A stretch of 64,000 nt of DNA from Alloyangia pacifica. Lineage in GTDB: Bacteria > Pseudomonadota > Alphaproteobacteria > Rhodobacterales > Rhodobacteraceae. Under the pieces are notes generated by a model that was not told where the DNA came from, made no database searches, and saw only the letters and a program-made list of their open reading frames with translations. The stretch spans positions 124,001-188,000 of the forward strand of contig NZ_JAIVKX010000005.1 in assembly GCF_020524285.1 (NCBI RefSeq), written 5' to 3'. The position numbers were made by a program, and so were the translations under genes. Positions 1-64,000 of this stretch are shown piece after piece; position 1 is the first letter of the stretch; the number at the start of each line of letters is the position of its first letter.

Positions 1-342
1 ACCGGCAAGAACGCGATCCTGATCGTGGAGTTTGCCCGCGAACGCTATGAAGAGCATGGCGAGCCGCTGCTGGTCGCGGTGAAGGAGGCGGCGCGCCAGC
101 GCTTCCGTCCGATCATCATGACCTCGCTGGCCTTCAGCCTCGGCGTGGTGCCGCTGGTGCTGTCCACCGGCGCGGGCGCCGGCGGGCGCCAGGCGGTGGG
201 CTCAGCGGTGCTGGGCGGGACCATCACCGGCACCGTGCTGGGCGTGCTCTTCGTGCCGCTGTTCTTCGTCGTGGTGATGAAGATCTTCGGCCGCAAAAAA
301 GAGCGCGAGCTGGCTGCCAAGCGGGCCGAGATGGCGAGCTGA
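1..342 (+). CDS. RND efflux permease, C-terminal end (partial)
   Basis: Only the last 113 codons are present; the reading frame is already open at base 1. This is the end of an AcrB/HAE1-type inner-membrane RND pump, which expels drugs or other hydrophobic compounds by proton antiport as part of a tripartite complex. Seen: the [12 protein letters not shown] stretch that starts the conserved TM11 region, then [12 protein letters not shown] and [18 protein letters not shown] typical of the final helices, then a basic tail [15 protein letters not shown]. The substrate cannot be inferred from this fragment. The partner membrane-fusion gene must lie upstream of the window. A hairpin terminator follows 24 bases after the stop. 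Confidence 0.93.
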
Positions 343-365
343 TCCTGGCCGAGACATGAGATGAC

Positions 366-390
366 AGAGCGGGCCCTCGGGCCCGCTCTT
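366..390 (+). terminator. Rho-independent terminator after the RND gene
   Basis: Perfect 11-base arms (366-376 and 379-389, AGAGCGGGCCC) with a nominal 2-base loop, followed by TTCTGCTTT. It sits 24 bases after the RND stop codon and separates it from the acetamidase gene. Confidence 0.75.
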
Positions 391-512
391 CTGCTTTGAG
401 GGGGGCTGTCCGCCCGGCTTGCGTTGCGCCGTGACTGCTGAACCCCTTTGGGCTCTTTACCTTCTATCCGCGCATCGCGAAGCTGCCTCGACCCAACCCG
501 GAGCCCGATGCC

Positions 513-1481
513 ATGACCCATCATCACCTCGCCGCCACGCCGCAGACCGTCCATTGGGGGCGCTTCTGGTCGGAGCTGCCGCCGGTCATGACCGTGAAAC
601 CCGGCGAGCGGGTGACCATCCAGACCTTCTCGGGGCGCGAGGAGCTCTTGCCGGCGGAGGGCTCCGGCATGACCGTCGCTCCCGAGCTGCGGGACATCCT
701 CGCCGCGGACCTGCCGCGCGTCGCTCACCTGCTGACCGGCCCGGTGGCGATCGAGGGCGCCATGCCGGGCGATGTGCTGAAGGTCGAGATCGAGCGCATC
801 GAGCTGGGCGCGGACTGGGGCTTCAACCTCGTGCGCCCGGCCTCGGGCACCTTGCCCGGCGAGTTCCCGGTCTCGCAGAACGCCGTTTCGCTGATCCCCA
901 TCGACCGCGACACGAAGACCTGTCGTTTGCCCTGGGGGGCGGAGCTGCCGCTGGCGCCCTTCTTCGGCGTCATGGGGGTGGCGCCGGCGCCGGAGTGGGG
1001 CGAGCTCACGTCGATCCAGCCCCGCCTGCACGGCGGCAACATGGACCTCAAGCTGCTGACCGAGGGGGCGACGCTCTACCTGCCGGTGCAGGCCGAGGGC
1101 GCGCTCTTCTCCTGCGGGGACGGCCATGGCTGCCAGGGGGACGGCGAGGTCTGCATCACCGCGCTCGAGACCGCGCTCACCGGCACCTTCCGCTTCGATC
1201 TGCTGAAGGCCGGGACCACGGCGATCGATCATCCGCGCGCGGAAACCGGGGCCGAGCTGATCTCGATGGGCTTTCACGCCAGCCTCGACACCGCCCTGCA
1301 GATCGCCCTGCGCCAGATGATCGCGATGGTCCGCGAGCGGGTGAAGATCAGCGAGACCGAGGCCTATCAGCTTTGCTCGCTGGCGGCGGATTTCGCCATC
1401 ACCCAGTCGGTGAACCAGGAAAAGGGCGTGCACGGCCGCCTGCGCAAGTCGATCCTCGAAAGCGGCACCGTGGCCCGCTGA
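513..1481 (+). CDS. Acetamidase/formamidase family amidohydrolase
   Basis: 322 residues, full length for the FmdA/AmdA family, which hydrolyses formamide or acetamide to ammonia and the acid in the cytoplasm. Seen: the N-terminal TVHWGRFW motif, MPGDVLKVEIERIE, and the diagnostic GDGHGCQGDGEVC segment near residues 204-216. The ATG at 513 has GGAG about nine bases upstream; the ATG at 508 is out of frame. It converges on the dctM gene (43-base gap), so it is not part of that operon. Substrate within the short-chain amides is not decided by the sequence. Confidence 0.9.
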   Translation: MTHHHLAATPQTVHWGRFWSELPPVMTVKPGERVTIQTFSGREELLPAEGSGMTVAPELRDILAADLPRVAHLLTGPVAIEGAMPGDVLKVEIERIELGADWGFNLVRPASGTLPGEFPVSQNAVSLIPIDRDTKTCRLPWGAELPLAPFFGVMGVAPAPEWGELTSIQPRLHGGNMDLKLLTEGATLYLPVQAEGALFSCGDGHGCQGDGEVCITALETALTGTFRFDLLKAGTTAIDHPRAETGAELISMGFHASLDTALQIALRQMIAMVRERVKISETEAYQLCSLAADFAITQSVNQEKGVHGRLRKSILESGTVAR

Positions 1482-1523
1482 TCACGGGCCGGCCCCGGGG
1501 AGAGCCGACCCGCGACGGACCCG

Positions 1524-2810
1524 CTACATGCCGTAGACGAGGTCCACCAGCGAGAGAGACACCGCGGGCACGTAGGTGACGAGCAGCAGCACCAGCACCA
1601 GCACGCCCACGAAGGGCAGGTTGGTGACCGAGGTCCGCCACACGTCGGTGCGGGCGATCGAACAGGAGGTGATCAATACGCTCGCGACCGGCGGGGTCTG
1701 CTGGCCAAGCGCGATATTCAGCGTCAGCAGAATACCGAACTGGATGGGATTGATGCCAAGCTCGTGCACCAGAGGCATGAAGATCGGCACCGTCAGGATG
1801 ATCGCCGCCGCACCGTGCAGCACCATGCCGACGAACAGCAGGAAGATGTTGATGATCATCAGCACGGCGAAGGGGTTGGTGGTGATCTGGGTGATGCCCG
1901 CGGCCAGCCGCTGCGGCATCTCGGTCTCGGTGAGGTAGAGCCCGAGCACCGCCGAGGCCGCCACCATCAGCATCACCACCGAGGTCTGCAGAACCCCGTC
2001 CACCAGTGCCTGGTAGAGATGGCGCAGGTCGATCTCGCGGTAGATGAAGACCCCGATGAACAGCGCCGCCACCACCGCCAGCGCCGCGCCCTCGGTCGCC
2101 GTGACCACGCCGCCGAAGATGCCGCCGAGGATCACCACCGGCAGGATCAGGGCCCAGGACGCCTCCTTGCCGGTTTCGGCGAGGCGGCGCAGAGAGAAGG
2201 CCTCGTCGCGCGGCAGGTCATAGCGCCGCGCCATGTAGTAGGACAGGCCCATCAGCAGCCCGCCGCCCAGCACGCCGGGCACGATACCGGCGACGAAGAG
2301 CTTGACCACCGAGGTGTCGGACATGGCGCCGTAGAGGATCATCGGGATCGACGGCGGGATAATGATCGCGAGCGAGGCCGACGAGGAGGTGATCGCCGCC
2401 GCCATGCGCGGCTTGTATCCCTTCTGCTTCATCGCCGGGATCAGCACCGAACCGGTGGCGGCCACGTCGGCCACGGCGGAGCCGGAGATCTCGGCAAAGA
2501 ACATCGACACGCCAACGTTGACCATCGCCAGGCCGCCGCGCACGAAGCCGATCAGCGCCGAGACGAAGGCAATGAGCCGGGTCGAGATGCCCCCCGTATT
2601 CATCAGTGCGCCAGCAAGGATGAAGAGCGGGATGGCGATCAGCGGAAAGCTGGTGGCGCCGTCGTAGAGCGACAGCGCGGCGTTGAGAAAGCCCAACTCG
2701 CCGTTGAGCAGGAAGACCCCCAGCAGCGCCGAGCCGAGGATCGAGAAGGCGATGGGCATGCCGACCGCGATCAGCACGAACATGAACAGCAGGATACCGG
2801 CTTCGATCAT
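1524..2810 (-). CDS. dctM: TRAP transporter large permease (DctM)
   Basis: 428 residues of almost continuous hydrophobic segments, the usual size of the 12-TM DctM subunit that carries out sodium-driven uptake of carboxylates and related solutes. Seen: the family signatures GEISGSAVADVAATGSVLIP-type segment (SGSAVADVAATG), SSSASLAIIIPPSIPMILYG, and a second repeat with LGQQTPPVASVL. Its start codon overlaps the dctQ stop by four bases (ATGA, 2807-2810), indicating translational coupling. Last gene of the pdxA-like/dctP/dctQ/dctM operon. Confidence 0.95.
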   Translation of the reverse strand: MIEAGILLFMFVLIAVGMPIAFSILGSALLGVFLLNGELGFLNAALSLYDGATSFPLIAIPLFILAGALMNTGGISTRLIAFVSALIGFVRGGLAMVNVGVSMFFAEISGSAVADVAATGSVLIPAMKQKGYKPRMAAAITSSSASLAIIIPPSIPMILYGAMSDTSVVKLFVAGIVPGVLGGGLLMGLSYYMARRYDLPRDEAFSLRRLAETGKEASWALILPVVILGGIFGGVVTATEGAALAVVAALFIGVFIYREIDLRHLYQALVDGVLQTSVVMLMVAASAVLGLYLTETEMPQRLAAGITQITTNPFAVLMIINIFLLFVGMVLHGAAAIILTVPIFMPLVHELGINPIQFGILLTLNIALGQQTPPVASVLITSCSIARTDVWRTSVTNLPFVGVLVLVLLLVTYVPAVSLSLVDLVYGM

Positions 2811-3397
2811 TGGGTGGCCTCTCGGGCGGCAGCGGGACTGCGGTGGCTCTTGTCGCGGGCCCCGGCCAGCTCGGCCTCGGCGCGGGCGATCTCGTGTTCG
2901 ATCTCGGCGGTGTCGGGGTCGACGCCGTCGCGCACCGCCTTCAGGCGTTCGGGCAGGGTCAGCAGGCGGCCGAGGATCATCAGCCCGAAGCTCACCGGCA
3001 ATACGCCCTGCAGCACGGCACGGGGTACGAAGCGGACGGTGGTCATCACCTCGTCGCCGAAGATCTCGAGGATCGCCCAGCCGGCCCAGACAACGATCAG
3101 GCAGATCGTCAGGAACAAGACCTCGACGAGGCCGAAGAGCGCGAAGCGCCCGGCGCCGGGCAGGCCGAACATCAGCCCGTTGAAGCCCATGTGGGAATTG
3201 CGCACCACGGCCAGCGCGGCCCCGGTGAAGGTGATCCAGGCGAGGAGCGCCGCGGCGACCTCGTCGTACCAGATCAGCGACTGGCCGCTGTAGCGGTAGG
3301 CGACGCCCAGGAGGACGACGCAGGCCAGCGCGACGATCATCGCGATGGTGGCGATCTGCAGGAACAGGTCAAGCCAGCGGGTGGGACGGGACAGCAA
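2807..3397 (-). CDS. dctQ: TRAP transporter small permease (DctQ)
   Basis: 196 residues with four hydrophobic segments, as expected for the DctQ subunit that pairs with DctM in the inner membrane. Seen: RYSGQSLIWYDEVAAALLAW, a recognisable form of the family motif with a tryptophan-tyrosine-aspartate-glutamate core, and a charged cytoplasmic C-terminal tail rich in E, R and A that is longer than usual. It lies 71 bases after dctP and overlaps dctM by ATGA. Function follows from the neighbours: it anchors substrate-binding protein delivery to DctM. Confidence 0.93.
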   Translation of the reverse strand: MLSRPTRWLDLFLQIATIAMIVALACVVLLGVAYRYSGQSLIWYDEVAAALLAWITFTGAALAVVRNSHMGFNGLMFGLPGAGRFALFGLVEVLFLTICLIVVWAGWAILEIFGDEVMTTVRFVPRAVLQGVLPVSFGLMILGRLLTLPERLKAVRDGVDPDTAEIEHEIARAEAELAGARDKSHRSPAAAREATQ

Positions 3398-3427
3398 GGT
3401 TGCCTCCGTGAATTCAGCGAGGGGAGA

Positions 3428-3452
3428 GGCGGCGCGGGATACCCGCGCCGCC
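3428..3452 (-). other. Intercistronic stem-loop between dctP and dctQ
   Basis: Perfect 11-base-pair GC stem (GGCGGCGCGGG at 3428-3438 against 3442-3452) with a 3-base ATA loop, no T-run. It lies directly after the binding-protein gene, where such hairpins commonly protect the upstream message from 3' decay and raise binding-protein output over permease output. Confidence 0.6.
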
Positions 3453-3468
3453 GGTTCACCTGTGTGGC

Positions 3469-4458
3469 TCAGGAGCCCGAGCCATTGGCCAGCGAGAGCG
3501 CCTGGTCGATCATCTCCTGACCGCCCTCGACCTCTGCCGCGAACTTCTCGTAGATCGGCTTGGAGGCCTCGACGAAGGCGTCCCGGTCGGTCTTGTTGAC
3601 CGCGAGCCCGCCCTCTTCGAGCTTGCCCACCAGTTCGCCGTCCTGCGCCTCGCCGGTGTCCCGCGCCCAGAAGGCGACCTCCTTGGCGGTCTCCTCGATG
3701 ATCTGCTGCACCTCGGGGTCGAGCTTCTCGAAGGCCTTCACGCCGACGGTCGGATAGGCCGGCGAGTAGACGTGGTTGGACAGCGACAGATACTCCTGCA
3801 CCTCGTTGAGCTTGCCGCCGTAGATGTTGGTCATCGGGTTTTCCTGCCCGTCGACCACGCCGGTCTGCAGTGCCACGAAGAGCTCGGAGAAGGGCATCGG
3901 CGTCGGGTTTGCGCCGTACTCCTGGAACATCGCCACGCGCCAGCTCGAGTTCGGCGTGCGGATCTTCAGCCCCTTGAGGTCGGCGGGCGTGGTGACCGGG
4001 TGCTTGGAGTTGGTGATCTGCCGGAAGCCGTTTTCCCAGATCGCCAGCGGCTTGTAGCCCTTAGCCTCGGCGGCGGGCTTCAGCACGCTGTCGAAGAGCG
4101 CCTCGTCGATCTTCGCCAGGTGCTGGCGGTCGGCGACGAGGAAGGGCAGGTCGAAGAGCGCGTATTCCGGCGCGATCTCGGGCATGGTCGAGCTGGGCAG
4201 GGTGATGTGCATCGTGCCCAGCTTGATCTTTTGCAGCATGTCCTTGTCCTTGCCCAGCTGCGAGCTGTCAAAGACCTTCACTACTGCCATGTCGCCGAGC
4301 TTCTCGTTGGCGCGGCGGGCGAATTCCTCGGCGGTCTGGTCCTGCAGCGAGCCATCGGCGGCGCTGATGCCGAAGATGATCTCGGTCTGCGCCAGCGCAG
4401 GCGCGGCCTGCAGCGTGACGGCGACGGCGCCGATCAGTGCGATATGCTTGAGTTCCAA
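3469..4458 (-). CDS. dctP: TRAP transporter solute-binding protein (DctP)
   Basis: 329 residues, periplasmic receptor of the TRAP system. Seen: signal peptide MELKHIALIGAVAVTLQAAPALA with cleavage after ALA; IIFGISAADGSLQDQTAEEFAR; the KIRTPNSSWRVAMFQEYGAN segment holding the conserved arginine that salt-bridges the substrate carboxylate; and FSELFVALQTGVVDGQENP, the family hallmark. The KIRTP arginine suggests an organic-acid ligand. The gene follows the pdxA-like gene by about 50 bases and is separated from dctQ by a strong stem-loop. Ligand identity is not readable; the linked dehydrogenase hints at a hydroxy acid or sugar acid. Confidence 0.95.
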   Translation of the reverse strand: MELKHIALIGAVAVTLQAAPALAQTEIIFGISAADGSLQDQTAEEFARRANEKLGDMAVVKVFDSSQLGKDKDMLQKIKLGTMHITLPSSTMPEIAPEYALFDLPFLVADRQHLAKIDEALFDSVLKPAAEAKGYKPLAIWENGFRQITNSKHPVTTPADLKGLKIRTPNSSWRVAMFQEYGANPTPMPFSELFVALQTGVVDGQENPMTNIYGGKLNEVQEYLSLSNHVYSPAYPTVGVKAFEKLDPEVQQIIEETAKEVAFWARDTGEAQDGELVGKLEEGGLAVNKTDRDAFVEASKPIYEKFAAEVEGGQEMIDQALSLANGSGS

Positions 4459-4509
4459 GTGTGTCTCCTCCCTGAGTGCTTGGTCCTGTTGGTGGGGGTG
4501 GGGGTGGGC

Positions 4510-5580
4510 TCAGCCGGCCAGAACCTCCGGCTCGGTGAGCGCCGCGATCGCCCCGACCGCGCGGCTGCGGTCCTCCTCCGTGGCCGGTGGCCGGGGCTGC
4601 AGCCCGGCCAGCTTGCGGCCGAGAGCGATTGCGTTGAAGGTCGCGCCGGTGTCGGCGCGGCCCTGTCCCGCGATGTCGAAGGCAGTGCCATGCGCCGGGG
4701 TCACGATCGGGAAGGGGTAGCCGGCGATCAGCGTCACCCCCCGGTCGAAGCCGATCAGCTTCATCGCGATCTGCCCCTGGTCGTGGTACATGGTCATCAC
4801 CGCGTCGAACTCTCCCCCCTTGATGGCCCGCACGAAGACGGTATCCGAGGGCACGGGGCCGGTCACGTTAATCCCTTGGGATTTGGCGATTTCGATGGCG
4901 GGGGCGATCACCTCGTCATCCTCGTGGCCGAAATTGCCGCCATCCCCGGCATGCGGGTTTAGCGCGGCCACGCCGATGCGCGGGTTCGGGATGCCCGCGG
5001 CGGTCATCACGTCCGAGGTGAGCTTCAGGCTGTTCGCGACGCGCTCGGTGGTGATCGTGGCCGCCACCTTGCTCAGCGGGATGTGCGAGGTGACGCGGGC
5101 GTTCCACACCTCGTCGAGCACGTTGAACTCGCGGCCCGACTGCTCGGCCTCGATCACCGCGTCGACGAAACCGATCTCGTCGACGTAGCTCGACCGGGCG
5201 AGGCGCATCGAATGCTTGTTGAACGGGGTGAAGGCGCAGACACCCGCGATCCCCGCCTTGCCGAGCAGCAGAGCCGTGGCGAAATTCTGCAGCGAGGCGC
5301 GGCCCCCGGCCTCCGAGGATTTGCCCGGCGGCACCGAGGCCGGATCGCAATTGCCCAGATCGAGCAGAACCGACCCCGCGGGCAGGGGTCTTGCGAGATC
5401 CGCGGTGGAGATGACCGGCAGATCGATTTTCACCCCGGCGTCTCTTGCGCCCTTTGCCAGCAGCCGCGCGTCCCCGATGACGATCAGGTCGCCAAGGTTC
5501 GCCTGCGCGTCCGCCACGATCTTCGCGGCCAGTTCAGGCCCGATCCCGGCGGCATCCCCGATCGCCAATGCGACTCGCAT
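4510..5580 (-). CDS. PdxA-family NAD-dependent 4-phospho-hydroxy-acid dehydrogenase
   Basis: 356 residues. PdxA enzymes oxidise and decarboxylate 4-phosphohydroxy-threonine; catabolic paralogues (PdxA2) act on phospho-threonate or phospho-erythronate or on other diols. Seen: MRVALAIGDAAGIGPELAAK at the start, NPHAGDGGNFGHED (metal-ligand histidine), SDTVFVRA, MYHDQGQIAMKLI with the metal histidine-aspartate pair, and AHGTAFDIAG. The start at 5580 has GGAGGAG just upstream; an in-frame ATG 19 codons earlier lacks a ribosome site. First gene of the TRAP operon and divergent from a GntR regulator, so a catabolic rather than pyridoxine-biosynthetic role is inferred. No DUF1537 kinase is nearby. 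Confidence 0.85.
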   Translation of the reverse strand: MRVALAIGDAAGIGPELAAKIVADAQANLGDLIVIGDARLLAKGARDAGVKIDLPVISTADLARPLPAGSVLLDLGNCDPASVPPGKSSEAGGRASLQNFATALLLGKAGIAGVCAFTPFNKHSMRLARSSYVDEIGFVDAVIEAEQSGREFNVLDEVWNARVTSHIPLSKVAATITTERVANSLKLTSDVMTAAGIPNPRIGVAALNPHAGDGGNFGHEDDEVIAPAIEIAKSQGINVTGPVPSDTVFVRAIKGGEFDAVMTMYHDQGQIAMKLIGFDRGVTLIAGYPFPIVTPAHGTAFDIAGQGRADTGATFNAIALGRKLAGLQPRPPATEEDRSRAVGAIAALTEPEVLAG

Positions 5581-5621
5581 ATTCGATTCTCCTCCGCATG
5601 TATTTTGTATATTTTGTTTTC

Positions 5622-5634
5622 CGATACGGTATCG
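5622..5634. promoter_or_regulatory. Candidate GntR/FCD operator between the pdxA-like gene and the regulator
   Basis: Perfect 13-base palindrome CGATAC-G-GTATCG in the 107-base divergent spacer. The ATAC-N-GTAT core resembles sites bound by FCD-type GntR proteins. An AT-rich segment (TTTTGTATATTTTG, 5603-5616) next to it is the likely promoter of one or both genes. Confidence 0.55.
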
Positions 5635-5687
5635 CAAGGCAAGGAAAAACTTGCTAACCTATGAAAAAGAGCAATTCCGGAGGTGTC

Positions 5688-6359
5688 ATGGACCTATCGT
5701 CTTCCTCGGCCATGCCATTGCAAATCAAGAAGGAATCCCTGCACGATCAGGTCGCGAACCGGATCCGGGATCTCATCATCGAGGGCTACCTCGAGCCCGG
5801 CAGCCGCATCGACGAGGTGCAACTGCTGGAGCAACTGGGCGTCTCGCGCACCCCGTTCCGCGAGGCGCTGCGCACGCTGGCGGCCGAGGGGCTGATCGTC
5901 ATCCAGCCCTCGCGCGGGGCGACGGTGCGCAAGCTCTCGCCGCAGGACGTGTTTTCCATGCTCGAGGTGCTGGGGCATCTGGAAAAGCTCGCCGGGCAGA
6001 CCGCCTGCGCCCGGGCAAGCGACGAGGACATCGCGGCCATGCGGGCGCTGCACGAGGAGATGATGGGCTACTACCGCAAGCGCGACCGGCTGCCCTATTA
6101 CAAGCTCAACCAGGAATTCCACTCGCGGCTGGCGGCACTCTCGGCCAACGAGACGCTGCAGGAGATTCAGCAGAACATCCAGGGACGGCTGAAGCGCATC
6201 CGCTTCGTCGGCAACGGCACCGAGGATTACTGGGCCGAGGCCGTCGCCGAGCACGAGGAGATGATCGCCGCGCTGGAGGCGCGCGACGGCGACCGGCTGG
6301 GCGAGGTCATGTCGCGGCACCTGACCAATACATGGGACCGGGTGAAGGACTCGCTCTGA
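5688..6359 (+). CDS. GntR family regulator, FadR/FCD subfamily
   Basis: 223 residues. Winged helix-turn-helix at about 15-75 (LHDQVANRIRDLIIEGYLEPG, then LLEQLGVSRTPFREALRTLA) followed by an all-helical FCD ligand domain with metal-binding histidine candidates (NQEFHSRLAA, EHEEMI, MSRHL). The start at 5688 is preferred over 5661 because GGAGG lies seven bases before it. It is transcribed away from the pdxA-like/dctPQM operon and probably represses that operon until the imported compound or its metabolite binds. The stop is 15 bases from the converging deaminase gene. Confidence 0.92.
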   Translation: MDLSSSSAMPLQIKKESLHDQVANRIRDLIIEGYLEPGSRIDEVQLLEQLGVSRTPFREALRTLAAEGLIVIQPSRGATVRKLSPQDVFSMLEVLGHLEKLAGQTACARASDEDIAAMRALHEEMMGYYRKRDRLPYYKLNQEFHSRLAALSANETLQEIQQNIQGRLKRIRFVGNGTEDYWAEAVAEHEEMIAALEARDGDRLGEVMSRHLTNTWDRVKDSL

Positions 6360-6374
6360 GCGGTCCTTGGGAGC

Positions 6375-6848
6375 TTACCAGAAGCCGCGGTGCCCCTCGG
6401 CGACCTCTTCCTCGATCTCGGGGAAGGGGCCGCGGGTTTCGACCCTGCGCTGCCCGGCGCCGAACACCGCTTCGCAGGGCAGGTCGAGCGTGAGGTTCTC
6501 GGGGTTGTCGCCGGTGAGCACGGCAAGCCGCTTCTCGGTCATGCCGTAGACCACCGTGCCGATGCCAGCCCAATAGCAGGCCCCGGCGCACATGCAGCAG
6601 GGCTCGACCGAAGTGTAGAGCGTGCAGCCATCGAGGAATTCCGGCGGGTAGAGGCGGCTCGCCTCCTGAGCGACCAGAAGTTCGGCATGGGCGACGCCCT
6701 TGCCCTCCTGGTAGCCATTGCCGCGGCGGATCAGCACCGCGCCATCCGGCCCTGCCAGCAGCGCGCCAAAAGGGTGATTTCCTGCGGCGCGGCTCTCCTG
6801 GGCGATCCGGACGGTGTCGCGCAGATGGGCGAGGTCGGTGTCCTTCAT
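6375..6848 (-). CDS. Cytosine/adenosine-type nucleoside deaminase
   Basis: 157 residues, typical for the zinc-dependent CDA-fold deaminases acting on free bases (guanine, cytosine) or tRNA adenosine. Seen: the zinc and catalytic motif HAELLVAQ (H-x-E) and PCCMCAGACYWAGI (P-C-x-x-C), NHPFGALLAGPDG at the N-terminus. The C-terminus (HRGFW) is closer to guanine/cytosine deaminases than to TadA. Single gene converging on the GntR gene. Cytosolic salvage of nucleobase nitrogen is the likely role, but the base is not determined by the sequence. Confidence 0.85.
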   Translation of the reverse strand: MKDTDLAHLRDTVRIAQESRAAGNHPFGALLAGPDGAVLIRRGNGYQEGKGVAHAELLVAQEASRLYPPEFLDGCTLYTSVEPCCMCAGACYWAGIGTVVYGMTEKRLAVLTGDNPENLTLDLPCEAVFGAGQRRVETRGPFPEIEEEVAEGHRGFW

Positions 6849-7045
6849 GTCAGGTCCCTTGCTTGAGTCAGGGCATCATAGCGCCTCGGAGGGTGCGGTG
6901 CGGCCGGAATTCTGCGCGCAGCCTGTGCGGGAAATCCGCACGGGGCCAGGGCGTTCGCGGCAGGCAAGTGTGCGGCTTTGGAATGACACAGCGGCCCCGA
7001 GCGTCTACGCTCGGTTGCATAGAGCCGGCTGCCGGAGATTTTTCA

Positions 7046-10000
7046 ATGAAGTCGATTTTGCACATTCTCGCGGGCGTCCTGCTCGCGCTGTCCCAGTCTG
7101 CGGCCGGGCTACGGGCGGAGGATGCCGCGCCCTACTGGGTGCGGGGGCCGCAAATCTCGCCCGACGGGTCCACCATCGCCTTCACCTACCGCGGCCAGAT
7201 CTGGATCGTGCCCAGCGAGGGGGGCGAGGCGGTGCCGCTCACCGAACGGCAGTTCCGCAGCACGTCGCCGGTCTGGTCCCCCGACAGCACCCGCATCGCC
7301 TTTGCCTCCGACCGGTTCAACATCGCCGACGTCTTCGTCATGTCGGTGGACGGCGGCGAGATCACCCGGCTGACCCGGCATTCCGGGGCCGAGCACCCGC
7401 TGGCGTTTTCCGCCGATGGCGCGGAGGTGCTCTTCTCCGCCGAGCGGCTCGGAACCCCGACCGCCGATCACCTGACCGGGCTCGGCATGATCGCGGGCGT
7501 GGTGATGCGCGTGCCCGCCGCGGGCGGGCGTCCCCGGCTGGTGATGCCGCTGCCCACCGGCCAGCTCGACGTCAGCCCCGATGGAAAGTCACTGGCCTAT
7601 GTCGACCGCACCTCGCCCGAGGTGGCCTGGCGCAAGCGCGAGATCTCGGACGGGACCACCGACATCTGGCTTTATGACACCGAGGCCGGCACCCATCGCC
7701 GCCTCACCGACTACCGCGGCAGCGACCGCAGCCCGGCCTTCTCGGCGGATGGCAGCGCGCTCTACTGGGCAACCGAGATGCCCGAGGCGGGGATCGCCGA
7801 TCCCGATGCCGCGCCGGAGACCTTCAACATCTGGCAAATGCCGCTCGCGGGGGAGAGGGCGCCGACCCGCGTCACTGCGCATGAGATGCTGCCCGTGCGC
7901 TTCGTCTCCGCCGCCGATGACGGCACGCTGGCTTATACCTATGACACGCAAATCTGGCGGCTTGATCCCGGTGCCGAGGCACCGGTCCGGGTGCCGGTGC
8001 GGATCCGGCAGGGCACGCTGCTCAAGGGTGAGGTCTACGGCGATCTCGGCGAGCAGATCACCGAGACGGCGGTCTCGCCGGACGGTATGGAACTGGCCGT
8101 CGTCGCGCGCGGCGACATCTTCGTGCTCTCGCCGCTCTCCGGCGAGGTGCGCCGCATCACCGACACGCCGCAGGCCGAGCGTTCGGTCAGCTACGGCCCG
8201 GACGGGCGGCGCCTGCTTTATGCCGCCGAGCGCACGGGCGACTGGGATATCTACCAGACCGCGCTGACCCGAGAGGAGGACGAGAGCTTCCTGCGCGCGC
8301 TGGCGCTGGAGGAGGCCCGGCTCATCGACACCGAGACCGACGCCCTGCAGCCCGCCTTTGCCCCGGATGGCGCGCGCGTCGCCTACCGCGACGACCGCAA
8401 CGCGATTCGCATCTGGGACGCCGCGAGCGGCGAAAGCACCGAGATCCTCCCCGACAGCGCCACCTATTTCTACGGCGAGGCCGAGTTCGACTTCGCGTGG
8501 TCGCCGGATGGGCGCTACATCCTCACCACCACCGGTTTCGCCTCGGCGAATACCGAGGTAGAGCTGATCGAGACCTTCGGAGACCACCTGCGCTACAATA
8601 TCTCGGACTCGGGTTTCGGCGATCAGGGGGCGGGCTTCAGCCCCGATGGCTCGGTGGTGTTCTGGGCCAGCGACCGCTTCTCGGAGCGCAACCTCGACGA
8701 ACACGGCGGCATGCAGGACGTGATGGCCGCCTATCTGACCCCCGAGGGTTACCTGCAGCGCGAGCTGGGCGAGGCGGCTGCCGGTTCGCCTGCCGGTATC
8801 GAGGCGGCGGGGGATGACGGGGATGGCAAGGACGCCGGAGCGCCGCTCGCGCCCGACTTTGACGGGCTGCGCTACCGGCGGGCCCGCGTCACCGGCGCGT
8901 CGGTCGTGCCGGTGCTGGCCGAGATGACGCCGGACAATTCGGGGATGCTGCTGGTCACCTTCCAGCCGACGGCCGGGGTCTTGACGGGCTCGGTGATCGA
9001 CATGGCGTCGCGGCGGCCGCGGCAGGTCTTCGCGACCTCGCTGGCGGGCATCGTCGACCTCGCGGTCAGCCCGGATCGCGGAACCCTGTATCTCATGCAT
9101 GCAGATGGGGTCGAGATCGTCGACGTGGCCAGCGGCGTAAGCGCCCCGGTGCCCTTCAACCTGCAGGCCAGCTACGATCCGGTGGCCGAGATGGAGTACC
9201 TCTTCGAGCACCACTGGCGTTTCGTTCAGTCGAAGTTCTACGACGCCGGGATGCACGGGGTGGACTGGCCCGAGATGCGGGACGCCTATGCGCGCTACCT
9301 GCCGCATCTGTCGCATTGGGAGGATTTCGCCGAGCTGATGGCCGAGATGCTGGGGGAACTGAACGCATCGCACCTCAACACCCGCTTCGCCTCGGACAGC
9401 CCAAACTGGGACAGCACCGCCGAGCTGGGGCTCTACTACGACACCCTGCACGACGGCCCCGGCGTGCGCATCGCCGCGGCCTTGCCGGGCGGGCCCGCCG
9501 CGCTGGTCGGGGCGCCACTGGCCGAAGGGGCGGTGATCCTCGCGGTCGACGGCGTCGAGATCGGACCGGAGGAGGACATTGCCCCGCTGCTCAACCGCCG
9601 GGCGGGCGACCTGCTGCGGCTGACCGTGCAGCCGGCAGGGGTCGGAGAGGCCACGGATGTCACCCTGCGGGCCGCCCCGCCCGGCACCGAGCCCGAGCTG
9701 GCCTACGCGCATTGGGTCACGACGCGCCGCGCCATGGTGGAGGAGCTCTCCGGTGGGCGGCTCGGCTACACCCATGTGCGCAAGATGGATGATGCCTCTT
9801 TCCGGCAGGTGTATTCGGACCTGATGGGCAAGGCGCTGGACAAGGAGGGGGCGATCGTCGACGAGCGCTTCAACTTCGGCGGCTTCCTGCACGATCAGCT
9901 CACCGCCTTTCTCACCGGCAGTCGCCACTCGGGGCTGGTGACCCGCAGCGGCGTCGACCTCGGCACCACGCCCTACACCCGCTGGGCCAAGCCGACGGCG

Positions 10001-10315
10001 CTGGTGGTGAACAGCTGGGACTACTCGGATGCGTCGGTCTTCCCCCACTACTACATCCGCGAGCGGCTCGGCCCCTCGGTCGGCGACCGGGTGCCGGGCA
10101 CCGGCACGGCGGTGCTGCGCCCGCCGCTGCTCGAGCCACGGCTGGTGCTGGGCGTGCCGCAGCTCGGCTTCCGCACGGTGGAGGGTGAGTTCTTCGAGAA
10201 CCGCGAGATCGTGCCGGACGAGATCGTCCGGGTTACCCCGGACGACATCGAGGCGGGCCGCGATCCGCAGCTCGAGGCCGCCGTGGCGGCGCTGCTGCGG
10301 GAGATCGACAAGTAG
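7046..10315 (+). CDS. Exported tricorn-type protease (S41) with beta-propellers and PDZ domain
   Basis: 1089 residues. Seen: a signal peptide (MKSILHILAGVLLALSQSAA, cleavage near GLRA-ED), then many TolB-like propeller repeats (ISPDGSTIAFTYRGQIW, WSPDSTRIAFASDR, VSPDGMELAVVARGD), a helical region around 720-790, PDZ (about 805-860, PGVRIAAALPGGPAALVG) and a C-terminal S41 core. Catalytic residues aligned to archaeal tricorn look intact: Ser775-His776 (NASHLNTRF), Ser994 in YSDASVF, Glu1051 in FFENREIVPDE, and DERFNFGG for the oxyanion region. The ATG at 7046 follows GGAG; the longer in-frame start lacks support. Tricorn trims peptides; the signal sequence places this one in the periplasm. Stands alone. 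Confidence 0.88.
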   Translation: MKSILHILAGVLLALSQSAAGLRAEDAAPYWVRGPQISPDGSTIAFTYRGQIWIVPSEGGEAVPLTERQFRSTSPVWSPDSTRIAFASDRFNIADVFVMSVDGGEITRLTRHSGAEHPLAFSADGAEVLFSAERLGTPTADHLTGLGMIAGVVMRVPAAGGRPRLVMPLPTGQLDVSPDGKSLAYVDRTSPEVAWRKREISDGTTDIWLYDTEAGTHRRLTDYRGSDRSPAFSADGSALYWATEMPEAGIADPDAAPETFNIWQMPLAGERAPTRVTAHEMLPVRFVSAADDGTLAYTYDTQIWRLDPGAEAPVRVPVRIRQGTLLKGEVYGDLGEQITETAVSPDGMELAVVARGDIFVLSPLSGEVRRITDTPQAERSVSYGPDGRRLLYAAERTGDWDIYQTALTREEDESFLRALALEEARLIDTETDALQPAFAPDGARVAYRDDRNAIRIWDAASGESTEILPDSATYFYGEAEFDFAWSPDGRYILTTTGFASANTEVELIETFGDHLRYNISDSGFGDQGAGFSPDGSVVFWASDRFSERNLDEHGGMQDVMAAYLTPEGYLQRELGEAAAGSPAGIEAAGDDGDGKDAGAPLAPDFDGLRYRRARVTGASVVPVLAEMTPDNSGMLLVTFQPTAGVLTGSVIDMASRRPRQVFATSLAGIVDLAVSPDRGTLYLMHADGVEIVDVASGVSAPVPFNLQASYDPVAEMEYLFEHHWRFVQSKFYDAGMHGVDWPEMRDAYARYLPHLSHWEDFAELMAEMLGELNASHLNTRFASDSPNWDSTAELGLYYDTLHDGPGVRIAAALPGGPAALVGAPLAEGAVILAVDGVEIGPEEDIAPLLNRRAGDLLRLTVQPAGVGEATDVTLRAAPPGTEPELAYAHWVTTRRAMVEELSGGRLGYTHVRKMDDASFRQVYSDLMGKALDKEGAIVDERFNFGGFLHDQLTAFLTGSRHSGLVTRSGVDLGTTPYTRWAKPTALVVNSWDYSDASVFPHYYIRERLGPSVGDRVPGTGTAVLRPPLLEPRLVLGVPQLGFRTVEGEFFENREIVPDEIVRVTPDDIEAGRDPQLEAAVAALLREIDK

Positions 10316-10324
10316 CGGCCGCGC

Positions 10325-10903
10325 CTAGCCGGCGAAGACCTCTGCCGCGATGGCCCGCGCCAGCGCCGCGTCCACCGGCTGCCCGTTGAGCAGCCGGTAC
10401 CAGAAGGCCCCGTGCACGAAGGCCGAGAGCATCTCGGGGTCGCGCTCCGCGCTCAGCTCGCCGCGCGCCTGTGCCCGGCGCAGCAACTCGGTGACGATCC
10501 GCTCGCGCGGAAGCACGAAGCGGTCGCGGAACGCGGCCTGGAAGGCCGGGTCTTCCTGCGCCGCCGCGATCAGCGCGCGCAGGGGGTCGCTGTCGACGGT
10601 GAGGTGGCTGAAGACCTCGGCGAGGAAGGACTCGAGCTGCCTTGCGCAGGGCATGCCGGCGTCGTCCGGCGGCTGGGTCGAGAACCGGCCGGTCTCTTCG
10701 AAGACCGCGTCGAGCACGAGGTCGGCCTTGGTGTTCCAGCGATTGTAGAGCGTCTGGCGCGCCACGCCCGCGGCGCTAGCGATGGCGGCGATGGAGACCT
10801 TGGCATAGCCCTTCTCCCGCACCAGCTGCAGCGCGGCCAGCTTGAGCGCTTGCCCCGCCGCCGCGTCGACCGGGCGTCCGCCCTGCTTCTTTTCGCTGGC
10901 CAT
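10325..10903 (-). CDS. TetR family transcriptional regulator
   Basis: 192 residues. N-terminal helix-turn-helix (about 20-65: GYAKVSIAAIASAAGVARQ, then TLYNRWNTKADLVLDAVFEE) and a C-terminal helical ligand/dimer domain of the TetR_C family. Divergent from a Bcr/CflA drug-efflux gene with a perfect palindrome in the spacer, so it most likely represses the pump and is released by its substrate. The stop codon lies nine bases from the tricorn stop on the other strand. Confidence 0.92.
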   Translation of the reverse strand: MASEKKQGGRPVDAAAGQALKLAALQLVREKGYAKVSIAAIASAAGVARQTLYNRWNTKADLVLDAVFEETGRFSTQPPDDAGMPCARQLESFLAEVFSHLTVDSDPLRALIAAAQEDPAFQAAFRDRFVLPRERIVTELLRRAQARGELSAERDPEMLSAFVHGAFWYRLLNGQPVDAALARAIAAEVFAG

Positions 10904-10944
10904 GCACAGCTCCTGTCCGTCCCCGCACAGGGCGGGCGCATTGA

Positions 10945-10966
10945 TTTATGGACTGCAGTCTATTAA
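10945..10966. promoter_or_regulatory. Candidate TetR operator
   Basis: Perfect 10-base palindrome GACTGCAGTC (10951-10960) that extends imperfectly to 10945-10966 (TTTA/TTAA flanks), located between the divergent TetR and MFS genes and overlapping the AT-rich promoter zone. Confidence 0.55.
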
Positions 10967-11039
10967 CTGATCCTCATGCCACCATAGAGCGCCGCGCCCC
11001 GACGTGAAACGGGGTCGGGCCACAGCCGCAGGACAGACC

Positions 11040-12260
11040 ATGCCGTCACAACCGCTTTCCGCCGGGCGCGCCGCGGCGATCACCGCCGTGCTCGGCCTGC
11101 TGTCGATCTTCCCGCCGCTGGCGACCGACATGTATCTCGCCGCCATGGGCGACCTCGCCGAAGCGATGCACGCGGAGCCTTCGGCCGCGGAATTGTCGCT
11201 GTCGATCTTCTTCCTCGGCCTCTGCGTCGGGCAACTGGTCATGGGGCCGCTGATCGACGGCTACGGGCGCAAGGGGCCGCTGCTGGCCGGCACGGCGCTG
11301 TTCGCGGCGACCTCGATCATCCTGCCGCTGCTGGACGACATCGCGCTGTTCAACGGGCTGCGGTTCGTGCAGGCCATAGGCGCGAGCGTCGGGATGGTGG
11401 TCGGCCGTGCGGTGGTCAACGACCTCTACGAGGGGCAGCGGGCGGCGAAGGCGATGACCGTGCTGGTCATGCTGCTGACCATCGGTCCAATCGTTTCGCC
11501 GACGCTGGGAAGCCTGCTGCTCGAAGCCTACGGCTGGCGCGCGATCTTCGTCTTCATGACGCTGGTCAGCCTGCTGGCGCTTGTCCTGTCGCTGGTGCTG
11601 ATCCCCGAGACCCTGCCCGCGGGCAAGCGGGCGGAGGCGCCCTTCCGCAGCGGGCTGCGGACCGCGAAGGTGCTTCTGGCACGGCGCGGCTTCGTGGTCT
11701 CGGCGCTGATCGCGGGGCTGGTGCAGGGCGGGATGTTCGCCTTCATCACCGGCTCCTCGGGCGTGTTCCAGGGAGTCTTCGGCCTGAGTGCGCTGGCCTA
11801 CGGGCTGGCCTTCGCGGTGATCGCCGCGGCGCTGGTGCTCTTCGGACAGCTCAACACGCGGCTGCTCGACCGCTTCACCCCGGCGCAGATCCTGACCCGT
11901 GGCCTGCCGCTCTTCGTGCTTGCGGGGCTGGCGCTGACGCTGCTCTCGGGCAGCCGCTCGATCTGGGCCTTCGGCGTGCCGCTGTGGATCGCCATCGGGC
12001 TGGTGGGGCTGCTGTCGGCCAACGCCATGTCGCTGGCCATGGCCGAGGCGCGCGAGGGGGCGGGCATCGGCTCGGCGCTGCTGGGGGCGATCCAGTTCGG
12101 CATCGCCTTCACGGTCTCGGCCTGCGTTGCGCTCGGTGGCTCCTCGACGCCACTGCCGATGAGCCTTGGTCTGCTGCTGCCCGCGCTTCTCGCTCTCGGG
12201 CTTTCCGTGGCGACGGGCCGCCGCGCGGGCGCCCCGCAGGGGCTGTCGGAAGAACGCTGA
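11040..12260 (+). CDS. MFS multidrug efflux transporter, Bcr/CflA type
   Basis: 406 residues, 12 predicted membrane segments, DHA1 drug:proton antiporter. Seen: FPPLATDMYLAAMGDLAE in TM1, FFLGLCVGQLVMGPLIDGYGRKGPLL (the loop 2-3 motif A region, GPLIDGYGRKGPLL) and the motif C region GPIVSPTLGSLLL. The ATG at 11040 follows AGGA; a GTG at 11004 would add 12 unlikely residues. Paired with the divergent TetR gene, which probably controls it. Substrate unknown. Confidence 0.92.
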   Translation: MPSQPLSAGRAAAITAVLGLLSIFPPLATDMYLAAMGDLAEAMHAEPSAAELSLSIFFLGLCVGQLVMGPLIDGYGRKGPLLAGTALFAATSIILPLLDDIALFNGLRFVQAIGASVGMVVGRAVVNDLYEGQRAAKAMTVLVMLLTIGPIVSPTLGSLLLEAYGWRAIFVFMTLVSLLALVLSLVLIPETLPAGKRAEAPFRSGLRTAKVLLARRGFVVSALIAGLVQGGMFAFITGSSGVFQGVFGLSALAYGLAFAVIAAALVLFGQLNTRLLDRFTPAQILTRGLPLFVLAGLALTLLSGSRSIWAFGVPLWIAIGLVGLLSANAMSLAMAEAREGAGIGSALLGAIQFGIAFTVSACVALGGSSTPLPMSLGLLLPALLALGLSVATGRRAGAPQGLSEER

Positions 12261-12270
12261 GGAGGGCCGG

Positions 12271-12606
12271 TCAGCCGGAGATCGTCGCGCCGAGCCCGGC
12301 CAGCTCGCCGCAGGAGCCGGGCTCGCCGCCGCAGCAATCCTCGAGCAGGAAGCGCACCAGCGCATCCACCGCGCCGAAATTCGGCGCGTAGAGGATTTCC
12401 TTCTGCCGCCGCGTGGCAGTGACCAGCCCGGCGCGCTTCAGGATCCCGAGATGCCCCGAGAGGGTCGAGGGCTTGGCCTCGAGCCGCCGCGCGATCTCCA
12501 GCGCGGGCACGCCCTCGGGGCCGGCCTTCACCAGCAGCCGGAACACCGCGAGGCGGGTTTCATGGGCAAGCGCCGAAAAGGCGTCGATGGCGTCATCACG
12601 TTTCAT
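12271..12606 (-). CDS. arsR: ArsR-family arsenite-responsive repressor
   Basis: 111 residues. Winged helix (about 5-85) with SALAHETRLAVFRLLVKAG and the recognition helix PSTLSGHLGILKRAGLV. It lacks the alpha-3 ELCVCDL cysteine motif of the E. coli type; instead it has Cys91-Cys92 and Cys99 after the last helix (EDCCGGEPGSC), a C-terminal arsenite site like that of the Acidithiobacillus ArsR subclass. Divergent from acr3, with inverted repeats in the 172-base spacer that overlap its own start region, implying autoregulation. Confidence 0.92.
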   Translation of the reverse strand: MKRDDAIDAFSALAHETRLAVFRLLVKAGPEGVPALEIARRLEAKPSTLSGHLGILKRAGLVTATRRQKEILYAPNFGAVDALVRFLLEDCCGGEPGSCGELAGLGATISG

Positions 12607-12608
12607 AA

Positions 12609-12632
12609 TTCGTCAATGCCCGAAATGACGAA
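12609..12632. promoter_or_regulatory. Candidate ArsR operator and acr3 promoter region
   Basis: Inverted repeat TTCGTCA (12609-12615) / TGACGAA (12626-12632) only three bases from the arsR start codon. A second, weaker pair TTCGG/CCGAA lies at 12672-12687. A consensus -35 TTGACA is at 12635-12640 pointing to acr3; no good -10 was recognised. Confidence 0.55.
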
Positions 12633-12778
12633 ACTTGACAAGGGCGCGCAGCGCATCTACGCCGAAGACAATTCGGGTAATTCCGAAATGACTCGGGTCG
12701 GCGCCAATGGCGGGGCCGGGACAAGCAACACGTAGACCGCCGTTCCGGACAAGGGTACGGGACAAGGAGAGCCGAGAG

Positions 12779-13822
12779 ATGAGCGAGATCACAGCTGCCG
12801 CGGAACCCATGGGCCGTTTCGAGCGCCTGCTGACCCTCTGGGTGGCGCTGGCCATGGTGGGGGGCATCGTGATCGGGCTGATCGCGCCGGGGCTGGTGCA
12901 GGCCATCGCGGCAGCCGAGGTCGCCTCGATCAACCTCGTCGTCGCGGTGCTGATCTGGGCGATGGTCTACCCGATGATGGTGGGCGTGGACTTCGGCGCC
13001 GTCGCCGGGGTGGCGCGCCAGCCGAAGGGGCTGGTGGTGACGCTGGTGGTGAACTGGCTGGTCAAGCCCTTCACCATGGCGCTGCTGGCGGTGCTGTTCT
13101 TCGAGCATGTCTTCGCGCCGTGGATCGCGCCCGAGGATGCGGCGCAATACGTCGCCGGGCTGATCCTGCTCGGCGCCGCACCCTGCACGGCGATGGTCTT
13201 CGTCTGGTCGCAGCTCACCCGGGGCGACGCCACCTACACGCTGGTGCAGGTCTCGGTGAACGACCTGATCATGGTGGTGGCCTTCGCGCCGATCGTCGCC
13301 TTCCTGCTCGGCGTTACCGAGATCGCCGTGCCCTGGTCGACGCTGGTGCTGGCGACGGTGCTCTACGTGGTGCTGCCGCTGCTGGCGGGGCTCGCGACCC
13401 GGCGGATGCTGGGCGAGCAGGAGGCGATCGACGCTTTCTCGGCCAAGGTCAAACCGCTGTCGATGATCGGCCTGATCGCCACGGTTGCGATCCTCTTCGG
13501 GCTGCAGGGCGAGGTGATCCTTGCCAAGCCGCTGGTGATCGCGCTCATCGCCGTGCCGATCCTGATCCAGAGCTACGGCATCTTCGCCCTAGCCTATGGC
13601 GCGGCCTTCCTGCTGAAGGTGCCGCACCGCATCGCCGCGCCCTGCGCGATGATCGGCACCTCCAACTTCTTCGAACTCGCGGTGGCCGTGGCGATCAGCC
13701 TCTTCGGCCTCAACTCCGGCGCCGCTCTGGCCACGGTTGTCGGCGTGCTGGTCGAGGTGCCGGTGATGCTCTCGCTGGTGGCCTTCGCCAACCGCACCCG
13801 CGCGCGCTTCCCGCAGGCGTAA
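12779..13822 (+). CDS. acr3: Arsenite efflux permease Acr3
   Basis: 347 residues, ten hydrophobic segments, the Acr3/BART-fold family that expels As(III) through the inner membrane. Seen: the essential cysteine context [19 protein letters not shown] in TM4 and the TM9 glutamate context [18 protein letters not shown]. The ATG at 12779 has GGAG about 10 bases upstream; the in-frame ATG at 12707 lies inside the promoter region. Followed by arsH after 17 bases, so transcribed together. Control by the divergent ArsR is inferred. Confidence 0.95.
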
Positions 13823-13839
13823 CACTCATGGAGGTCCAG

Positions 13840-14562
13840 ATGCCCGACACCCCCAACCTCTCCGAGGACTGCGTCCGGCCGACCGATTTCGCAGCGCTCT
13901 TCCCCGAGACTCGCAGCACCCACCGACCGCGTATCCTGATCCTCTACGGCTCCCTGCGCGAGCGCAGCTTCTCGCGCTTCGCCGCCGAGGAGGCCGGGCG
14001 GCTGCTGGAGACATTCGGCGCGGAGGTGCGCATCTACGACCCGCGCGGCCTGCCGCAGACCGACACCACCGGGCCGGATCACCCCAAGGTCGCCGAGCTG
14101 CGCGACCTGGTGAGCTGGTGCGAGGGCATGGTCTGGTCCTCGCCCGAGCGGCACGGCTCGATGACCTCGGTGATGAAGAGCCAGATCGACTGGATCCCGC
14201 TCTCGCTCGGCTCGGTGCGTCCGACGCAGGGCAAGACGCTGGCGGTGATGCAGGTCTGCGGCGGCTCGCAGTCGTTCAACACCGTCAACCAGCTGCGCAT
14301 CCTCGGGCGCTGGATGCGGCTGCTGACCATCCCGAACCAATCCTCGGTGGCCAAGGCCTGGGACGAGTTCGACGAGGCGGGACGGATGAAGCCTTCGCCC
14401 TATTACAACCGCATCGTCGACGTGATGGAGGAGCTGGTGAAGTTCACCCTGCTGACGCGCGACATCAAGGAGCACCTCGTCGATCGCTACTCGGAGCGGG
14501 TCGAGAGCCATGCCGAGCTGTCGGCGCGGATGAGCCAGGCCAAGGCGGCGGCCCCGGAATGA
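13840..14562 (+). CDS. arsH: ArsH NADPH-dependent FMN oxidoreductase
   Basis: 240 residues, a flavodoxin-like protein that oxidises trivalent organoarsenicals to less toxic pentavalent forms. Seen: [23 protein letters not shown] (FMN-binding GSLRERS) and [20 protein letters not shown], the ArsH hallmark. Of two in-frame starts, 13840 is chosen because GGAGG sits five bases before it, whereas 13828 has no ribosome site. Second gene of acr3-arsH-MFS. The presence of ArsH suggests exposure to methylated or aromatic arsenicals rather than arsenite alone. Confidence 0.95.
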
Positions 14563-14587
14563 CGGCCCGGACGTTGCGGGCGGGCGC

Positions 14588-15898
14588 ATGACACCGGCGC
14601 AGCGCGGGCCGAGCGCGGGCGGGCTGACCCGTGTCGGGGCCGGCATCGACCGGGCATGGCGGGCTATCGGGCTCGACCCGCACGGCTACGCGCAACGACA
14701 GCCGGAGAAGGCCGAGAGGCTGGCGATCTGGCTGCTCGGGCTCGGCCAGACCATCGGCTACGCGGGGATCTACTACATCTTCGCCGCCTTGCTCCTGGCC
14801 TGGGACGCGGCGCTGCCCTGGGGCAAGAGCTGGCTGACCTTCGCCTTCATGTGCGCGATCCTCACCGGGGCTGCGGTCTCTCCGCTGGCCGGGCGCTGGG
14901 TGGACCTTGGCCGCGGCCGCTGGCTGCTCGGCGGCGGCATGGCCCTTGGCGCCGGCGCGCTGCTGCTGCTGGGCACGGCGCAGAGCTACGCGGTGTTCCT
15001 GCTCGCCTGGCTCGTGCTCGGCGCGGCGCAGGGCGCAAGCCTCTACGAGCCCTGCTTTGCCTTTGTCACCCGCACCACCGGCGCGCGGGCGCGGCGCAAC
15101 ATCACGCTGATCACCCTCGTGGCGGGCTTTGCCTCGAGCCTGGCCTACCCGTCGGGCGCCTTCCTGGCCGAGAGCGTCGGCTGGCGCGCGGCGGTGTGGA
15201 TCTTTGCCGGGGTGGTCGGGCTGATCGGCGCCCCGGCGCTGCACGCCGGGGCCACGATGCTTGAATGCTGCCCGGTCGTCCCGCGGGGTGCCGAGGCGCG
15301 CGCGCCGGACGAGGCGGCCTATCGCGCCGCGCGGGCCCGCCCCGAGTTCTGGCTGATCTTTGCCGCCTTTCCGCTGTTCGGCTTCACCGGGGGCATGGTG
15401 ATTGCCCATGTGATCCCGATCCTGACGGGGGCAGGGCTGAGCCTGCCGCAGGCGGTGCTGGCGGCGTCGCTTTTCGGTCCGATGCAGGTGGCGGGGCGGC
15501 TGACCACCATGCTCCTCGGTCACCGGGTCCGGCCCCTCACCGTGACGGCGGTCTCGTTCAGCGGGCTGGTCTGCGCGGTGCTCGTGCTGCTGGTGGTGGT
15601 GCCGCGCGTGCCGATGGCGGCCTATCTCTTCGCGCTGCTCTTCGGGGCAAGCTACGGGCTGGTGAGCATTCTCAAGCCGGTGGTGACGGTGGAGGTGCTG
15701 GGGCCCCGGGGCTACGGCCGGATCGCCGGAGTGATGGCGGTGCCCTTCCTCGTGGCCATGGCCATTGCGCCGCAGGTCGGCTCGGTGATCTGGCGGCTCG
15801 GCGGCTACGACCTTGCGCTGAGCGCGGGGCTCGCCGCGGCCGCGCTTGCGCTGGCCGCGCTGCTGGTGCTGATCGGGCGGGTGCGGCGGGGCCGGTGA
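14588..15898 (+). CDS. MFS transporter in the arsenic operon
   Basis: 436 residues, about 12 membrane segments. Located 25 bases after arsH on the same strand, so probably part of the arsenic-resistance transcript. Seen: FAALLLAWDAALPWGKSW in TM1-2, VSPLAGRWVDLGRGRWLL (motif A-like) and an unusual cysteine pair in the central loop (MLECCPVVPRG, about residues 222-228). It resembles general MFS proteins of the DHA/OFA kind; ArsJ, a known arsenic MFS, normally sits beside a GAPDH gene, which is absent here. A role in organoarsenical export is inferred only from position. Confidence 0.8.
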   Translation: MTPAQRGPSAGGLTRVGAGIDRAWRAIGLDPHGYAQRQPEKAERLAIWLLGLGQTIGYAGIYYIFAALLLAWDAALPWGKSWLTFAFMCAILTGAAVSPLAGRWVDLGRGRWLLGGGMALGAGALLLLGTAQSYAVFLLAWLVLGAAQGASLYEPCFAFVTRTTGARARRNITLITLVAGFASSLAYPSGAFLAESVGWRAAVWIFAGVVGLIGAPALHAGATMLECCPVVPRGAEARAPDEAAYRAARARPEFWLIFAAFPLFGFTGGMVIAHVIPILTGAGLSLPQAVLAASLFGPMQVAGRLTTMLLGHRVRPLTVTAVSFSGLVCAVLVLLVVVPRVPMAAYLFALLFGASYGLVSILKPVVTVEVLGPRGYGRIAGVMAVPFLVAMAIAPQVGSVIWRLGGYDLALSAGLAAAALALAALLVLIGRVRRGR

Positions 15899-15917
15899 TG
15901 CCGCGCCGCCCGGCGCC

Positions 15918-17024
15918 TCAGCCCGCCATCAGCTCGACGAGCCTGTCGGTGTCCATCGCCCGGCAGATGCCATTCGCCGGGCGCGCCAGCGGTACGTCCT
16001 CGGCGGCGCAGAGCGCGTTGAGCACCGCCTCGTCGACCGCTTCGACGGCGGCCATGTAGACCGGATCGAGCAGCTCGTCGTTCAGGCAGGTCATCTGTCG
16101 CCATGGCCCCGAGAGCTGCGGCAGCGGCATCTCGTTGGCCGTCGAGAAGGCGAGGAAGATGTCGCCCGAGTTGTTGCCGCCGGGGCTTCCGGCGCGGCCG
16201 ATGCCGATGGCGGCGCGGCGCGACAGGCGCTCGAGCTGGCTGGACGACAGCGGCAGGTCGGTGGCGAGGATGACGATGATCGAGCCGCGCTCGGTCATCA
16301 TGTCGAGGATCCGGTGCTCGGGCATCTGCTCGCCGACCCGGCGCCCCGCGACTGTCAGCCAGGGCCGCAGCCCGTGGTTGGCCTGCACCAGCGCGCCGAG
16401 GGTGAAGGTCTGGCCGTCCACGTCCAGCTGCCGCGAGGCGCTGCCGGTGCCGCCCTTGAACTCGTAGCAGATCATCCCCGCGCCGCCGCCCGAGTTGCCC
16501 TCGGACACCGGGCCGGGCTTCGCGGCATCCAGCGCCCGACGCGCCAGCGCCTCGGTGACGTGCAGCCCGTTGATGTCGTTGAGCACGCCGTCGTAGGTCT
16601 CGGCCACCACCGGCATCGCCCAGAGGTGGTTGTCCTCCCAGGTGGCGCCATAGGTCTCGACCATCCAGCGCACCGCCGCCGTGTGGCAGGGGCCGATGGC
16701 GTGGGAGTTTGAGATCATGATCGGTCCGGCCAGCCAGCCGCCGTCGCGCACCCAATGCGCGCCGGTCATCTCGCCGTTGCCGTTGAGGCTGAACTGCCCG
16801 GCCCAGACCGGTTTCGGCTCGGGATCGCGGCCGCGCGGCAGGATCGCGGTGACGCCGGTCTGCACCTGGATGCCGCGGGTGGCGAGCGTGGGATCGCACG
16901 ATGACAGCAACTCGGTGGTGCCCACCTCGACCCCCTTCACGTCGGTGATGGCATTGAGCGGGCCGGGGGTGCCGGGCAGGGGAATGCCGAGATCGCGGGC
17001 GCGGGGTTTGGAAGTCTTGGTCAT
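15918..17024 (-). CDS. P1-family (DmpA-type) aminopeptidase/amidase
   Basis: 368 residues. DmpA-fold N-terminal nucleophile hydrolases cleave N-terminal D- or L-amino acids, amides or beta-peptides after self-cleavage before a serine. Seen: NAITDVKGVEVGTTEL, VWAGQFSLNGNGEMTGAHW, EGNSGGGAGMICYEFKGGTG, and the autoprocessing site ERGSIIVILATDLPL, with Ser as new N-terminus of the beta chain. The start overlaps the ABC permease stop by ATGA (17021-17024), so the enzyme is the fifth gene of the Pot-like operon and presumably processes what the importer brings in. No signal peptide, so cytoplasmic. Confidence 0.9.
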   Translation of the reverse strand: MTKTSKPRARDLGIPLPGTPGPLNAITDVKGVEVGTTELLSSCDPTLATRGIQVQTGVTAILPRGRDPEPKPVWAGQFSLNGNGEMTGAHWVRDGGWLAGPIMISNSHAIGPCHTAAVRWMVETYGATWEDNHLWAMPVVAETYDGVLNDINGLHVTEALARRALDAAKPGPVSEGNSGGGAGMICYEFKGGTGSASRQLDVDGQTFTLGALVQANHGLRPWLTVAGRRVGEQMPEHRILDMMTERGSIIVILATDLPLSSSQLERLSRRAAIGIGRAGSPGGNNSGDIFLAFSTANEMPLPQLSGPWRQMTCLNDELLDPVYMAAVEAVDEAVLNALCAAEDVPLARPANGICRAMDTDRLVELMAG

Positions 17025-17839
17025 TTCTGTCGTCTCGATCTGAAGTAGAGGCCGGCGGCGGCGATCACCAGCGTGAACAGCAGCATCAGCGTGGCGATGG
17101 CGTTGATCTCCGGCTTGATGCCGCGCCGGAGCAGCCCCCAGATGTGGATGGGCAGCGTGGTGTTGCCGGTGCCGGCGATGAAATAGGTGATCACCAGGTC
17201 GTCCATCGAGATGATGAACGCCAGCAGCCAGCCGCCCAGTATGCCCGGCGCGATGCCCGGCAGGGTCACCTTGCGGAAGGTCTGCGCCGGGGTCGCGCCA
17301 AGGTCGGCCGACGCCTCCTCGACGCTGGTGTCGACCTCGGCGAGCCGGGCCGAGACCGTCACGAAAACGTAGGAGATCAGGAAGGTCGACTGGCCGATGA
17401 TGATCGTCAGCATCGACAGGTTCATGCCGATGGTGATGAAGAAGATCAGCAGCGCGATGCCCAGCACGATGTCGGGCATGATCATCGGCACCATCATCAG
17501 AGTGCGGTAGAAGCGCGCCAGCCGGAACCGGTAGCGCGCCACGGCGAGCGCCAGCGCGGTGCCGCAGACGGTCGAGAAGACCGAGGTCGAAAGCGCCACG
17601 ATCAGGCTGGTGCGCACCGCACCCCAGAGCTGGTCGGTGCTGTCGACGAAGGTGGCGCTCTGGGTCAGCGAGGTCTCCATGCCGAAGAGCTGCCGGTACC
17701 AGTCCAGCGTGAAGCCGTCCCAGATCATCATGTTCAGCGTGTTGGCGTTGAACGAGTAGATCACCACCAGCAGGATCGGCGCGTAGACGAAGACGAAGAA
17801 GAGCAGCCCGTAGAGGCTCAGCAGGCGGCGCAGGATCAT
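17021..17839 (-). CDS. ABC importer permease, PotC type
   Basis: 272 residues with six membrane segments, inner-membrane permease of a polyamine/opine/phosphonate-class (PAAT-like, PotC) importer. Seen: YGLLFFVFVYAPILLVVIYSFNA near the start and the EAA loop EASADLGATPAQTFRKVTLPGIAPGI that docks on the ATPase (segment EASADLGATPAQTFRKVTLP). Start overlaps the PotB stop and end overlaps the aminopeptidase start, both by ATGA. Confidence 0.92.
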   Translation of the reverse strand: MILRRLLSLYGLLFFVFVYAPILLVVIYSFNANTLNMMIWDGFTLDWYRQLFGMETSLTQSATFVDSTDQLWGAVRTSLIVALSTSVFSTVCGTALALAVARYRFRLARFYRTLMMVPMIMPDIVLGIALLIFFITIGMNLSMLTIIIGQSTFLISYVFVTVSARLAEVDTSVEEASADLGATPAQTFRKVTLPGIAPGILGGWLLAFIISMDDLVITYFIAGTGNTTLPIHIWGLLRRGIKPEINAIATLMLLFTLVIAAAGLYFRSRRQK

Positions 17840-18720
17840 GACTGCGCCTCCTTCTTGGCCAGCCGGAACTGCGCGATCAGCAGCACCAGCACCGCGCTCA
17901 TCACCAGCATCGCCAGCGCCGAGCCGAAGGGCCAGTTGCGCGCCGAGAGGAACTGCTGCTCGATCAGGTTGCCGATCATCAGCACCTTCGCGCCGCCCAG
18001 CACCGAGGGCACGATGAAGTTGCCCAGGGCCGGGATGAAGGTGATGATCGAGCCACCGACGATGCCGGGCAGGGTGGCGGGCAGGATCACCTTGCGGAAG
18101 GTCTGGAAGCGCGTGGCGCCCAGGTCCGAGGAGGCCTCGATCTGCGCCATGTCCAGCTTCTCGATCGAGCCGTAGAGCGGCAGGAACATGAAGGGGATGA
18201 AGACATAGGTCATCCCGAGGATCACCGCGAAGTCGGTATAGAGGAACTCGATCGGGCCGCCGGTCAGCCCCAGCCCCATGAGTCCCTGGTTGAGAAACCC
18301 GGTCGGCCGCAGGATCAGCACCCAGGCAAACAGCCGCACGATCAGGCTGACGAAGAACGGCAGGGTGACGAGGAAGATCGCGAAGTCGCGCATCCCGGGC
18401 CGCATCCGGCTGATCCAGAAGGCGGCGGGGTAGCAGACAGCCAGGCTCGCAAGCACGGTCAGCGCCGCCAGTTTCAGCGAGCGCAGGAAGATCGCGATGT
18501 AGACCGGGTCGAACTTCTCGTAGCGCGTGTCGGCCCAGCCGAGGATGCGCCCGTAGTTCAGATGCGAGAAGATCCAGTCGACCCCGCCGTAGAGCCCCGG
18601 CGTCAGGAAGCTGTAGACCAGCATGATCAGCAGCGGGCCGAAGAAGAAGATCAGCAGGAAGACCGTCGGCACGCCGAGCAGGCCGACGAGCTGCAGCAGC
18701 TTGCGGCGTGCGAGGCTCAT
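17836..18720 (-). CDS. ABC importer permease, PotB type
   Basis: 294 residues, six membrane segments, partner of the PotC-like permease. Seen: [20 protein letters not shown] near the N-terminus and the coupling EAA loop [20 protein letters not shown] near residues 195-215. It overlaps the ATPase stop (18717-18720) and the PotC start (17836-17839) by four bases each, so the subunits are translationally coupled. Confidence 0.92.
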
Positions 18721-19778
18721 GGCGCGGCCTCGTCGATCAGGTGCAGCCCCTGCGCGGGCGCATAGAGGGTGATCTCGGAGCCGAGGCAGGGCAGCGCCCC
18801 GCCGCTGCGCAGCAGCGCATGCATTGTGCCGTGGGCCGGCGTTTCCAGCGCAATCTGGTGATCGGTGCCGGTGTAATAGGTCTCGCGGATCGTGCCGGTG
18901 AAGCTGAGCGCGTGGCCGTCGGGTGGGGTGACCGAGAGCGCCTCGGGGCGCAGCAGCAGCGTCGCCTCGCCGGGGGCGTGCGGGGTGGCAAAGCTCTGGC
19001 CGTCTGGCAGGCAGCCGCGCCCGCTCGTGACCGTCACGGGCAGCAGGTTGCTCTCGCCAAGGAAGTCGGCGGTGAACAGGTTGGCGGGCGTCTGGTAGAG
19101 CTCGGTCGGCGCGCCGATCTGCTGGATCTGCCCATGTGCCAGCACGGCGATCCGGTCGGACATGGTCAGTGCCTCTTCCTGGTCGTGGGTGACGAAGATG
19201 AAGCCGATCCCGAGCTCGCGCTGCAGGGCCTTCAGCTCCTGCTGCATCTTCTGGCGCAGGTTCTTGTCGAGCGCAGAGAGCGGCTCGTCGAGCAGCAGCA
19301 GCTTGGGTTTCGCGGCGAGCGCCCGCGCCAGCGCCACGCGCTGCTGCTGGCCGCCGGAGAGCTGCTGGATCGAGCGCTTCTCCATGCCCGCGAGGCCGAC
19401 CAGTTCCAGCATCTCGCCGACGCGGGTGCGGATCTCGCGCTTGTCGCGCCCGGCGATCTCCAGCGCATAGCCGACGTTGCGCGCCACGCTCATGTGGCCG
19501 AAGAGCGCGTAGCGCTGGAACACGGTGTTCACCGGCCGGCGGTGCGCCGGCATCTGGGTGACGGCGCTGCCGTCGATCAGCACCTCGCCCGCGTCCAGCG
19601 TCTCGAAGCCGCTGATGGTGCGCAGAAGCGTGGTCTTGCCGCAGCCCGAGGGGCCGAGCAGGGTGACGAACTCGGCGCTGGCCAGCTTCAGCGAGATACC
19701 GTCGAGCGCGGTCATGGTGCCGCCCTCTGGGGTCCGGAAGGACTTGCGGGCGTCGATGATTTCAAGCGGGGAGGGCAT
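18717..19778 (-). CDS. ABC importer ATPase, PotA type
   Basis: 353 residues. Seen: Walker [11 protein letters not shown]-loop [11 protein letters not shown], signature [15 protein letters not shown], Walker [15 protein letters not shown]-loop VTHDQEEA, and a C-terminal TOBE-like domain (about 265-350) usual for PotA/FbpC/CysA ATPases. Two starts are possible: 19778, with AGGA upstream, and 19841, which overlaps the binding-protein stop by ATGA but has no ribosome site and adds 21 atypical residues. It powers uptake by the PotB/PotC-like permeases. Confidence 0.92.
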
Positions 19779-19837
19779 GGGCGTGCGGTCCTGCGAGCCG
19801 GCGGGGAGGAGCCCCGCCGGGTAGGTGTCAAAGGGCG

Positions 19838-20860
19838 TCATTGCGCGGTCTTGATGCGCGTCCACTCGGAGTTGTAGAGCTGCAGGTCGCGGCCCAGGTC
19901 CTCGAAGATCTGCAGCTTTTCCATGACGTCCTGCGACGGGTAGATGGTTGCGTTGCCGGCGATCTCCTCGGGGATCAGCTTCTGTGCGGGCAGGTTCGGC
20001 GTGCCGTTCATCTGCTGCTCGACGTTGAGCGCGGCGATCTCGGGGCGCAGGTAAAACTCGAGGAACTTCTTGGCGGCGTCCTTGTTGGGCGCCGACTCCA
20101 GCACGCAGATGTCCTCCTGGTACATGGTCGCGCCTTCCTTGGGGATCATGTAGCCGATGGTGTCCGGGTTTTCCGACACGTAGAGGTTCGCGCCCACGTA
20201 CCAATGCGCCGCCGCCACGTCGCCCGAGATCACCTGCGGAACGGAATCGTAGGTGAAGGCGGTGACGCCGTCGATGTGGTCGATGATGTAATCCGCCGCC
20301 GCCTCGACCTCGGCCGGATCGGTGGAGTTCACCGAGTTGCCGTTCACGATCAGGCCGATGCCGATGGTCTCGCGCAGGTCGTCGAGCAGAGTGATCTTCT
20401 TGCCCGCGGCGCCGAGGGCGAAGAAGTCCTCCCAGCTCTTGATGTCGCCGGCCAGCTCCTTGTTGTAGACCACGCCGACGTTGCCCCAGGCGTAGGGCAG
20501 GCAATACTCGGCATCGGGGTCGGTCTGCGCGCGCACGAACTGCGGGTCGATGTTCTCGAAGCCGGGCGCTTTGCCGATGTCGGTCTTTGCCAGCAGGCCG
20601 AGCTGGAACATGATGTCGTGCATGTGCACCGAGGGGAACACGATGTCGTAGCCCGTCGCGCCGGCCTGGATCTTCGCCAGCATCTCCTCGTTCGAGCCGT
20701 AGCTGTCGAGGGTGATCTCGATGCCGGTCTCCTCGGTGAAGGCCTCGAGCACGGCGGGGTTGATGTAATCGCCCCAGTTGTAGATCGACAACGTCTCGGC
20801 GGAGGCCGCCAGAGGCGCCAGAACAAGCGCCGTGGTTGCGGCAAGATGCATCTTTTTCAT
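19838..20860 (-). CDS. ABC importer substrate-binding protein, PotD/PotF type
   Basis: 340 residues, first gene of the importer operon. Seen: signal peptide [21 protein letters not shown], then [28 protein letters not shown]-type N-terminus ([10 protein letters not shown] is the polyamine-binding-protein hallmark), [14 protein letters not shown], and [14 protein letters not shown]. The family binds putrescine, spermidine or related amines in the periplasm. Linkage to a DmpA amidase suggests an amide- or amino-acyl-amine ligand instead of a plain polyamine; this is inference. Confidence 0.93.
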
Positions 20861-20972
20861 GGTTTCGGTGACTCCCTGTCAGGCGGTTTTTCGGTTTTGC
20901 CTTGAGTCGCCAAAATGGTTCGATACTGTCTTTTTCGTCAAATGTTAGTTTTCTGTCATTGGGAGATCTGCC

Positions 20973-21839
20973 ATGTCACACGGGTTTGCGTCCTATGCCG
21001 AGGCGCCGATTGATGATTTCGTAAGCAGAGTCGAGGAAGGCATGGCCTCGCTGCCCAAGCAGGAGGCAAAGGTTGCGCAGTACTTCTTGCTCAACCTCAA
21101 CTCGATCTCCTTCGAGACCGGCAAGTCCATCGCCCAGAAGGCGGGCGTGGCCGAGATCACCGTGGGTCGCATGCTGCGCCGCTTCGGCTGCGCGGGCATG
21201 AAGGAGTTCAAGGCGATGCTGCGGCACCGCTACTCGGTCACCGGCGAGAGCCTCGCCGATGACAGCGCCGAACTGCCGGGCGACTGGCAGGAGCAGATGA
21301 ACGCCGAGCTGCGCGCGGTCAGCACCGTCTACGCCAAGATCAACACCCCCGCCTTCCAGGCCGCAGAGCGCTACCTCGGCACCGCCGAGGAGGTCTATGT
21401 CACCGGGTTCCAGACCGTGCGCGGACTGGCCGAGGACACGGCGCGGCGGCTGGCGCTGGCGCGGCCGCGCGTGCGCTTCCTGTCCGGCCATGACAGCATG
21501 CTGTCGGAATGGCTCGACCCGCCTGCGCCGGGCGGCAGTTGCCTGCTGATCATCGACGTCATCCCCTATGCCGCCGAAAGCGAGACGCTGGCGCGCATGG
21601 CGCGCGAGCAGGGGCGCGACGTGGTGGTGGTGACCGACGAGTATTGCCACTGGGCGCATGAGGTGACCGACGCAGTGATCAACACCCCCTCGAAGACCGG
21701 GTTGTTCCTCGAGTCGCTGCTCGGCCTCACCGCCGCGACCAGCCTGCTGATCCACGCCACGGCGCATGGCACCGGGCGCGACATGGATGCGCGCATGCGC
21801 GACTGGAAGCGGCTGGCGCAGCGGATCGGCATCTTCTGA
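20973..21839 (+). CDS. RpiR/MurR family regulator with SIS domain
   Basis: 288 residues. N-terminal HTH_6 (about 15-90: [20 protein letters not shown], then [20 protein letters not shown]) and a SIS sugar-isomerase-like domain (about 130-270) that binds a phosphorylated or small metabolite. Divergent from the potD-like gene with a 112-base spacer, so the likely regulator of the importer-aminopeptidase operon. A weak inverted repeat TTTTG (20895-20899)/CAAAA (20911-20915) lies in that spacer. RpiR proteins usually sense sugar phosphates, an odd match to an amine importer. Confidence 0.9.
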
Positions 21840-21943
21840 GCTGCACCTTCGCCGCGCCGGGTCTTGGCGGTGCGGGGCGATCTCCGCTAGATGGAAGGCA
21901 AGCTGCGACGGGGAGGCGCGCCATCGAAAACCCATCACGCCTT

Positions 21944-22894
21944 TTGGCCAGGCTGCGCTTCCGGCAGGTCCGCTGCTTCCTGGAAGTGGCGCAGCGTGGC
22001 AGTTTCATGGCCGCGGCAGAGGTGCTGGGGCTGACCCAGCCCGCTGTCTCGCGCTCGATCCGCGAACTGGAGACGACGCTCGACGTCACCCTTTTCGACC
22101 GCTCCCAGCGCGGGGCTGTGCTGACGGTGCATGGCCGCAAGCTCTTCGACGCCGCCGAGGCGGCCATGGCGCTGCTGACCGAAGGGCTGCAGGCGACACA
22201 GGACATGGGCGGCAGCCGCGAACTGCTGCGCATCGGGGCGCTGCCCAATGTCTGCGGGCTGACGCTGCCGGGGATCATCGAGGATTTCCAGGAGATCTAC
22301 CCGCGGACCACGGTGCGCGTCGTCTCGGGCTCCAACGCGGACCTCCTGGCGCGGCTGCGGCAGGGGGCGCTCGACGTGGTCATCGGGCGGCTGTCGGATT
22401 CCACCGCCATGCACGGGCTGAGCTTCCAGCATCTCTACGACGAGTCAATCGTCTTTGCCGTGGGGACCGAGCATCCGGTGGCGCAGAGCGGCGTGACGCC
22501 GGAGCTCCGCGCGCTGCTCGAGCAGCCGATGCTGGCGCCCATTCCCGGCACGATCATCCGCCAGGAATTGGAGCGCTTCCTGTTCAAGAGCGGCTTCGTC
22601 GCGCCGGACTTCGCGCTCGAGTCGATCGACGCGGGCTTCATCAACAAGACCATCCGCGCCTCGACCCATGTCGTGGTGACGGTCGAGGCGCTGGTGGCCG
22701 ACGCGCGGGCGGCGGGGCACGTCGTGGTGCTGCCGATCTCGGACCCGGCGCTGAAGGGGCCGGTGGGGCTGACCACGCTGCCCGGGGGGCCGGAAGGACC
22801 GGCGATGCGGACGCTGCTGGGCATGTTCCGAGAGCGCCTGTCCCGCGCGCCGCGTCATACCAATAATGATATGAAAGAAGCCGAGAAGGAATAG
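21944..22894 (+). CDS. LysR-type regulator of the TAXI/sulfatase operon
   Basis: 316 residues. Helix-turn-helix at 4-63 (FRQVRCFLEVAQRGSFMAAA, then LTQPAVSRSIRELE) and a periplasmic-binding-like effector domain; the RFRQVRCFLEVA start resembles PcaQ/CbbR-like regulators of aromatic catabolism. The start codon is uncertain: TTG at 21944 has no ribosome site, while a strong GGGAGG at 21911-21916 is correctly spaced for an in-frame ATC at 21923 (no in-frame ATG exists between the upstream gene and here). It precedes the TAXI receptor by 65 bases on the same strand and probably activates that operon. Confidence 0.88.
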   Translation: MARLRFRQVRCFLEVAQRGSFMAAAEVLGLTQPAVSRSIRELETTLDVTLFDRSQRGAVLTVHGRKLFDAAEAAMALLTEGLQATQDMGGSRELLRIGALPNVCGLTLPGIIEDFQEIYPRTTVRVVSGSNADLLARLRQGALDVVIGRLSDSTAMHGLSFQHLYDESIVFAVGTEHPVAQSGVTPELRALLEQPMLAPIPGTIIRQELERFLFKSGFVAPDFALESIDAGFINKTIRASTHVVVTVEALVADARAAGHVVVLPISDPALKGPVGLTTLPGGPEGPAMRTLLGMFRERLSRAPRHTNNDMKEAEKE

Positions 22895-22959
22895 GTCATT
22901 CCCGCGTGCATGATATATTCTCCCGTCCCAGAGGAGAAATCCGAACCGGAGGAGAGCGG

Positions 22960-23970
22960 ATGTTCAAGACCCTGAAATTCATGACCGTGGCAGCGGTCCT
23001 GGCGGGCGCCAGCCTGCCCGCCAGCGCCGAGACGCTGGGCATCGAGGGCGGCGGTAGCGCCTCGCTCACCGGCATCGTGCCGCAGACCTGGGCGCAGTTC
23101 ACCGCCGGTGCGGGCTATGATCTGCAGGTCTCGCTCGGGCAGGCGCTGACCCGCTCGGCGATGAAGGTCGGTGCGGGCCAGCTCGATCTCGCGGTGGTGC
23201 CGCCGCCCGCCTATGGCGCCATGTCGCGCGGCGTCGGCCCCTACGAGAAGACCGCCAAGCAGGCGCAGGTCTTTGCCGGCAACATGCGCATGCTGTTCAC
23301 CTTCCCGGGTGGCTCGTTCCATCCCATCGTCTGGGCCGACAGCGGCATCGAGAGCTGGGAGGATATCAAGGGCAAGCGCGTCTACGTCGGTCCGCCCGCC
23401 GGTGCGGCGGCCAACCAGGCCCGCGGCATGGTGCGCGAGGCCAGCGGCGGCTTCGAGGACGGCACCGACTACGAGGGCATCCGCCTGCCGTGGGAAGCCT
23501 CGAGCCAGGCGTTCCAGGACGGCCAGTTCGACATGTACATCATGTCCGCGGCCGTGGGTCAGCAATCGGTGCAGGAACTGAGCCTGCAGCGCGAGATCCG
23601 GGTGCTCGGCGTGGCCGATGACATCGTGGCGGGCGACGGCTGGGCCGATTACCTCGTGGACCAAGCCGTGCGCACCGATGTTGTGCCGGCCGGCACCTAC
23701 CAGGGGCAGGCCAATGGCGACGCCGATCAGAACATCATGGTCACCGTGATGATGATGGGCGCCAACAAGGATCTGTCGGACGAGGCGGCCTACGCGCTGA
23801 CCAAGTCCTTCTTCGACAACCTCGATGCCATGAAGTCGGCCAACGCGCTGCTGTCGCGGATCAACACCGACGATCCCTTCGCGGGCGCCAACATGCCGGT
23901 CCACCCCGGCGCCGCGCGCTACTACGAGGAACAGGGCATCACCATTCCGGACGCGCTGAAAGCGGAGTGA
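22960..23970 (+). CDS. TAXI-family TRAP solute receptor
   Basis: 336 residues. Signal peptide MFKTLKFMTVAAVLAGASLP, cleaved after ASA before ETLGIEGG. TAXI receptors are the second class of TRAP binding proteins and work with a fused DctQM permease, which is the next gene. Seen: IEGGGSASLTG, WEDIKGKRVYVGPPAGAAAN (family hallmark), and QFDMYIMSAAVGQQSVQELS. The start at 22960 is preceded by GGAGGAG; an in-frame ATG at 22906 has no signal-peptide logic. Ligand unknown; the downstream sulfatase suggests a sulfated organic compound. Confidence 0.92.
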   Translation: MFKTLKFMTVAAVLAGASLPASAETLGIEGGGSASLTGIVPQTWAQFTAGAGYDLQVSLGQALTRSAMKVGAGQLDLAVVPPPAYGAMSRGVGPYEKTAKQAQVFAGNMRMLFTFPGGSFHPIVWADSGIESWEDIKGKRVYVGPPAGAAANQARGMVREASGGFEDGTDYEGIRLPWEASSQAFQDGQFDMYIMSAAVGQQSVQELSLQREIRVLGVADDIVAGDGWADYLVDQAVRTDVVPAGTYQGQANGDADQNIMVTVMMMGANKDLSDEAAYALTKSFFDNLDAMKSANALLSRINTDDPFAGANMPVHPGAARYYEEQGITIPDALKAE

Positions 23971-24007
23971 TCCGGAACCCGGCGCTGCGCCGGACCTGAC
24001 GAACCTT

Positions 24008-24031
24008 CCCCGGCCCGCGCGAGGGCCGGGG
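24008..24031 (+). other. Intercistronic stem-loop after the TAXI receptor gene
   Basis: Perfect 9-base-pair stem (CCCCGGCCC at 24008-24016 with 24023-24031) and a 6-base loop in the 110-base gap between receptor and permease genes. No T-run, so message stabilisation rather than termination is the likely job. Confidence 0.6.
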
Positions 24032-24080
24032 CACCGCCGAGCCACGGCGAAGGGCCCGCCCCGGGCCGGGAGGAGATCTC

Positions 24081-26018
24081 ATGACAGTTTCGATTGCACG
24101 CAGGGTGAAGGCCTTGCATTGGGCAGGTCTTGCCGTTGGACTTGTCATCGCCCTTGCCGGGCTCGCCAACGTTCTGCCGACCTACGGCGTCCTGCCGCGC
24201 GTCGGACCGTTCGAGCTCGACTGGTTCCGGCCGCTGTTCTACTGGCTGTGCTTCCTGAGCTTCCTGATCTGGGACGCGCTGCGCCTGACCCGCGACGAGA
24301 AGCTCACCGCCTTCCACCTGATCGGCTACGCCATCGCGCTGGGGCTGATGAGCTGGGTGTCCTGGGATTACTACCAGGTCTCGATGATCCTGAAGGACAG
24401 CTTCATGTTCTTCTCGGCCCGCGAGGCCTGGATGGCGGCGATCCCCGCCGTGCTGTCGATCATCGCCTGCTGGCGGCTCTGGGGCGCGCCCATCGCCATT
24501 CTCGGCGCCGTGGTCTTCGGCTATCTCGCCACCGGCCCTTACTGGCCCGGGGTCTTCCAGACCGTGGTCGGCGACATGAACGAGTTCATCGCCCAGAACA
24601 CCTGGTACGACGCCAGCCAGGGCATCCTCGGCAATATCATGGGCATCGTGCTGTCAACCGTGCTGCCCTTCATCATCCTCGGCGCGGTGCTCGAAGGCTG
24701 CGGCGCGGGCGGCTCGATGATCCGCATCTCCTTCCACCTGATGCGCCGCTTCCGCGGCGGGCCGGCCTATGCGGCGATCTCCGCCTCGGCGCTCTTCGGC
24801 ACCGTCTCGGGCAGCGCCGTGGCCAACGTGGTCGGCACCGGCGTGGTCACCATCCCGATGATCCGCCGCCGCGGCTTTTCCGGCAATTTCGCGGGCGCCG
24901 TCGAGGCCGCCGCCTCCACCGGCGGGCAGATCCTGCCGCCCATCATGGGCGCCGCCGCGCTGGTCATGGCCGATATCGTCGGCGTCAGCTACCTCGCGGT
25001 GATCCTCGCCGTGCTGATCCCCGCCATTGCCTATTACGTCAGCCTCTTCCTCGCGGTCTTCTTCGAGGCCGAGAAGCTCGGCATCACCGCGCGCGAGGAA
25101 GACGAGGCGATCGAGCCGCCCGCCGGGCAGGACTGGATCAACCTCGCGCTGGTCTTCGGGCCGATCGCGCTGATCGTCTGGCTGCTGGTCTCGGGCCTGT
25201 CTCCCGCCGGGGCCTCCATCGCGGCGATCTTCCTGCTGTTCCCGATGAGTTTCATCAACCCCGAGATCCGCCGTGCGCCGTGGAAGCTGATCGAAGCGCT
25301 GGCCGAGGGCGGCAAGACCGTCGCGCAGCTGGCCATCGCCATCGCCATGGTCGGCATCGTGGTCTCGACGCTGAACGCCACCGGCATCCCGACCAAATTC
25401 GCCGTGCTGCTGGCCAATGCCGCGAGCAGCTCGCTGATGGCCGCCCTGCTGATCGCCGCCGCCGGTTGCATCGTGCTGGGCATGGGCATGCCGACGCTGC
25501 CCGCCTATATCGCCATCGTCGCCGTCATGGGCCCCACGCTCACCGGCTTCGGCGTCGAGCTGCTGACCGCCCATATGTTCGTCTTCTTCTTCGGGGTCGC
25601 CTCGGTGATCACCCCGCCGGTGGCCATCGCGGCCTATGCCGCGGCCTCGATCTCCAAGGGCAAGCCGATCGGCACGGCGGTCGAGGCGACGCGGATCGGC
25701 GCGATGATCTTCCTCGTGCCCTTCGCCTTCGTCTACAACCCGGCGCTGCTCTTGGGCACCGAGGCTGCCGCCGCTGCCTCGCTCGGCTTCGTCGCCTTCT
25801 CGCTGCTGACGCTGGCGGCCTCGCTCTACCTGGCCTCGAGCGCGCTCATCGGCTTCGACAAGCAGCGCCTGCCGGGCTGGGAGCGCCTGCTGCGCCTCGC
25901 CTGCGCCGCAACCCTCCTGTCGCCCTACGTGCTGGCCGGTGCCGCCGCGCTGGGTCTGGGCGTCGCGCTCGCCGTCTGGCGTCGCACCAGCAAACTTCAA
26001 CCCGCCGAGGCCCTCTGA
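24081..26018 (+). CDS. TRAP transporter fused permease (DctQM, TAXI type)
   Basis: 645 residues: an N-terminal four-helix DctQ-like part (about 1-160) fused to a DctM-like part with more than ten segments. Seen: SASALFGTVSGSAVANVVGT, TIPMIRRRGFSGNFAGAVEAAASTGGQILPP-type segment (GAVEAAASTGGQILPPIMGA), GMGMPTLPAYIAIVAVMG, all hallmarks of TAXI permeases. Ribosome site GGGAGGAG before ATG. Its stop overlaps the sulfatase start (TGATG, 26016-26020), tying transport and desulfation together. Confidence 0.94.
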   Translation: MTVSIARRVKALHWAGLAVGLVIALAGLANVLPTYGVLPRVGPFELDWFRPLFYWLCFLSFLIWDALRLTRDEKLTAFHLIGYAIALGLMSWVSWDYYQVSMILKDSFMFFSAREAWMAAIPAVLSIIACWRLWGAPIAILGAVVFGYLATGPYWPGVFQTVVGDMNEFIAQNTWYDASQGILGNIMGIVLSTVLPFIILGAVLEGCGAGGSMIRISFHLMRRFRGGPAYAAISASALFGTVSGSAVANVVGTGVVTIPMIRRRGFSGNFAGAVEAAASTGGQILPPIMGAAALVMADIVGVSYLAVILAVLIPAIAYYVSLFLAVFFEAEKLGITAREEDEAIEPPAGQDWINLALVFGPIALIVWLLVSGLSPAGASIAAIFLLFPMSFINPEIRRAPWKLIEALAEGGKTVAQLAIAIAMVGIVVSTLNATGIPTKFAVLLANAASSSLMAALLIAAAGCIVLGMGMPTLPAYIAIVAVMGPTLTGFGVELLTAHMFVFFFGVASVITPPVAIAAYAAASISKGKPIGTAVEATRIGAMIFLVPFAFVYNPALLLGTEAAAAASLGFVAFSLLTLAASLYLASSALIGFDKQRLPGWERLLRLACAATLLSPYVLAGAAALGLGVALAVWRRTSKLQPAEAL

Positions 26019-27595
26019 TGACCGACCGTCCCAGCTTCATCCTGTTCATCACGGACCAGCATCGCGCCGATTTCCTCGGCTGCTACGGCCACCCGATCGT
26101 GCGCACCCCGAACATCGACGCCATGGCCGCGCAGGGCACCGCCTTCGACCGTTTCTACGTCGCCAGCCCGGTCTGCATGCCCAATCGCGCCAGCCTGATG
26201 ACCGGCCGGATGCCCGCGGGCCACGGCGTGCGCTTCAACGGCATCCCGCTGTCGCAGCGCAACGTGACCTTCGTCGAGCTGCTGCGCGACGCGGGCTATG
26301 ACACCGCGCTTATCGGCAAGAGCCACCTGCAGACCTTCACCGGCATCGCCCCGGTGCTGACCCCGCCCGAGGCACGCCCCGGCTACTACAAGGCCAACGG
26401 CCCGCTCAGCGAGGCGGTGCGTAACGATTTCGCCACGCCGGGCTACCACGTCGAGGAGCCGGACTTCTGGTCGGGCGAGAGCCCCGCGGTGCCGACGCCC
26501 TTCTACGGGTTCGACCACGTGGAACTGGTGACCGGCCACGGCGACCACATCGGCGGCGACTACGCCCGCTGGGCGCGGGAGCGCGATCCCGAGATCGGCA
26601 ACAAGATGGGGGCGCAGAACCAGCTGCCGCACGACTATACTTGCCCGCAGGCGGTGCGCACCGCGGTGCCCTCCGAGCTCTATTCCACCTCCTACATCGC
26701 CGAGCGCGCCTGCGCCTGGCTGGAGGCGCGAAAAGACAGCGACAGGCCGTTCTTCCTGATGGTCAGCTGGCCCGACCCGCACCACCCGTTCAACCCGCCG
26801 GGCGAGTACTGGGACATGTACGACCCGGACGACATGCCGCTTCCCGCCGCCTTCACCGCGAACGACTGGACCCCGCCGCCGCATGTGGCCGGCGTGCTGG
26901 GCGCGCGCGAGGCGGGCACGGCCAACCTCAAGGGGATGAACGCCATCGGCTGCTCGGCCCGCGAGGCGCAGGAGGCGCAGGCGCTGACCTGCGGCATGAT
27001 CACCATGATCGACGACGCGGTGGGCCGGGTGCAGGGCGCCTTGACCGAAAGTGGACGCGGCGGCGAGACCGTCACCATCTTCACCTCGGACCACGGCGAC
27101 CACCTCGGCGACCACCGGCTGCTGTTCAAGGGCTCCGAGCAATACGAGCAGATCACCCGCGTGCCCTTCGTCTGGGCCGACCCGCAGGGCGAGACGGGCA
27201 CCCGCAGCGACCGCTTCGGCCAGACGCTGGACATCGGGGCCACCATCCTCGAGCGGGCGAAGATCGAACAGGCCTGGGGCATGCAGGGGCGCGACCTGAT
27301 GTCCGAGGCGAGCGCCCCCGAGGGCGTGCTGATCCAATACGCCCACCAGGCGCAGATGGACGGGCTCGGCGTCTGCCCCAACGTGCACACGCTGCGTGAG
27401 GCGCGCTACCGGCTCTCGGTCTTCCAGGGGCTCGGCTGGGGCGAGCTCTACGACCTCGAGACCGACCCCAACGAATTGCGGAACCTCTGGGACGCGCCCG
27501 AGGCGGCCCCGGTTAAGGCGCGGCTTCTCGAGCAGCTGATGCAGGCCGAGCTGGCGCATACCGAGACCGCGCCCGCCCCGGTCGCCCGCGCCTGA
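26018..27595 (+). CDS. Type I sulfatase (formylglycine-dependent)
   Basis: 525 residues, alkaline-phosphatase-fold sulfatase that removes sulfate from an ester. Seen: metal ligands in FILFITDQHRADFLGCYGHP (Asp13, Gln14), the CxPxR formylglycine motif at Cys53 (SPVCMPNRASLMTGR), DPHHPFNPP, TSDHGDHLGDHRLLFKG (metal Asp-His), and FGQTLDIGATILE. No signal peptide, so it acts in the cytoplasm on an imported ester. A separate formylglycine-generating enzyme would have to be encoded elsewhere. Phosphonate monoester hydrolases share this fold, but the SulP neighbour favours a sulfate ester. Betaine-type choline sulfatase is less likely (CAPSR motif expected). Confidence 0.88.
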   Translation: MTDRPSFILFITDQHRADFLGCYGHPIVRTPNIDAMAAQGTAFDRFYVASPVCMPNRASLMTGRMPAGHGVRFNGIPLSQRNVTFVELLRDAGYDTALIGKSHLQTFTGIAPVLTPPEARPGYYKANGPLSEAVRNDFATPGYHVEEPDFWSGESPAVPTPFYGFDHVELVTGHGDHIGGDYARWARERDPEIGNKMGAQNQLPHDYTCPQAVRTAVPSELYSTSYIAERACAWLEARKDSDRPFFLMVSWPDPHHPFNPPGEYWDMYDPDDMPLPAAFTANDWTPPPHVAGVLGAREAGTANLKGMNAIGCSAREAQEAQALTCGMITMIDDAVGRVQGALTESGRGGETVTIFTSDHGDHLGDHRLLFKGSEQYEQITRVPFVWADPQGETGTRSDRFGQTLDIGATILERAKIEQAWGMQGRDLMSEASAPEGVLIQYAHQAQMDGLGVCPNVHTLREARYRLSVFQGLGWGELYDLETDPNELRNLWDAPEAAPVKARLLEQLMQAELAHTETAPAPVARA

Positions 27596-27599
27596 TCCG

Positions 27600-29387
27600 A
27601 TGGCCGACGCAAGCACCTCCCCGCGCGCCCTCCGGGCGCGCGCATCCGCTTTGGTTCCCGACTGGGTCGGGCTGACCAGCCGCCACACGCTGCGCGCGGA
27701 CCTCATGGCGGGGCTCACCGGCGCGACGCTGGTGCTGCCGCAGGGCGTGGCCTTTGCCGCCATCGCGGGATTGCCGGCGGAATACGGCTTCTACACCGCG
27801 ATGATCTCGACGCTGGTCGCGGCGCTGCTCGGCTCGAGCTGGCAGGCGGTCTCCGGGCCGACCACGGCGCTGTCGATCATGCTCTTCGCCACGCTCTCCG
27901 GGCGCTACGTTCCGGGCTCGCCCGAGTACATCACCGCCGCGATCACCCTGTGCCTGATGGTCGGGCTCATCCAGCTCGCCTTTGCCCTCGCGCGGCTCGG
28001 CGCGCTGGTGGATTTTGTCTCGCATTCGGTGATGACCGGCTTCGTCACCGGCGCTGCGATCCTCATCGCGCTGAGCCAGATCCGCCACGTGCTGGGCGTG
28101 CCGCTACCCTCGACCAGCGATCTCGTTGCTTTCCTCTCGGCCATCCCCGAGGGCGCGCTGGCGGCGGACTGGCGGGCGCTGGCGATCTCCGGCGCGGCCT
28201 TCGGCGTCGGGCTAGCGATCAAGCTCTGGCGGCCACTCTGGCCCAACTACCTCGCCGCGCTGGTGGTCGCCACCGGCCTCAGCCTGGCGCTCGGCGGCGC
28301 CGAGGCGGGCATCGCCACCATCGGCCCGCTCGGAGAGATCGTGCCCAGCATGGCCCTGCCCGAGCTCTCGCTCGGCGATCTGCGCGAGTTCGGCGGCGGC
28401 GCCATGGCCATCGCCATCGTCGGCCTGCTGGAAGCTCTCTCGGTCTCGCGCGCGCTCGCCCTGCGCTCGGGGCAGATGATCGACGGCAACCGTGAGTTCT
28501 TTGCACAGGGCCTGTCCAACGTCATCGGCAGCCTGTTCCGCTGCTACCCGAGTTCGGCGTCATTCACCCGCTCCGGCATCAACTTCGACGCCGGCGCGCG
28601 CACGCCGCTTTCGGCGATCTTCTCTTCGGCCTTCCTCTTCGGGATCCTGCTGCTGGTCGCCCCGGCCTTTGCCGTGGTGCCGATCCCCGGCATCGCCGGG
28701 GTGATCATGCTGGTGGCCTGGCGGCTGATCGATTTCCGCGAGATCCGCCACCTCGTCACCTCCTCCTCGACCGAGACGATCATCGCGGGGGTCACCTTCG
28801 TCACCGTGCTGCTGGTCGACCTCGAGACGGCGATCTACGTCGGGGTGCTGCTGTCGCTGGGCTTCTTCCTGCGCGGTGCGGCGCGGCCGTTCCTCGGGCA
28901 GGGCGCCCCCGATCCCGCAACCCCGGGCCGGGTGTTCAAGCACGCCGCGCCGAACGGGCTGCAGGAATGCCCGCAGCTCATGGTCTGCCGGCTCGACGGG
29001 CCGCTGTTCTTCGGCTCGGTGGAGTTTCTCCGCCGCGAGTTCCGCCGGCTGGAACGCGAGCGCCCGCTGCAGAAGACCATGCTGTTCATCGTCAAGGGCG
29101 GCGGCGACATCGACCTTGCCGGGGCCGACCTGATCCTCGACGAAGCGCAGCGGCGCGAGCGCATGGGCGGCACGCTGCACCTGCAGGTGAAGACCCCCCG
29201 CACGCTGACCAAGCTGGCCCGATTCAAGGTGGTCCGCACGCTGACCCGCGAGCGGCTGCACCTGTCCAAGGGCGACGCCATCGCCGAGATCGTGCCGAAG
29301 CTCGACGAGAGCATCTGCGCCACCTGCGAGAAGCGCATCTTCCTCGAATGCGCCGGACGGCCCGGCCCCCCGAAGCAGAGGGGCTGA
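27600..29387 (+). CDS. SulP-family anion transporter with STAS domain
   Basis: 595 residues: about 14 membrane segments (SLC26/SulP core) and a C-terminal STAS domain (about 450-560). Seen: LPQGVAFAAIAGLPAEYGFY, SSWQAVSGPTTALSIML, GLLEALSVSRALALRSGQMI, CYPSSASFTRSGINF. It starts four bases after the sulfatase stop. Members exchange sulfate, bicarbonate or carboxylates. Here export of the sulfate released by the sulfatase, or co-uptake, is the natural inference. The tail carries a Cys-x2-Cys (ICATCEKRIFLEC) of unknown use. Confidence 0.93.
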   Translation: MADASTSPRALRARASALVPDWVGLTSRHTLRADLMAGLTGATLVLPQGVAFAAIAGLPAEYGFYTAMISTLVAALLGSSWQAVSGPTTALSIMLFATLSGRYVPGSPEYITAAITLCLMVGLIQLAFALARLGALVDFVSHSVMTGFVTGAAILIALSQIRHVLGVPLPSTSDLVAFLSAIPEGALAADWRALAISGAAFGVGLAIKLWRPLWPNYLAALVVATGLSLALGGAEAGIATIGPLGEIVPSMALPELSLGDLREFGGGAMAIAIVGLLEALSVSRALALRSGQMIDGNREFFAQGLSNVIGSLFRCYPSSASFTRSGINFDAGARTPLSAIFSSAFLFGILLLVAPAFAVVPIPGIAGVIMLVAWRLIDFREIRHLVTSSSTETIIAGVTFVTVLLVDLETAIYVGVLLSLGFFLRGAARPFLGQGAPDPATPGRVFKHAAPNGLQECPQLMVCRLDGPLFFGSVEFLRREFRRLERERPLQKTMLFIVKGGGDIDLAGADLILDEAQRRERMGGTLHLQVKTPRTLTKLARFKVVRTLTRERLHLSKGDAIAEIVPKLDESICATCEKRIFLECAGRPGPPKQRG

Positions 29388-29400
29388 GCGGGGCGCGGGC

Positions 29401-30066
29401 TCAGCCCTGCGCGGCGATGCCCAGGGTCTGGACCACGTCCTCGGTGATCACCGGCACGCCGGAGCAGCCGGCGATCCAGCTCAGCGCCATGTCCTGCTGC
29501 GCGCGGCTGAAGTCGGCCAGCGCATCGCCCACGAAGAACGGCTCGATGTCGCGCTGGAAGGCCTCGGCGGCGGTCGCGAGACAGCCGATATGGGCGTAGA
29601 TGCCGGTGACGATCAGCTGGTCGCGCCCGCGCGCGCGCATCAGGTGGGCGAGGTTCGAGCGCTGGAACGCGCTGTAGCGATGCTTGACGAGGGTGATGTC
29701 GCCCTCTGCCGGCGCGAGCATGGGGATGATCTCCTCATGCTCCGGGATCGCCGACATGCCCGGCCCCCAGAGTGCCGCCTGCAGCCCGCGGTCGGGGCGG
29801 AACTGGTTGCCCTTCTGCGCGGTGTAGAAGACCGGCACGCCCGCGGCGCGGGCCGCCTCGAGAAGCCGCACGATATTGGCGGCGGCGGCGGCGATCGTGC
29901 TGCCCTGGCGGGTGAAGGCATCGCTGCCGTAGGCGGCGCAGAAGTAGCGCTGCATGTCATGCACCAGCAGCGCCGCACGGCCGGGGGCCAGCGCGAAGGG
30001 CGCGCGCGGGGTCGGCAGCTCGGCGGCGGTGGGCAGCGGGTAGTCGGGTATTTTCGGAAGGGCCAT
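29401..30066 (-). CDS. Isochorismatase (EntB/PhzD type, no carrier domain)
   Basis: 221 residues. Hydrolyses the enol-pyruvate ether of isochorismate, giving 2,3-dihydro-2,3-dihydroxybenzoate. Seen: LLVHDMQRYF (catalytic Asp), LVKHRYSAFQRSNL (catalytic Lys), GRDQLIVTGIYAHIGCLATA and DALADFSRAQQDMAL, all typical of EntB/DhbB/VibB. The aryl-carrier domain present in EntB is missing, so the protein is PhzD-sized. It follows the isochorismate synthase gene by 33 bases. Confidence 0.92.
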   Translation of the reverse strand: MALPKIPDYPLPTAAELPTPRAPFALAPGRAALLVHDMQRYFCAAYGSDAFTRQGSTIAAAAANIVRLLEAARAAGVPVFYTAQKGNQFRPDRGLQAALWGPGMSAIPEHEEIIPMLAPAEGDITLVKHRYSAFQRSNLAHLMRARGRDQLIVTGIYAHIGCLATAAEAFQRDIEPFFVGDALADFSRAQQDMALSWIAGCSGVPVITEDVVQTLGIAAQG

Positions 30067-30099
30067 GGGAGCTTTCTTGCGGAACGTGGGAGTGTGGGG

Positions 30100-31206
30100 T
30101 CAGAGGCCCTCGGAGATGCCGAGCGCACGGCGCATGGCGAGGAACTTGGCGCGGGTCTCGGCGACCTCCTCGAGCGGGTCCGAGGCGGCGACGATCCCGG
30201 CCCCGGCAAAGAGACGCGCCGCGCAGCCCTCGATCATCGCGCAGCGCAGGGTGACGTGCCATTCGCCGTCGTTGGCGCCGTCCACCCAGCCGAGCGTGCC
30301 GGCATAGAACTCGCGGTCGAAGGGCTCGGCGGCGGTGATCGCCTGCAGCGCCTCGCGCAGCGGCGCCCCGGCGACGGCGGGGGTCGGGTGCAGCGCCGCC
30401 AGCAGCTCGAGGCAGGGCGTGTCCGGATCGCGCAGCTCGCCGTCGATGCAGGTGCCGAGGTGCCACATGCTGGCGGTGCGGTCGAGCTGCGGCGCATCCG
30501 GGACGCTGAGCTTCGCGCAGTAGGGGGCGAGGACATCGTGGATGTATTCCACCACCACCCGGTGCTCGACATTGTCTTTCTCGGAGCCGAGCAGCGCGGC
30601 CTTCACCTGCGCGTCCTCGGCGGCATCCTCGCGCCGCCGGGCCGAGCCGGCCAGCGGGTGCGAGCGGATCGCGGCGCCGGTCTTGCGCAGCAGCAGCTCG
30701 GGCGTGGCGCCGACCAGCCAGCGCGCGGCGCCCTGGGCGCCGGGCAGGGGCAGGCAATAGGCGGTGACATGCGGGTCGGTGCCGAGCCGCGCGGCCACGG
30801 CGAAGGGATCGAGTTCGCGGTCGGTCCGCAGGTCCAGCGCCCGCGCCAGCACCGCCTTGCGCAGCGGGCGCGCGGGGTCGGCCACCTGCGCCGCCGTCGC
30901 GGCCACCGCCTCGGCATAGCCCTGCTGCGACGGCAGGCGCTGCAGCGCGAGCGGACGGGCGGCGTCATCGGCCTGCGGTTCGGCCGGGGCGGCGGCCAGC
31001 GCGGGACGGAGCGTGTAGAGCCAGCCCGGCAGGTCGCGCTCGAAGGGGAAGGCACCATAGAGCCGCTGCGAGATGGCCTGGCCGGCGGCGAAGGCGGTGA
31101 GCGTGTCGGAGCTGGCGTCCTCGATGACGCCGCTGCGGGGGCCGAGACGCAGCGGAAGCCCGAGGCAGGGCGCACCCGCTGGAAGGGAAATCGCAAGTTC
31201 GCTCAA
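30100..31206 (-). CDS. Isochorismate synthase (EntC/DhbC type)
   Basis: 368 residues, chorismate-binding enzyme that isomerises chorismate to isochorismate with Mg2+. Seen: SHPLAGSARRREDAAEDAQV, LLGSEKDNVEHRVVVEYI, HLGTCIDGELRD, LHPTPAVAGAPLREAL and EFYAGTLGWVDGANDGEW, the MST-fold active-site series. The best start is TTG at 31206 with AGGA about eight bases upstream; no ATG is suitable. A palindrome overlaps the ribosome site. Forms a two-gene unit with the isochorismatase. The genes for EntA, EntE, EntF or a phosphopantetheinyl transferase are not in this window. Confidence 0.92.
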   Translation of the reverse strand: MSELAISLPAGAPCLGLPLRLGPRSGVIEDASSDTLTAFAAGQAISQRLYGAFPFERDLPGWLYTLRPALAAAPAEPQADDAARPLALQRLPSQQGYAEAVAATAAQVADPARPLRKAVLARALDLRTDRELDPFAVAARLGTDPHVTAYCLPLPGAQGAARWLVGATPELLLRKTGAAIRSHPLAGSARRREDAAEDAQVKAALLGSEKDNVEHRVVVEYIHDVLAPYCAKLSVPDAPQLDRTASMWHLGTCIDGELRDPDTPCLELLAALHPTPAVAGAPLREALQAITAAEPFDREFYAGTLGWVDGANDGEWHVTLRCAMIEGCAARLFAGAGIVAASDPLEEVAETRAKFLAMRRALGISEGL

Positions 31207-31218
31207 GGAACAATTCCT
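31206..31218. promoter_or_regulatory. Palindrome over the isochorismate synthase ribosome site
   Basis: Perfect inverted repeat AGGAA-CAA-TTCCT, lying across the ribosome-binding site and start codon. Its GAA-N3-TTC core resembles the Irr (ICE) box of alphaproteobacteria (TTTAGAA-N3-TTCTAAA), but the flanks do not fit well. Iron control is a plausible inference. Confidence 0.4.
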
Positions 31219-31508
31219 GATCTAGGAGCTGCCTGCCGGATAGGTGGGTGCTGGAGTTGAGAAATTTGCCGCGCTGCGGCGTCTGGTCTCGACCTAGCGC
31301 GGCGGCGCGAGCCGTGTCAATTCACAACTCCAAGGGCTTCCGCGACCGGCCCGACGTCGCCTGCCCAAGGCCCGCGCGCGCCGGATAGGCGCTCACGGAA
31401 CGACCGGATCACGGGCGCGAACCATCCCGGCTCGCTTCTTTGGGGTGCGTTTTCGTGGTATGCTCGCGCCATTCTTTTGAAAATGCATTTCTTCCGGGGA
31501 GGGTTTTC
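31219..31508. other. Divergent intergenic region, 290 bases
   Basis: Holds the promoters for the isochorismate pair (minus strand) and for the micro-ORF/lipase-subtilase unit (plus strand). A TATGCT hexamer at 31459-31464 is a possible plus-strand -10 element. AAATGCATTT (31481-31490) is a perfect 10-base palindrome just before the micro-ORF ribosome site. No further gene or RNA was recognised. Confidence 0.45.
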
Positions 31509-31631
31509 GTGAACCGATCAGCACTCGGCCAGGCGCGCAACTTTTCTGTGCGCCGCTCTCTTCCGGCCCGCGCGGCGACGCGGAACCGGTCCAGCGACGC
31601 CGAAACCTCTCCGCTCTACGGCGCCTTCTAG
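31509..31631 (+). CDS. Small ORF coupled to the lipase-subtilase gene (40 codons)
   Basis: Unrecognised 40-residue frame that begins with GTG five bases after a very strong ribosome site (GGGGAGGG, 31496-31503) and ends with TAG three bases before the fusion gene ATG. The peptide is basic in its first two thirds (many Arg, motif FSVRRSLPARAATRNR) and ends SPLYGAF. The fusion gene has no ribosome site of its own, so ribosomes finishing this frame probably re-initiate there. It may be a leader that sets expression, or a small partner or inhibitor of the enzyme. An in-frame upstream ATG at 31440 lacks a ribosome site. Confidence 0.6.
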   Translation: MNRSALGQARNFSVRRSLPARAATRNRSSDAETSPLYGAF

Positions 31632-31634
31632 GCC

Positions 31635-34343
31635 ATGAGGTTCCAAGACGACTGGGTCGCGCAACGCGGGTTCTCCTGGAAGACGGCCTATGCGCTGGCC
31701 TCCGCCTGCAAGCTCTCCTACGAGACCACCGCCGAGACCAGCCGGGTGCTGGGGCAGGTCTGGCGGGTGCACGGCCGGGTGTTCCGCGCCGGCACCACCG
31801 AGGGGCTGCTGGCCATGGGGCCGCGCTCGGCGGTCCTCGCCTTTCGCGGCACGCAGGGGCTCGCCGACTGGATGAGCAACCTGCAGATCCCGCCTGCCAA
31901 TTCCGCCGCCTTCGGCGCGGCCATCCACAGCGGATTTCTCGATGCCTACGTCTCGGTGGCGCATCTCGTGGCACGCGCCGTCGAGGAGGCGGGCGGGCGC
32001 ACGCTCTGGTTCACCGGGCACAGCCTCGGCGGTGCGGTCGCCGTGGTCGCCGCGGCGCATCACCGGGCGCGGCGGCCCGCCGGGGTGGTCACCTTCGGCC
32101 AGCCGCGGATGCTGTCGGACGGGGCGGCGGGCTTCATGCGCGCGACCTTCGGCACCAGCTACGTGCGGGTGGTCAACGCCGACGACATCGTCGCGCGGAT
32201 CCCGGTGATCTACCGGCACACGGGGCGCCTGCTGCATTTCAACTTCGCCGGCGCGCTGGAGGCCGAGAACGGCTTCGAGAGCGCGGTCGAAGAGGCGGCG
32301 AGCGACGGCCCGCCGCCGGTCAGCCCTGAAGAGGAGGCCGCCATCGAGGAGGCCGCCGAGGCCGCCCGCATCGCCGCCCCCGTCGGGCCGGAGTTCGAGT
32401 CCCTCGAGGGCCGGGCCGAGGACGGGGCCGATGTCGCGGTCGAAGGGGTGATCCCCGGCGTCGCGGCGCACCGGATCGACGCCTACGTGCAGCTCATGCG
32501 GGTGCGGGCGCTGGCCACCGAGGCCGAGGACGACACGTTCGACGATGGGGCGCGGGCGCTGCTGCGCGGCCGCGAGGACGACACCGAGGGCGGGCTCGAG
32601 ACCATGTTCGAGATGGAGCTCGAGGGCGACGCACCCCCGCCTCAGGTGCCGCGCCAGCCCGTGGTGCTCCGCCTGCGCAGCGACGCCTGGGTGCCGCCCG
32701 CCGGCATGCCGGTGTCCTCGCGCTTCGGCCAGTTTGCCACGGCGCTCGCCAGCGCGGCGGATATCGACGCGCTGCGGGCCGATCCCATGGTGGTTGCCAT
32801 CGAGGTCAGCCGCGAGGCGGGGATCGAGGAACTCGACCACTCGGTGCCCTTCGTCGGCGCGGCGGACATCCACCGCCCGCCGCTGGACGAGCGCGGCGAC
32901 CAGGCCATCGTCGGGCTCATCGACACCGGCGTCGACATCCTGCATCACGCCTTTCGCAAGCCGGACGGCCGCACGCGCATGCTGGCGATCTGGGACCAGC
33001 GCAGCGGCGGCGGCCTGACCCCGGCGGGCACCGATCCCGCCTTCACCCAGACTCACGGGCGGCTGTTTCTCGCGGGCGAGATCGACGCGATGATCGCCGC
33101 GCATGAGGCGGGCGCGGCAGAGGTGCCGATGCGTCTGCGCGACCTCGCCGGGCATGGCAGCCACGTCGCCGGTATCGCGGCGGGCCGCGCGGCGGGGCAG
33201 ATGGCCGAGGGCATGGCGCCCGAGGCGCCGATCCTCTGCGTCATGGCGGGGATCACCCAGGGGCCCGGCGAGCCGCCCAGCATCGGCTACTCGATGAGCC
33301 ACGTCGACGCGCTCGCCTTCCTGCGAAGGGCCGCGCAGGGCGGCACCGCGGTGCTGGCCGACCCGCGGCCCATCGCGATCAACGTCAGCCTCGGGATGAA
33401 CGCCGGCGCGCATGACGGCTCCACCACGCTCGAGGCCGCCTTCGACGCGATCACCGGCGGCGGGCGCGACCCGGACTGCGTGATCGTCAAATCCGCCGGC
33501 AACGAGCGTGGCAACGCGGGCCACGCCAAGGTCTCGGTCGCCGACGGGTTGCTGGCCGAGCTCAAGTGGGCCAGCTCGGCGCGGGTGCGGGATGCGGATT
33601 ACTTCGAGGCCTGGGTCGACGGCATGGACGATGTCGCCTTCCGGCTGATCACCCCGGCGGGGCAGGCGACCGACTTCGTCTCCTTCGATGCGCCGGAGAT
33701 CGAGGCGACGCTCGGCGGCAATCTCTGCAGGCTGTTCCTCAAGGAACTGCACCCCGACAATGGCGCGCACCGGCTGGTGATCTCGATCCGCGCGCAGCCC
33801 GACCCGATCCAGGTGGGCGGCTGGACGCTCGAGATGCACGGCCGCCAGATGCTCAGCGCCGCGCGCGAGGTGCACATCTGGGTCGAGCGCACCAACGCGC
33901 GGGCCATCCGCTTCGACACGCAGGATCCCGAGATGACGCTCTCCGTCCCCGGTACCGCGCGCACGGTGATCACCGTCGGGGCCTGCAATTCCGAGACGCC
34001 TTCGCGGCTCAACGACAGTTCCTCCTGGGGCAACACCCGCGACGGGCGGCGCAAGCCCGAGCTCTGCGCGCCGGGCTTCCAGGTCCGCTCGGTGCAATCG
34101 GGCGGCACGGGGCATGACGAAACGCGGACGATGAGCGGCACCAGCATGGCCGCGCCGCATGTGACCGGGGCGATCGCGCTGGTCATGTCGCGGCGCCGCA
34201 AGCTCGGGCTGCCGCCGCTCAACGCGGTGCAGTTCCAGACGGCGCTGATCCGGACGGTGCGCGGCTCACCCACGCATCACCACGTCGGGGCGGGCTACGG
34301 CGTGCTGGACGCGAAAGCGCTGTTCGACGAGCTGACCGGCTGA
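31635..34343 (+). CDS. Fusion protein: class 3 lipase + subtilisin-like protease
   Basis: 902 residues with two complete hydrolase domains. Lipase_3 (about 1-205): VLAFRGTQGLADWMSNLQ, nucleophile Ser130 in TGHSLGGAVAVV, Asp184 in NADDIVARIP, His195 in YRHTG. Acidic linker about 210-335. Peptidase S8 (about 400-895): Asp430 in VGLIDTGVD, His507 in GHGSHVAGIAAG, oxyanion Asn623 in KSAGNERG, Ser837 in SGTSMAAPHVTGA, with a large insert (about 640-770) before the serine. No signal peptide or RTX repeats, so probably cytoplasmic or delivered by a specialised route. No own ribosome site; coupled to the 40-codon frame. Target unknown; both triads look intact. Confidence 0.9.
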   Translation: MRFQDDWVAQRGFSWKTAYALASACKLSYETTAETSRVLGQVWRVHGRVFRAGTTEGLLAMGPRSAVLAFRGTQGLADWMSNLQIPPANSAAFGAAIHSGFLDAYVSVAHLVARAVEEAGGRTLWFTGHSLGGAVAVVAAAHHRARRPAGVVTFGQPRMLSDGAAGFMRATFGTSYVRVVNADDIVARIPVIYRHTGRLLHFNFAGALEAENGFESAVEEAASDGPPPVSPEEEAAIEEAAEAARIAAPVGPEFESLEGRAEDGADVAVEGVIPGVAAHRIDAYVQLMRVRALATEAEDDTFDDGARALLRGREDDTEGGLETMFEMELEGDAPPPQVPRQPVVLRLRSDAWVPPAGMPVSSRFGQFATALASAADIDALRADPMVVAIEVSREAGIEELDHSVPFVGAADIHRPPLDERGDQAIVGLIDTGVDILHHAFRKPDGRTRMLAIWDQRSGGGLTPAGTDPAFTQTHGRLFLAGEIDAMIAAHEAGAAEVPMRLRDLAGHGSHVAGIAAGRAAGQMAEGMAPEAPILCVMAGITQGPGEPPSIGYSMSHVDALAFLRRAAQGGTAVLADPRPIAINVSLGMNAGAHDGSTTLEAAFDAITGGGRDPDCVIVKSAGNERGNAGHAKVSVADGLLAELKWASSARVRDADYFEAWVDGMDDVAFRLITPAGQATDFVSFDAPEIEATLGGNLCRLFLKELHPDNGAHRLVISIRAQPDPIQVGGWTLEMHGRQMLSAAREVHIWVERTNARAIRFDTQDPEMTLSVPGTARTVITVGACNSETPSRLNDSSSWGNTRDGRRKPELCAPGFQVRSVQSGGTGHDETRTMSGTSMAAPHVTGAIALVMSRRRKLGLPPLNAVQFQTALIRTVRGSPTHHHVGAGYGVLDAKALFDELTG

Positions 34344-34351
34344 GCCGGGCC

Positions 34352-34687
34352 TCAGTTCACCAGGCGCTCGATGCGGCCCCGCTTGGTGGCGTCATTGCCC
34401 TGGCTGTGCAGGATCGCGCGGATCTTCCCGACCTGCTCCGGCCGGATCCGGCTGGTGTCGATGCCGGGGGCGAGCGTTCGCACCTGCTGCAACTCGCCCT
34501 GAGTCAGCTCGACCGGGCGGCCGATGCTCATCGCATAGCGCTCGTCTTCGGCTTGGGCTTCTTCGGTCTGGGCTCCGGGGGCAGCGGCCTGGTCGCCGTC
34601 CATCGGCGTGCGGCTGCGGTTGACCATGGCGAGGCCGACGACGACCAGCAGCGCGCCGATCACGAAGACAACAGCAAAGCTTTTCAT
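34352..34687 (-). CDS. Small membrane-anchored protein of unknown function
   Basis: 111 residues. One N-terminal membrane segment (FAVVFVIGALLVVVGLAMVN) followed by an acidic, Gln/Ala-rich linker and a helical C-terminal part (GELQQVRTLAPGIDTSRIRP, then QVGKIRAILHSQG) likely in the periplasm. Not recognised as a named family. Its stop lies eight bases from the converging lipase-subtilase stop; no operon partner on its strand. Confidence 0.75.
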   Translation of the reverse strand: MKSFAVVFVIGALLVVVGLAMVNRSRTPMDGDQAAAPGAQTEEAQAEDERYAMSIGRPVELTQGELQQVRTLAPGIDTSRIRPEQVGKIRAILHSQGNDATKRGRIERLVN

Positions 34688-34755
34688 GGCGGGCTCCGAT
34701 CCATCGTTGGTTCACGCCCCAAACATAGGGTCTCGCGGCGCGGGCACAAGGCACG

Positions 34756-35658
34756 TCAGCCCCGCGGCGCCTGCGCCTTCACGTGGTCGACGAAGGCGCG
34801 CAGCGCGGGCGGCATCAGCCGCCGCTCGGTGAAATAGAGCGAGGGGCCGGGGAAGGGCGGGGTCCAGTCCTCCAGCACCGTCATCAGCCGCCCGGTCCTC
34901 AGATCCTCGGCCAGGTAGTCGTCGAAGGTATAGACCAGCCCGTGCCCGGCGCGGGCGGCCACCAGTCCGGCGGCGGCGCTGTTCACCGCGAGCCGCCCCT
35001 GCGGGTGCAGATCGAAGGCCCGCCCGTCCTTTTCGAAGGACCAGGGCAGGGTGGTGCCGGTGCCGAAGACATGGGTGATGCAGGCGTGGTCTGCGAGGTC
35101 ATCGGGCTGCGCCGGGGCGCCGTGCTGGGCGAGATACCCGGGTGCGGCGGCGACCAGCATGCGCTGGTCGGCCCCGACCCGCACCGCCACCATGTCCTGC
35201 GCCAGCGCCTCGTCGTAGCGCAGCCCGGCGTCGAAGCCGCGGGCAACCACGTCGACAAGGTCGCCCTCGCTGACCACCTCGATCCGCACGCCGGGATGCT
35301 GCGCGAGAAACGAGGTGACCAGCGGCATCAGCCGCAGCTCGATCGCCGGCGCCGGGCCGTTGATCCGGATGCGCCCGCTGAGCTGCGCATCGCGCCCACT
35401 GCCGACCGAGGCGGCGGCTTCCCCCAGCACCGCAACCGCATCGCGGCTGCGCGCCAGCAGCCGCTCGCCTTCTTCGGTGAGCGAGGTGCTGCGGGTGTTG
35501 CGGTTCAGCAGGCGCACCCCGAGCCGCGCCTCGAGCTCGCGGATGCGCTCGCTCAGGGTCGAGGGCGAGATTGCCAGCTCCGCCGCCGCCCGGCGGAAGT
35601 TGAGGTGCCGCGCCACGGTGACGAACTGCGCGAGGGAGTTCAGGTCGATCTGCTGCAT
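34756..35658 (-). CDS. LysR-type transcriptional regulator
   Basis: 300 residues. Helix-turn-helix at about 5-65 (LAQFVTVARHLNFRRAAAEL, then ISPSTLSERIRELEARLGVR) and an effector domain of the AaeR/CrgA-like subfamily. Divergent from a short-chain dehydrogenase gene with a perfect palindrome in the 118-base spacer, so the SDR is its probable target. Confidence 0.93.
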   Translation of the reverse strand: MQQIDLNSLAQFVTVARHLNFRRAAAELAISPSTLSERIRELEARLGVRLLNRNTRSTSLTEEGERLLARSRDAVAVLGEAAASVGSGRDAQLSGRIRINGPAPAIELRLMPLVTSFLAQHPGVRIEVVSEGDLVDVVARGFDAGLRYDEALAQDMVAVRVGADQRMLVAAAPGYLAQHGAPAQPDDLADHACITHVFGTGTTLPWSFEKDGRAFDLHPQGRLAVNSAAAGLVAARAGHGLVYTFDDYLAEDLRTGRLMTVLEDWTPPFPGPSLYFTERRLMPPALRAFVDHVKAQAPRG

Positions 35659-35662
35659 TGTT

Positions 35663-35672
35663 CGGATATCCG
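35663..35672. promoter_or_regulatory. Candidate LysR operator
   Basis: Perfect palindrome CGGATATCCG five bases upstream of the LysR start codon, within an AT-richer stretch (ATCCGGATAGGCTATGCGTA) that also contains a T-N11-A type spacing. Likely autoregulatory site shared with the SDR promoter. Confidence 0.45.
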
Positions 35673-35736
35673 GATAGGCTATGCGTATCTGTACGATTTA
35701 TCGAACCAGCCTGACAACCTATCTCTGGCTCCGAAC

Positions 35737-35755
35737 GGGGCGGATATGCCGCCCC
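35737..35755 (+). other. Stem-loop in the SDR leader
   Basis: Perfect 7-base-pair stem GGGGCGG/CCGCCCC with ATATG loop, 22 bases before the SDR start and just ahead of its AGGAG ribosome site. Could influence translation; no terminator T-run. Confidence 0.5.
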
Positions 35756-35776
35756 GCGGAGACAGGAGTTCCTGAG

Positions 35777-36532
35777 ATGACCCGCAAGATTGCCCTCATC
35801 ACCGGCGCGAGCCGCGGCCTTGGCCGCGCCGCCGCGCTGCACCTTGCCCGCGCGGGCGTCGAGGTGATCGGCACCTACAAAAGCGCCCCCGAGGCGGCGG
35901 CCGAGACCCGGCGCGAGATCGAAGCCCTTGGCGTGCGCGCGGCGATGCTGCCCTTCGACGCGGGCGGCGATGACATCGCCAGCTTCGCCGCGGCGCTGGA
36001 CGAGACGCTGCAGACCAGCTTCGGGCGCGACAGCTTCGACTACCTCGTCAACAACGCCGGCTTCGGCCTGCATGCCAGCATCGCCGGCACCGAGCCGGAG
36101 CAACTCGACCAGCTCTACCGCGTGCACCTGCGCGCGCCCTTCCTGTTGACCCGAACGCTGTCCCCGCGGATTGCCGAGGGCGGCGCGGTGCTCTTCGTCT
36201 CCACGGGGCTGGCGCGGTTCACCCTGCCGGGCCACGCCGCCTATGCGGCGATGAAGGGTGCGGTCGAGGTGCTCACCCGCTACGCCGCGCAGGAGTTGGG
36301 GCCGCGCGGCATCCGGGTGAACTGCCTGGCCCCCGGCGCCATCGCCACGGATTTCGCCGGCGGCGCCGTGCGCGACAACGCCGAGCTGAACGCGCAGGTC
36401 GCCGGGATGACGACGCTTGGCCGGGTTGGCGAGCCGGACGATATCGGCGCGGGAGTCGCGGCGCTGCTGACCGGCGGGCTTGGCTGGATGACCGCGCAGC
36501 GGGTCGAGCTGTCGGGCGGGCAGGGGCTCTGA
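35777..36532 (+). CDS. Short-chain dehydrogenase/reductase (SDR)
   Basis: 251 residues, classical SDR using NAD(P)H. Seen: cofactor motif TGASRGLGRAAAL, NNAGFG, catalytic Ser in LFVSTGLARF, YxxxK as YAAMKGAVEV, and RVNCLAPGAIATDF. AGGAG lies about nine bases before the ATG. The 3' half resembles FabG-like reductases, but no fatty-acid genes are nearby and it stands alone under the divergent LysR. It is not EntA: the sequence lacks close similarity to that family and is separated from the isochorismate genes by three transcripts. Confidence 0.92.
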   Translation: MTRKIALITGASRGLGRAAALHLARAGVEVIGTYKSAPEAAAETRREIEALGVRAAMLPFDAGGDDIASFAAALDETLQTSFGRDSFDYLVNNAGFGLHASIAGTEPEQLDQLYRVHLRAPFLLTRTLSPRIAEGGAVLFVSTGLARFTLPGHAAYAAMKGAVEVLTRYAAQELGPRGIRVNCLAPGAIATDFAGGAVRDNAELNAQVAGMTTLGRVGEPDDIGAGVAALLTGGLGWMTAQRVELSGGQGL

Positions 36533-36540
36533 TCCGAGCT

Positions 36541-36560
36541 GCTGTCCCCGCGGGGACAGC
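36541..36560 (+). terminator. Perfect 20-base palindrome after the SDR gene
   Basis: GCTGTCCCCGCGGGGACAGC, self-complementary throughout, eight bases past the SDR stop. It forms a very stable hairpin but lacks a T-run, so it may act as terminator, 3'-end protector or the 5' element of the structured region that follows. Confidence 0.5.
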
Positions 36561-36705
36561 TGCCTGTCGGGACGAAGGAGACCTCAATTCCCCTTGGGCG
36601 TACCGCCTGCTGCGGTGTGGACCCAAGGGGATTTGTCGGGAGGTAGAATAGCCACTCACATTAAGAAAGTCCCTGCCTGTGGACCTACCCCGGGCGGGGT
36701 TAACA
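36561..36705. ncRNA. Candidate structured RNA, strand unresolved
   Basis: About 145 bases without a credible ORF but with nested complementary segments: GGGAC (36569-36573) with GTCCC (36669-36673); ACCTC (36580-36584) with GAGGT (36640-36644); a 10-base perfect stem TCCCCTTGGG (36589-36598) with CCCAAGGGGA (36622-36631); and an inner CCGC/GCGG hairpin. The direct repeat TGCCTGT flanks the outer pair. A short ACCCC/GGGGT hairpin (about 36687-36700) closes the element. G+C is lower than in neighbouring genes on its right side. 6S RNA or a trans-acting sRNA are options I cannot decide between. Confidence 0.45.
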
Positions 36706-36807
36706 ACTCGTAAATTTGTGTGAAGATTTGGCTTGTCGTAGCGTCATTTTGCCCTTGTTTCATTGGGCTTCAAAGTGGTCCCGGGCGGTAACAATCTTAA
36801 CGCAAAC

Positions 36808-36834
36808 GGGGCGGCCATTTCCGGCCGCCCCGCG
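36808..36834. terminator. Bidirectional-type terminator
   Basis: Perfect 9-base-pair stem GGGGCGGCC/GGCCGCCCC (36808-36816, 36823-36831), 6-base loop, AAAC on the left and GCGTTT on the right. It sits between the non-coding stretch and the convergent end of the small sulfur-operon gene and can serve either strand. The segment 36706-36807 before it is AT-richer and shows no gene. Confidence 0.65.
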
Positions 36835-36862
36835 TTTCATGGCTTGATGTCTGTCCCGCCGA

Positions 36863-37027
36863 TCAGTTCGGCAGGGCGCCGCAGAAGCCGCCCGAGGCGA
36901 TGCTGCCCGAGCCGAAGGCGAGCAGCGCGGGCGCCTGGTAGGGGTTCGGCGGCGTTGTCGCGAGGTCGAAGACCAGCAGTGCTGCAAGGAAGGCCAGCGC
37001 GAGCGCGGCGGTGAAGCTGCGGGTCAT
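36863..37027 (-). CDS. Small membrane protein of the thiosulfate-transport operon (54 aa)
   Basis: 54 residues: an N-terminal hydrophobic helix (SFTAALALAFLAALLVFDLA), then a Pro/Gly-rich tail with one cysteine (GSGSIASGGFCGALPN). Start overlaps the YedE-type permease stop by ATGA (37024-37027), so it is coupled to it. Not a family I recognise. The lone cysteine near the end and the sulfur context make a role as a small transporter subunit possible. No other reading frame competes on this strand. Confidence 0.6.
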   Translation of the reverse strand: MTRSFTAALALAFLAALLVFDLATTPPNPYQAPALLAFGSGSIASGGFCGALPN

Positions 37028-38163
37028 GTCCGCGCCTCCAGCCCCAGCAGCGGCCGCAGCCGGATGCCGAGGAAGGCCCCGGCGAAGGCGGCGACGAACC
37101 AGACCCAGCCGTGCAGGCTGCCGGTGGAGATGCCCGAGAAGAACGCCCCGACGTTGCAGCCGAAGGCCAGGCGCGAGGAGTAGCCGAGCAGGAAGCCCGC
37201 CACGATTGTCGCGACCCAGGCGCGTGCCGGGTAGGACGGCAGCTTGCTGGCCAGCGCGCCGCGGCGCCAGGCGGCGACGCCGAAGGCGCCGAGGATGATG
37301 CCGATGTCGGTCAGCGAGGTGTAGTCGGTGAGCACGCTCGACTGCACCCGCTCCATCGAGCCCGGTGCGGCCCAGAAGGCCGAGGCCGAGAGGTCTCCGC
37401 CGAGCGCGGCGTACCCCTTGGCGGCCCAGAGACCGAGCCCGTAGACCACGCCCCAGGGCTGGCCCGCCACCAGCAGGTTGCCGATCGCCAGCAGCGCGAG
37501 CAGCACGGCGGCGATGGCGTGGCGGCGGCTCAGCTTCACCGTGCCGGGCGCGGCGCGCCACAGGAAGATCGCCGCCGCCAGCGCCAGCAGCACCAGTGTC
37601 ACGCCAAGCCCCGCGCCGCCCGAGAGCGTCAGGATCGGCAACGCGCCGAGGTCGGTCCACCAGATCAGGTTCCACGCCCCGGCGAAGCTGCCGAGCGCGA
37701 AGAAGGGCAGGGCCAGCAGGCTCACCGGGTTTCCGCTGCCGGCGTTGACCAGCGTGCCCGAGCCGCAGCCGAGCACGATCTGCATGCAGGCGCCGAAGAC
37801 GAAGGCGCCGCCGATCATGGCAAAACCGATGGGGGCCTGCGCGCCGATCAGCTCCCCGGCGTGACTGCTGAGCAGCGGGATGGCGACCACGGCGACCAGC
37901 GCGATGGACAGCAACTGCGCCAGCACGCCCGAGGGCTCGCGGCGCAGGATCATCGCGCGCCACGGTCCTGCGAAGCCGAAGCGCATGCCCTCCAGCGCGA
38001 TGCCGAAGCCGAGGCCGATGGCCAGCAGCAGGCCGTAGCGTGCGCCGGCGAAGAGCGCGACGAGGGCCACGACGACAAGCGCGCCGAGGATCAACCCGGC
38101 GCGCTGCGGCATGGCCCCTGCGGGCGCGGCTCCTGCCGCGCCTTGGGTGGCGGTCTGGCTCAT
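37024..38163 (-). CDS. YeeE/YedE-family sulfur (thiosulfate-type) permease
   Basis: 379 residues, about 9-10 membrane segments, inner membrane. YeeE/TsuA proteins take up thiosulfate through conserved cysteines. Seen: FGACMQIVLGCGSGTLVNAGSGNP and SSRLAFGCNVGAFFSGISTGSLHGW-type repeats (GCGSGTLVNAGSGNP; FGCNVGAFFSGISTGS), each with the pivotal Cys. It overlaps the rhodanese stop by one base (TGATG) and the small protein start by four. Operon order rhodanese-permease-small protein suggests uptake of a sulfur species handled by the periplasmic rhodanese. Confidence 0.9.
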   Translation of the reverse strand: MSQTATQGAAGAAPAGAMPQRAGLILGALVVVALVALFAGARYGLLLAIGLGFGIALEGMRFGFAGPWRAMILRREPSGVLAQLLSIALVAVVAIPLLSSHAGELIGAQAPIGFAMIGGAFVFGACMQIVLGCGSGTLVNAGSGNPVSLLALPFFALGSFAGAWNLIWWTDLGALPILTLSGGAGLGVTLVLLALAAAIFLWRAAPGTVKLSRRHAIAAVLLALLAIGNLLVAGQPWGVVYGLGLWAAKGYAALGGDLSASAFWAAPGSMERVQSSVLTDYTSLTDIGIILGAFGVAAWRRGALASKLPSYPARAWVATIVAGFLLGYSSRLAFGCNVGAFFSGISTGSLHGWVWFVAAFAGAFLGIRLRPLLGLEART

Positions 38164-39101
38164 CAGTTGCCCCCGGTGACCTGGTTCAGCAGGTTCTTGA
38201 ACAGGCCCGGCGCGTTCTGCATGTCACGGCCGGTCTGCGAGTATTCGACCATCGAGCCGGGGTAGAGCTTGACGCTCTCGATGCCGGCCATCTCGCTCAG
38301 CGCGAACCAGTTGGTCGCTGCCCAGTGGCCAGTGTTGCAGAACGACACGACCTCTTCGCCGTCGGCGATGCCGAGCGAGGCCTTCAGTTCCTGCACGTCC
38401 GCGATCTGGCCGATGGCGGTGGCACCGCTCTGGAAGAACTGCGTGTAGGCGTAGTTCTCTGCGCCGGGCAGGGTGCCGGGCTTGGCGGCGGCGCCATGGG
38501 CCTTCTTGCCTTCGTAGAAGGCGGCGGGGCGGGCGTCGAGCAGCAGCGCCTCGTGGCCGCCGTCGACCACGTCCGCGACCTCGGGGGTCTCGGCGGTCCA
38601 GGCGTCGTTCCAGGTGATGTCGAGCTCGGTCGGCTCGGGGGTCACCGCGTCCTTGCTCAGCGGCAGGCCGGTGTTGACCCAGGCCTGTGCGCCGCCGTTG
38701 AGGATCGACAGCTCGGTGAAGCCGGAGCTCTTCAGGGTCCAGTAGACGCGGGCGGCGGCGCCGAAATCGGTGTCGGTGTCACCCTGAGAGACGATGACCA
38801 CCGGCGCGTCGGGCGCGAGGCCGAGCTCTTCGTAGGTGGTTTCGAGCTGGTCCACGGGCACGGTTGCGCCGGGGTTGTCCTTGGGGCCGCGGAACAGGCC
38901 GTAGGGGGCCGAGACGGCGCCCGCGATGTGGCCGTCTTCATAGCCGTCGCCGCGGATGTCGAGCACGACGGGCGCGCTCTCGGCGGCGAGGGCGGTGTCC
39001 AGTTCGGCGGGGGTGACCAGCGGGCCGAGATCGGCGGCCAGCGCGCCGGTGGCGGTGAGGCCGCTGATCGCGGCGGAAAGAGCGATCGCTTTGTAGGTCA
39101 T
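38163..39101 (-). CDS. Periplasmic thiosulfate sulfurtransferase (two rhodanese domains)
   Basis: 312 residues. Signal peptide MTYKAIALSAAISGLTATGA, cleaved about ALA-ADLG. N-terminal rhodanese domain (about 30-145) has VIVSQGDTDTDF where the catalytic loop should be and lacks the cysteine; the C-terminal domain (about 165-300) carries the active loop SFCNTGHWAATNW. So the first domain is structural, the second catalytic. Transfers sulfane sulfur from thiosulfate to an acceptor. First gene of the sulfur operon with the YedE-type permease. Confidence 0.92.
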   Translation of the reverse strand: MTYKAIALSAAISGLTATGALAADLGPLVTPAELDTALAAESAPVVLDIRGDGYEDGHIAGAVSAPYGLFRGPKDNPGATVPVDQLETTYEELGLAPDAPVVIVSQGDTDTDFGAAARVYWTLKSSGFTELSILNGGAQAWVNTGLPLSKDAVTPEPTELDITWNDAWTAETPEVADVVDGGHEALLLDARPAAFYEGKKAHGAAAKPGTLPGAENYAYTQFFQSGATAIGQIADVQELKASLGIADGEEVVSFCNTGHWAATNWFALSEMAGIESVKLYPGSMVEYSQTGRDMQNAPGLFKNLLNQVTGGN

Positions 39102-39240
39102 GGTGAGCCTCTCGGAATGAAGTGTTCGTTTCCCCGCCTTATTTCGGTCTAGCGGGGGCGGCGGCAAGGTCGCGGCGGCGCGGAAGCGGCGGCGGGCCGG
39201 GAACGTCGCTCCGGCTTTCGCGCTCGGCTTGGACCGCTGA

Positions 39241-39297
39241 TTTTGCAAGGCGCCGCGGCTGGGACAGTTTCCCACCCGCGACGCCTGTCGTGCAAAA
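39241..39297. other. Long imperfect hairpin between MFS and rhodanese genes
   Basis: Nested complementary blocks pair in order: TTTTGCA (39241-39247) with TGCAAAA (39291-39297); AGGCG (39248-39252) with CGCCT (39282-39286); CGCGG (39254-39258) with CCGCG (39276-39280); TGGGA (39260-39264) with TCCCA (39270-39274); 5-base loop. That gives 22 pairs with two single mismatches and one 4-base bulge. It lies 3' of the MFS gene and 5' of the sulfur operon (both minus strand). Confidence 0.6.
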
Positions 39298-39352
39298 GTG
39301 TTCTTTTTCAAGCGGGAACCGGCGCCGGTTTGCAGACGACGGTTCCGCACGC

Positions 39353-40570
39353 TCACTCGATGCCGCTGCGGCGGGCATCCCAGAGCGTGATCGCGAAGAG
39401 CACGAAGCCCCCGGCGCTCAGCGACGCGCCGACATAGCCCGAGGCCGGGAAGTCGTGCCCTGCCGCGATGACCCGCGCCGCGAGGAAAGGGCCGACCGCA
39501 TTGGCGACGTTGAAGGCCGCGTGATGCAGCGAGGCGGCGAGCTGCTGCGCCTCGCCGGCGACGTTCATCAGCCGGGTCTGCATCACCGTCGAGACACCGC
39601 CCAGGATGCTCATGCAGAGCACCGCGAGCCCCATGGTCCAGAGCCCGCCCGCCACCGCCGCGGGGAAGAGCGCCAGCACCACCGCGCCGCCACCGAAGGC
39701 GAAGAAGGCGGTGAGGTTGAGATTGCGGTCGGCCAGCGCGCCCATCGCGAGGTTGAAGATGGTCATGCCGATCCCGGCGATCATCAGCATCAGCGCAACC
39801 ATGTTCTCGGAGGCGCCGAGCGTGCTCTGAACGGTCGAGGCGATGTAGGTGTAGACCGAGAAGAAGCCGCCGAAGCCGACGGCGCCGGTGGCCAGCGTCA
39901 GCCAGACCTGGCGGTTCTTCAGCGCGCCGAGCTCGCGCAGCGGGTTGGCATCGGGGTCGGCGGGGGTCCGCGGCGCCTTGAGGTAGACCGCCAGCGCCGT
40001 CGCCAGGGACAGCGCGCCGACGATCGCGAAGCCCGAGCGCCAGCCGATGAACTGGCTCATCCAGCTTGCCGCGGGTACGCCGATGGTGGTGGCGATGGTC
40101 AGGCCGAGGAACACCCGCGAGACCGCAGTGGCCCGCTTGTTGCGCGGCACGATGGAGGCGGCGACCAGCGCCGCGACCCCGAAGTAGGCGCCATGCGGCA
40201 GGCCCGAGAAGAAGCGCGAGACGGTGAACAGCCCGAAGCTGGGCGCGAGGGCCGAGAGCGTGTTGAACAGCGCGAAGGCCAGCATCAGCCAGATCAGCAG
40301 CATGCGCTTGCGCATTTTCGCCCCGGCCACCGCCAGCACCGGGGCGCCGACGACCACGCCGAGCGCATAGGCGCTGATCGCGTCGGCGGCGCGGGCCTCG
40401 CTGACGCCGAGGTCCGACGCGAAGCTGGGCAGCAGCGCCATGGCCGCGAATTCGGTGGTGCCGATGGCAAAGCCGCCCATCGAAAGTGCGAAAAGCACCG
40501 TGCGCGCTGAATATTCCCGGGCACCATCCTTGGTCGGGGCACCGGCGATCTCGGCCGTTGTCTCGGTCAT
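39353..40570 (-). CDS. MFS transporter, DHA1 family (AraJ-like)
   Basis: 405 residues, 12 membrane segments. Seen: GGFAIGTTEFAAMALLPSFA in TM1 (typical of AraJ/NepI/YdhP-type sugar or nucleoside efflux proteins), GAKMRKRMLL (motif A region) and RFFSGLPHGAYFGVAALVAAS. The ATG at 40570 is chosen over an in-frame start 30 codons upstream because the extra segment is Arg/Ser-rich and overlaps the divergent aroA leader. Probably exports small organics; no regulator adjacent. Confidence 0.9.
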   Translation of the reverse strand: MTETTAEIAGAPTKDGAREYSARTVLFALSMGGFAIGTTEFAAMALLPSFASDLGVSEARAADAISAYALGVVVGAPVLAVAGAKMRKRMLLIWLMLAFALFNTLSALAPSFGLFTVSRFFSGLPHGAYFGVAALVAASIVPRNKRATAVSRVFLGLTIATTIGVPAASWMSQFIGWRSGFAIVGALSLATALAVYLKAPRTPADPDANPLRELGALKNRQVWLTLATGAVGFGGFFSVYTYIASTVQSTLGASENMVALMLMIAGIGMTIFNLAMGALADRNLNLTAFFAFGGGAVVLALFPAAVAGGLWTMGLAVLCMSILGGVSTVMQTRLMNVAGEAQQLAASLHHAAFNVANAVGPFLAARVIAAGHDFPASGYVGASLSAGGFVLFAITLWDARRSGIE

Positions 40571-40665
40571 GCAAACCTGCTTCGTGTTCTGGGAACCGGG
40601 TAGGTTCTCGGTGTGTCCGTCCCCGCGAGCACAGCTAGAGCGACCCGGCCGCAGGGGCAACCTTG

Positions 40666-40817
40666 CTGTTATCGCTCACGGAAATGTTAGGGGTCTTTGC
40701 CGCGCAGGTGCCGTCCGCTGGCGCCCTGTGGCGCGTTTGCCGGCGGAATCGGCGCGGCGCGCGCGGGCGATGGACGCAGGCGCATCGCGCTGCTATCAGG
40801 CGCGCGAGCGATAACAG
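40666..40817 (+). promoter_or_regulatory. 12-base inverted repeat spanning the aroA leader
   Basis: CTGTTATCGCTC (40666-40677) is perfectly complementary to GAGCGATAACAG (40806-40817), 128 bases apart; the second arm runs into the aroA ribosome site AGGAG (40816-40820). Pairing in the message would occlude ribosome entry. The GC-rich sequence between the arms can fold as well. Could be an attenuation-type control. Confidence 0.5.
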
Positions 40818-40827
40818 GAGAGGCGCC

Positions 40828-42174
40828 ATGTCGAGCCACGGGGACCCGATTCCGATGATTGCCCGCAAGTCTGCGGGCCTTAAGGGCGAGGCGCATGTGC
40901 CCGGCGACAAGTCGATTTCGCACCGCTCGTTGATCCTCGGTGCGATGGCCGTGGGCGAGACCAAGGTGACCGGCCTGCTGGAAGGTCAGGACGTGCTCGA
41001 CACCGCCAAGGCGATGCGCGCCTTCGGCGCCGAGGTCGAGAAGCGCGGCAACACCTGGCACGTGCATGGGGTCGGCGTCGGCGGTTTCGCGGAGCCGGGC
41101 AACGTCATCGACTGCGGCAACTCCGGCACCGGCGTGCGGCTGATCATGGGCGCCATGGCGACGACGCCGATCACCGCCACTTTCACCGGCGACGCCTCGC
41201 TGAACTCGCGGCCCATGGCCCGGGTCACCGATCCGCTGGCGCTTTTCGGCGCGCGGGCCTACGGGCGCAAGGGCGGGCGGCTGCCGATGACCATCGTCGG
41301 GGCCGAGGCCGCGATCCCGGTGCGCTACGCCACGCCGGTGCCCTCGGCGCAGGTGAAATCGGCGGTGCTGCTGGCCGGGCTCAACGCGCCGGGCGAGACC
41401 GTGGTGATCGAGCGCGAGGCGACCCGCGACCACTCCGAGCGCATGCTGACCGGCTTCGGCGCGCAGGTGCGCACCGAGGACAGCCCGGAGGGTCGGGTCA
41501 TCACGCTCGTCGGCCAGCCCGAGCTGAAGCCGCAGACCATCATCGTGCCGCGCGATCCGTCGTCCGCCGCCTTCCCGGTCTGCGCCGCGCTGATCACCGA
41601 GGGCTCGGACGTGCTGGTGCCGAACATCGGCCTCAACCCGACCCGCGCGGGGCTGTTCTTCACCCTGCAGGAGATGGGCGCCGACCTGACCTTCGAGAAC
41701 ATGCGCGAGGAGGGCGGCGAGCCCGTCGCCGACCTGCGCGCCAAGTTCTCGCCGGACCTCAAGGGCATCGAGGTGCCCGCCGAGCGCGCCGCGAGCATGA
41801 TCGACGAGTACCCGGTGCTGTCGGTGGTCGCAGCCTTCGCCAGCGGCAAGACCCACATGCCCGGCGTCAAGGAACTGCGCGTCAAGGAAAGCGACCGTAT
41901 CGACGCCATGGCGACCGGTCTGCGGCTCAACGGCGTCGAGGTCGACGAGGGCGAGGACTGGTGGACGGTGCATGGCCGCGGCTTCGGCGACGTGCCGGGC
42001 GGGGCGACGGCGCAGAGCCACCTCGACCACCGCATCGCCATGTCCTTCATGGTGATGGGGCTGGCCACCGAGGCGCCGGTGCGGGTGGACGACGGCGGGC
42101 CGATCGCCACCTCCTTCCCGATCTTCGAGAGGCTGATGACAACGCTCGGTGCCGACCTCGGCCGAGAGGCCTGA
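40828..42174 (+). CDS. aroA: 3-phosphoshikimate 1-carboxyvinyltransferase (EPSP synthase)
   Basis: 448 residues, sixth step of the shikimate pathway: shikimate-3-phosphate + PEP to EPSP. Seen: [78 protein letters not shown]. The overall sequence resembles the class II (CP4-like) lineage, yet the PEP-site motif reads GNSGTG with Gly where CP4 has Ala100, so the known CP4 insensitivity determinant is absent. AGGAG precedes the ATG. Followed within bases by a membrane-protein gene and cmk. Confidence 0.97.
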
Positions 42175-42178
42175 GCCC

Positions 42179-42682
42179 TTGCGCCGCGTTCTGCCCTTCG
42201 TCGCGGCGCTGGCCGCCGCGCTGCTGCTCTGCATGGGCTATTACGCGCTGAGCGTGCTCTGGCCCGGTGCGGGCGGGTTGGCCCCGTTCGACGTGCGGGC
42301 ATTCGGCTATTCCGCCGTCGAGGCGCAGCGCTACCTGCTTGCGCTGAGCGAGGAGGCGCGCTCGGTCTACCTGCTCGAGATGCGCTGGCTGGGGCTGGCC
42401 TTCCGGGTGATCTTCGGTCTCACGCTGCTGCTCGGGGCGTGGATGCTGTCGCGCGGTCGGAGCTGGTGGCGGCGTGGCATCTTCATGCTGCTGGCGCTGG
42501 CCTGGATGGGTGCGGACGCCGCCGAGAACCTGCTGATCAACGAAATGCTGCTGCGCGGGCCGGTGGCGCTCGACCGGGCGCTGGTCGAATGGTCGAGCGG
42601 CTTCACGCAGATGAAGTTCGTGCTGCTGGCGGTCTGCGCCATCGCGCTCTTCGGCCTCTGGAAGCAGGGTCGGGGCAGGTAA
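42179..42682 (+). CDS. Hypothetical four-helix membrane protein between aroA and cmk
   Basis: 167 residues with about four membrane segments (VLPFVAALAAALLLCMGYYA; RVIFGLTLLLGAWML; GIFMLLALAWMGADAAENLL; KFVLLAVCAIALFGLW) and a conserved-looking DAAENLLINEMLL after the third. Function unknown. TTG at 42179 with GAGAGG upstream is preferred; a GTG at 42149 inside aroA would add ten polar residues. Position suggests co-transcription with aroA and cmk. Confidence 0.75.
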   Translation: MRRVLPFVAALAAALLLCMGYYALSVLWPGAGGLAPFDVRAFGYSAVEAQRYLLALSEEARSVYLLEMRWLGLAFRVIFGLTLLLGAWMLSRGRSWWRRGIFMLLALAWMGADAAENLLINEMLLRGPVALDRALVEWSSGFTQMKFVLLAVCAIALFGLWKQGRGR

Positions 42683-42740
42683 CTTGCGGCGCATCGCGGC
42701 GGGATCCATAAAGGCCGCGATCTGACAGAAAGGGACGGCC

Positions 42741-43364
42741 ATGGCCTTTACCATCGCCATCGACGGGCCGGCGGCTGCCGGAAAGGGCACGATCAGCCGC
42801 GCCGTTGCCGCGCATTTCGGCTTTGCCCATCTCGACACCGGGCTGCTCTATCGCGCCGTGGGGCGCAAGATGCTCGACGGGGTCGAGCCGATCACCGCGG
42901 CGCAGGAGCTGGTGCCGGACGACCTGCAGGTGGGCGGGCTGCGCACCGCCGCGGTCGGCCAGGCGGCCTCGCGCGTGGCGGCGATCCCCGAGGTGCGCGC
43001 GGCGCTGCTGGACTTCCAGCGTGCCTTTGCCCGCCGTGACGGCGGCGCGGTGCTGGACGGGCGCGACATCGGCACGGTGATCTGCCCCGAGGCCGAGGCC
43101 AAGCTCTTCGTCACCGCCAGTGCCGAGGTCCGTGCCCGCCGCCGCTTCGACGAGCTGGTGGCCGGGGGCGCCGAGACCACCTACGACACCGTGCTGGCCG
43201 AGACCCGCGAGCGCGACCACCGCGACGCCACCCGCGCCGACGCGCCGCTGAAACCGGCGGAGGACGCGATAACCATCGACACCTCGAAACTGGATGTTGA
43301 GGCCGCCGTGGCCGCCGCGATCTCGGCGGTCGGGGCGCGCAGCGCCGAACAAGTGAAGGGATGA
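42741..43364 (+). CDS. cmk: Cytidylate kinase
   Basis: 207 residues, phosphorylates CMP and dCMP using ATP. Seen: P-loop [51 protein letters not shown] and RARRRFDEL. Ribosome site AAGGGACGG before the ATG. In many alphaproteobacteria aroA-cmk is followed by rpsA; here an aldo/keto reductase overlaps the stop by ATGA (43361-43364) instead, a local rearrangement. Confidence 0.96.
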
Positions 43365-44365
43365 GCATGAAAACAGTTCGCATGGGCCCCGGCGGCCCCG
43401 AGGTGCCCGCCTTCGGCATTGGCGCCATGTCCTTTGCCGAGTTCTACGGCCCGACCACCGAGGCCAATTCCTACGCGGTGCTCGATGCCGCGGCCGAGGC
43501 CGGGGTGGCGCATATCGACACCTCCAACGTCTACGGCATGGGGCGCTCGGAAAAGGCGATCGGGGCCTGGCTGAAGGCCAACCCCGGTGCCCGCGAGACG
43601 CTGCATATCGCCACCAAGGCCGGGATCACCAAGGACGCGGCGGGCAACCGCTGCTTCGACAATTCCGCCGGGCATCTCGAGAGCGAGCTCGACGGCTCGC
43701 TGGCGCGCATGGGGATCGAGCAGGTCGATCTTTTCTACGTGCATCGCCGCGAGGAGGCCCGGCCCATCGAGGAGGTCACCGAGACCCTCGCGGGGCTGGT
43801 GAAGAAGGGCAAGATCAAGAGCTTCGGCTTTTCCGAGATCGCCCCGTCCTCGCTGCGGCGGGCGGCGGCGGTGCATCCGGTGGCGGCGGTGCAGTCGGAG
43901 TATTCGCTGTCGTCGCGCTTCACCGAACTGGGGTTGGTTCAGGCCTGCAAGGAACTGGGCACGGCGCTGGTCGCCTTCTCGCCGGTGGGACGCTCGCTGC
44001 TCACCGACAGTCCGATCGGGCCCGAGACGATCGCTGCCAACCCCTTCCTCGCCACCAACCCGCGGTTCATCGAGCCGAGCCTGTCGGCCAACCTCGCGAT
44101 CACCGATGGCTTCCGCGCGCTGGCCGCCGAGATGGGGCTGCCCGCGGCCGGGCTGTCCATCGCCTGGCTGCTAGCCCGGGGCGATCACGTGATCCCGATT
44201 CCCGGCACGCGCTCGGTGGCCCACCTCAAGGAGCTGCTGACCGGGCTGCACGCCACGCTGACCGAGGCTGACCTGCTGCGGATCGAAGAGGTGCTGCCCG
44301 TGGGCTGGGCGCATGGCGACCGCTACTCGGTGGCGCAGCGCGTCGGGCCCGAGAACTTCTGCTGA
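43361..44365 (+). CDS. Aldo/keto reductase
   Basis: 334 residues, NADPH-dependent TIM-barrel oxidoreductase. Seen: [14 protein letters not shown], catalytic Asp and Tyr in [14 protein letters not shown], Lys in HIATKAGIT, His in [14 protein letters not shown], and the cofactor segment [13 protein letters not shown]. Belongs to the YajO/PLR-like group acting on aldehydes. Start overlaps the cmk stop by four bases; a second ATG at 43367 would remove two residues. Confidence 0.93.
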
Positions 44366-44458
44366 GTTTGCCGGGGCGCCGGGCGGGGCAGGGGGGCGCC
44401 CCTTGCCGCCGCGCGGCTCGGCCTCGGCGCATTTCTGGAAAGATGAAAGGGACAGCGC

Positions 44459-45112
44459 ATGTCTCATGTCACCCTCGTGCGGCACGGGCAGGCCAATACC
44501 CATGCCAAGGACGAGATCAGCTATGACCGGCTGAGCGATCTGGGGCGCCAGCAGGCGCGCTGGCTCGGCGATCACCTGCGCGGCTCCGGCGAGGTCTTTG
44601 CCCGCGCCTATTGCGGCACGTTGCAGCGCCACCGCGAGACCGCGGCCGAGATGGGCATCGAACTCGAGGTGGTGCAGGACGCGCGCCTCAACGAGCTCGA
44701 GTATTTCACCATGGCGCAGCTTCTGGACCAGCAGCACGGGATTGCCTTGCCGCCGGACCGCGAAGGCTTCATCCGGCACCTACCGACGCTTTTCACCTAT
44801 TGGCGCGAGGGCCGGCTCGAGGGCGCACCCGAGAGCTTCGCGGACTTCGAGGGCCGCGTGCGCGAGGTGATCGACGAGATCGCCGCGGGCGAGGGGCGGG
44901 CCGTGGTGGTGACCTCGGGCGGGCTCATCGGCATGGCGATGCGGGTGACCATGGGGCTCGAGATGAAGGCGCTGGCGCATGCCTGCCTCGCCATCGAGAA
45001 CACCTCGCTGCATCGCTTCCAGCCGATCTCGACCGGGCTGTGCCTGACACTGTTCAACGCCGTGCCGCACCTCGAAGGGGCGGAGCGGTCACTGGCGCGC
45101 ACGCATCTCTGA
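44459..45112 (+). CDS. Histidine phosphatase family protein
   Basis: 217 residues, phosphoglycerate-mutase-like fold. Seen: catalytic VRHGQANTHA at residues 6-15, acid/base Glu around LNELEYFTMAQL, and the second catalytic His replaced by a Thr-Ser-Gly stretch VVVTSGGLIGMAM where most members have a VxHGG-like motif. The missing second His would weaken or redirect activity. Ribosome site GAAAGGGA before the ATG. Stand-alone gene 93 bases after the aldo/keto reductase. Confidence 0.88.
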   Translation: MSHVTLVRHGQANTHAKDEISYDRLSDLGRQQARWLGDHLRGSGEVFARAYCGTLQRHRETAAEMGIELEVVQDARLNELEYFTMAQLLDQQHGIALPPDREGFIRHLPTLFTYWREGRLEGAPESFADFEGRVREVIDEIAAGEGRAVVVTSGGLIGMAMRVTMGLEMKALAHACLAIENTSLHRFQPISTGLCLTLFNAVPHLEGAERSLARTHL

Positions 45113-45178
45113 CGCCCGGGTTTCCCCGCTGCGCGCTTTTCTGTAGCAAGGCGGGGAATTTGGGTTGTGGAGAGACGG

Positions 45179-46240
45179 ATGACACATCTCTGGGTGCGCG
45201 CGGAGCAGCGGCAGAACGAGGACCGGGTGGGCGTAACGCCCGAGGGGGTGAAGGCGCTGATCGCCGCGGGGCTGCGCGTCACCGTCGAGGAAAGCCGCGC
45301 CCGGGTCATCGGCATCGAGGGCTACCGCGCCGCGGGCGCCGAGATCGCCCCGGAGAACAGCTGGCCCGAGGCGCCCGGGGAAGCGATCATCTTCGGCCTC
45401 AAGGAGCTGCCCGAAGACGGCACGCCCCTGCGCCACCGTCACATCATGTTCGGCCATGCCTTCAAGGGCCAGCCGGCGGGGCAGGTGCTGCTGAAGCGCT
45501 TCGTCGAAGGCGGCGGGGCGCTCTACGATCTGGAATACCTCGTGGGCGAGGACGGGCGGCGGGTTGCGGCCTTCGGCTACTGGGCGGGCTACGCTGGCGC
45601 GGCGGTGACGCTGCTGGCCTATGCGGCGCAGAAGCAGGGCGGCCTCTGCGCGCCGGTCTCGGTCTGGCCGGGGGCGGCGGCGATGGAGGCCGCGGTTGCC
45701 GATGCGCTCGATGCAGCGGGCGGCGCGCGGCCCAAGGCGCTGGTCATCGGCGCGCTGGGGCGGGTCGGAACCGGGGCGTCGGACCTCTGCCGCAAGATCG
45801 GCGTCGAGGTGACCGGCTGGGACATGGCCGAGACCGCCCATGGCGGGCCGTTCCCCGAGGTGCTCGAGCACGAGATCTTCTTCAACTGCATCCTCGCGCA
45901 TCCCGGCACGCCGGTCTTCGTGCCGGCCTCGGCGGTCACTGACTCGCGCAAGCTGCGGGCCATCGGCGACATTGCCTGCGATCCGGACAGTGACTTCTCG
46001 CCGGTGAAGGTCTATGACCGCGTGACCGACTGGCAGGCCCCCGCGTTGCGGGTTCACGAGGAGCCGCCGCTCGACGTCATGGCGATCGACAACCTTCCCT
46101 CGCTGCTCCCGCGGGAGAGCTCGGAGGATTTCGCCGCGCAACTGCTGCCGCATCTGCTGACCCTGCCCGCGCTGGACGCGGGCGTCTGGGGCCGGGCGGC
46201 GGCGACCTACGACAGATACCTCAAGGAGGAACTTGCATGA
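45179..46240 (+). CDS. Saccharopine dehydrogenase, L-lysine-forming type
   Basis: 353 residues, related to yeast Lys1 and alanine dehydrogenase folds. Catalyses saccharopine + NAD+ + H2O to lysine + 2-oxoglutarate, or the reverse. Seen: LWVRAEQRQNEDRVGVTPEG, FGHAFKGQPAG, LYDLEYLVGEDGRRVAAFGY, and the NAD loop VIGALGRVGTGA. Start at 45179 preceded by GAGAGACGG. Its stop overlaps the next gene by ATGA (46237-46240), forming a two-enzyme unit. Confidence 0.93.
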   Translation: MTHLWVRAEQRQNEDRVGVTPEGVKALIAAGLRVTVEESRARVIGIEGYRAAGAEIAPENSWPEAPGEAIIFGLKELPEDGTPLRHRHIMFGHAFKGQPAGQVLLKRFVEGGGALYDLEYLVGEDGRRVAAFGYWAGYAGAAVTLLAYAAQKQGGLCAPVSVWPGAAAMEAAVADALDAAGGARPKALVIGALGRVGTGASDLCRKIGVEVTGWDMAETAHGGPFPEVLEHEIFFNCILAHPGTPVFVPASAVTDSRKLRAIGDIACDPDSDFSPVKVYDRVTDWQAPALRVHEEPPLDVMAIDNLPSLLPRESSEDFAAQLLPHLLTLPALDAGVWGRAAATYDRYLKEELA

Positions 46241-47364
46241 TTCATTGGTGCGGAACGGGGCTTTCATCCATCCCGGGGCTGCGACGGCTGATCGAAGCGG
46301 GCCACGACGTGATGGTTTGGAACCGGACCGAAACCAAGGCCCGCGAGGCCGTGGGCGACATCACCAACCGTATTCTCGCCTTCGCCCCCGAGGTGCTGGA
46401 GCCCGCGGTGCAGGAAGGCGACGTGATCGTCTCGATGCTGCCGGGCGACTGGCACGTGAAACTGGCCGAGATCGCGATCAAGAAGAAGGCGCATTTCGTG
46501 TCGTCCTCCTACATCTCGCCGGAGATGCGCGGGCTGGACGCCAAGGCGAAAGAAGCCGGTGTGGCGCTGGTCAACGAGGTCGGGCTCGACCCGGGCATCG
46601 ACCACCTGATGGCGCATGACCTCGTCGCGGCCTACCGGGCGTCCGACGCCTTCGATGTCGAGAACGAGATCAGCTTCCTGAGCTACTGCGGCGGCGTGCC
46701 GAAAGAGGCCAACGCATTCCGCTACAAGTTCTCCTGGGCGCCGGTCGGCGTGCTGAAGGCGCTGCGCTCCCCCTCGCGCTCGATCCGCCATTTCGAGGAA
46801 CTGAACGTGTCGCGTCCGTGGGATGCGCTGAGCCGCTACGATGCGCCGCTCGACCCGCCCGAGAGCTTCGAGGTCTATCCCAACCGCGACTCGCTGCCGT
46901 TCATCGAACAATACGAGTTCGGCCAGGACTGGAAGGTGAAGGACTTCGTGCGCGGCACGCTGCGCCTCAACGGCTGGTCCGAGGCGTGGAAGGAGATCTT
47001 CGCCGAGGTCGAAACCGCCGACGATGCGCGGCTGGCGAAGATGGCCTCCGACCTGCTGGCCGAGAACAAGTACGAAGAGGGTGAGCCCGACCGGGTGGTG
47101 CTCTGCGTGACGCTGAAGGCCGAGAAGGCCGGCGAGGTCGTCTGGCACAAGACCTGGGTGATGGATGCCTGGGGCGATGCCCGCGGTTCCGCCATGGCGC
47201 GGCTGGTGTCGATGCCGGTGTCCTGGGCGATCGAGGCGGTGCTCAACCGCGAGATCAAGCCCGGGGTTTCGGCGGCGCCCTCCGATCCCAAGCTGGTCAC
47301 GCGCTGGCTGGGCGGCGTCGAGAGCCTCGCGCAGCGGATGATGCGCGTCGACGAGGCCGGCTGA
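46237..47364 (+). CDS. Saccharopine dehydrogenase, glutamate-forming type (Lys9-like)
   Basis: 375 residues. Converts saccharopine to glutamate and 2-aminoadipate semialdehyde, or the reverse. Seen: cofactor-domain start IHWCGTGLSSIPGLRRLIEA, SSSYISPEMRGLD, and the family hallmark NEVGLDPGIDHLMAHDL, SYCGGVPKEAN. Together with the overlapping Lys1-like enzyme it gives the full saccharopine route between lysine and aminoadipate semialdehyde as two polypeptides. A strong terminator follows. Confidence 0.93.
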   Translation: MIHWCGTGLSSIPGLRRLIEAGHDVMVWNRTETKAREAVGDITNRILAFAPEVLEPAVQEGDVIVSMLPGDWHVKLAEIAIKKKAHFVSSSYISPEMRGLDAKAKEAGVALVNEVGLDPGIDHLMAHDLVAAYRASDAFDVENEISFLSYCGGVPKEANAFRYKFSWAPVGVLKALRSPSRSIRHFEELNVSRPWDALSRYDAPLDPPESFEVYPNRDSLPFIEQYEFGQDWKVKDFVRGTLRLNGWSEAWKEIFAEVETADDARLAKMASDLLAENKYEEGEPDRVVLCVTLKAEKAGEVVWHKTWVMDAWGDARGSAMARLVSMPVSWAIEAVLNREIKPGVSAAPSDPKLVTRWLGGVESLAQRMMRVDEAG

Positions 47365-47400
47365 GGCACGCCTCGGCCCGGTTTGATCCGGAAAACACAA

Positions 47401-47433
47401 AGCGCCGGCCCGTTTCCGCGGGCCGGCGCTTTT
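47401..47433 (+). terminator. Rho-independent terminator after the saccharopine genes
   Basis: 12-base perfect arms AGCGCCGGCCCG (47401-47412) and 47419-47430, 6-base loop, TTTT run. Also lies at the 3' end of the converging CYTH gene. Confidence 0.85.
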
Positions 47434-47468
47434 GCGTCAGAACGCCCCGGTGGCCGAGGGCGGACGGG

Positions 47469-47954
47469 TCAGGCGAGGCGGACGGTCTGACCTGCCTCGC
47501 CGCGGCGGGCGCGGATCATGTTGATCTTGCGGTATTCCTGGTGGCCGGTGACCTCGGGGCCGATCCAGTCGGGCAGGCTCAGAGCTTGATCGGCGCAGGT
47601 CAGTTCGACCTCGGCGATGACGATGCCCTCCAGCAGGCCGGTGTAGACATCGACGGTCCATTCCAGCCCGTTCTCGAGGATGTAGTGGCGGCGCTTCTCG
47701 ACCACTTCGGTGCAGTGGTTGTCGAGCATGTCCTGCGCATCCGCGGCGGGGATGGGATATTCGAACTCGTCCCGGACCAGCCCGTTGCGCGGCCCTTTGA
47801 GCGAGAGCGTGGCCCGCTCGTCGTAGAAGCGCACGCGGACCTTGCGGCCGTTTTCCGTGGCGACAAGCCCGTCGCGCAGAAGCTCGCTGCGCACGACCCG
47901 CTGCTTCCATGTGTCGTCGCCCACGAGGAACTTGCGTTCGATTTCCTTTGCCAT
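47469..47954 (-). CDS. CYTH-domain triphosphatase
   Basis: 161 residues, one CYTH (triphosphate tunnel) domain; bacterial relatives hydrolyse inorganic triphosphate or related compounds with a divalent metal. Seen: the N-terminal ExExK signature EIERKFLV, GRKVRVRFYDERATLSLKG, EFEYPIP and IVIAEVELTCADQAL. No CHAD domain follows. Single gene; short 27-base gap to the terminator region on the other side. Confidence 0.92.
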   Translation of the reverse strand: MAKEIERKFLVGDDTWKQRVVRSELLRDGLVATENGRKVRVRFYDERATLSLKGPRNGLVRDEFEYPIPAADAQDMLDNHCTEVVEKRRHYILENGLEWTVDVYTGLLEGIVIAEVELTCADQALSLPDWIGPEVTGHQEYRKINMIRARRGEAGQTVRLA

Positions 47955-48112
47955 GGCAGCCTTGGAATGGATGAAAATTTGGGCTCTTTGCGAATCCAGA
48001 TTTATCCCGCGCTTGGGGCGAAGGCCATCCGGGAAATGCGTGCTCTTCCGTCAAGCTGTCCCGCTATCGAGACAGGGGGCGCCGCGGGGCGAAGAGGGCG
48101 GGCGCCGCAAAC

Positions 48113-48142
48113 GAAAAGGGGCGCGCCCGAAGGCACGCCCCT
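48113..48142 (-). terminator. Terminator of the dsbA-like gene
   Basis: Read on the minus strand: an 11-pair stem with one mismatch (48117-48127 with 48132-48142), a TTCG tetraloop and a TTTT run at 48113-48116. It is 40 bases past the DsbA stop. The rest of 47955-48181 shows no gene. Confidence 0.75.
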
Positions 48143-48181
48143 GCGTGGCCGCAGCCGAAGGGCTGGGCGGCCAGGATACGC

Positions 48182-48844
48182 TTACTGCGCCGCTTCGTAA
48201 TGCTCGTCCAGAACCTCGGCGAAATCGTCGTAGGACATGTTCGAGTAGGGCTTGCCGTCGATGATGAAGGAGGGCGTCGCGGTGATGTTGTCGCGGGTCG
48301 CGTTCTCCTGGTACCAGCCGACCAGCGCCTTCAGCTTCTCGCCGTCGTTCATGCAGGCGTCGAGCTGGTCCTTGCCGAGGCCGGCCATCAGGCCGATCTT
48401 GCGCAGGCCGTCGGCGATGCCCTGGTCGGAGCCCGCCTTGATCCAGTCGCCCTGCGTCTTGTACATCATGTCGGCGATGCCGAAGAACTTCGTCGGCTCG
48501 CAGCGCGCGACCATCGCCGCCCACATGCCGTATTTGTCGAAGTAGACATCGCGGTAGACCAGCTTTGCCTTGCCGGTGTCGATGTAGTTCTCCTCGATTT
48601 GCGGCAGTACCTCGTTGGAGAAGCGCGCGCAGTGCGGGCAGGTGAAGGAGGCGTATTCGATGATCTCGACGGGTGCGTCCACATCGCCCTTCACCATCTC
48701 GACGATCTCGGGTGCGGTTTCCGTGGCGGTTTCGGCGGCGCTGGCCTCGCTGCTCGCCTCCTGCGCGCTGGCCGCGCCGGAGATGGCGACGCCCCCGAGG
48801 GCGAATGCGGCCGCGAACGCGGCGACGGGAAGAATGCGGGTCAT
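48182..48844 (-). CDS. DsbA-family periplasmic thiol:disulfide protein
   Basis: 220 residues. Signal peptide (MTRILPVAAFAAAFALGGVA, cleavage near ASA-QEA), an acidic Ala/Glu linker (28-45), then a thioredoxin fold with helical insert. Seen: YASFTCPHCARFSNEVLP (Cys69-Pro-His-Cys72) and the cis-proline loop ATPSFIIDGKPY. Relatives oxidise or reduce cysteine pairs in exported proteins. It follows the DciA gene on the same strand after 109 bases containing tandem hairpin repeats. Confidence 0.93.
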   Translation of the reverse strand: MTRILPVAAFAAAFALGGVAISGAASAQEASSEASAAETATETAPEIVEMVKGDVDAPVEIIEYASFTCPHCARFSNEVLPQIEENYIDTGKAKLVYRDVYFDKYGMWAAMVARCEPTKFFGIADMMYKTQGDWIKAGSDQGIADGLRKIGLMAGLGKDQLDACMNDGEKLKALVGWYQENATRDNITATPSFIIDGKPYSNMSYDDFAEVLDEHYEAAQ

Positions 48845-48867
48845 GTAAGGTCCTCTTGTGGTTGCCT

Positions 48868-48930
48868 TGCCTGCGGCGCGAAGCCGCGTTTCTGCCTGCG
48901 GCGCGAAGCCGCGTTTCTGCCTGCGGCGCG
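48868..48930 (-). repeat. 25-base tandem repeat with internal hairpins in the dsbA leader
   Basis: Two exact 25-base units (48868-48892 and 48893-48917) and a 13-base partial third (48918-48930). Each full unit holds the inverted repeat GCGGC-GCGA-AGCCGC, so the dsbA leader carries two identical adjacent stem-loops. The repeat fills most of the gap between the DciA stop and the DsbA start. Confidence 0.85.
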
Positions 48931-48953
48931 GGGTCGCCTGTCGTTCCACGGCG

Positions 48954-49463
48954 CTACTGCCGCGATTTCGAGATGACGTTGCCGGCGAGGCGCTCCAGCG
49001 CCTGGCGCAGCCCGTCGTCATGGATGTCACCGGCCACCTTGTGGGCCTCGGCCTTGATCTCGGGCGAGGGTTCGGGTTTTTCGGCCTTCGGCGCGTGGCC
49101 GAAGGCGACGCGGCCCTCGGCAAAGCCGGTGGAGGCGGTCTGGGTGACGCGGACGCGGGCGATGGCATTGTAGCCGTAGACCGCGTTGACCTTTTCGCGC
49201 AGCTGTTCCTTCTGCATCTCCAGCAGCGGCGCCATGGCGCCGGTGGTGAGCAGGGTCAGCGTGGCGCCAAGCCCCTGCTGGCGCGAGTAGCTGACCTCGA
49301 CCGGGCGGGCCATGGCCGCGATGTCGGCGCCGACGATCTCGTCCCAATGGGTGAGCAGGCGCGACTGCGCGAAGCCGCGGCTCTCGCTGGCCTTGCGGAT
49401 CTGCGCGTTCAGCAGACCCGAGGTCTTTGCGAACCCGTATGTTGAGGTGTTGCGCCGTGCCAT
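48954..49463 (-). CDS. DciA-like DUF721 protein
   Basis: 169 residues. DUF721/DciA proteins load or recruit the replicative helicase DnaB in bacteria lacking DnaC. Seen: GLLNAQIRKASESRGFAQSR, LTHWDEIVGADIAAMARPVE (the W-x-x-I-V-G family core) and a beta-strand region LGATLTLLTTGAMAPLLEMQ. A longer charged C-terminal region than usual ends with DDGLRQALERLAGNVISKSR. Divergent from mutY. Confidence 0.85.
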   Translation of the reverse strand: MARRNTSTYGFAKTSGLLNAQIRKASESRGFAQSRLLTHWDEIVGADIAAMARPVEVSYSRQQGLGATLTLLTTGAMAPLLEMQKEQLREKVNAVYGYNAIARVRVTQTASTGFAEGRVAFGHAPKAEKPEPSPEIKAEAHKVAGDIHDDGLRQALERLAGNVISKSRQ

Positions 49464-49549
49464 CTTGAATCCCTCTCTGCGGACCTATTCTAGTGACCCC
49501 GCATCCGCATGCCAGCAGGGAATCGCTTTTGTCGTCGATGATCAAGGGA

Positions 49550-50605
49550 ATGTCAGCCACGCGTGACACGGCGCAGGCCGCAGATCTGCTCACCTGGTAC
49601 GATCGCCACGCCCGGGAGCTGCCGTGGCGCGTCAGCCCGGCGGCGCGGGCGGCGGGGGTGAGGCCCGACCCGTACCGGGTCTGGATGTCCGAGATCATGC
49701 TGCAGCAGACCACCGTCGCGGCGGTGAAGAGCTATTTCGAGGCCTTCACCGCGCGCTGGCCGACGGTGTCGGACCTTGCCGCCGCCGAGGATGCGGATGT
49801 CATGGCCGCCTGGGCAGGGCTGGGCTACTACGCCCGTGCCCGCAACCTGCTGAAATGCGCGCGGGCGGTGGCCGATGAGCATGACGGGGTCTTTCCGCAG
49901 ACGCTCGAGGGGCTGCGCGCCTTGCCCGGCGTCGGGCCCTACACGGCGGCGGCGGTGGCGGCGATTGCCTTCGACCTGCCCGAGACCGTGGTGGACGGCA
50001 ACGTCGAGCGGGTCATGGCGCGGCTGCACGACGAGCACCTGCCGCTGCCGCAGTCGAAACCCGTGCTGACGGACTACGCCGCGGCGCTGACCCCGCAGGA
50101 GCGGCCCGGAGACTACGCGCAGGCGGTGATGGACCTCGGCGCCACCATTTGCACCCCGCGCAACCCGGCCTGCGGGCTCTGCCCCTGGCGCACCGCCTGC
50201 GCCGCCTGGGATCACGGGACGCAGGCGGAGCTGCCGAAGAAGGCCCCGAAGAAGCGCAAGCCGACCCGTCACGGCATCGCCTACCTGGTCAAGCGCGTGG
50301 ACGGGGCCTGGCTGCTGGAGCGCCGCCCCGACAGCGGGCTGCTGGGCGGCATGCTGGGCTGGCCGGGCTCGGAGTGGTCCGAGGACGCGCCGGCCGATGC
50401 GCCGCCGATCCGGGCGGAGTGGAAGAAGCTCAACGCCGAGGCCCGCCACACCTTTACCCATTTCCACCTGCGCCTGACCGTGAAGACCGCGCTGGTGCCG
50501 ATGGAGCGGCGCCCCGAGCGCGGCGAGTTCATCGAGGCGGAGGTCTTCGACGCCGGGGATCTGCCGACGGTGATGCGCAAGGCCTTTGCCCTGACCGCGG
50601 GCTGA
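49550..50605 (+). CDS. mutY: A/G-specific adenine DNA glycosylase MutY
   Basis: 351 residues. Removes adenine opposite 8-oxoguanine. Seen: catalytic Glu in WMSEIMLQQTTVAAV, helix-hairpin-helix LPGVGPYTAAAVAAIAF, catalytic Asp in VDGNVERVMARL, the 4Fe-4S ligands C-x6-C-x2-C-x5-C (CTPRNPACGLCPWRTAC), and a C-terminal NUDIX-like 8-oxoG recognition domain with FTHFHLRL. Earlier in-frame starts (49493 GTG, 49538 ATG) exist; 49550 (MSATRDTAQAADLL) fits the usual N-terminus, but no clear ribosome site decides it. Confidence 0.95.
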   Translation: MSATRDTAQAADLLTWYDRHARELPWRVSPAARAAGVRPDPYRVWMSEIMLQQTTVAAVKSYFEAFTARWPTVSDLAAAEDADVMAAWAGLGYYARARNLLKCARAVADEHDGVFPQTLEGLRALPGVGPYTAAAVAAIAFDLPETVVDGNVERVMARLHDEHLPLPQSKPVLTDYAAALTPQERPGDYAQAVMDLGATICTPRNPACGLCPWRTACAAWDHGTQAELPKKAPKKRKPTRHGIAYLVKRVDGAWLLERRPDSGLLGGMLGWPGSEWSEDAPADAPPIRAEWKKLNAEARHTFTHFHLRLTVKTALVPMERRPERGEFIEAEVFDAGDLPTVMRKAFALTAG

Positions 50606-50751
50606 GGCAGCGCGGCCACGTCACGCCGTTCGCGGCCCTTGCGCCGCATTGACCGGGCGAAGCGCAGGGCACAAGCTGCGGCAACAGACTCTCAGCACGC
50701 GCCCTGCGCCAGCCAGAGGCGATGTCGGGGGCAGATGTTGGGGACGAGTGT

Positions 50752-51894
50752 ATGATTTCGGCAGATAAATTCGCGCGCTGGACCGCCGCCGCACCGTTCT
50801 GGCTGGTCTACCTGCTGCCCGTGCTGGTCTGGATCGGCGCGCTGAGCGGTGGGCTCTGGGTGCTGCTGCCGCCCCTGGCCACCTGGTACCTCTTCTCGGC
50901 GCTGGACGCGGCGCTGGGGCTGAACACCGAGAATGCCGATCCCCAGACCGAGGAGCACGCGCTCTTCTGGTACCGCGCCGGGGTGATGCTCTGGGCGCCG
51001 GTGCAATTCATCACGCTGTTCGCGCTGATCCGGTATGTGTCGGGCAACGACGCGCTGACCGGCTGGGAGAAGTTCGGGGTCTTCTTCGGCACCGGGGTGA
51101 TGACCGGCACGGTCGGCATCGTCTATTCCCACGAGCTTCTGCACCAGCGCAACAATCTCGAGCGGCGGCTCGGGGACTGGCTGCTGGCGATGGTGCTCTA
51201 TTCGCATTTCCGCTCGGAGCACCTGCTTGTGCACCACCTCTGGGTCGGCACGCCGCGCGATCCGGTGACCGCGCGCTACAACGAGGGCTTCCACCGCTAC
51301 TATGCGCGCGTGCTGCGCGAATGCCCGGTCTCGGCCTTCCGCGCCGAGAAGAAACTGCTGGCGCGGCGCGGGCTGCCCTGGTGGCACCGGCGCAACCCGT
51401 TCTGGCTCTACCTCGTGCTGCAGCTGGCGATGCTGGCGCTTGCGCTGATGCTCGGCGGCTGGGGCGGTCTGCTGCTGTTCCTGCTGCAGGCGGGGGTGGC
51501 GATCTGGCAACTCGAGCTGACCAACTACGTCGAGCATTACGCGCTGACCCGGAAATACCTCGGAGAGGGGCGCTACGAGCACGTCAGGCCGCACCATTCG
51601 TGGAACTCGGCGCATACGGCGACCAATTGGCTGCTGATCAATCTTCAGCGCCATTCCGACCACCACTACAAGCCGGACCGGCGCTTTCCCCTGCTGCAGA
51701 CCTACGCCGAGAGCGAGGCGCCGCAGCTGCCCTACGGCTACCCGGTGATGACCATGGCGGCGATGGTGCCGCCGGTCTGGCGGCGGGTGATGAACCCGAA
51801 GGTGCGGGCTTGGCGCCGGGCATGGTACCCGGAGATCGAGGACTGGTCGGAGTACAACAAGGCGCGCACGCCCCTGCCGAAGGGCTCAGTCTGA
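50752..51894 (+). CDS. AlkB-type membrane alkane/fatty acid monooxygenase
   Basis: 380 residues, about six membrane segments. Non-haem di-iron hydroxylase that oxidises the terminal carbon of alkanes with rubredoxin as electron donor. Seen the histidine boxes: HELLHQRNNLERR, EHLLVHHLWVGTPRDP (canonical EHxxGHH has Gly where Val is here), NYVEHYALTRKYL and LQRHSDHHYKPDRRFPLL. No rubredoxin gene is next to it. Start at 50752 preceded by GGGGA. Stands alone between mutY and the nucleoside operon. Confidence 0.9.
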   Translation: MISADKFARWTAAAPFWLVYLLPVLVWIGALSGGLWVLLPPLATWYLFSALDAALGLNTENADPQTEEHALFWYRAGVMLWAPVQFITLFALIRYVSGNDALTGWEKFGVFFGTGVMTGTVGIVYSHELLHQRNNLERRLGDWLLAMVLYSHFRSEHLLVHHLWVGTPRDPVTARYNEGFHRYYARVLRECPVSAFRAEKKLLARRGLPWWHRRNPFWLYLVLQLAMLALALMLGGWGGLLLFLLQAGVAIWQLELTNYVEHYALTRKYLGEGRYEHVRPHHSWNSAHTATNWLLINLQRHSDHHYKPDRRFPLLQTYAESEAPQLPYGYPVMTMAAMVPPVWRRVMNPKVRAWRRAWYPEIEDWSEYNKARTPLPKGSV

Positions 51895-51919
51895 GGCGGG
51901 GTCTGAGGCGGAGGTCGCG

Positions 51920-51970
51920 CCGGGGGTTTCACACCCCCGGACCCCCGTGGGATATTTCCGCCTAGAAGAA
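51920..51970 (+). repeat. Rhodobacterales-type intergenic repeat, copy 1
   Basis: Stem CCGGGGGT/ACCCCCGG (51920-51927, 51933-51940), then CCCCCGTGGGATATTTCC and CCTAGAAGAAG. Shares CTAG-N2-R-GAAATATCCC-GGGGG (reverse strand) with the copy near 57.94 kb in opposite orientation. It follows alkB and may also end that transcript. Confidence 0.55.
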
Positions 51971-52048
51971 GGCGCGGCGCCGGCGCGGGGATTGCATTCG
52001 GCCCCTGTGCTCAGCAACATGCGCGACGAAAGTTCAATGAGGTGCGCC

Positions 52049-52441
52049 ATGTCGCTCGAGAAAGCCGCCCGCGCGGTGCGTGAAAACGCCTATGTCCCCT
52101 ACTCGAAGTTCAAGGTCGGGGCGGCGATGCTGGCACCCTCGGGCAAGATCTATTCCGGGTGCAACGTCGAGAACGTCGCCTACCCCGAGGGCACCTGCGC
52201 CGAGGCCGGGGCGATTGCCGCGATGGTGGCCGCGGGCGAGACCGAGATCATCGAGGCCTATGTCATTGCCGATTGCGAGCACCCGCTGCCGCCCTGCGGC
52301 GGCTGCCGCCAGAAGCTCGCCGAGTTCGGCAAGTCCCACGCCAAGGTGACCCTGGCCACCACCGACGGCGCGACGCTGGAGACCACCGTCGGCGAGCTGC
52401 TGCCGGGCGCCTTCGGCACGGGGCACATGGACCGGGCCTGA
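52049..52441 (+). CDS. cdd: Cytidine deaminase
   Basis: 130 residues, homotetrameric-type enzyme turning cytidine and deoxycytidine into uridine forms. Seen: VPYSKFKVGAAML, the zinc and catalytic motif CNVENVAYPEGTCAEAGAI (Cys-Ala-Glu) and PPCGGCRQKLAEF. GAGGTG lies just before the ATG at 52049; another ATG at 52037 is less well placed. First gene of the salvage operon; its stop overlaps deoA by one base (TGATG). Confidence 0.95.
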   Translation: MSLEKAARAVRENAYVPYSKFKVGAAMLAPSGKIYSGCNVENVAYPEGTCAEAGAIAAMVAAGETEIIEAYVIADCEHPLPPCGGCRQKLAEFGKSHAKVTLATTDGATLETTVGELLPGAFGTGHMDRA

Positions 52442-53730
52442 TGGATGCGCGCACGATCATCGCGGCGCTGCGCCGGGGCGAGGTGCCCTCGGACGAGGGG
52501 CTGCGCTGGTTCGCCACCGGGCTCGCCGACGGCACGGTGACCTCGGCGCAGGCCGGGGCCTTTGCCATGGGGGTCTGCCTGCGCGGTCTGCCCGAAGAGG
52601 CGCGGGCGGTGCTGACACTGGCCATGCGCGACAGCGGCCACGTGCTGCAGTGGGACCTTCCGGGCCCGGTGCTCGACAAGCATTCGACCGGCGGGGTGGG
52701 GGACTGCGTGAGCCTCGTGCTGGCGCCGATGCTGGCGGCCTGCGGCGTCTACGTGCCGATGATCTCGGGGCGCGGGCTGGGCCATACCGGCGGCACGCTG
52801 GACAAGCTCGAGGCGATCCCGGGCTATGCGACCGACCCGAGCGAGGACCGGCTGCGTGCGGTCCTGCGGGAGGCGGGCTGCGCCATCGTCTCGGCCTCGG
52901 AGGGGATCGCCCCGGCGGACAAGCGGCTCTATGCCATCCGGGACGTCACCGCGACGGTGGAGTCGCTCGATCTCATCACCGCCTCTATCCTGTCGAAGAA
53001 ACTTGCGGCGGGGCTGGAGGGGCTGGTGCTGGATGTGAAGGTGGGCTCCGGGGCCTTCATGAAGACCATGGAGGAGGCGCGGGCGCTGGCGCGCGCGCTA
53101 GTCGGCACCGCCAAGGCCGCGGGCTGCCCGACAACGGCGCTGATCACCGACATGGACCAGCCGCTCGCGGATGCGCTTGGCAATGCGCTGGAGGTGCGCG
53201 CCTCCATGGAGGTGCTGACCGAGGCGGCTGGCGGGCCGCTGCTGGAGCTGTCCGTGGCACTGGGCGCGGAGCTGCTGGCGGGGACCGGGATCGACGGCGG
53301 CGCGGCGCGGCTGCGCGAGAGCGTTGCCAGCGGCGCCGCGGCGGAGCGCTTCGGGCACATGGTGCACGGGCTTGGCGGTCCGGTGGATTTCGTCGCGCGC
53401 TGGCGCGAGATGCTGCCGCAGGCGCCGGTGGTGATCGACGTGCCCGCGCCCGAGGCCGGGCATGTGGCGGCGATCGACGGCGAGGCGCTGGGGCTGACGG
53501 TCGTGCGGCTCGGCGGTGGCCGCGAGGTCGAGAGCGATCCGGTTGACCCTTCGGTGGGGCTGTCCCATGTGGTGCGTCTTGGCCAAAGGCTCGAGGCAGG
53601 GCAGCCCTTGGCGCGGGTCCATGCGGCAAGCGAGGATGCGGCGCGGGCGGCGGCGCGGGCGGTGCAGGCGGCGATCCGGGTCGGCGAGGTGCCGGACGCG
53701 GGGTCCCTGGTGCGGGAAAGGATCGCCTGA
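52441..53730 (+). CDS. deoA: Thymidine phosphorylase
   Basis: 429 residues. Cleaves thymidine (and deoxyuridine) with phosphate to base and deoxyribose-1-phosphate. Seen: the family signature around DKHSTGGVGDCVSLVLAPML, SGRGLGHTGGTLDKLEAIPG, and LDVKVGSGAFMKTMEEARAL. Overlaps cdd and deoB by one base each. Supplies deoxyribose-1-phosphate to DeoB. Confidence 0.97.
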   Translation: MDARTIIAALRRGEVPSDEGLRWFATGLADGTVTSAQAGAFAMGVCLRGLPEEARAVLTLAMRDSGHVLQWDLPGPVLDKHSTGGVGDCVSLVLAPMLAACGVYVPMISGRGLGHTGGTLDKLEAIPGYATDPSEDRLRAVLREAGCAIVSASEGIAPADKRLYAIRDVTATVESLDLITASILSKKLAAGLEGLVLDVKVGSGAFMKTMEEARALARALVGTAKAAGCPTTALITDMDQPLADALGNALEVRASMEVLTEAAGGPLLELSVALGAELLAGTGIDGGAARLRESVASGAAAERFGHMVHGLGGPVDFVARWREMLPQAPVVIDVPAPEAGHVAAIDGEALGLTVVRLGGGREVESDPVDPSVGLSHVVRLGQRLEAGQPLARVHAASEDAARAAARAVQAAIRVGEVPDAGSLVRERIA

Positions 53731-54935
53731 TGCGGGCATTTCTTGTGGTAATGGATTCGGTGGGCATCGGCGGCGCGCCGGATGCCGCCTCCTATTTCAA
53801 CGCGGGCGTGCCCGACACCGGGGCGAACACGCTGGCTCATATCGCGCAGGCCTGTGCCGAGGGGCGGGCCGAGGAGGGGCGCAGCGGGCCGCTGCACCTG
53901 CCGGTCCTGGGTGCGCTGGGGCTCGGCGCGGCCGTGCGGCTGGCCAGCGACGACGCGGTGCCGGGGCTCGCGGCGGATCCTTCGGGACTCTGGGGCGCGG
54001 CCTCCGAAAGCTCGAGGGGCAAGGACACCCCCTCGGGACATTGGGAGCTGGCGGGGCTGCCGGTGCCCTGGGACTGGCACTATTTCCCGGTCGAGCAGCC
54101 GGTCTTCCCGGCGGAGCTGCTGGCGGAGGTCTGCGAGATCGCCGGTGTGGACGGCACGCTGGCCAATTGCCACGGCTCGGGCACGGTGATGCTCGAGCAG
54201 TTTGGCGAGGAGCACCAGCGTAGCGGATGGCCGATCTGCTACACCTCCGCCGACAGCGTCTTTCAGATCGCCGCGCATGAAGAGAGCTTCGGGCTGGATC
54301 GCCTGCTGGACCTCTGCGGGAAGATCGCCCCGACCCTGCACGAGATGAAAGTGGGCCGGGTCATCGCGCGGCCCTTCGTGGGCGCGCCGGGCAGCTACAA
54401 GCGCACCGCCAACCGCCACGACTACGCGATCATGCCGCCGCAGCCGATCCTCACCAACTGGGTGCAGGATGCCGGGCGCCGGGTCTACGCCATCGGCAAG
54501 ATCGGCGACATCTTCTCGATGCAGGGCATCGACGAGGTGCGCAAGGGCGAGGACGCCACGCTCATGCGCCACCTGTCCGATCTGGTGGAGGAGGCTGAGG
54601 AGGGCTCGCTCACCTTCGCCAATTTCGTCGAGTTCGACAGCCTCTACGGGCACCGCCGCGACGTCTCGGGCTACGCGCGGGCGCTGGAGTGGTTCGACGC
54701 CGAGCTGGGCCGGCTGCTGCCGCGCCTGCGCGACGGCGACCTGCTGCTGATCACCGCCGATCACGGCAATGACCCCACGTGGGTCGGCACGGATCACACC
54801 CGGGAGCGCGTTCCGGTGCTTGTGCACGGGCGCGGGGCAGGGCACATCGGGCAGATCGCATTCGCCGATGTGGCGGCAAGTATCGCGGCGCACCTGCGGG
54901 TGCCCGCGCAAGGACCGGGAAGGAGCTTCCTTTGA
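53730..54935 (+). CDS. deoB: Phosphopentomutase
   Basis: 401 residues, Mn2+-dependent alkaline-phosphatase-fold enzyme that interconverts (deoxy)ribose 1- and 5-phosphates. Seen: FLVVMDSVGIGGAPDA, the phosphorylated threonine context GKDTPSGHWELAG, and ITADHGNDPTWVGTDHTRE. The start overlaps deoA (TGATG), and the end overlaps the TTG start of add. No deoC aldolase is in this operon. Confidence 0.97.
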   Translation: MRAFLVVMDSVGIGGAPDAASYFNAGVPDTGANTLAHIAQACAEGRAEEGRSGPLHLPVLGALGLGAAVRLASDDAVPGLAADPSGLWGAASESSRGKDTPSGHWELAGLPVPWDWHYFPVEQPVFPAELLAEVCEIAGVDGTLANCHGSGTVMLEQFGEEHQRSGWPICYTSADSVFQIAAHEESFGLDRLLDLCGKIAPTLHEMKVGRVIARPFVGAPGSYKRTANRHDYAIMPPQPILTNWVQDAGRRVYAIGKIGDIFSMQGIDEVRKGEDATLMRHLSDLVEEAEEGSLTFANFVEFDSLYGHRRDVSGYARALEWFDAELGRLLPRLRDGDLLLITADHGNDPTWVGTDHTRERVPVLVHGRGAGHIGQIAFADVAASIAAHLRVPAQGPGRSFL

Positions 54936-55954
54936 GAGACCCAAGAGACCACGACGAGGAAAGCCTGCACCGGATCAAGGGGCTGCCCAAGGTCGAACTG
55001 CACCTGCACATCGAGGGCGCGGCTCCCCCGTCCTTCATCCGCGGGCTGGCGCAGGAGAAGAACGTGCGGCTCGACGGCATCTTCGCCGCGGACGGGTCGT
55101 ACATCTACCGCGACTTCCTGCAATTCCTCGAGGTTTACGAGGCGGCGACCTCGGTGCTGAAATCGCCCGAGGATTATGCCCGGCTGACCTCTGCCGTGCT
55201 CGAGGAATGCGCGGCGAACGGTGTGATTTACGCCGAGACCTTCATTTCTCCCGACTTCTGCGGCGGCGGCGATCTGGGCGCCTGGCGTGAGTACCTGCAT
55301 GCTATGCAGGACGCGGCGGACCGCGCCGAGCGCGACATGGGCATCACCCTGCGCGGCGTGGTCACCTGCGTGCGCCACTTCGGCCCCGAGAAGGCCAAGG
55401 CCGCGGCGCTCTGCGCCGCCGAGACCGCGGGTGACTGGATTTGCGGCTTCGGCATGGGCGGCGACGAGAACCGCGGCGAGCAGCGCGACTTCGCCTACAG
55501 CTTCGACATGGCGCGCGAGGCCGGGCTGCGGCTGACCACCCATGCGGGCGAATGGCGCGGACCCGCGGAAGTGCGCCGGGCGATCGAGGATCTCGGGGTC
55601 GAGCGCATCGGCCACGGTGTGCGCGCCATCGAGGATCCGGGGCTGGTCGAGCTGATCGCCGAGCGCGGCATCACGCTCGAGGTCTGCCCCGGCTCCAACG
55701 TGCGGCTCGGGGTCTACCCGGCGCTTGCGGCGCACCCGATCCAGAAGCTGCGCGACCGGGGGGCAAAGGTCACCGTGTCCACCGACGACCCGCCGTTCTT
55801 CCATTCCACCATGGTGCAGGAATACGAAAACCTTGCACGCACCTTCGGATGGGAGGAAGAGGACTTCATCGAGATTGCCAAGACCTCCGCGAACGCGGCC
55901 TTCTGTTCGGCCGGGACGCGCGAGGCGCTGCTGAAGAGACTGGAGAGCGCATGA
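54932..55954 (+). CDS. add: Adenosine deaminase
   Basis: 340 residues, Zn-dependent TIM barrel converting adenosine to inosine. Seen: [15 protein letters not shown] (HxH), [24 protein letters not shown], and [12 protein letters not shown] (zinc Asp). The start is TTG at 54932, overlapping the deoB stop and preceded by AAGGAG at good spacing; no ATG is available nearby. Overlaps upp by ATGA. Relatives also deaminate adenine (Ade), but the HLHIEG context is compatible with either. Confidence 0.93.
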
Positions 55955-56580
55955 AACACCTGACCGTCGTCGATCACCCGCTGGTGCAGCACAAGCTCAC
56001 GCTGATGCGCGAGAAGGACACCTCCACGGCCTCCTTCCGCCAGCTGCTGCGCGAGATTTCCCTGCTGCTGGCCTATGAGGTCACCCGCGAGCTGCCGGTC
56101 ACCACCAAGCACATCGAGACGCCGATGTGCGAGATGGCGGCCCCGACCATCGAGGGCAAGAAGCTGGCGCTGGTGTCGATCCTGCGCGCCGGCAACGGGC
56201 TGCTCGACGGCATTCTCGAGCTGATCCCCGCCGCGCGCGTCGGCTTCGTCGGGCTCTACCGCGACGAGGAGACGCTGGAGCCGGTGCAATATTACTTCAA
56301 GGTGCCCAAGAACCTCGAGGACCGCACGGTGATCGCCGTCGATCCGATGCTGGCGACGGGCAATTCCTCGGTCGCGGCGATCGACCTGCTGAAGCAGGCG
56401 GGCGCGAAGAACGTGATCTTCCTGTGCCTGCTCGCCTCGCCCGAGGGCGTCAAGCGCATGGAAGAGGCGCATCCCGACGTGCCGATCATCACCGCGGCGC
56501 TCGACGAGAAGCTCAACGAAAAGGGCTACATCGTTCCGGGACTAGGGGATGCGGGCGACCGCATGTTCGGCACAAAATAA
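55951..56580 (+). CDS. upp: Uracil phosphoribosyltransferase
   Basis: 209 residues. Uracil + PRPP to UMP. Seen: [20 protein letters not shown] at the N-terminus, [14 protein letters not shown], the PRPP loop [16 protein letters not shown] and [17 protein letters not shown] at the end. Last gene of the cdd-deoA-deoB-add-upp operon, which together turns cytidine and uridine or thymidine compounds into UMP and pentose phosphate. Confidence 0.97.
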
Positions 56581-56598
56581 GCCCCCTCAACGCTTTAC

Positions 56599-56635
56599 AG
56601 CTGCGCGGCGCTCATGCAATGCTTGCCGCGCAGCT
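56599..56635 (+). terminator. Hairpin between upp and the SPOR gene
   Basis: Perfect 11-base arms AGCTGCGCGGC (56599-56609) and GCCGCGCAGCT (56625-56635) with a 15-base loop, no T-run. Nineteen bases past the upp stop and overlapping the leader of the SPOR-domain gene; either a weak terminator or an mRNA control element. Confidence 0.5.
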
Positions 56636-56649
56636 TCCTGGGGGGCGAC

Positions 56650-57927
56650 ATGCGTATCAAGGTTCCGGCGAGTCTCGCCATTCTGGCTCTGGGCACGGCG
56701 ATCGGCCCTGCCTTCATTGGCGCCCCCGTGCTGGCGCAGCGGATCGACACGATCAGCGATCCGGCGGAAGTGCCCCCGGCCAGCTATACCGCGTCGCAAT
56801 ATGTCGACAGCCGCGGCTGCGTGTTCGTCCGGGCCGGTTTCGATGATGCGGTGATCTGGGTGCCGCGGGTCAGCCGCGCCGGCGAGCCGGTCTGCGGCTA
56901 TGCGCCGAGCCTGTCGGGTCAGAGCCGGACCGCGACCGCAACGCCCCAGACCGCCCCGGCAGCGCCGGCCGAGCCCGCTCCTGCGCCCGCCCGCACCGCA
57001 ACCGCCCGGCCCGCGCCGACACCTGCGCCGGCGCCCACCACTCGCAGTAGCCAGCCGATGACCACCGTGGCCTCGACGCCCGCGCCCGTGGTCAAGGCCC
57101 TGGCCTCCAAGCCACCCGCCGCCCCGGCACCGCGCGTCGTGGCGCGCGTGCCCGCGCAACATGCGGCCCCGGCCCCCGCAGCACCGGCGAGCGGGCTCAT
57201 CGGCGGCGCCTGCGCGCCCGGCTTCAGCGGCGAGATCGTCAGCAATGGCCGCACCGTGCGCTGCGGGCCCCAGACCGCGCCCTATGCGACCGAGGTGCGC
57301 CGGGGCGAGGCGCCGGCGCCGGGCAAGAACGTCTATTACAACCAGGGCGGCGGCGTCGGCAGCTGGCAGGACGGCAAACTGATGGTGCCCGGTGGCACCC
57401 GCATCCTGCCGCGCCATGTCTACGAGGACGGCCCGGCGGAGCGGACCATTGTCCCCTCCGGCTATCGCCCGGCCTGGGAGGATGACCGGCTCAACCCGCA
57501 TCGCGCGCTGCAGACGGTCAAGGGCTACTACGACACCCAGCGCGTCTGGACCCACGAGGTGCCCTATGCCTCGACCGCCGGAACCGTGGCCACCGCGGTG
57601 GCGCCGCGGGTGCGTTTCGAGGGCGATCCGGCGCTGAAGCCTGCGCCGTCGACGACCGGGAGCTCCGTCGTCGCGGTGGCTTCCGACAGTGCCTCGGACG
57701 ATAGCGGGGCGCTGCGCTACGTGCAGATCGGAGCGTTCAGCACGGCGGCGAAGGCCGCGGATGCCAGCCGCCGCCTGCAGGCGGCCGGCTTGCCGGTGCA
57801 GGAGCTTCTGCGCAAGTCCGACGGCATGCGCCGCCTGCGTGTCGGCCCCTACGCCGACGACCGCGCGGCGCAGATCGCCTTGGCCAAGGTCCGCGCCACG
57901 GGCTATCAGGCGGCAAGCCTGCGCTGA
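56650..57927 (+). CDS. Secreted SPOR-domain protein
   Basis: 425 residues. Signal peptide (IKVPASLAILALGTAIGPAF, cleavage near VLA-QRID), a short N-terminal domain with two cysteines (RGCVFVRAGF; VCGYAPSL), a long Pro/Ala linker (about 95-190), a middle segment with two more cysteines, and a C-terminal SPOR repeat (about 353-425: LRYVQIGAFSTAAKAADASR). SPOR domains bind denuded glycan at division sites. ATG at 56650 follows GGGGGG. Periplasmic cell-wall role is likely; the middle part is unrecognised. Confidence 0.88.
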   Translation: MRIKVPASLAILALGTAIGPAFIGAPVLAQRIDTISDPAEVPPASYTASQYVDSRGCVFVRAGFDDAVIWVPRVSRAGEPVCGYAPSLSGQSRTATATPQTAPAAPAEPAPAPARTATARPAPTPAPAPTTRSSQPMTTVASTPAPVVKALASKPPAAPAPRVVARVPAQHAAPAPAAPASGLIGGACAPGFSGEIVSNGRTVRCGPQTAPYATEVRRGEAPAPGKNVYYNQGGGVGSWQDGKLMVPGGTRILPRHVYEDGPAERTIVPSGYRPAWEDDRLNPHRALQTVKGYYDTQRVWTHEVPYASTAGTVATAVAPRVRFEGDPALKPAPSTTGSSVVAVASDSASDDSGALRYVQIGAFSTAAKAADASRRLQAAGLPVQELLRKSDGMRRLRVGPYADDRAAQIALAKVRATGYQAASLR

Positions 57928-57940
57928 TCGCGCCCGTCAG

Positions 57941-58010
57941 CTAGACAGAAATATCCCGGGGGAGGCCGCGTCAGCGGACGGGGGCAGCGCCCCCTGCCAC
58001 CTCGATATTT
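57941..58010 (-). repeat. Rhodobacterales-type intergenic repeat, copy 2
   Basis: CTAGACAGAAATATCCCGGGGG at its left end (57941-57962), a GGGGGC-AGC-GCCCCC hairpin (57980-57994) and CGATATTT at 58003-58010. It is in opposite orientation to the copy at 51.9 kb, with which it shares the GAAATATCCC core and the G/C runs. Confidence 0.5.
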
Positions 58011-58085
58011 GCCACCCAAGGGTCCCGAGGGGCCGCGATAGTCGCAGGCGGCGCAGGCAAACATCGGCTGGGCAGCGCCCCCTCA

Positions 58086-58119
58086 TGCCTGTCAAGCTGG
58101 CTTGCCTGTCGAACTGGCC
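58086..58119 (+). repeat. Two imperfect 17-base tandem repeats
   Basis: TGCCTGTCAAGCTGGCT and TGCCTGTCGAACTGGCC, 14 of 17 matching, in the gap between the SPOR gene and the next minus-strand gene. No function seen; the remainder of 57928-58192 shows no gene. Confidence 0.5.
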
Positions 58120-58192
58120 ATGCCGCGGCCAGGGTCTTCACAGGTCAGGGCCTTAGAAGGTCAGGGTAGCCAATTTCTCGCTCATTAGGGCC

Positions 58193-59218
58193 TCAGCCGC
58201 CGCAGATTCCCTGCAACCGCACCCAGTCCGCATCGCTCAGCACCGGCACGCTGCCCTCGGCGGCGCGGGGGTCGCCCTCGACCAGCGGCAGCACGGCTTC
58301 GCCGGTGATGTCGCGGGCGTAGGCATAGGGCGAACTGCGCAGCTCGATCTTCGCGAAGCCGGCCAGCAGCGCGTCGGTGGGGACGGGGGTCTGCGGGCGT
58401 GTCAGCAGCTCCTCGGCGTAGCTCTCGAGCGTGCCGCGCGGCAGCGAGCCGGTGGTCAGCAGCTTGAGGCTCGACCAGAGGCCCGCGTGGCGCAGCAGGT
58501 CGCCGAGCGGGTCGGATTGCTTCGCCCGCAGCGACTCGGCGAGGATGTAGCCCGCCGCCACGTCCGGGTCCTCGTAGTCTTCGAGCAGATCGCCGCTGAC
58601 GAGGATGATGCCGCCCGGCAGATGCGCCGTGTCGCGCACGCCGTCGCGCAGCACCACGAGATCGCCGCGCCGCGCTTCGCCGAGCACGCGGGTGGCAAGG
58701 TGGCGCAGCGGGCGCTGCGCCTCGCTGGTGCCGCAGGGACGCCCCGAGACGCGGGCGATCTGGCTGAGCAGCGCCTGGCCGATCTCGACCCGTTTGGCCC
58801 GGGGCACGACGCGTTCGGCATGGTCCAGCAGCGCCCCCGGCAGCCAGAGCAGCACCCCGGCGGCAACCAGCGCGGCGATCACGGAGATCATGCGCAGGCG
58901 CAGCTTGCCGGGCTTGGGACGGCGCCGCTCGATGTCGCGCAGCACGCGGTCGATGGCGTCGATCATCGTGCTCTCGTCCTCGGCCAGCTCCAGCGTCTCG
59001 CCGGGATCGCCATCGGGATGGTAGAGCGCCGGGCTGCGGCCCTTGTTGGCGCGCACCACGGCGGCCATCGACCAATGCGAGAGCGCGCGGCCGGAGATGT
59101 CCGAGACGGTGAGCGTGGCATCGCCCATCGACAGGATCACCTCGCGCCGCTGCGCATCCGGCTCGGGCCGCCAGAGCGCGGTGGCTTCGAGGCGCTGGTA
59201 CTCCTTGAGGGCTGTCAT
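58193..59218 (-). CDS. Membrane protein with degenerate M48-like peptidase domain
   Basis: 341 residues: cytosolic N-terminal part, one or two membrane segments (LRMISVIAALVAAGVLLWLP, 108-127), then a domain resembling M48 metalloproteases: THLP-like AHLPGGIILVSGDLLEDYED (residues 199-216) precedes GYILAESLRAK, where active enzymes have LAHExxH. Here HExxH reads AESLR (227-231), so both zinc histidines are gone and catalysis by the M48 mechanism is not expected. Start at 59218; the further upstream frame is Arg/Ser-rich and unlikely. Stand-alone gene. Confidence 0.78.
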   Translation of the reverse strand: MTALKEYQRLEATALWRPEPDAQRREVILSMGDATLTVSDISGRALSHWSMAAVVRANKGRSPALYHPDGDPGETLELAEDESTMIDAIDRVLRDIERRRPKPGKLRLRMISVIAALVAAGVLLWLPGALLDHAERVVPRAKRVEIGQALLSQIARVSGRPCGTSEAQRPLRHLATRVLGEARRGDLVVLRDGVRDTAHLPGGIILVSGDLLEDYEDPDVAAGYILAESLRAKQSDPLGDLLRHAGLWSSLKLLTTGSLPRGTLESYAEELLTRPQTPVPTDALLAGFAKIELRSSPYAYARDITGEAVLPLVEGDPRAAEGSVPVLSDADWVRLQGICGG

Positions 59219-59458
59219 GCTCGGGGTGCGTTCTCGGGGCGATCTTCGGGGGCGTTTCTGCGGCGCTTTTCCGGGCCGAAGGGCCCGCTGCTCTGCCTGT
59301 ACTCCGCCTCTGCTTAGCAAGCTCCCCGCGCAGGAGCAATCGCTGCCGCGCGGCACGGCGTTCACGTCGCGCCGCGATGCGGTCACGGTTGCGAAAAAGA
59401 CGCGTCCGGCAGGGCTTGCAGATGTTCAGCCCCGCGACCGGAGGCTAGGGTCGGCGAC

Positions 59459-60106
59459 ATGATCATCTCGGCCGGCCGCAATTACATCTTCGTGCATATC
59501 CCCAAGACCGGGGGCAGCTCGCTGGCGCGGGCGCTGGAGGCACGCGCGCAGCGCGACGACATCCTGATCGGCGACACGCCGAAGGCGCTGAAGCGCAAGG
59601 CGCGGCTGAAGGGGCTGACCCCGCGCGGGCGGCTCTGGAAGCATTCCACGCTGGCCGATATCGACGGCATACTGACCCCGGGCGAGATCGCCGGGATGCG
59701 CCGTGTCGCGCTGGTGCGCAACCCGTGGGACCGGATGGTGAGCTATTACCACTGGCTGCGTGTGCAGAGCTTCGATCACCCGGCGGTGCGCCTGTCGCAG
59801 GCGCTCGATTTCGCGCCTTTCGTGCTGCACCCGCAGACCACGGCGAGCCTGAGCGCCTGGCCCAGCTCGCGCTACCTGAGCGATGTCAGCGGGGCGGACC
59901 GCGGCGACATCTGGCTGCGGCTCGAGCATCTGTCCGAGGACCTCGCCCCCTTCGAGGCGCATCTCGGGTTCCGTCTCGAGGTGGGGCACGAGAACGCCTC
60001 GGAGCGTCGCCGCGACTACCGGGGCTACTACAACGCGCGGACCGTGGACCACGTCGCGCGGATCTGCGCCGAGGATATCTGGCGCTTTGGCTATAGCTTC
60101 GACTGA
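59459..60106 (+). CDS. Sulfotransferase family 2-like protein
   Basis: 215 residues. P-loop-like fold with a PAPS-binding motif IFVHIPKTGGSSLARALE (5'-phosphosulfate loop PKTGGSS) and VRNPWDRMVSYYHWLRVQ for the 3'-phosphate site. Such proteins sulfate glycans or other polymers in the cytoplasm or at the membrane. No signal peptide; no glycosyltransferase gene is adjacent. The 240 bases before it hold nothing I recognise. Confidence 0.85.
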   Translation: MIISAGRNYIFVHIPKTGGSSLARALEARAQRDDILIGDTPKALKRKARLKGLTPRGRLWKHSTLADIDGILTPGEIAGMRRVALVRNPWDRMVSYYHWLRVQSFDHPAVRLSQALDFAPFVLHPQTTASLSAWPSSRYLSDVSGADRGDIWLRLEHLSEDLAPFEAHLGFRLEVGHENASERRRDYRGYYNARTVDHVARICAEDIWRFGYSFD

Positions 60107-60153
60107 GGGGACGGTGCCGGGTTTATGGCTCCGGTTTGGGAAATTATGCCAAG

Positions 60154-60190
60154 TTAAAGGCGATTAACCATTTCGTTAACCATTTGTTAA
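60154..60190 (+). promoter_or_regulatory. CtrA-type site cluster without an annotated target
   Basis: TTAACCATTTGTTAA at 60176-60190 is an exact TTAA-N7-TTAA CtrA box, and additional TTAA half-sites lie at 60154 and 60164; TTAACCAT occurs twice in tandem. It falls between two convergent genes, so no protein-coding gene starts here. Confidence 0.6.
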
Positions 60191-60418
60191 TGTCTTGGCG
60201 ATTTGACTGGGCCCACGGTCGCAACCTCGTCTACTGGCGGCCGTGCCAGGGGGTGAACCGCTCCTATGATCGTTTCCGTTTTCTGTATGCTGGCAAGCAT
60301 TTGATCTTGGTTCGGGTACACCCTCTGGCGCTTTTTGATCCCCGCCGAACTTGCTCCGATACTGCGGCTTCCAACCGCTCCGTGGCCGACCTGAGCGGCA
60401 GCGATCCGTCTCCATGCG
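60191..60418. other. Non-coding stretch of lower GC downstream of the CtrA-type site
   Basis: About 230 bases of visibly lower G+C (near half) between the sulfotransferase and RNase T2 genes. Contains a small ATGCT-GGCA-AGCAT stem-loop (60287-60300) and CTTTTTG (60330-60336). The only open frame runs into RNase T2 antisense and lacks a ribosome site. A small RNA is possible; otherwise I see nothing. Confidence 0.4.
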
Positions 60419-61051
60419 TCAGTCGATCGGGTCGAGAAGCGCGTTTGGCAGGGTGCAATCCTTAACCACGTCCTGGCCGCAGGGCACCGGCTCCAGCTCC
60501 TTGGACAGGCACAGCCGCGCTTCCTGGACGCGGCCGGAACGGCAGGTGATCGTCAGCATATCCGGCTCGAGGCCGGGGTTGGCCTGCAGGAAGGCGTCCT
60601 CGATCACCTTGACGGGCAGGGTGACCGGCGCGTCGAGCCGGCGCAGCACCTCGGGGCGGGTCACGCTCTCGAAGGCGCGCCGGGCGAGGGCGAAGTAGTC
60701 CTGTGCCGGCAGGCCGGCGCAGGCGCCGTGCTTCTTCCACTGGTACCAGGCCAGACCGGGGGTGCCCATGATGTCGGCCATGGCGGCGGTCTCCTGGCGG
60801 CTCGGCGGGCGGGTGGAGGTCTCGCAGTACTCGGGGTAGCCGCGGTGATACTGCGGCCAGAGCCCGTGCAGCACCCAGCCCAGCTCGCGGTCGCATTGCG
60901 GCGAGTTCCGCGCCTCGCCCTCGAGCGCGCACCAGGTCGGCGACCAGCTCAGGGACATCACGTAGTAGTCGAAGACCCCCGCGCGCTCGCCATCCGCCCG
61001 CAGCGGCGCGGCGAAGATGACGGTGAGGAGCAGGATCGGCAGCCAATGCAT
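60419..61051 (-). CDS. Ribonuclease T2 family protein
   Basis: 210 residues with a signal peptide (MHWLPILLLTVIFAAPLRA), so periplasmic. RNase T2 enzymes cut single-stranded RNA through a 2',3'-cyclic phosphate. Seen: the two catalytic blocks GWVLHGLWPQYHRGYP (CAS I, His) and YQWKKHGACAGLPA (CAS II, Glu replaced by Lys-Lys context with His-Gly), plus six or more cysteines for disulfides (WCALEG, QCDRE, YCETS, ACAGL, TCRSG, PCGQD). The typical CAS II is WxKHG, which is met. Likely scavenges RNA for nucleosides. Confidence 0.9.
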   Translation of the reverse strand: MHWLPILLLTVIFAAPLRADGERAGVFDYYVMSLSWSPTWCALEGEARNSPQCDRELGWVLHGLWPQYHRGYPEYCETSTRPPSRQETAAMADIMGTPGLAWYQWKKHGACAGLPAQDYFALARRAFESVTRPEVLRRLDAPVTLPVKVIEDAFLQANPGLEPDMLTITCRSGRVQEARLCLSKELEPVPCGQDVVKDCTLPNALLDPID

Positions 61052-61193
61052 TTTCTCTTCCCTCTTGGGTTCCGCGCGACTATATAGGCCCGAAGTTCCC
61101 CGACAACGGTAACCCGTCCTGGAGAAGTAATCCGGGACCTCCCGAGGCCAGCGCCTTGGGGGAGGGGAGAAGATTTACGTAAGGAGATGACCC

Positions 61194-61970
61194 ATGGCAA
61201 AACTGCTGCATCCCAAGGCGACCGCTGTCTGGCTCGTCGACAACACCACCCTGACCTTCAAGCAGATTGCCGACTTCACCGGCATGCACGAATTGGAAAT
61301 CCAAGGCATCGCCGACGGTGACGTGGCCGGCGGCGTGAAGGGCTTCGACCCTGTCGCCAACAACCAGATCGAGCAGATCGAGATCGACAAGGCCGAGAAG
61401 AATCCGCTCGCCAAGCTGAAGCTGAAGTACAACCCCGCCGCCGTCGACGAAGACAAGCGCCGTGGCCCGCGCTACACCCCGCTGTCGAAGCGCCAGGACC
61501 GTCCGAACGCGATCCTCTGGCTGGTGAAGTTCCACCCCGAGCTGACCGACGGCCAGATCTCCAAGCTGGTGGGCACCACCAAGCCGACGATCCAGTCGAT
61601 CCGCGAGCGCACCCACTGGAACATCCAGAACATGCAGCCGATCGACCCGGTCGCGCTGGGTCTGTGCCGCCAGTCCGAGCTCGACGCCGCCGTGGCCAAG
61701 GCCGCGAAGAACCGCGACGAGGTGATGACCGACGACGAGCGCCGCAAGCTGGTGTCGACCGAGCAGAGCCTCGGCATGGACAGCCACGAGCCGCGTCTGC
61801 CCTCGGCGATCGAAGGTCTCGAGACCTTCTCGCTTTCCGACCCGCGCGGCGAGGACGACGAGGAAGAAGACAAGGGCCCGAGCGATTTCTCGGACGCCGA
61901 CAGCTTCTTCAACCTGCCGTCCAGCGACGAGGATGACGACGAGGACGACAGCGACGATCCGCGCGGCTGA
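61194..61970 (+). CDS. trcR: TrcR, alphaproteobacterial cell-cycle transcription regulator (DUF1013)
   Basis: 258 residues. DUF1013/TrcR proteins are found in alphaproteobacteria as cell-cycle transcription regulators. Seen: MAKLLHPKATAVWLVDNTTL start, FKQIADFTGMHELEIQGIAD (first HTH-like unit) and DGQISKLVGTTKPTIQSIRE (second), then a highly acidic tail ending EDDDEDDSDDPRG. A perfect ribosome site AAGGAG lies before the ATG, and TATATA lies about 110 bases upstream. Divergent from RNase T2; followed by a strong terminator. Confidence 0.92.
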   Translation: MAKLLHPKATAVWLVDNTTLTFKQIADFTGMHELEIQGIADGDVAGGVKGFDPVANNQIEQIEIDKAEKNPLAKLKLKYNPAAVDEDKRRGPRYTPLSKRQDRPNAILWLVKFHPELTDGQISKLVGTTKPTIQSIRERTHWNIQNMQPIDPVALGLCRQSELDAAVAKAAKNRDEVMTDDERRKLVSTEQSLGMDSHEPRLPSAIEGLETFSLSDPRGEDDEEEDKGPSDFSDADSFFNLPSSDEDDDEDDSDDPRG

Positions 61971-61993
61971 CGCGCGTTTCCACCGGTTTCGGG

Positions 61994-62027
61994 AAAGCCC
62001 GCCGCAGCCTTGCGGCGGGCTTTTTCT
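61994..62027 (+). terminator. Rho-independent terminator of trcR
   Basis: 13-base perfect arms AAAGCCCGCCGCA (61994-62006) and 62011-62023, 4-base loop, T-rich tail TTTTTCTTT. Confidence 0.9.
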
Positions 62028-62233
62028 TTGCGCTGGCCGGGCGCCGGTAGCTTTCGTCTCCATGGCATCGCGGACACGGAACTTTTGTCTTTACGTCAAC
62101 CGTTTGTGCGCCAGATTGACGGGCTCTCTGCGAGCGGCTATCGCCCGCGATGATGCACCCTCAGGCGGTGCAGCGTGTCGCCCGCCGCGTGGCCATTTCC
62201 GGCAAATGAGCGGGCCCTTTGGACAGATGAACG

Positions 62234-63184
62234 ATGCTGGGAACGTCTTTTCCCTGTGGTGATCCGCTTGCCGAGCGCCGCGCCGGCTTTGCCGAGACGC
62301 TGGCGCACCTCGGCGACTTCGGCGGTGCCATCGAGGCGCTGCGCGGGGCGCTGGACCTGGTGCCGGGGTGGGCGGCTGGCTGGTTCCGGCTGGGCGAATA
62401 TTTCGAAGCCGTGGGCGAGCTGGAGGAGGCCGCCGGGGCCTGGGACAAGGCGGTGGACGCCGATCCGCGCGATCCACTTGGCGCCGGGCTGCGCCGCGAC
62501 CTGCTGCGCGGCGTGCCGGTGGCCGAGAGCATGCCGCCCGCCTTCGTCGAGCTGCTCTTCGATCAATATGCGCCGCGCTTCGAGCGTTCGCTGGTCGGCA
62601 AGCTGAACTACCGCGGCCCGGAACTGCTGCTGGATGTGCTGCGCGCGCAGGGCTTCGCCCGCGCCCGGCACGCTCTGGACCTCGGCTGCGGCACCGGGCT
62701 GATGGGGGAGCTATTGCGTCCTGCCTGCGCTCGGCTCGACGGCTACGACATCTCCTCGGGGATGCTGGCGGAGGCGGAGGCCAAGGGCGTCTACGATGCG
62801 CTGGAGAAACGCGACATCGCAGAGATGGCGGCGATCCTGCCGCGCTACGACCTGATCGTCGCGGCGGATGTCTTCATCTACCTCGGTGCGCTGGAGCGGG
62901 TGATCGGCTGGTGCGCCGGGGCGCTGGCACCGGGGGGACACCTGGCCTTTACGGTGGAGCTGGGCGAGGCCCCGGTGCAGCTCCGGGAAAGCCGGCGCTT
63001 CGCGCATTCGCGGGACTATGTGACCGGGCTTATGGCCGAGGCGGGCTTAGGAGACGTGGCGCTCGAGGGCTGCGTGCTGCGGCAGGACCGTGGGCAGGAC
63101 GTGGCGGCGCTTCTGGTCACCGCCCGCGCTCCGGCCCGCGTGCTCGACCGGGAAGGCGACGGGGAGGCGGAGGCGCTCGTCTAG
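62234..63184 (+). CDS. TPR-containing SAM-dependent methyltransferase
   Basis: 316 residues: an N-terminal pair of TPR-like helical repeats (about 15-85, LAHLGDFGGAIEALRGALDL; FEAVGELEEAAGAWDKAVDA), then a class I methyltransferase (about 140-290). Seen: motif I ALDLGCGTGLMGELL, YDISSGMLAEA, DLIVAADVFIYLGAL. Related to TPR-methyltransferases annotated as trans-aconitate-like or contractile-ring-like enzymes; substrate unknown. The 200 bases before it contain the promoter and nothing else recognised. Confidence 0.88.
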   Translation: MLGTSFPCGDPLAERRAGFAETLAHLGDFGGAIEALRGALDLVPGWAAGWFRLGEYFEAVGELEEAAGAWDKAVDADPRDPLGAGLRRDLLRGVPVAESMPPAFVELLFDQYAPRFERSLVGKLNYRGPELLLDVLRAQGFARARHALDLGCGTGLMGELLRPACARLDGYDISSGMLAEAEAKGVYDALEKRDIAEMAAILPRYDLIVAADVFIYLGALERVIGWCAGALAPGGHLAFTVELGEAPVQLRESRRFAHSRDYVTGLMAEAGLGDVALEGCVLRQDRGQDVAALLVTARAPARVLDREGDGEAEALV

Positions 63185-63215
63185 GGCGCCCGGGTGCCTC
63201 CCAATTTGCTCGGCT

Positions 63216-64000
63216 TCAGAAGTTAAAGCTGAGATTGAGCCGAAGCGCGGTCTCGCCACCGAAGTTCGAGGCCGCCTCGAGCCGCCCGCCGAGCCCATGA
63301 CCGCTCGCCGCCCCGTAGTCGAGGCCGAGCGCGAGCTGGTCCTCGCTCAGCAGGTCGGTCGCGTCGAACTTGCGGCTGCCTGCTGCGGTGACATAGCTGA
63401 ACTCGTCCTGGTCGCCGCTGTAGAGCGTGTAGGCCGCGTAGGGGCGCAGGATGCCACCCACCGCGCGCATCGGCGCGCCCAGCTCGGCGCGGAAGGCGCT
63501 GGAGTAGGTCACCCGGCTCTCGATCTCGCCGCCCTTGCGGACAAGGTCGTAGTCGCCCGTGGCATGGCGTAGCACGTCGCCGGTCATCACCAGGTCGATG
63601 CCGGTGCCGGGCGCTGCGCCCTCGCGCAGCAGCGTCTCGCCGCGCAGGCTGAGGCCGAGGATGCGGCCGTTGTGATCGGTGCTGCCGCTGGCCGAGGCGG
63701 GGCTGGAGAGTTTGTTGTGCGTTCGCCCCATGTAGAGCGCGCCGCCGTAGCTGACGCCGTGCGACTCGCCGGCATAGCCCGTGCCGAGGAAATAGGAGCG
63801 GATGCGTGCCTCGTGGGTGTCGTCATCGAGATAGGAGGCACCCTGACCGTAGCCGGTGAAGGCCGAGAGCCCGTTGCCGAAGCCCCAGCCCAGCACCAGA
63901 CCGCGGCTGTCGTAATCCGCCCCCTGCACGTGGTCCGGGTCGGCGGTGCCGCCCGCCGCGTAGCCGCCGGTGAAGAACCCGTCCTGCCGGCTGGTCACCG
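63216..64000 (-). CDS. Autotransporter outer-membrane beta-barrel, C-terminal part (partial)
   Basis: The frame is open at the right window edge, so only the last 261 codons are present. Alternating aromatic/hydrophobic strands (YSAFRAELGAPMRAVGGILRPYAAY-type: GILRPYAAYTLYSGD; LALGLDYGAASGHG; TALRLNLSFNF) and a terminal phenylalanine mark a type V autotransporter barrel inserted by BAM. The passenger domain lies outside. Its stop is 31 bases from the methyltransferase stop. Confidence 0.88.
   Translation of the reverse strand, partial: VTSRQDGFFTGGYAAGGTADPDHVQGADYDSRGLVLGWGFGNGLSAFTGYGQGASYLDDDTHEARIRSYFLGTGYAGESHGVSYGGALYMGRTHNKLSSPASASGSTDHNGRILGLSLRGETLLREGAAPGTGIDLVMTGDVLRHATGDYDLVRKGGEIESRVTYSSAFRAELGAPMRAVGGILRPYAAYTLYSGDQDEFSYVTAAGSRKFDATDLLSEDQLALGLDYGAASGHGLGGRLEAASNFGGETALRLNLSFNF

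What the first reader, a model, noticed from the sequence alone, without database searches (positions are those of the whole stretch)
31635..34343. Lipase-subtilase fusion with two intact catalytic triads
One 902-residue chain carries a class 3 lipase (Ser130-Asp184-His195) and a subtilisin-like protease (Asp430-His507-Ser837) joined by an acidic linker, without signal peptide. Combining membrane- and protein-attacking domains in a cytoplasmic protein suggests a toxin, effector or abortive-defence enzyme kept silent until triggered; the protease could release or activate the lipase. I do not know a described system with this architecture.
Basis: partly seen in the sequence, partly recalled or inferred. 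Interest (0 to 1): 0.7.

Follow-up and report, generated by a model that had tools for sequence, protein, structure and literature searches.

The report
Fused lipase-protease from modular lysis loci
A marine-type bacterium carries one protein that joins a fat-splitting enzyme to a protein-cutting enzyme; some relatives of the gene sit beside genes for cell-death-type proteases or wall-cutting enzymes, so it may help the cell break itself open when triggered, although nothing has been tested at the bench.

Summary
In detail: one 902-aa ORF joins a class 3 lipase to a subtilase. The fusion is real. I found 8 distinct full-length loci, all in one GTDB-type family (39-83% identical to the window protein), with S130, D184, D430, H507 and S837 kept in 8 of 8 and no N-terminal hydrophobic signal in 8 of 8.

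Corrections: His195 is probably not the lipase histidine (His279 fits better); the protease is a Csp-type subtilase with a pro-region-like segment.

New: 6 of 8 loci have a conserved ~260-aa partner gene nearby; the window genome has none. In 3 of 8 the pair lies with CHAT, CHAT-STAND, caspase-like or trypsin genes. Without the fusion, 7 of 9 partner loci read have a protease and/or wall hydrolase; in three, GDSL hydrolase, caspase, M15 peptidase and partner form one chain.

Best reading (0.5): the protease+lipase unit of a modular, triggered envelope-lysis (conflict/cell-death) system; the window copy is solitary but under purifying selection. Pore formation by the partner rests on a weak, profile-dependent Cyt1Aa match. 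A defence role is untested.

The parts
31635..34343 (+). lipase-subtilase fusion gene, 902 aa
31635..32513 (+). lipase half (residues 1-293); Pfam Lipase_3 core 67-192; S130 (32022-32024), D184 (32184-32186), H195 (32217-32219), candidate catalytic H279 (32469-32471)
   Evidence: the His assignment is inference from the recalled triad of Thermomyces lipase
32247..32657 (+). residues 205-341, net charge -26, containing the conserved block 269-293
32658..32834 (+). residues 342-400, pro-region-like segment: alignments with 4 of 5 stand-alone subtilases begin at residues 343-355, their own residues 21-32 (the fifth begins at 280)
   Evidence: role as prodomain is inference
32835..34340 (+). subtilase half, Csp-type; D430 (32922-32924), H507 (33153-33155), S837 (34143-34145)
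33504..33926 (+). residues 624-764, the region between the Asn623 and Ser837 regions, aligned through in both PDB alignments shown (chains named germination protease and CspB), where CspB has its jellyroll insert
   Evidence: exact borders are mine
31332..34350 (+). approximate extent of the inserted cassette; in three same-genus genomes the flanking genes stand 153, 165 and 443 bp apart without it
   Evidence: borders from the 153-bp site (L096)
31428..31443 (+). block CGGCTCGCTTCTTTGG upstream of the gene, 15 of 16 bases the same in window, L032 and L100; possible promoter element
   Evidence: read from the alignment; function not tested

Best explanation
The gene encodes the protease-plus-lipase unit of a modular, triggered envelope-lysis system (conflict or programmed-cell-death type). 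Proposed working: the Csp-type subtilase folds, processes itself at the end of its pro-region (about residue 400) and is held silent by the retained pro-region, as CspB is. In complete loci an upstream sensor protease (CHAT/CHAT-STAND, caspase-like or trypsin) relieves the block. The subtilase then makes site-specific cuts, in its own acidic linker (freeing the lipase) and/or in the ~260-aa partner, a possible membrane-active protein, and the lipase attacks phospholipid; with the wall-cutting enzymes of some loci this opens the envelope. In the window the partner is missing and the genome has no CHAT, C14 caspase or NucA match, so this copy acts alone or with unrecognised genes. Shown: architecture, conserved residues, Csp-type assignment by sequence, linkage to the partner, company of conflict-type proteases and wall hydrolases in part of the loci, purifying selection. 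Inferred: silencing by the pro-region, cleavage targets, lipid substrate, lytic outcome, defence purpose.
For: Fusion in 8 distinct loci, catalytic residues invariant. Protease half: the 8 PDB matches at E<=1e-15 are 7 chains named CspB or germination protease and one 'S8 family peptidase' from an entry that also holds a germination protease; CspB keeps its prodomain bound, is inhibited by it, and its activity is needed for efficient cleavage of the wall-hydrolase zymogen SleC (PMC3567191, passages). Partner directly downstream in 5 of 8 loci, 4.7 kb away in a sixth; in 394 family genomes 5 have the fusion, 8 the partner, 3 both, hypergeometric P=5.4e-5, not corrected for relatedness. Company: L035 CHAT-nSTAND1 + CHAT; L036 trypsin; L058 C14-like membrane protein (17.1 bits, under the cut-off of 21.4) + GH19/PG-binding. 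Partner without fusion: L081-L083 GDSL-C14-M15-partner in one chain; L085 GDSL-amidase-M15 and trypsin; L087 amidase-M15 and trypsin; L086 CHAT, GH108, TIR-nSTAND1-WD40; L080 trypsin. Related stand-alone subtilases fused to a lysozyme domain (L037, L060) or an LCAT-like hydrolase (L059), beside patatin (L037) or PLD (L059). dN/dS 0.22-0.33; 46 unique changes in the window, 54 in L032, 80 in L100.
Against: No activity, toxicity or phage data. 5 of 8 loci showed no CHAT, caspase, trypsin or STAND gene among the neighbours examined: window (9 neighbours), L033 (6 and the partner), L034 (4; one is an M32 carboxypeptidase), L032 and L100 (neighbours only compared with the window's). 2 of 8 have no partner. 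Only 3 of 10 stand-alone subtilases scanned carry a lytic domain on the chain. In 2 of 9 partner loci without the fusion (L084, L088) no protease or wall hydrolase was recognised (not every neighbour scanned). Three phylum-level subtilase relatives, L067-L069, begin with signal-peptide-like segments. The Cyt1Aa match is weak and fails with three other queries. Both structure predictions failed (mean pLDDT 39.5 and 31.1), so pro-region, lipase His and partner fold are unconfirmed.
Confidence: 0.5

Rival explanations
1. A non-classically exported degradative or inter-bacterial enzyme: the two hydrolases digest lipid and protein of competitors or debris after release by lysis, vesicles or an unrecognised route.
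For: Solved Lipase_3 relatives are largely extracellular fungal lipases (names; 'fungal' recalled); L067-L069 have signal-peptide-like N-termini.
Against: No N-terminal signal in 8 of 8 fusion homologues; Csp-type subtilase; CHAT/STAND/caspase/trypsin genes beside 3 of 8.
Confidence: 0.15
2. A host-serving lysis switch (release of gene transfer agents, prophages or vesicles) rather than phage defence, as LypABC is in Caulobacter.
For: LypABC, an immune-like system with two peptidases, is required for GTA-mediated lysis in an alphaproteobacterium (PMC13236601, abstract and section 9); syntenic site and purifying selection in the window's genus.
Against: Empty site in 3 of the 6 same-genus loci compared. 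I did not look for a GTA cluster.
Confidence: 0.15
3. An intracellular lipid-turnover or stress enzyme in which the subtilase only processes or disposes of the lipase; no killing role.
For: Window and L034 copies stand among metabolic genes; the window gene is kept under purifying selection though the partner is missing.
Against: Patchy (5 of 394 family genomes); partner and conflict-type proteases in other loci.
Confidence: 0.15
4. The partner is an immunity or chaperone protein for the fusion rather than a second effector.
For: Directly downstream in 5 of 8 loci and conserved.
Against: Absent from the window genome and from G239, which both keep an intact fusion; present without the fusion in 5 of the 8 carrier genomes; fused to caspase and M15 domains in L081-L083; matches Cyt1Aa weakly, E=0.0032, 0.0054 and 0.03 with three overlapping profiles, not at all with A5, A6 or one single sequence.
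Confidence: 0.1

Closest known systems
CspB/Csp germination proteases activating the cortex hydrolase SleC
   Same: Best solved matches of the protease half, aligned through the insert region; a protease upstream of an envelope-lytic enzyme (PMC3567191, passages)
   Different: Clostridial spore proteins without a lipase; here fused to a class 3 lipase in an alphaproteobacterium
Kaur et al. 2020 'System 3' (NucA endonuclease + trypsin, sometimes S8, EAD1-linked lysozyme or papain-like wall peptidase)
   Same: Mostly alphaproteobacterial; proposed proteolytic cascade with trypsin and S8 domains and wall-attacking effectors (PMC7159879, section 32)
   Different: No NucA match in the window genome; no EAD1 match in the three L036 proteins scanned; the word 'lipase' does not occur in the text
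CARD-NLR defence systems and LypABC
   Same: Protease-dependent lysis; the paper says phospholipases or endonucleases replace gasdermin in some variants (PMC13236601, section 9)
   Different: No CARD identified here; the only STAND gene next to a fusion is the CHAT-nSTAND1 gene of L035; no Csp-type subtilase in the parts of the paper I saw
Nuclease-protease pairs of Hachiman/AVAST (Tuck et al. 2025)
   Same: A protease paired with a pro-effector, shared between immune systems (PMC12799240, passages)
   Different: Trypsin-like protease and DNase there; subtilase and lipase in one chain here; 'lipase' 0 hits in that text
Fungal gasdermin HET-Q1 with subtilisin-like HET-Q2
   Same: Subtilisin-like protease likely to cleave a membrane-attacking protein (PMC12881547, passage)
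   Different: Two separate proteins, gasdermin effector, eukaryote; the partner here is not shown to form pores

Membership tests
Lipase_3 (class 3 lipases) | Pfam score above the curated cut-off, GxSxG nucleophile and Asp | tested here: met
   92.4 bits against 22; S130 and D184 in 8 of 8
Lipase_3 (class 3 lipases) | complete Ser-Asp-His triad | tested here: inconclusive
   H195 and H279 both invariant in 8 of 8; the five PDB alignments shown end at residue 192 and no listed match passes 198; model unusable
Csp-type subtilase | S8 triad and alignment through the inserted region | tested here: met
   D430, H507, S837 in 8 of 8
Csp-type subtilase | prodomain retained after autoprocessing, occluding the active site | not testable with these tools
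   only a pro-region-like segment 342-400 is indicated
Kaur System 3 | NucA (Endonuclease_NS) core | tested here: not met
   no PF01223 match in the window genome at E<=0.001; the same search rang in 4 of 14 control genomes
CHAT/caspase/STAND-controlled system (window copy) | CHAT, caspase or STAND gene in the system | tested here: not met
   0 CHAT and 0 Peptidase_C14 matches in the window genome; nSTAND1 gave 9 matches, best 31.4 bits, 2 over the cut-off, none on the window's contig
CHAT/caspase/STAND-controlled system (relatives) | CHAT, caspase or trypsin gene near the fusion | tested here: met
   3 of 8 loci: L035, L036, L058; the C14 match of L058 is under Pfam's cut-off
Cyt-type membrane-active proteins (partner gene) | significant profile match or Cyt fold | tested here: inconclusive
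   E=0.0032, 0.0054, 0.03 with three overlapping profiles; none with three other queries; no Pfam family over its cut-off; model unusable
Known anti-phage systems (PADLOC) | system-specific model match | tested here: inconclusive
   window protein: subtilase model PDLC03014 only, E=2.1e-26; of 10 relatives and neighbours, 3 subtilases match it, L058 also IetS at 16.9 bits, one CHAT protein matches BovA at 23.6 bits, 6 match nothing

The most novel reading that the evidence does not exclude
An undescribed modular envelope-demolition system of alphaproteobacteria: a constant ~260-aa, possibly Cyt-like membrane-active protein combined with interchangeable proteases (Csp-type subtilase, caspase, CHAT, trypsin), acyl hydrolases (class 3 lipase, GDSL) and wall hydrolases (M15, amidase, GH19, GH108), in which proteolysis switches on attack on membrane and wall together; the window's fusion is its protease-lipase module in one chain.
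Probability: 0.35. Interest if true: 0.8.

Novelty: new variant of a known kind. Interest (0 to 1): 0.55.

Why it matters
If right, it adds lipid attack and a Csp-type protease to the small set of protease-gated bacterial cell-death effectors (gasdermins, nuclease-protease pairs, LypABC), and supplies a conserved partner gene by which more such loci can be found. It would also tie spore-germination proteases, which unlock a wall hydrolase, to lysis control elsewhere. The window copy alone is a modest find; the family and its partner are the interesting part.

Tried and rejected
Assembly artefact: rejected (8 distinct loci). Secreted degradative enzyme: disfavoured (no N-terminal signal in 8 of 8), not excluded. 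Phage- or plasmid-borne gene: no relative in viral contigs for the fusion or the partner; the 7 phage-record hits match only the subtilase part; of 109 plasmid records with a match none covers 80% of the query. Upstream 40-aa ORF (31509-31631): considered as antitoxin or leader, rejected because the region is broken by insertions and deletions in L032 and L100. Block GTCAATTCACA upstream: first taken as the gene's promoter, rejected because it also lies in an empty site. EAD1/CARD in L036: no Pfam match at E<=1 in the three proteins scanned, not claimed. Structure predictions (window protein with a 2-row alignment; L032 partner alone): too poor to use, so no fold search was run. The genome-contig scan gave one relative.

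Literature: nine searches on architecture and context and one on Csp proteases. No title or abstract start that was listed showed such a fusion, but lists were capped (for example 20 of 9,136 papers), and subscription papers and preprints are not held. The most direct search, five hyphenated names, found 7 papers, none on this by title.

Full report
Observation. The ORF at 31635-34343 (+) encodes 902 residues. Pfam places Lipase_3 at 67-192 (92.4 bits, cut-off 22) and Peptidase_S8 in the second half (118.3 bits, cut-off 21.8). It is the only Lipase_3 match at E<=0.001 in its 5.7-Mb genome. The nine neighbours scanned are metabolic, transport or regulatory or unassigned: among them an isochorismatase and a chorismate-binding enzyme upstream on the other strand, a small protein without a match, a LysR regulator, an SDR enzyme and a sulphur transporter downstream.

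The fusion is real and restricted in the samples searched. Of 394 family genomes 72 had some match at E<=0.001 and 5, own included, the full-length fusion. Of 390 genomes of the order 15 passed E<=1e-20 and 2 were full length (own and G465). Of 385 of the class 3 passed E<=1e-40, and of 349 of the phylum 5 did; in both only the own one was full length. That makes 8 distinct loci: window, L032, L100, L033, L034, L035, L036, L058. Identity to the window protein is 83, 80, 51, 53, 55, 48 and 39% for L032, L100, L033, L034, L035, L036 and L058. Viral contigs gave none. NCBI files Salipiger under Roseobacteraceae; that the family used by the search tool is GTDB's Rhodobacteraceae is recalled.

Anatomy. 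Identity over residues 1-210 runs from 85% (L032) to 31% (L058), over 401-902 from 83% to about 45%. Between them lie a variable acidic stretch (211-268), a conserved block (269-293, 44-92%), a second acidic stretch (294-341) and a conserved segment 342-400 (46-90%). Alignments with four of five stand-alone subtilases begin at residues 343-355, at their own residues 21-32; the fifth, L062, begins at 280. So the fusion point is probably near 340 and 342-400 the subtilase pro-region. The PDB matches stop before that point.

The protease is Csp-type. Its half of the chain has 8 PDB matches at E<=1e-15 (3e-37 to 4e-21): seven named CspB or germination protease, one 'S8 family peptidase' from an entry that also holds a germination protease. 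Both alignments shown run through the region where CspB carries its jellyroll insert. CspB keeps its prodomain bound and inhibited, is said to cut SleC at a single site, and is needed for efficient activation of that wall hydrolase (PMC3567191, passages). A gated, site-specific protease is therefore more likely than a degradative one; that step is inference.

A partner gene. A protein of about 255-269 aa is encoded directly downstream of the fusion in L032, L033, L035, L036 and L100, and 4.7 kb away in L058: 6 of 8 loci. It is absent from the window genome and from G239 even at E<=0.1. It occurs in 8 of 394 family genomes, 3 of them among the 5 with the fusion (hypergeometric P=5.4e-5, without correction for relatedness). 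Between L032 and L100 its dN/dS is 0.32. No Pfam family reaches its cut-off, and the L032 member has no PHROG match. A profile of four members matches the cytolysin Cyt1Aa at E=0.0032, of ten at 0.0054, of nine at 0.03; profiles of two other sets and one single sequence give no Cyt match. I treat Cyt-likeness as a lead only.

The company it keeps. L035: CHAT-nSTAND1 and CHAT genes before the fusion on the same strand. L058: a membrane-type protein with a sub-threshold caspase match and a GH19/PG-binding protein. L036: a trypsin gene and two unassigned genes of 493 and 1546 aa, all on the fusion's strand. The other five loci show no such gene among the neighbours examined: window, L033 and L034 (L034 has an M32 carboxypeptidase), L032 and L100 (compared with the window's neighbours only). 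So 3 of 8 loci have conflict-type proteases. Partner loci without the fusion: I read the 5 remaining genomes (L080-L084) and 4 of the 36 plasmid records (L085-L088). L081, L082 and L083 encode GDSL hydrolase, C14 caspase, M15 peptidase and partner in one chain; L085 has GDSL-amidase-M15 and trypsin, L087 amidase-M15 and trypsin; L086 CHAT, GH108 and TIR-nSTAND1-WD40; L080 a trypsin protein. L084 (four neighbours scanned) and L088 (annotation only) show nothing of the kind. That is 7 of 9. Of 10 stand-alone subtilase relatives scanned, 3 carry a lytic domain on the chain: lysozyme in L037 and L060, an LCAT-like hydrolase in L059; 7 carry none.

History at the site. In the genus, 7 of 20 genomes have the isochorismate synthase gene at E<=1e-30; I fetched 5 of the 6 besides the own one. 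With the window this gives three states of one site: empty (L096, L098, L099), fusion plus partner (L097, the same as L032, and L100), fusion alone (window). Comparison with L096 puts the cassette at about 31332-34350. Pairwise dN/dS of the fusion gene is 0.22, 0.33 and 0.29, and unique residue changes are 46 (window), 54 (L032) and 80 (L100), so the gene is under purifying selection; whether the window lost the partner or never had it is not shown, though the two other carriers at this site have it.

What the window lacks. Its genome has no CHAT, Peptidase_C14 or NucA match. nSTAND1 gave nine weak matches, two over the cut-off, none on the window's contig; that search also rang in 13 of 14 control genomes and says little.

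Mechanism. I judge a gated envelope-lytic effector the best reading (0.5). Proposed order: self-processing and silencing by the pro-region; release by an upstream protease; cleavage in the linker or of the partner; lipid attack, with wall hydrolases in some loci. Only the parts list, the conservation and the linkage are shown. Export, a host-serving lysis switch like LypABC, lipid housekeeping, and a partner that is an immunity protein are not excluded.

Known systems. Nearest are Csp/SleC (passages), Kaur's System 3 (section 32), CARD-NLR and LypABC (abstract and section 9), nuclease-protease pairs (passages) and HET-Q1/HET-Q2 (passage). The window copy fails the System 3 core test (no NucA). 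No listing of nine literature searches showed this architecture, with the limits told under Tried and rejected. Hence: a new variant of a known kind, protease-gated lytic effectors.

Noticed in passing
L081:8774-12163 (-); L082:8754-12134 (-); L083:9308-12694 (-): Chains of 1126-1129 aa carrying GDSL hydrolase, C14 caspase, M15 murein peptidase and the partner domain, next to a 720-738-aa gene (no Pfam match in L081 and L082).
   Followed up: partly
L059:8991-12917 (+) and 12918-15293 (+): A second kind of protease-lipid hydrolase fusion (subtilase, peptidoglycan-binding, LCAT-like) next to a peptidoglycan-binding phospholipase D protein.
   Followed up: partly
L037:8043-11102 (-), L060:2857-5745 (-): Related subtilases fused to a Phage_lysozyme2 domain; L037 has a patatin gene overlapping its end.
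   Followed up: partly
L037:11520-12227 (-), L060:6322-7593 (-): Neighbour proteins of both lysozyme-subtilases share a 50% identical C-terminal stretch of about 157 aa; unassigned.
   Followed up: no
L036:10512-15152 (-): 1546-aa protein with many hydrophobic stretches (by eye) and no Pfam match at E<=1, just upstream of the fusion gene.
   Followed up: no
L085:1-4821: The partner-amidase-trypsin cluster on a Sinorhizobium fredii plasmid lies near genes annotated as an ABC-three component system.
   Followed up: no
window 31509-31631 (+): 40-aa GTG ORF ending 3 bases before the fusion's ATG; the region is not conserved as a frame in L032 or L100.
   Followed up: yes
L039:8694-10838 (-) and 7367-8683 (-): A related subtilase gene next to a metallo-beta-lactamase-fold gene, recalling the nuclease-protease pairs of other immune systems.
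   Followed up: no
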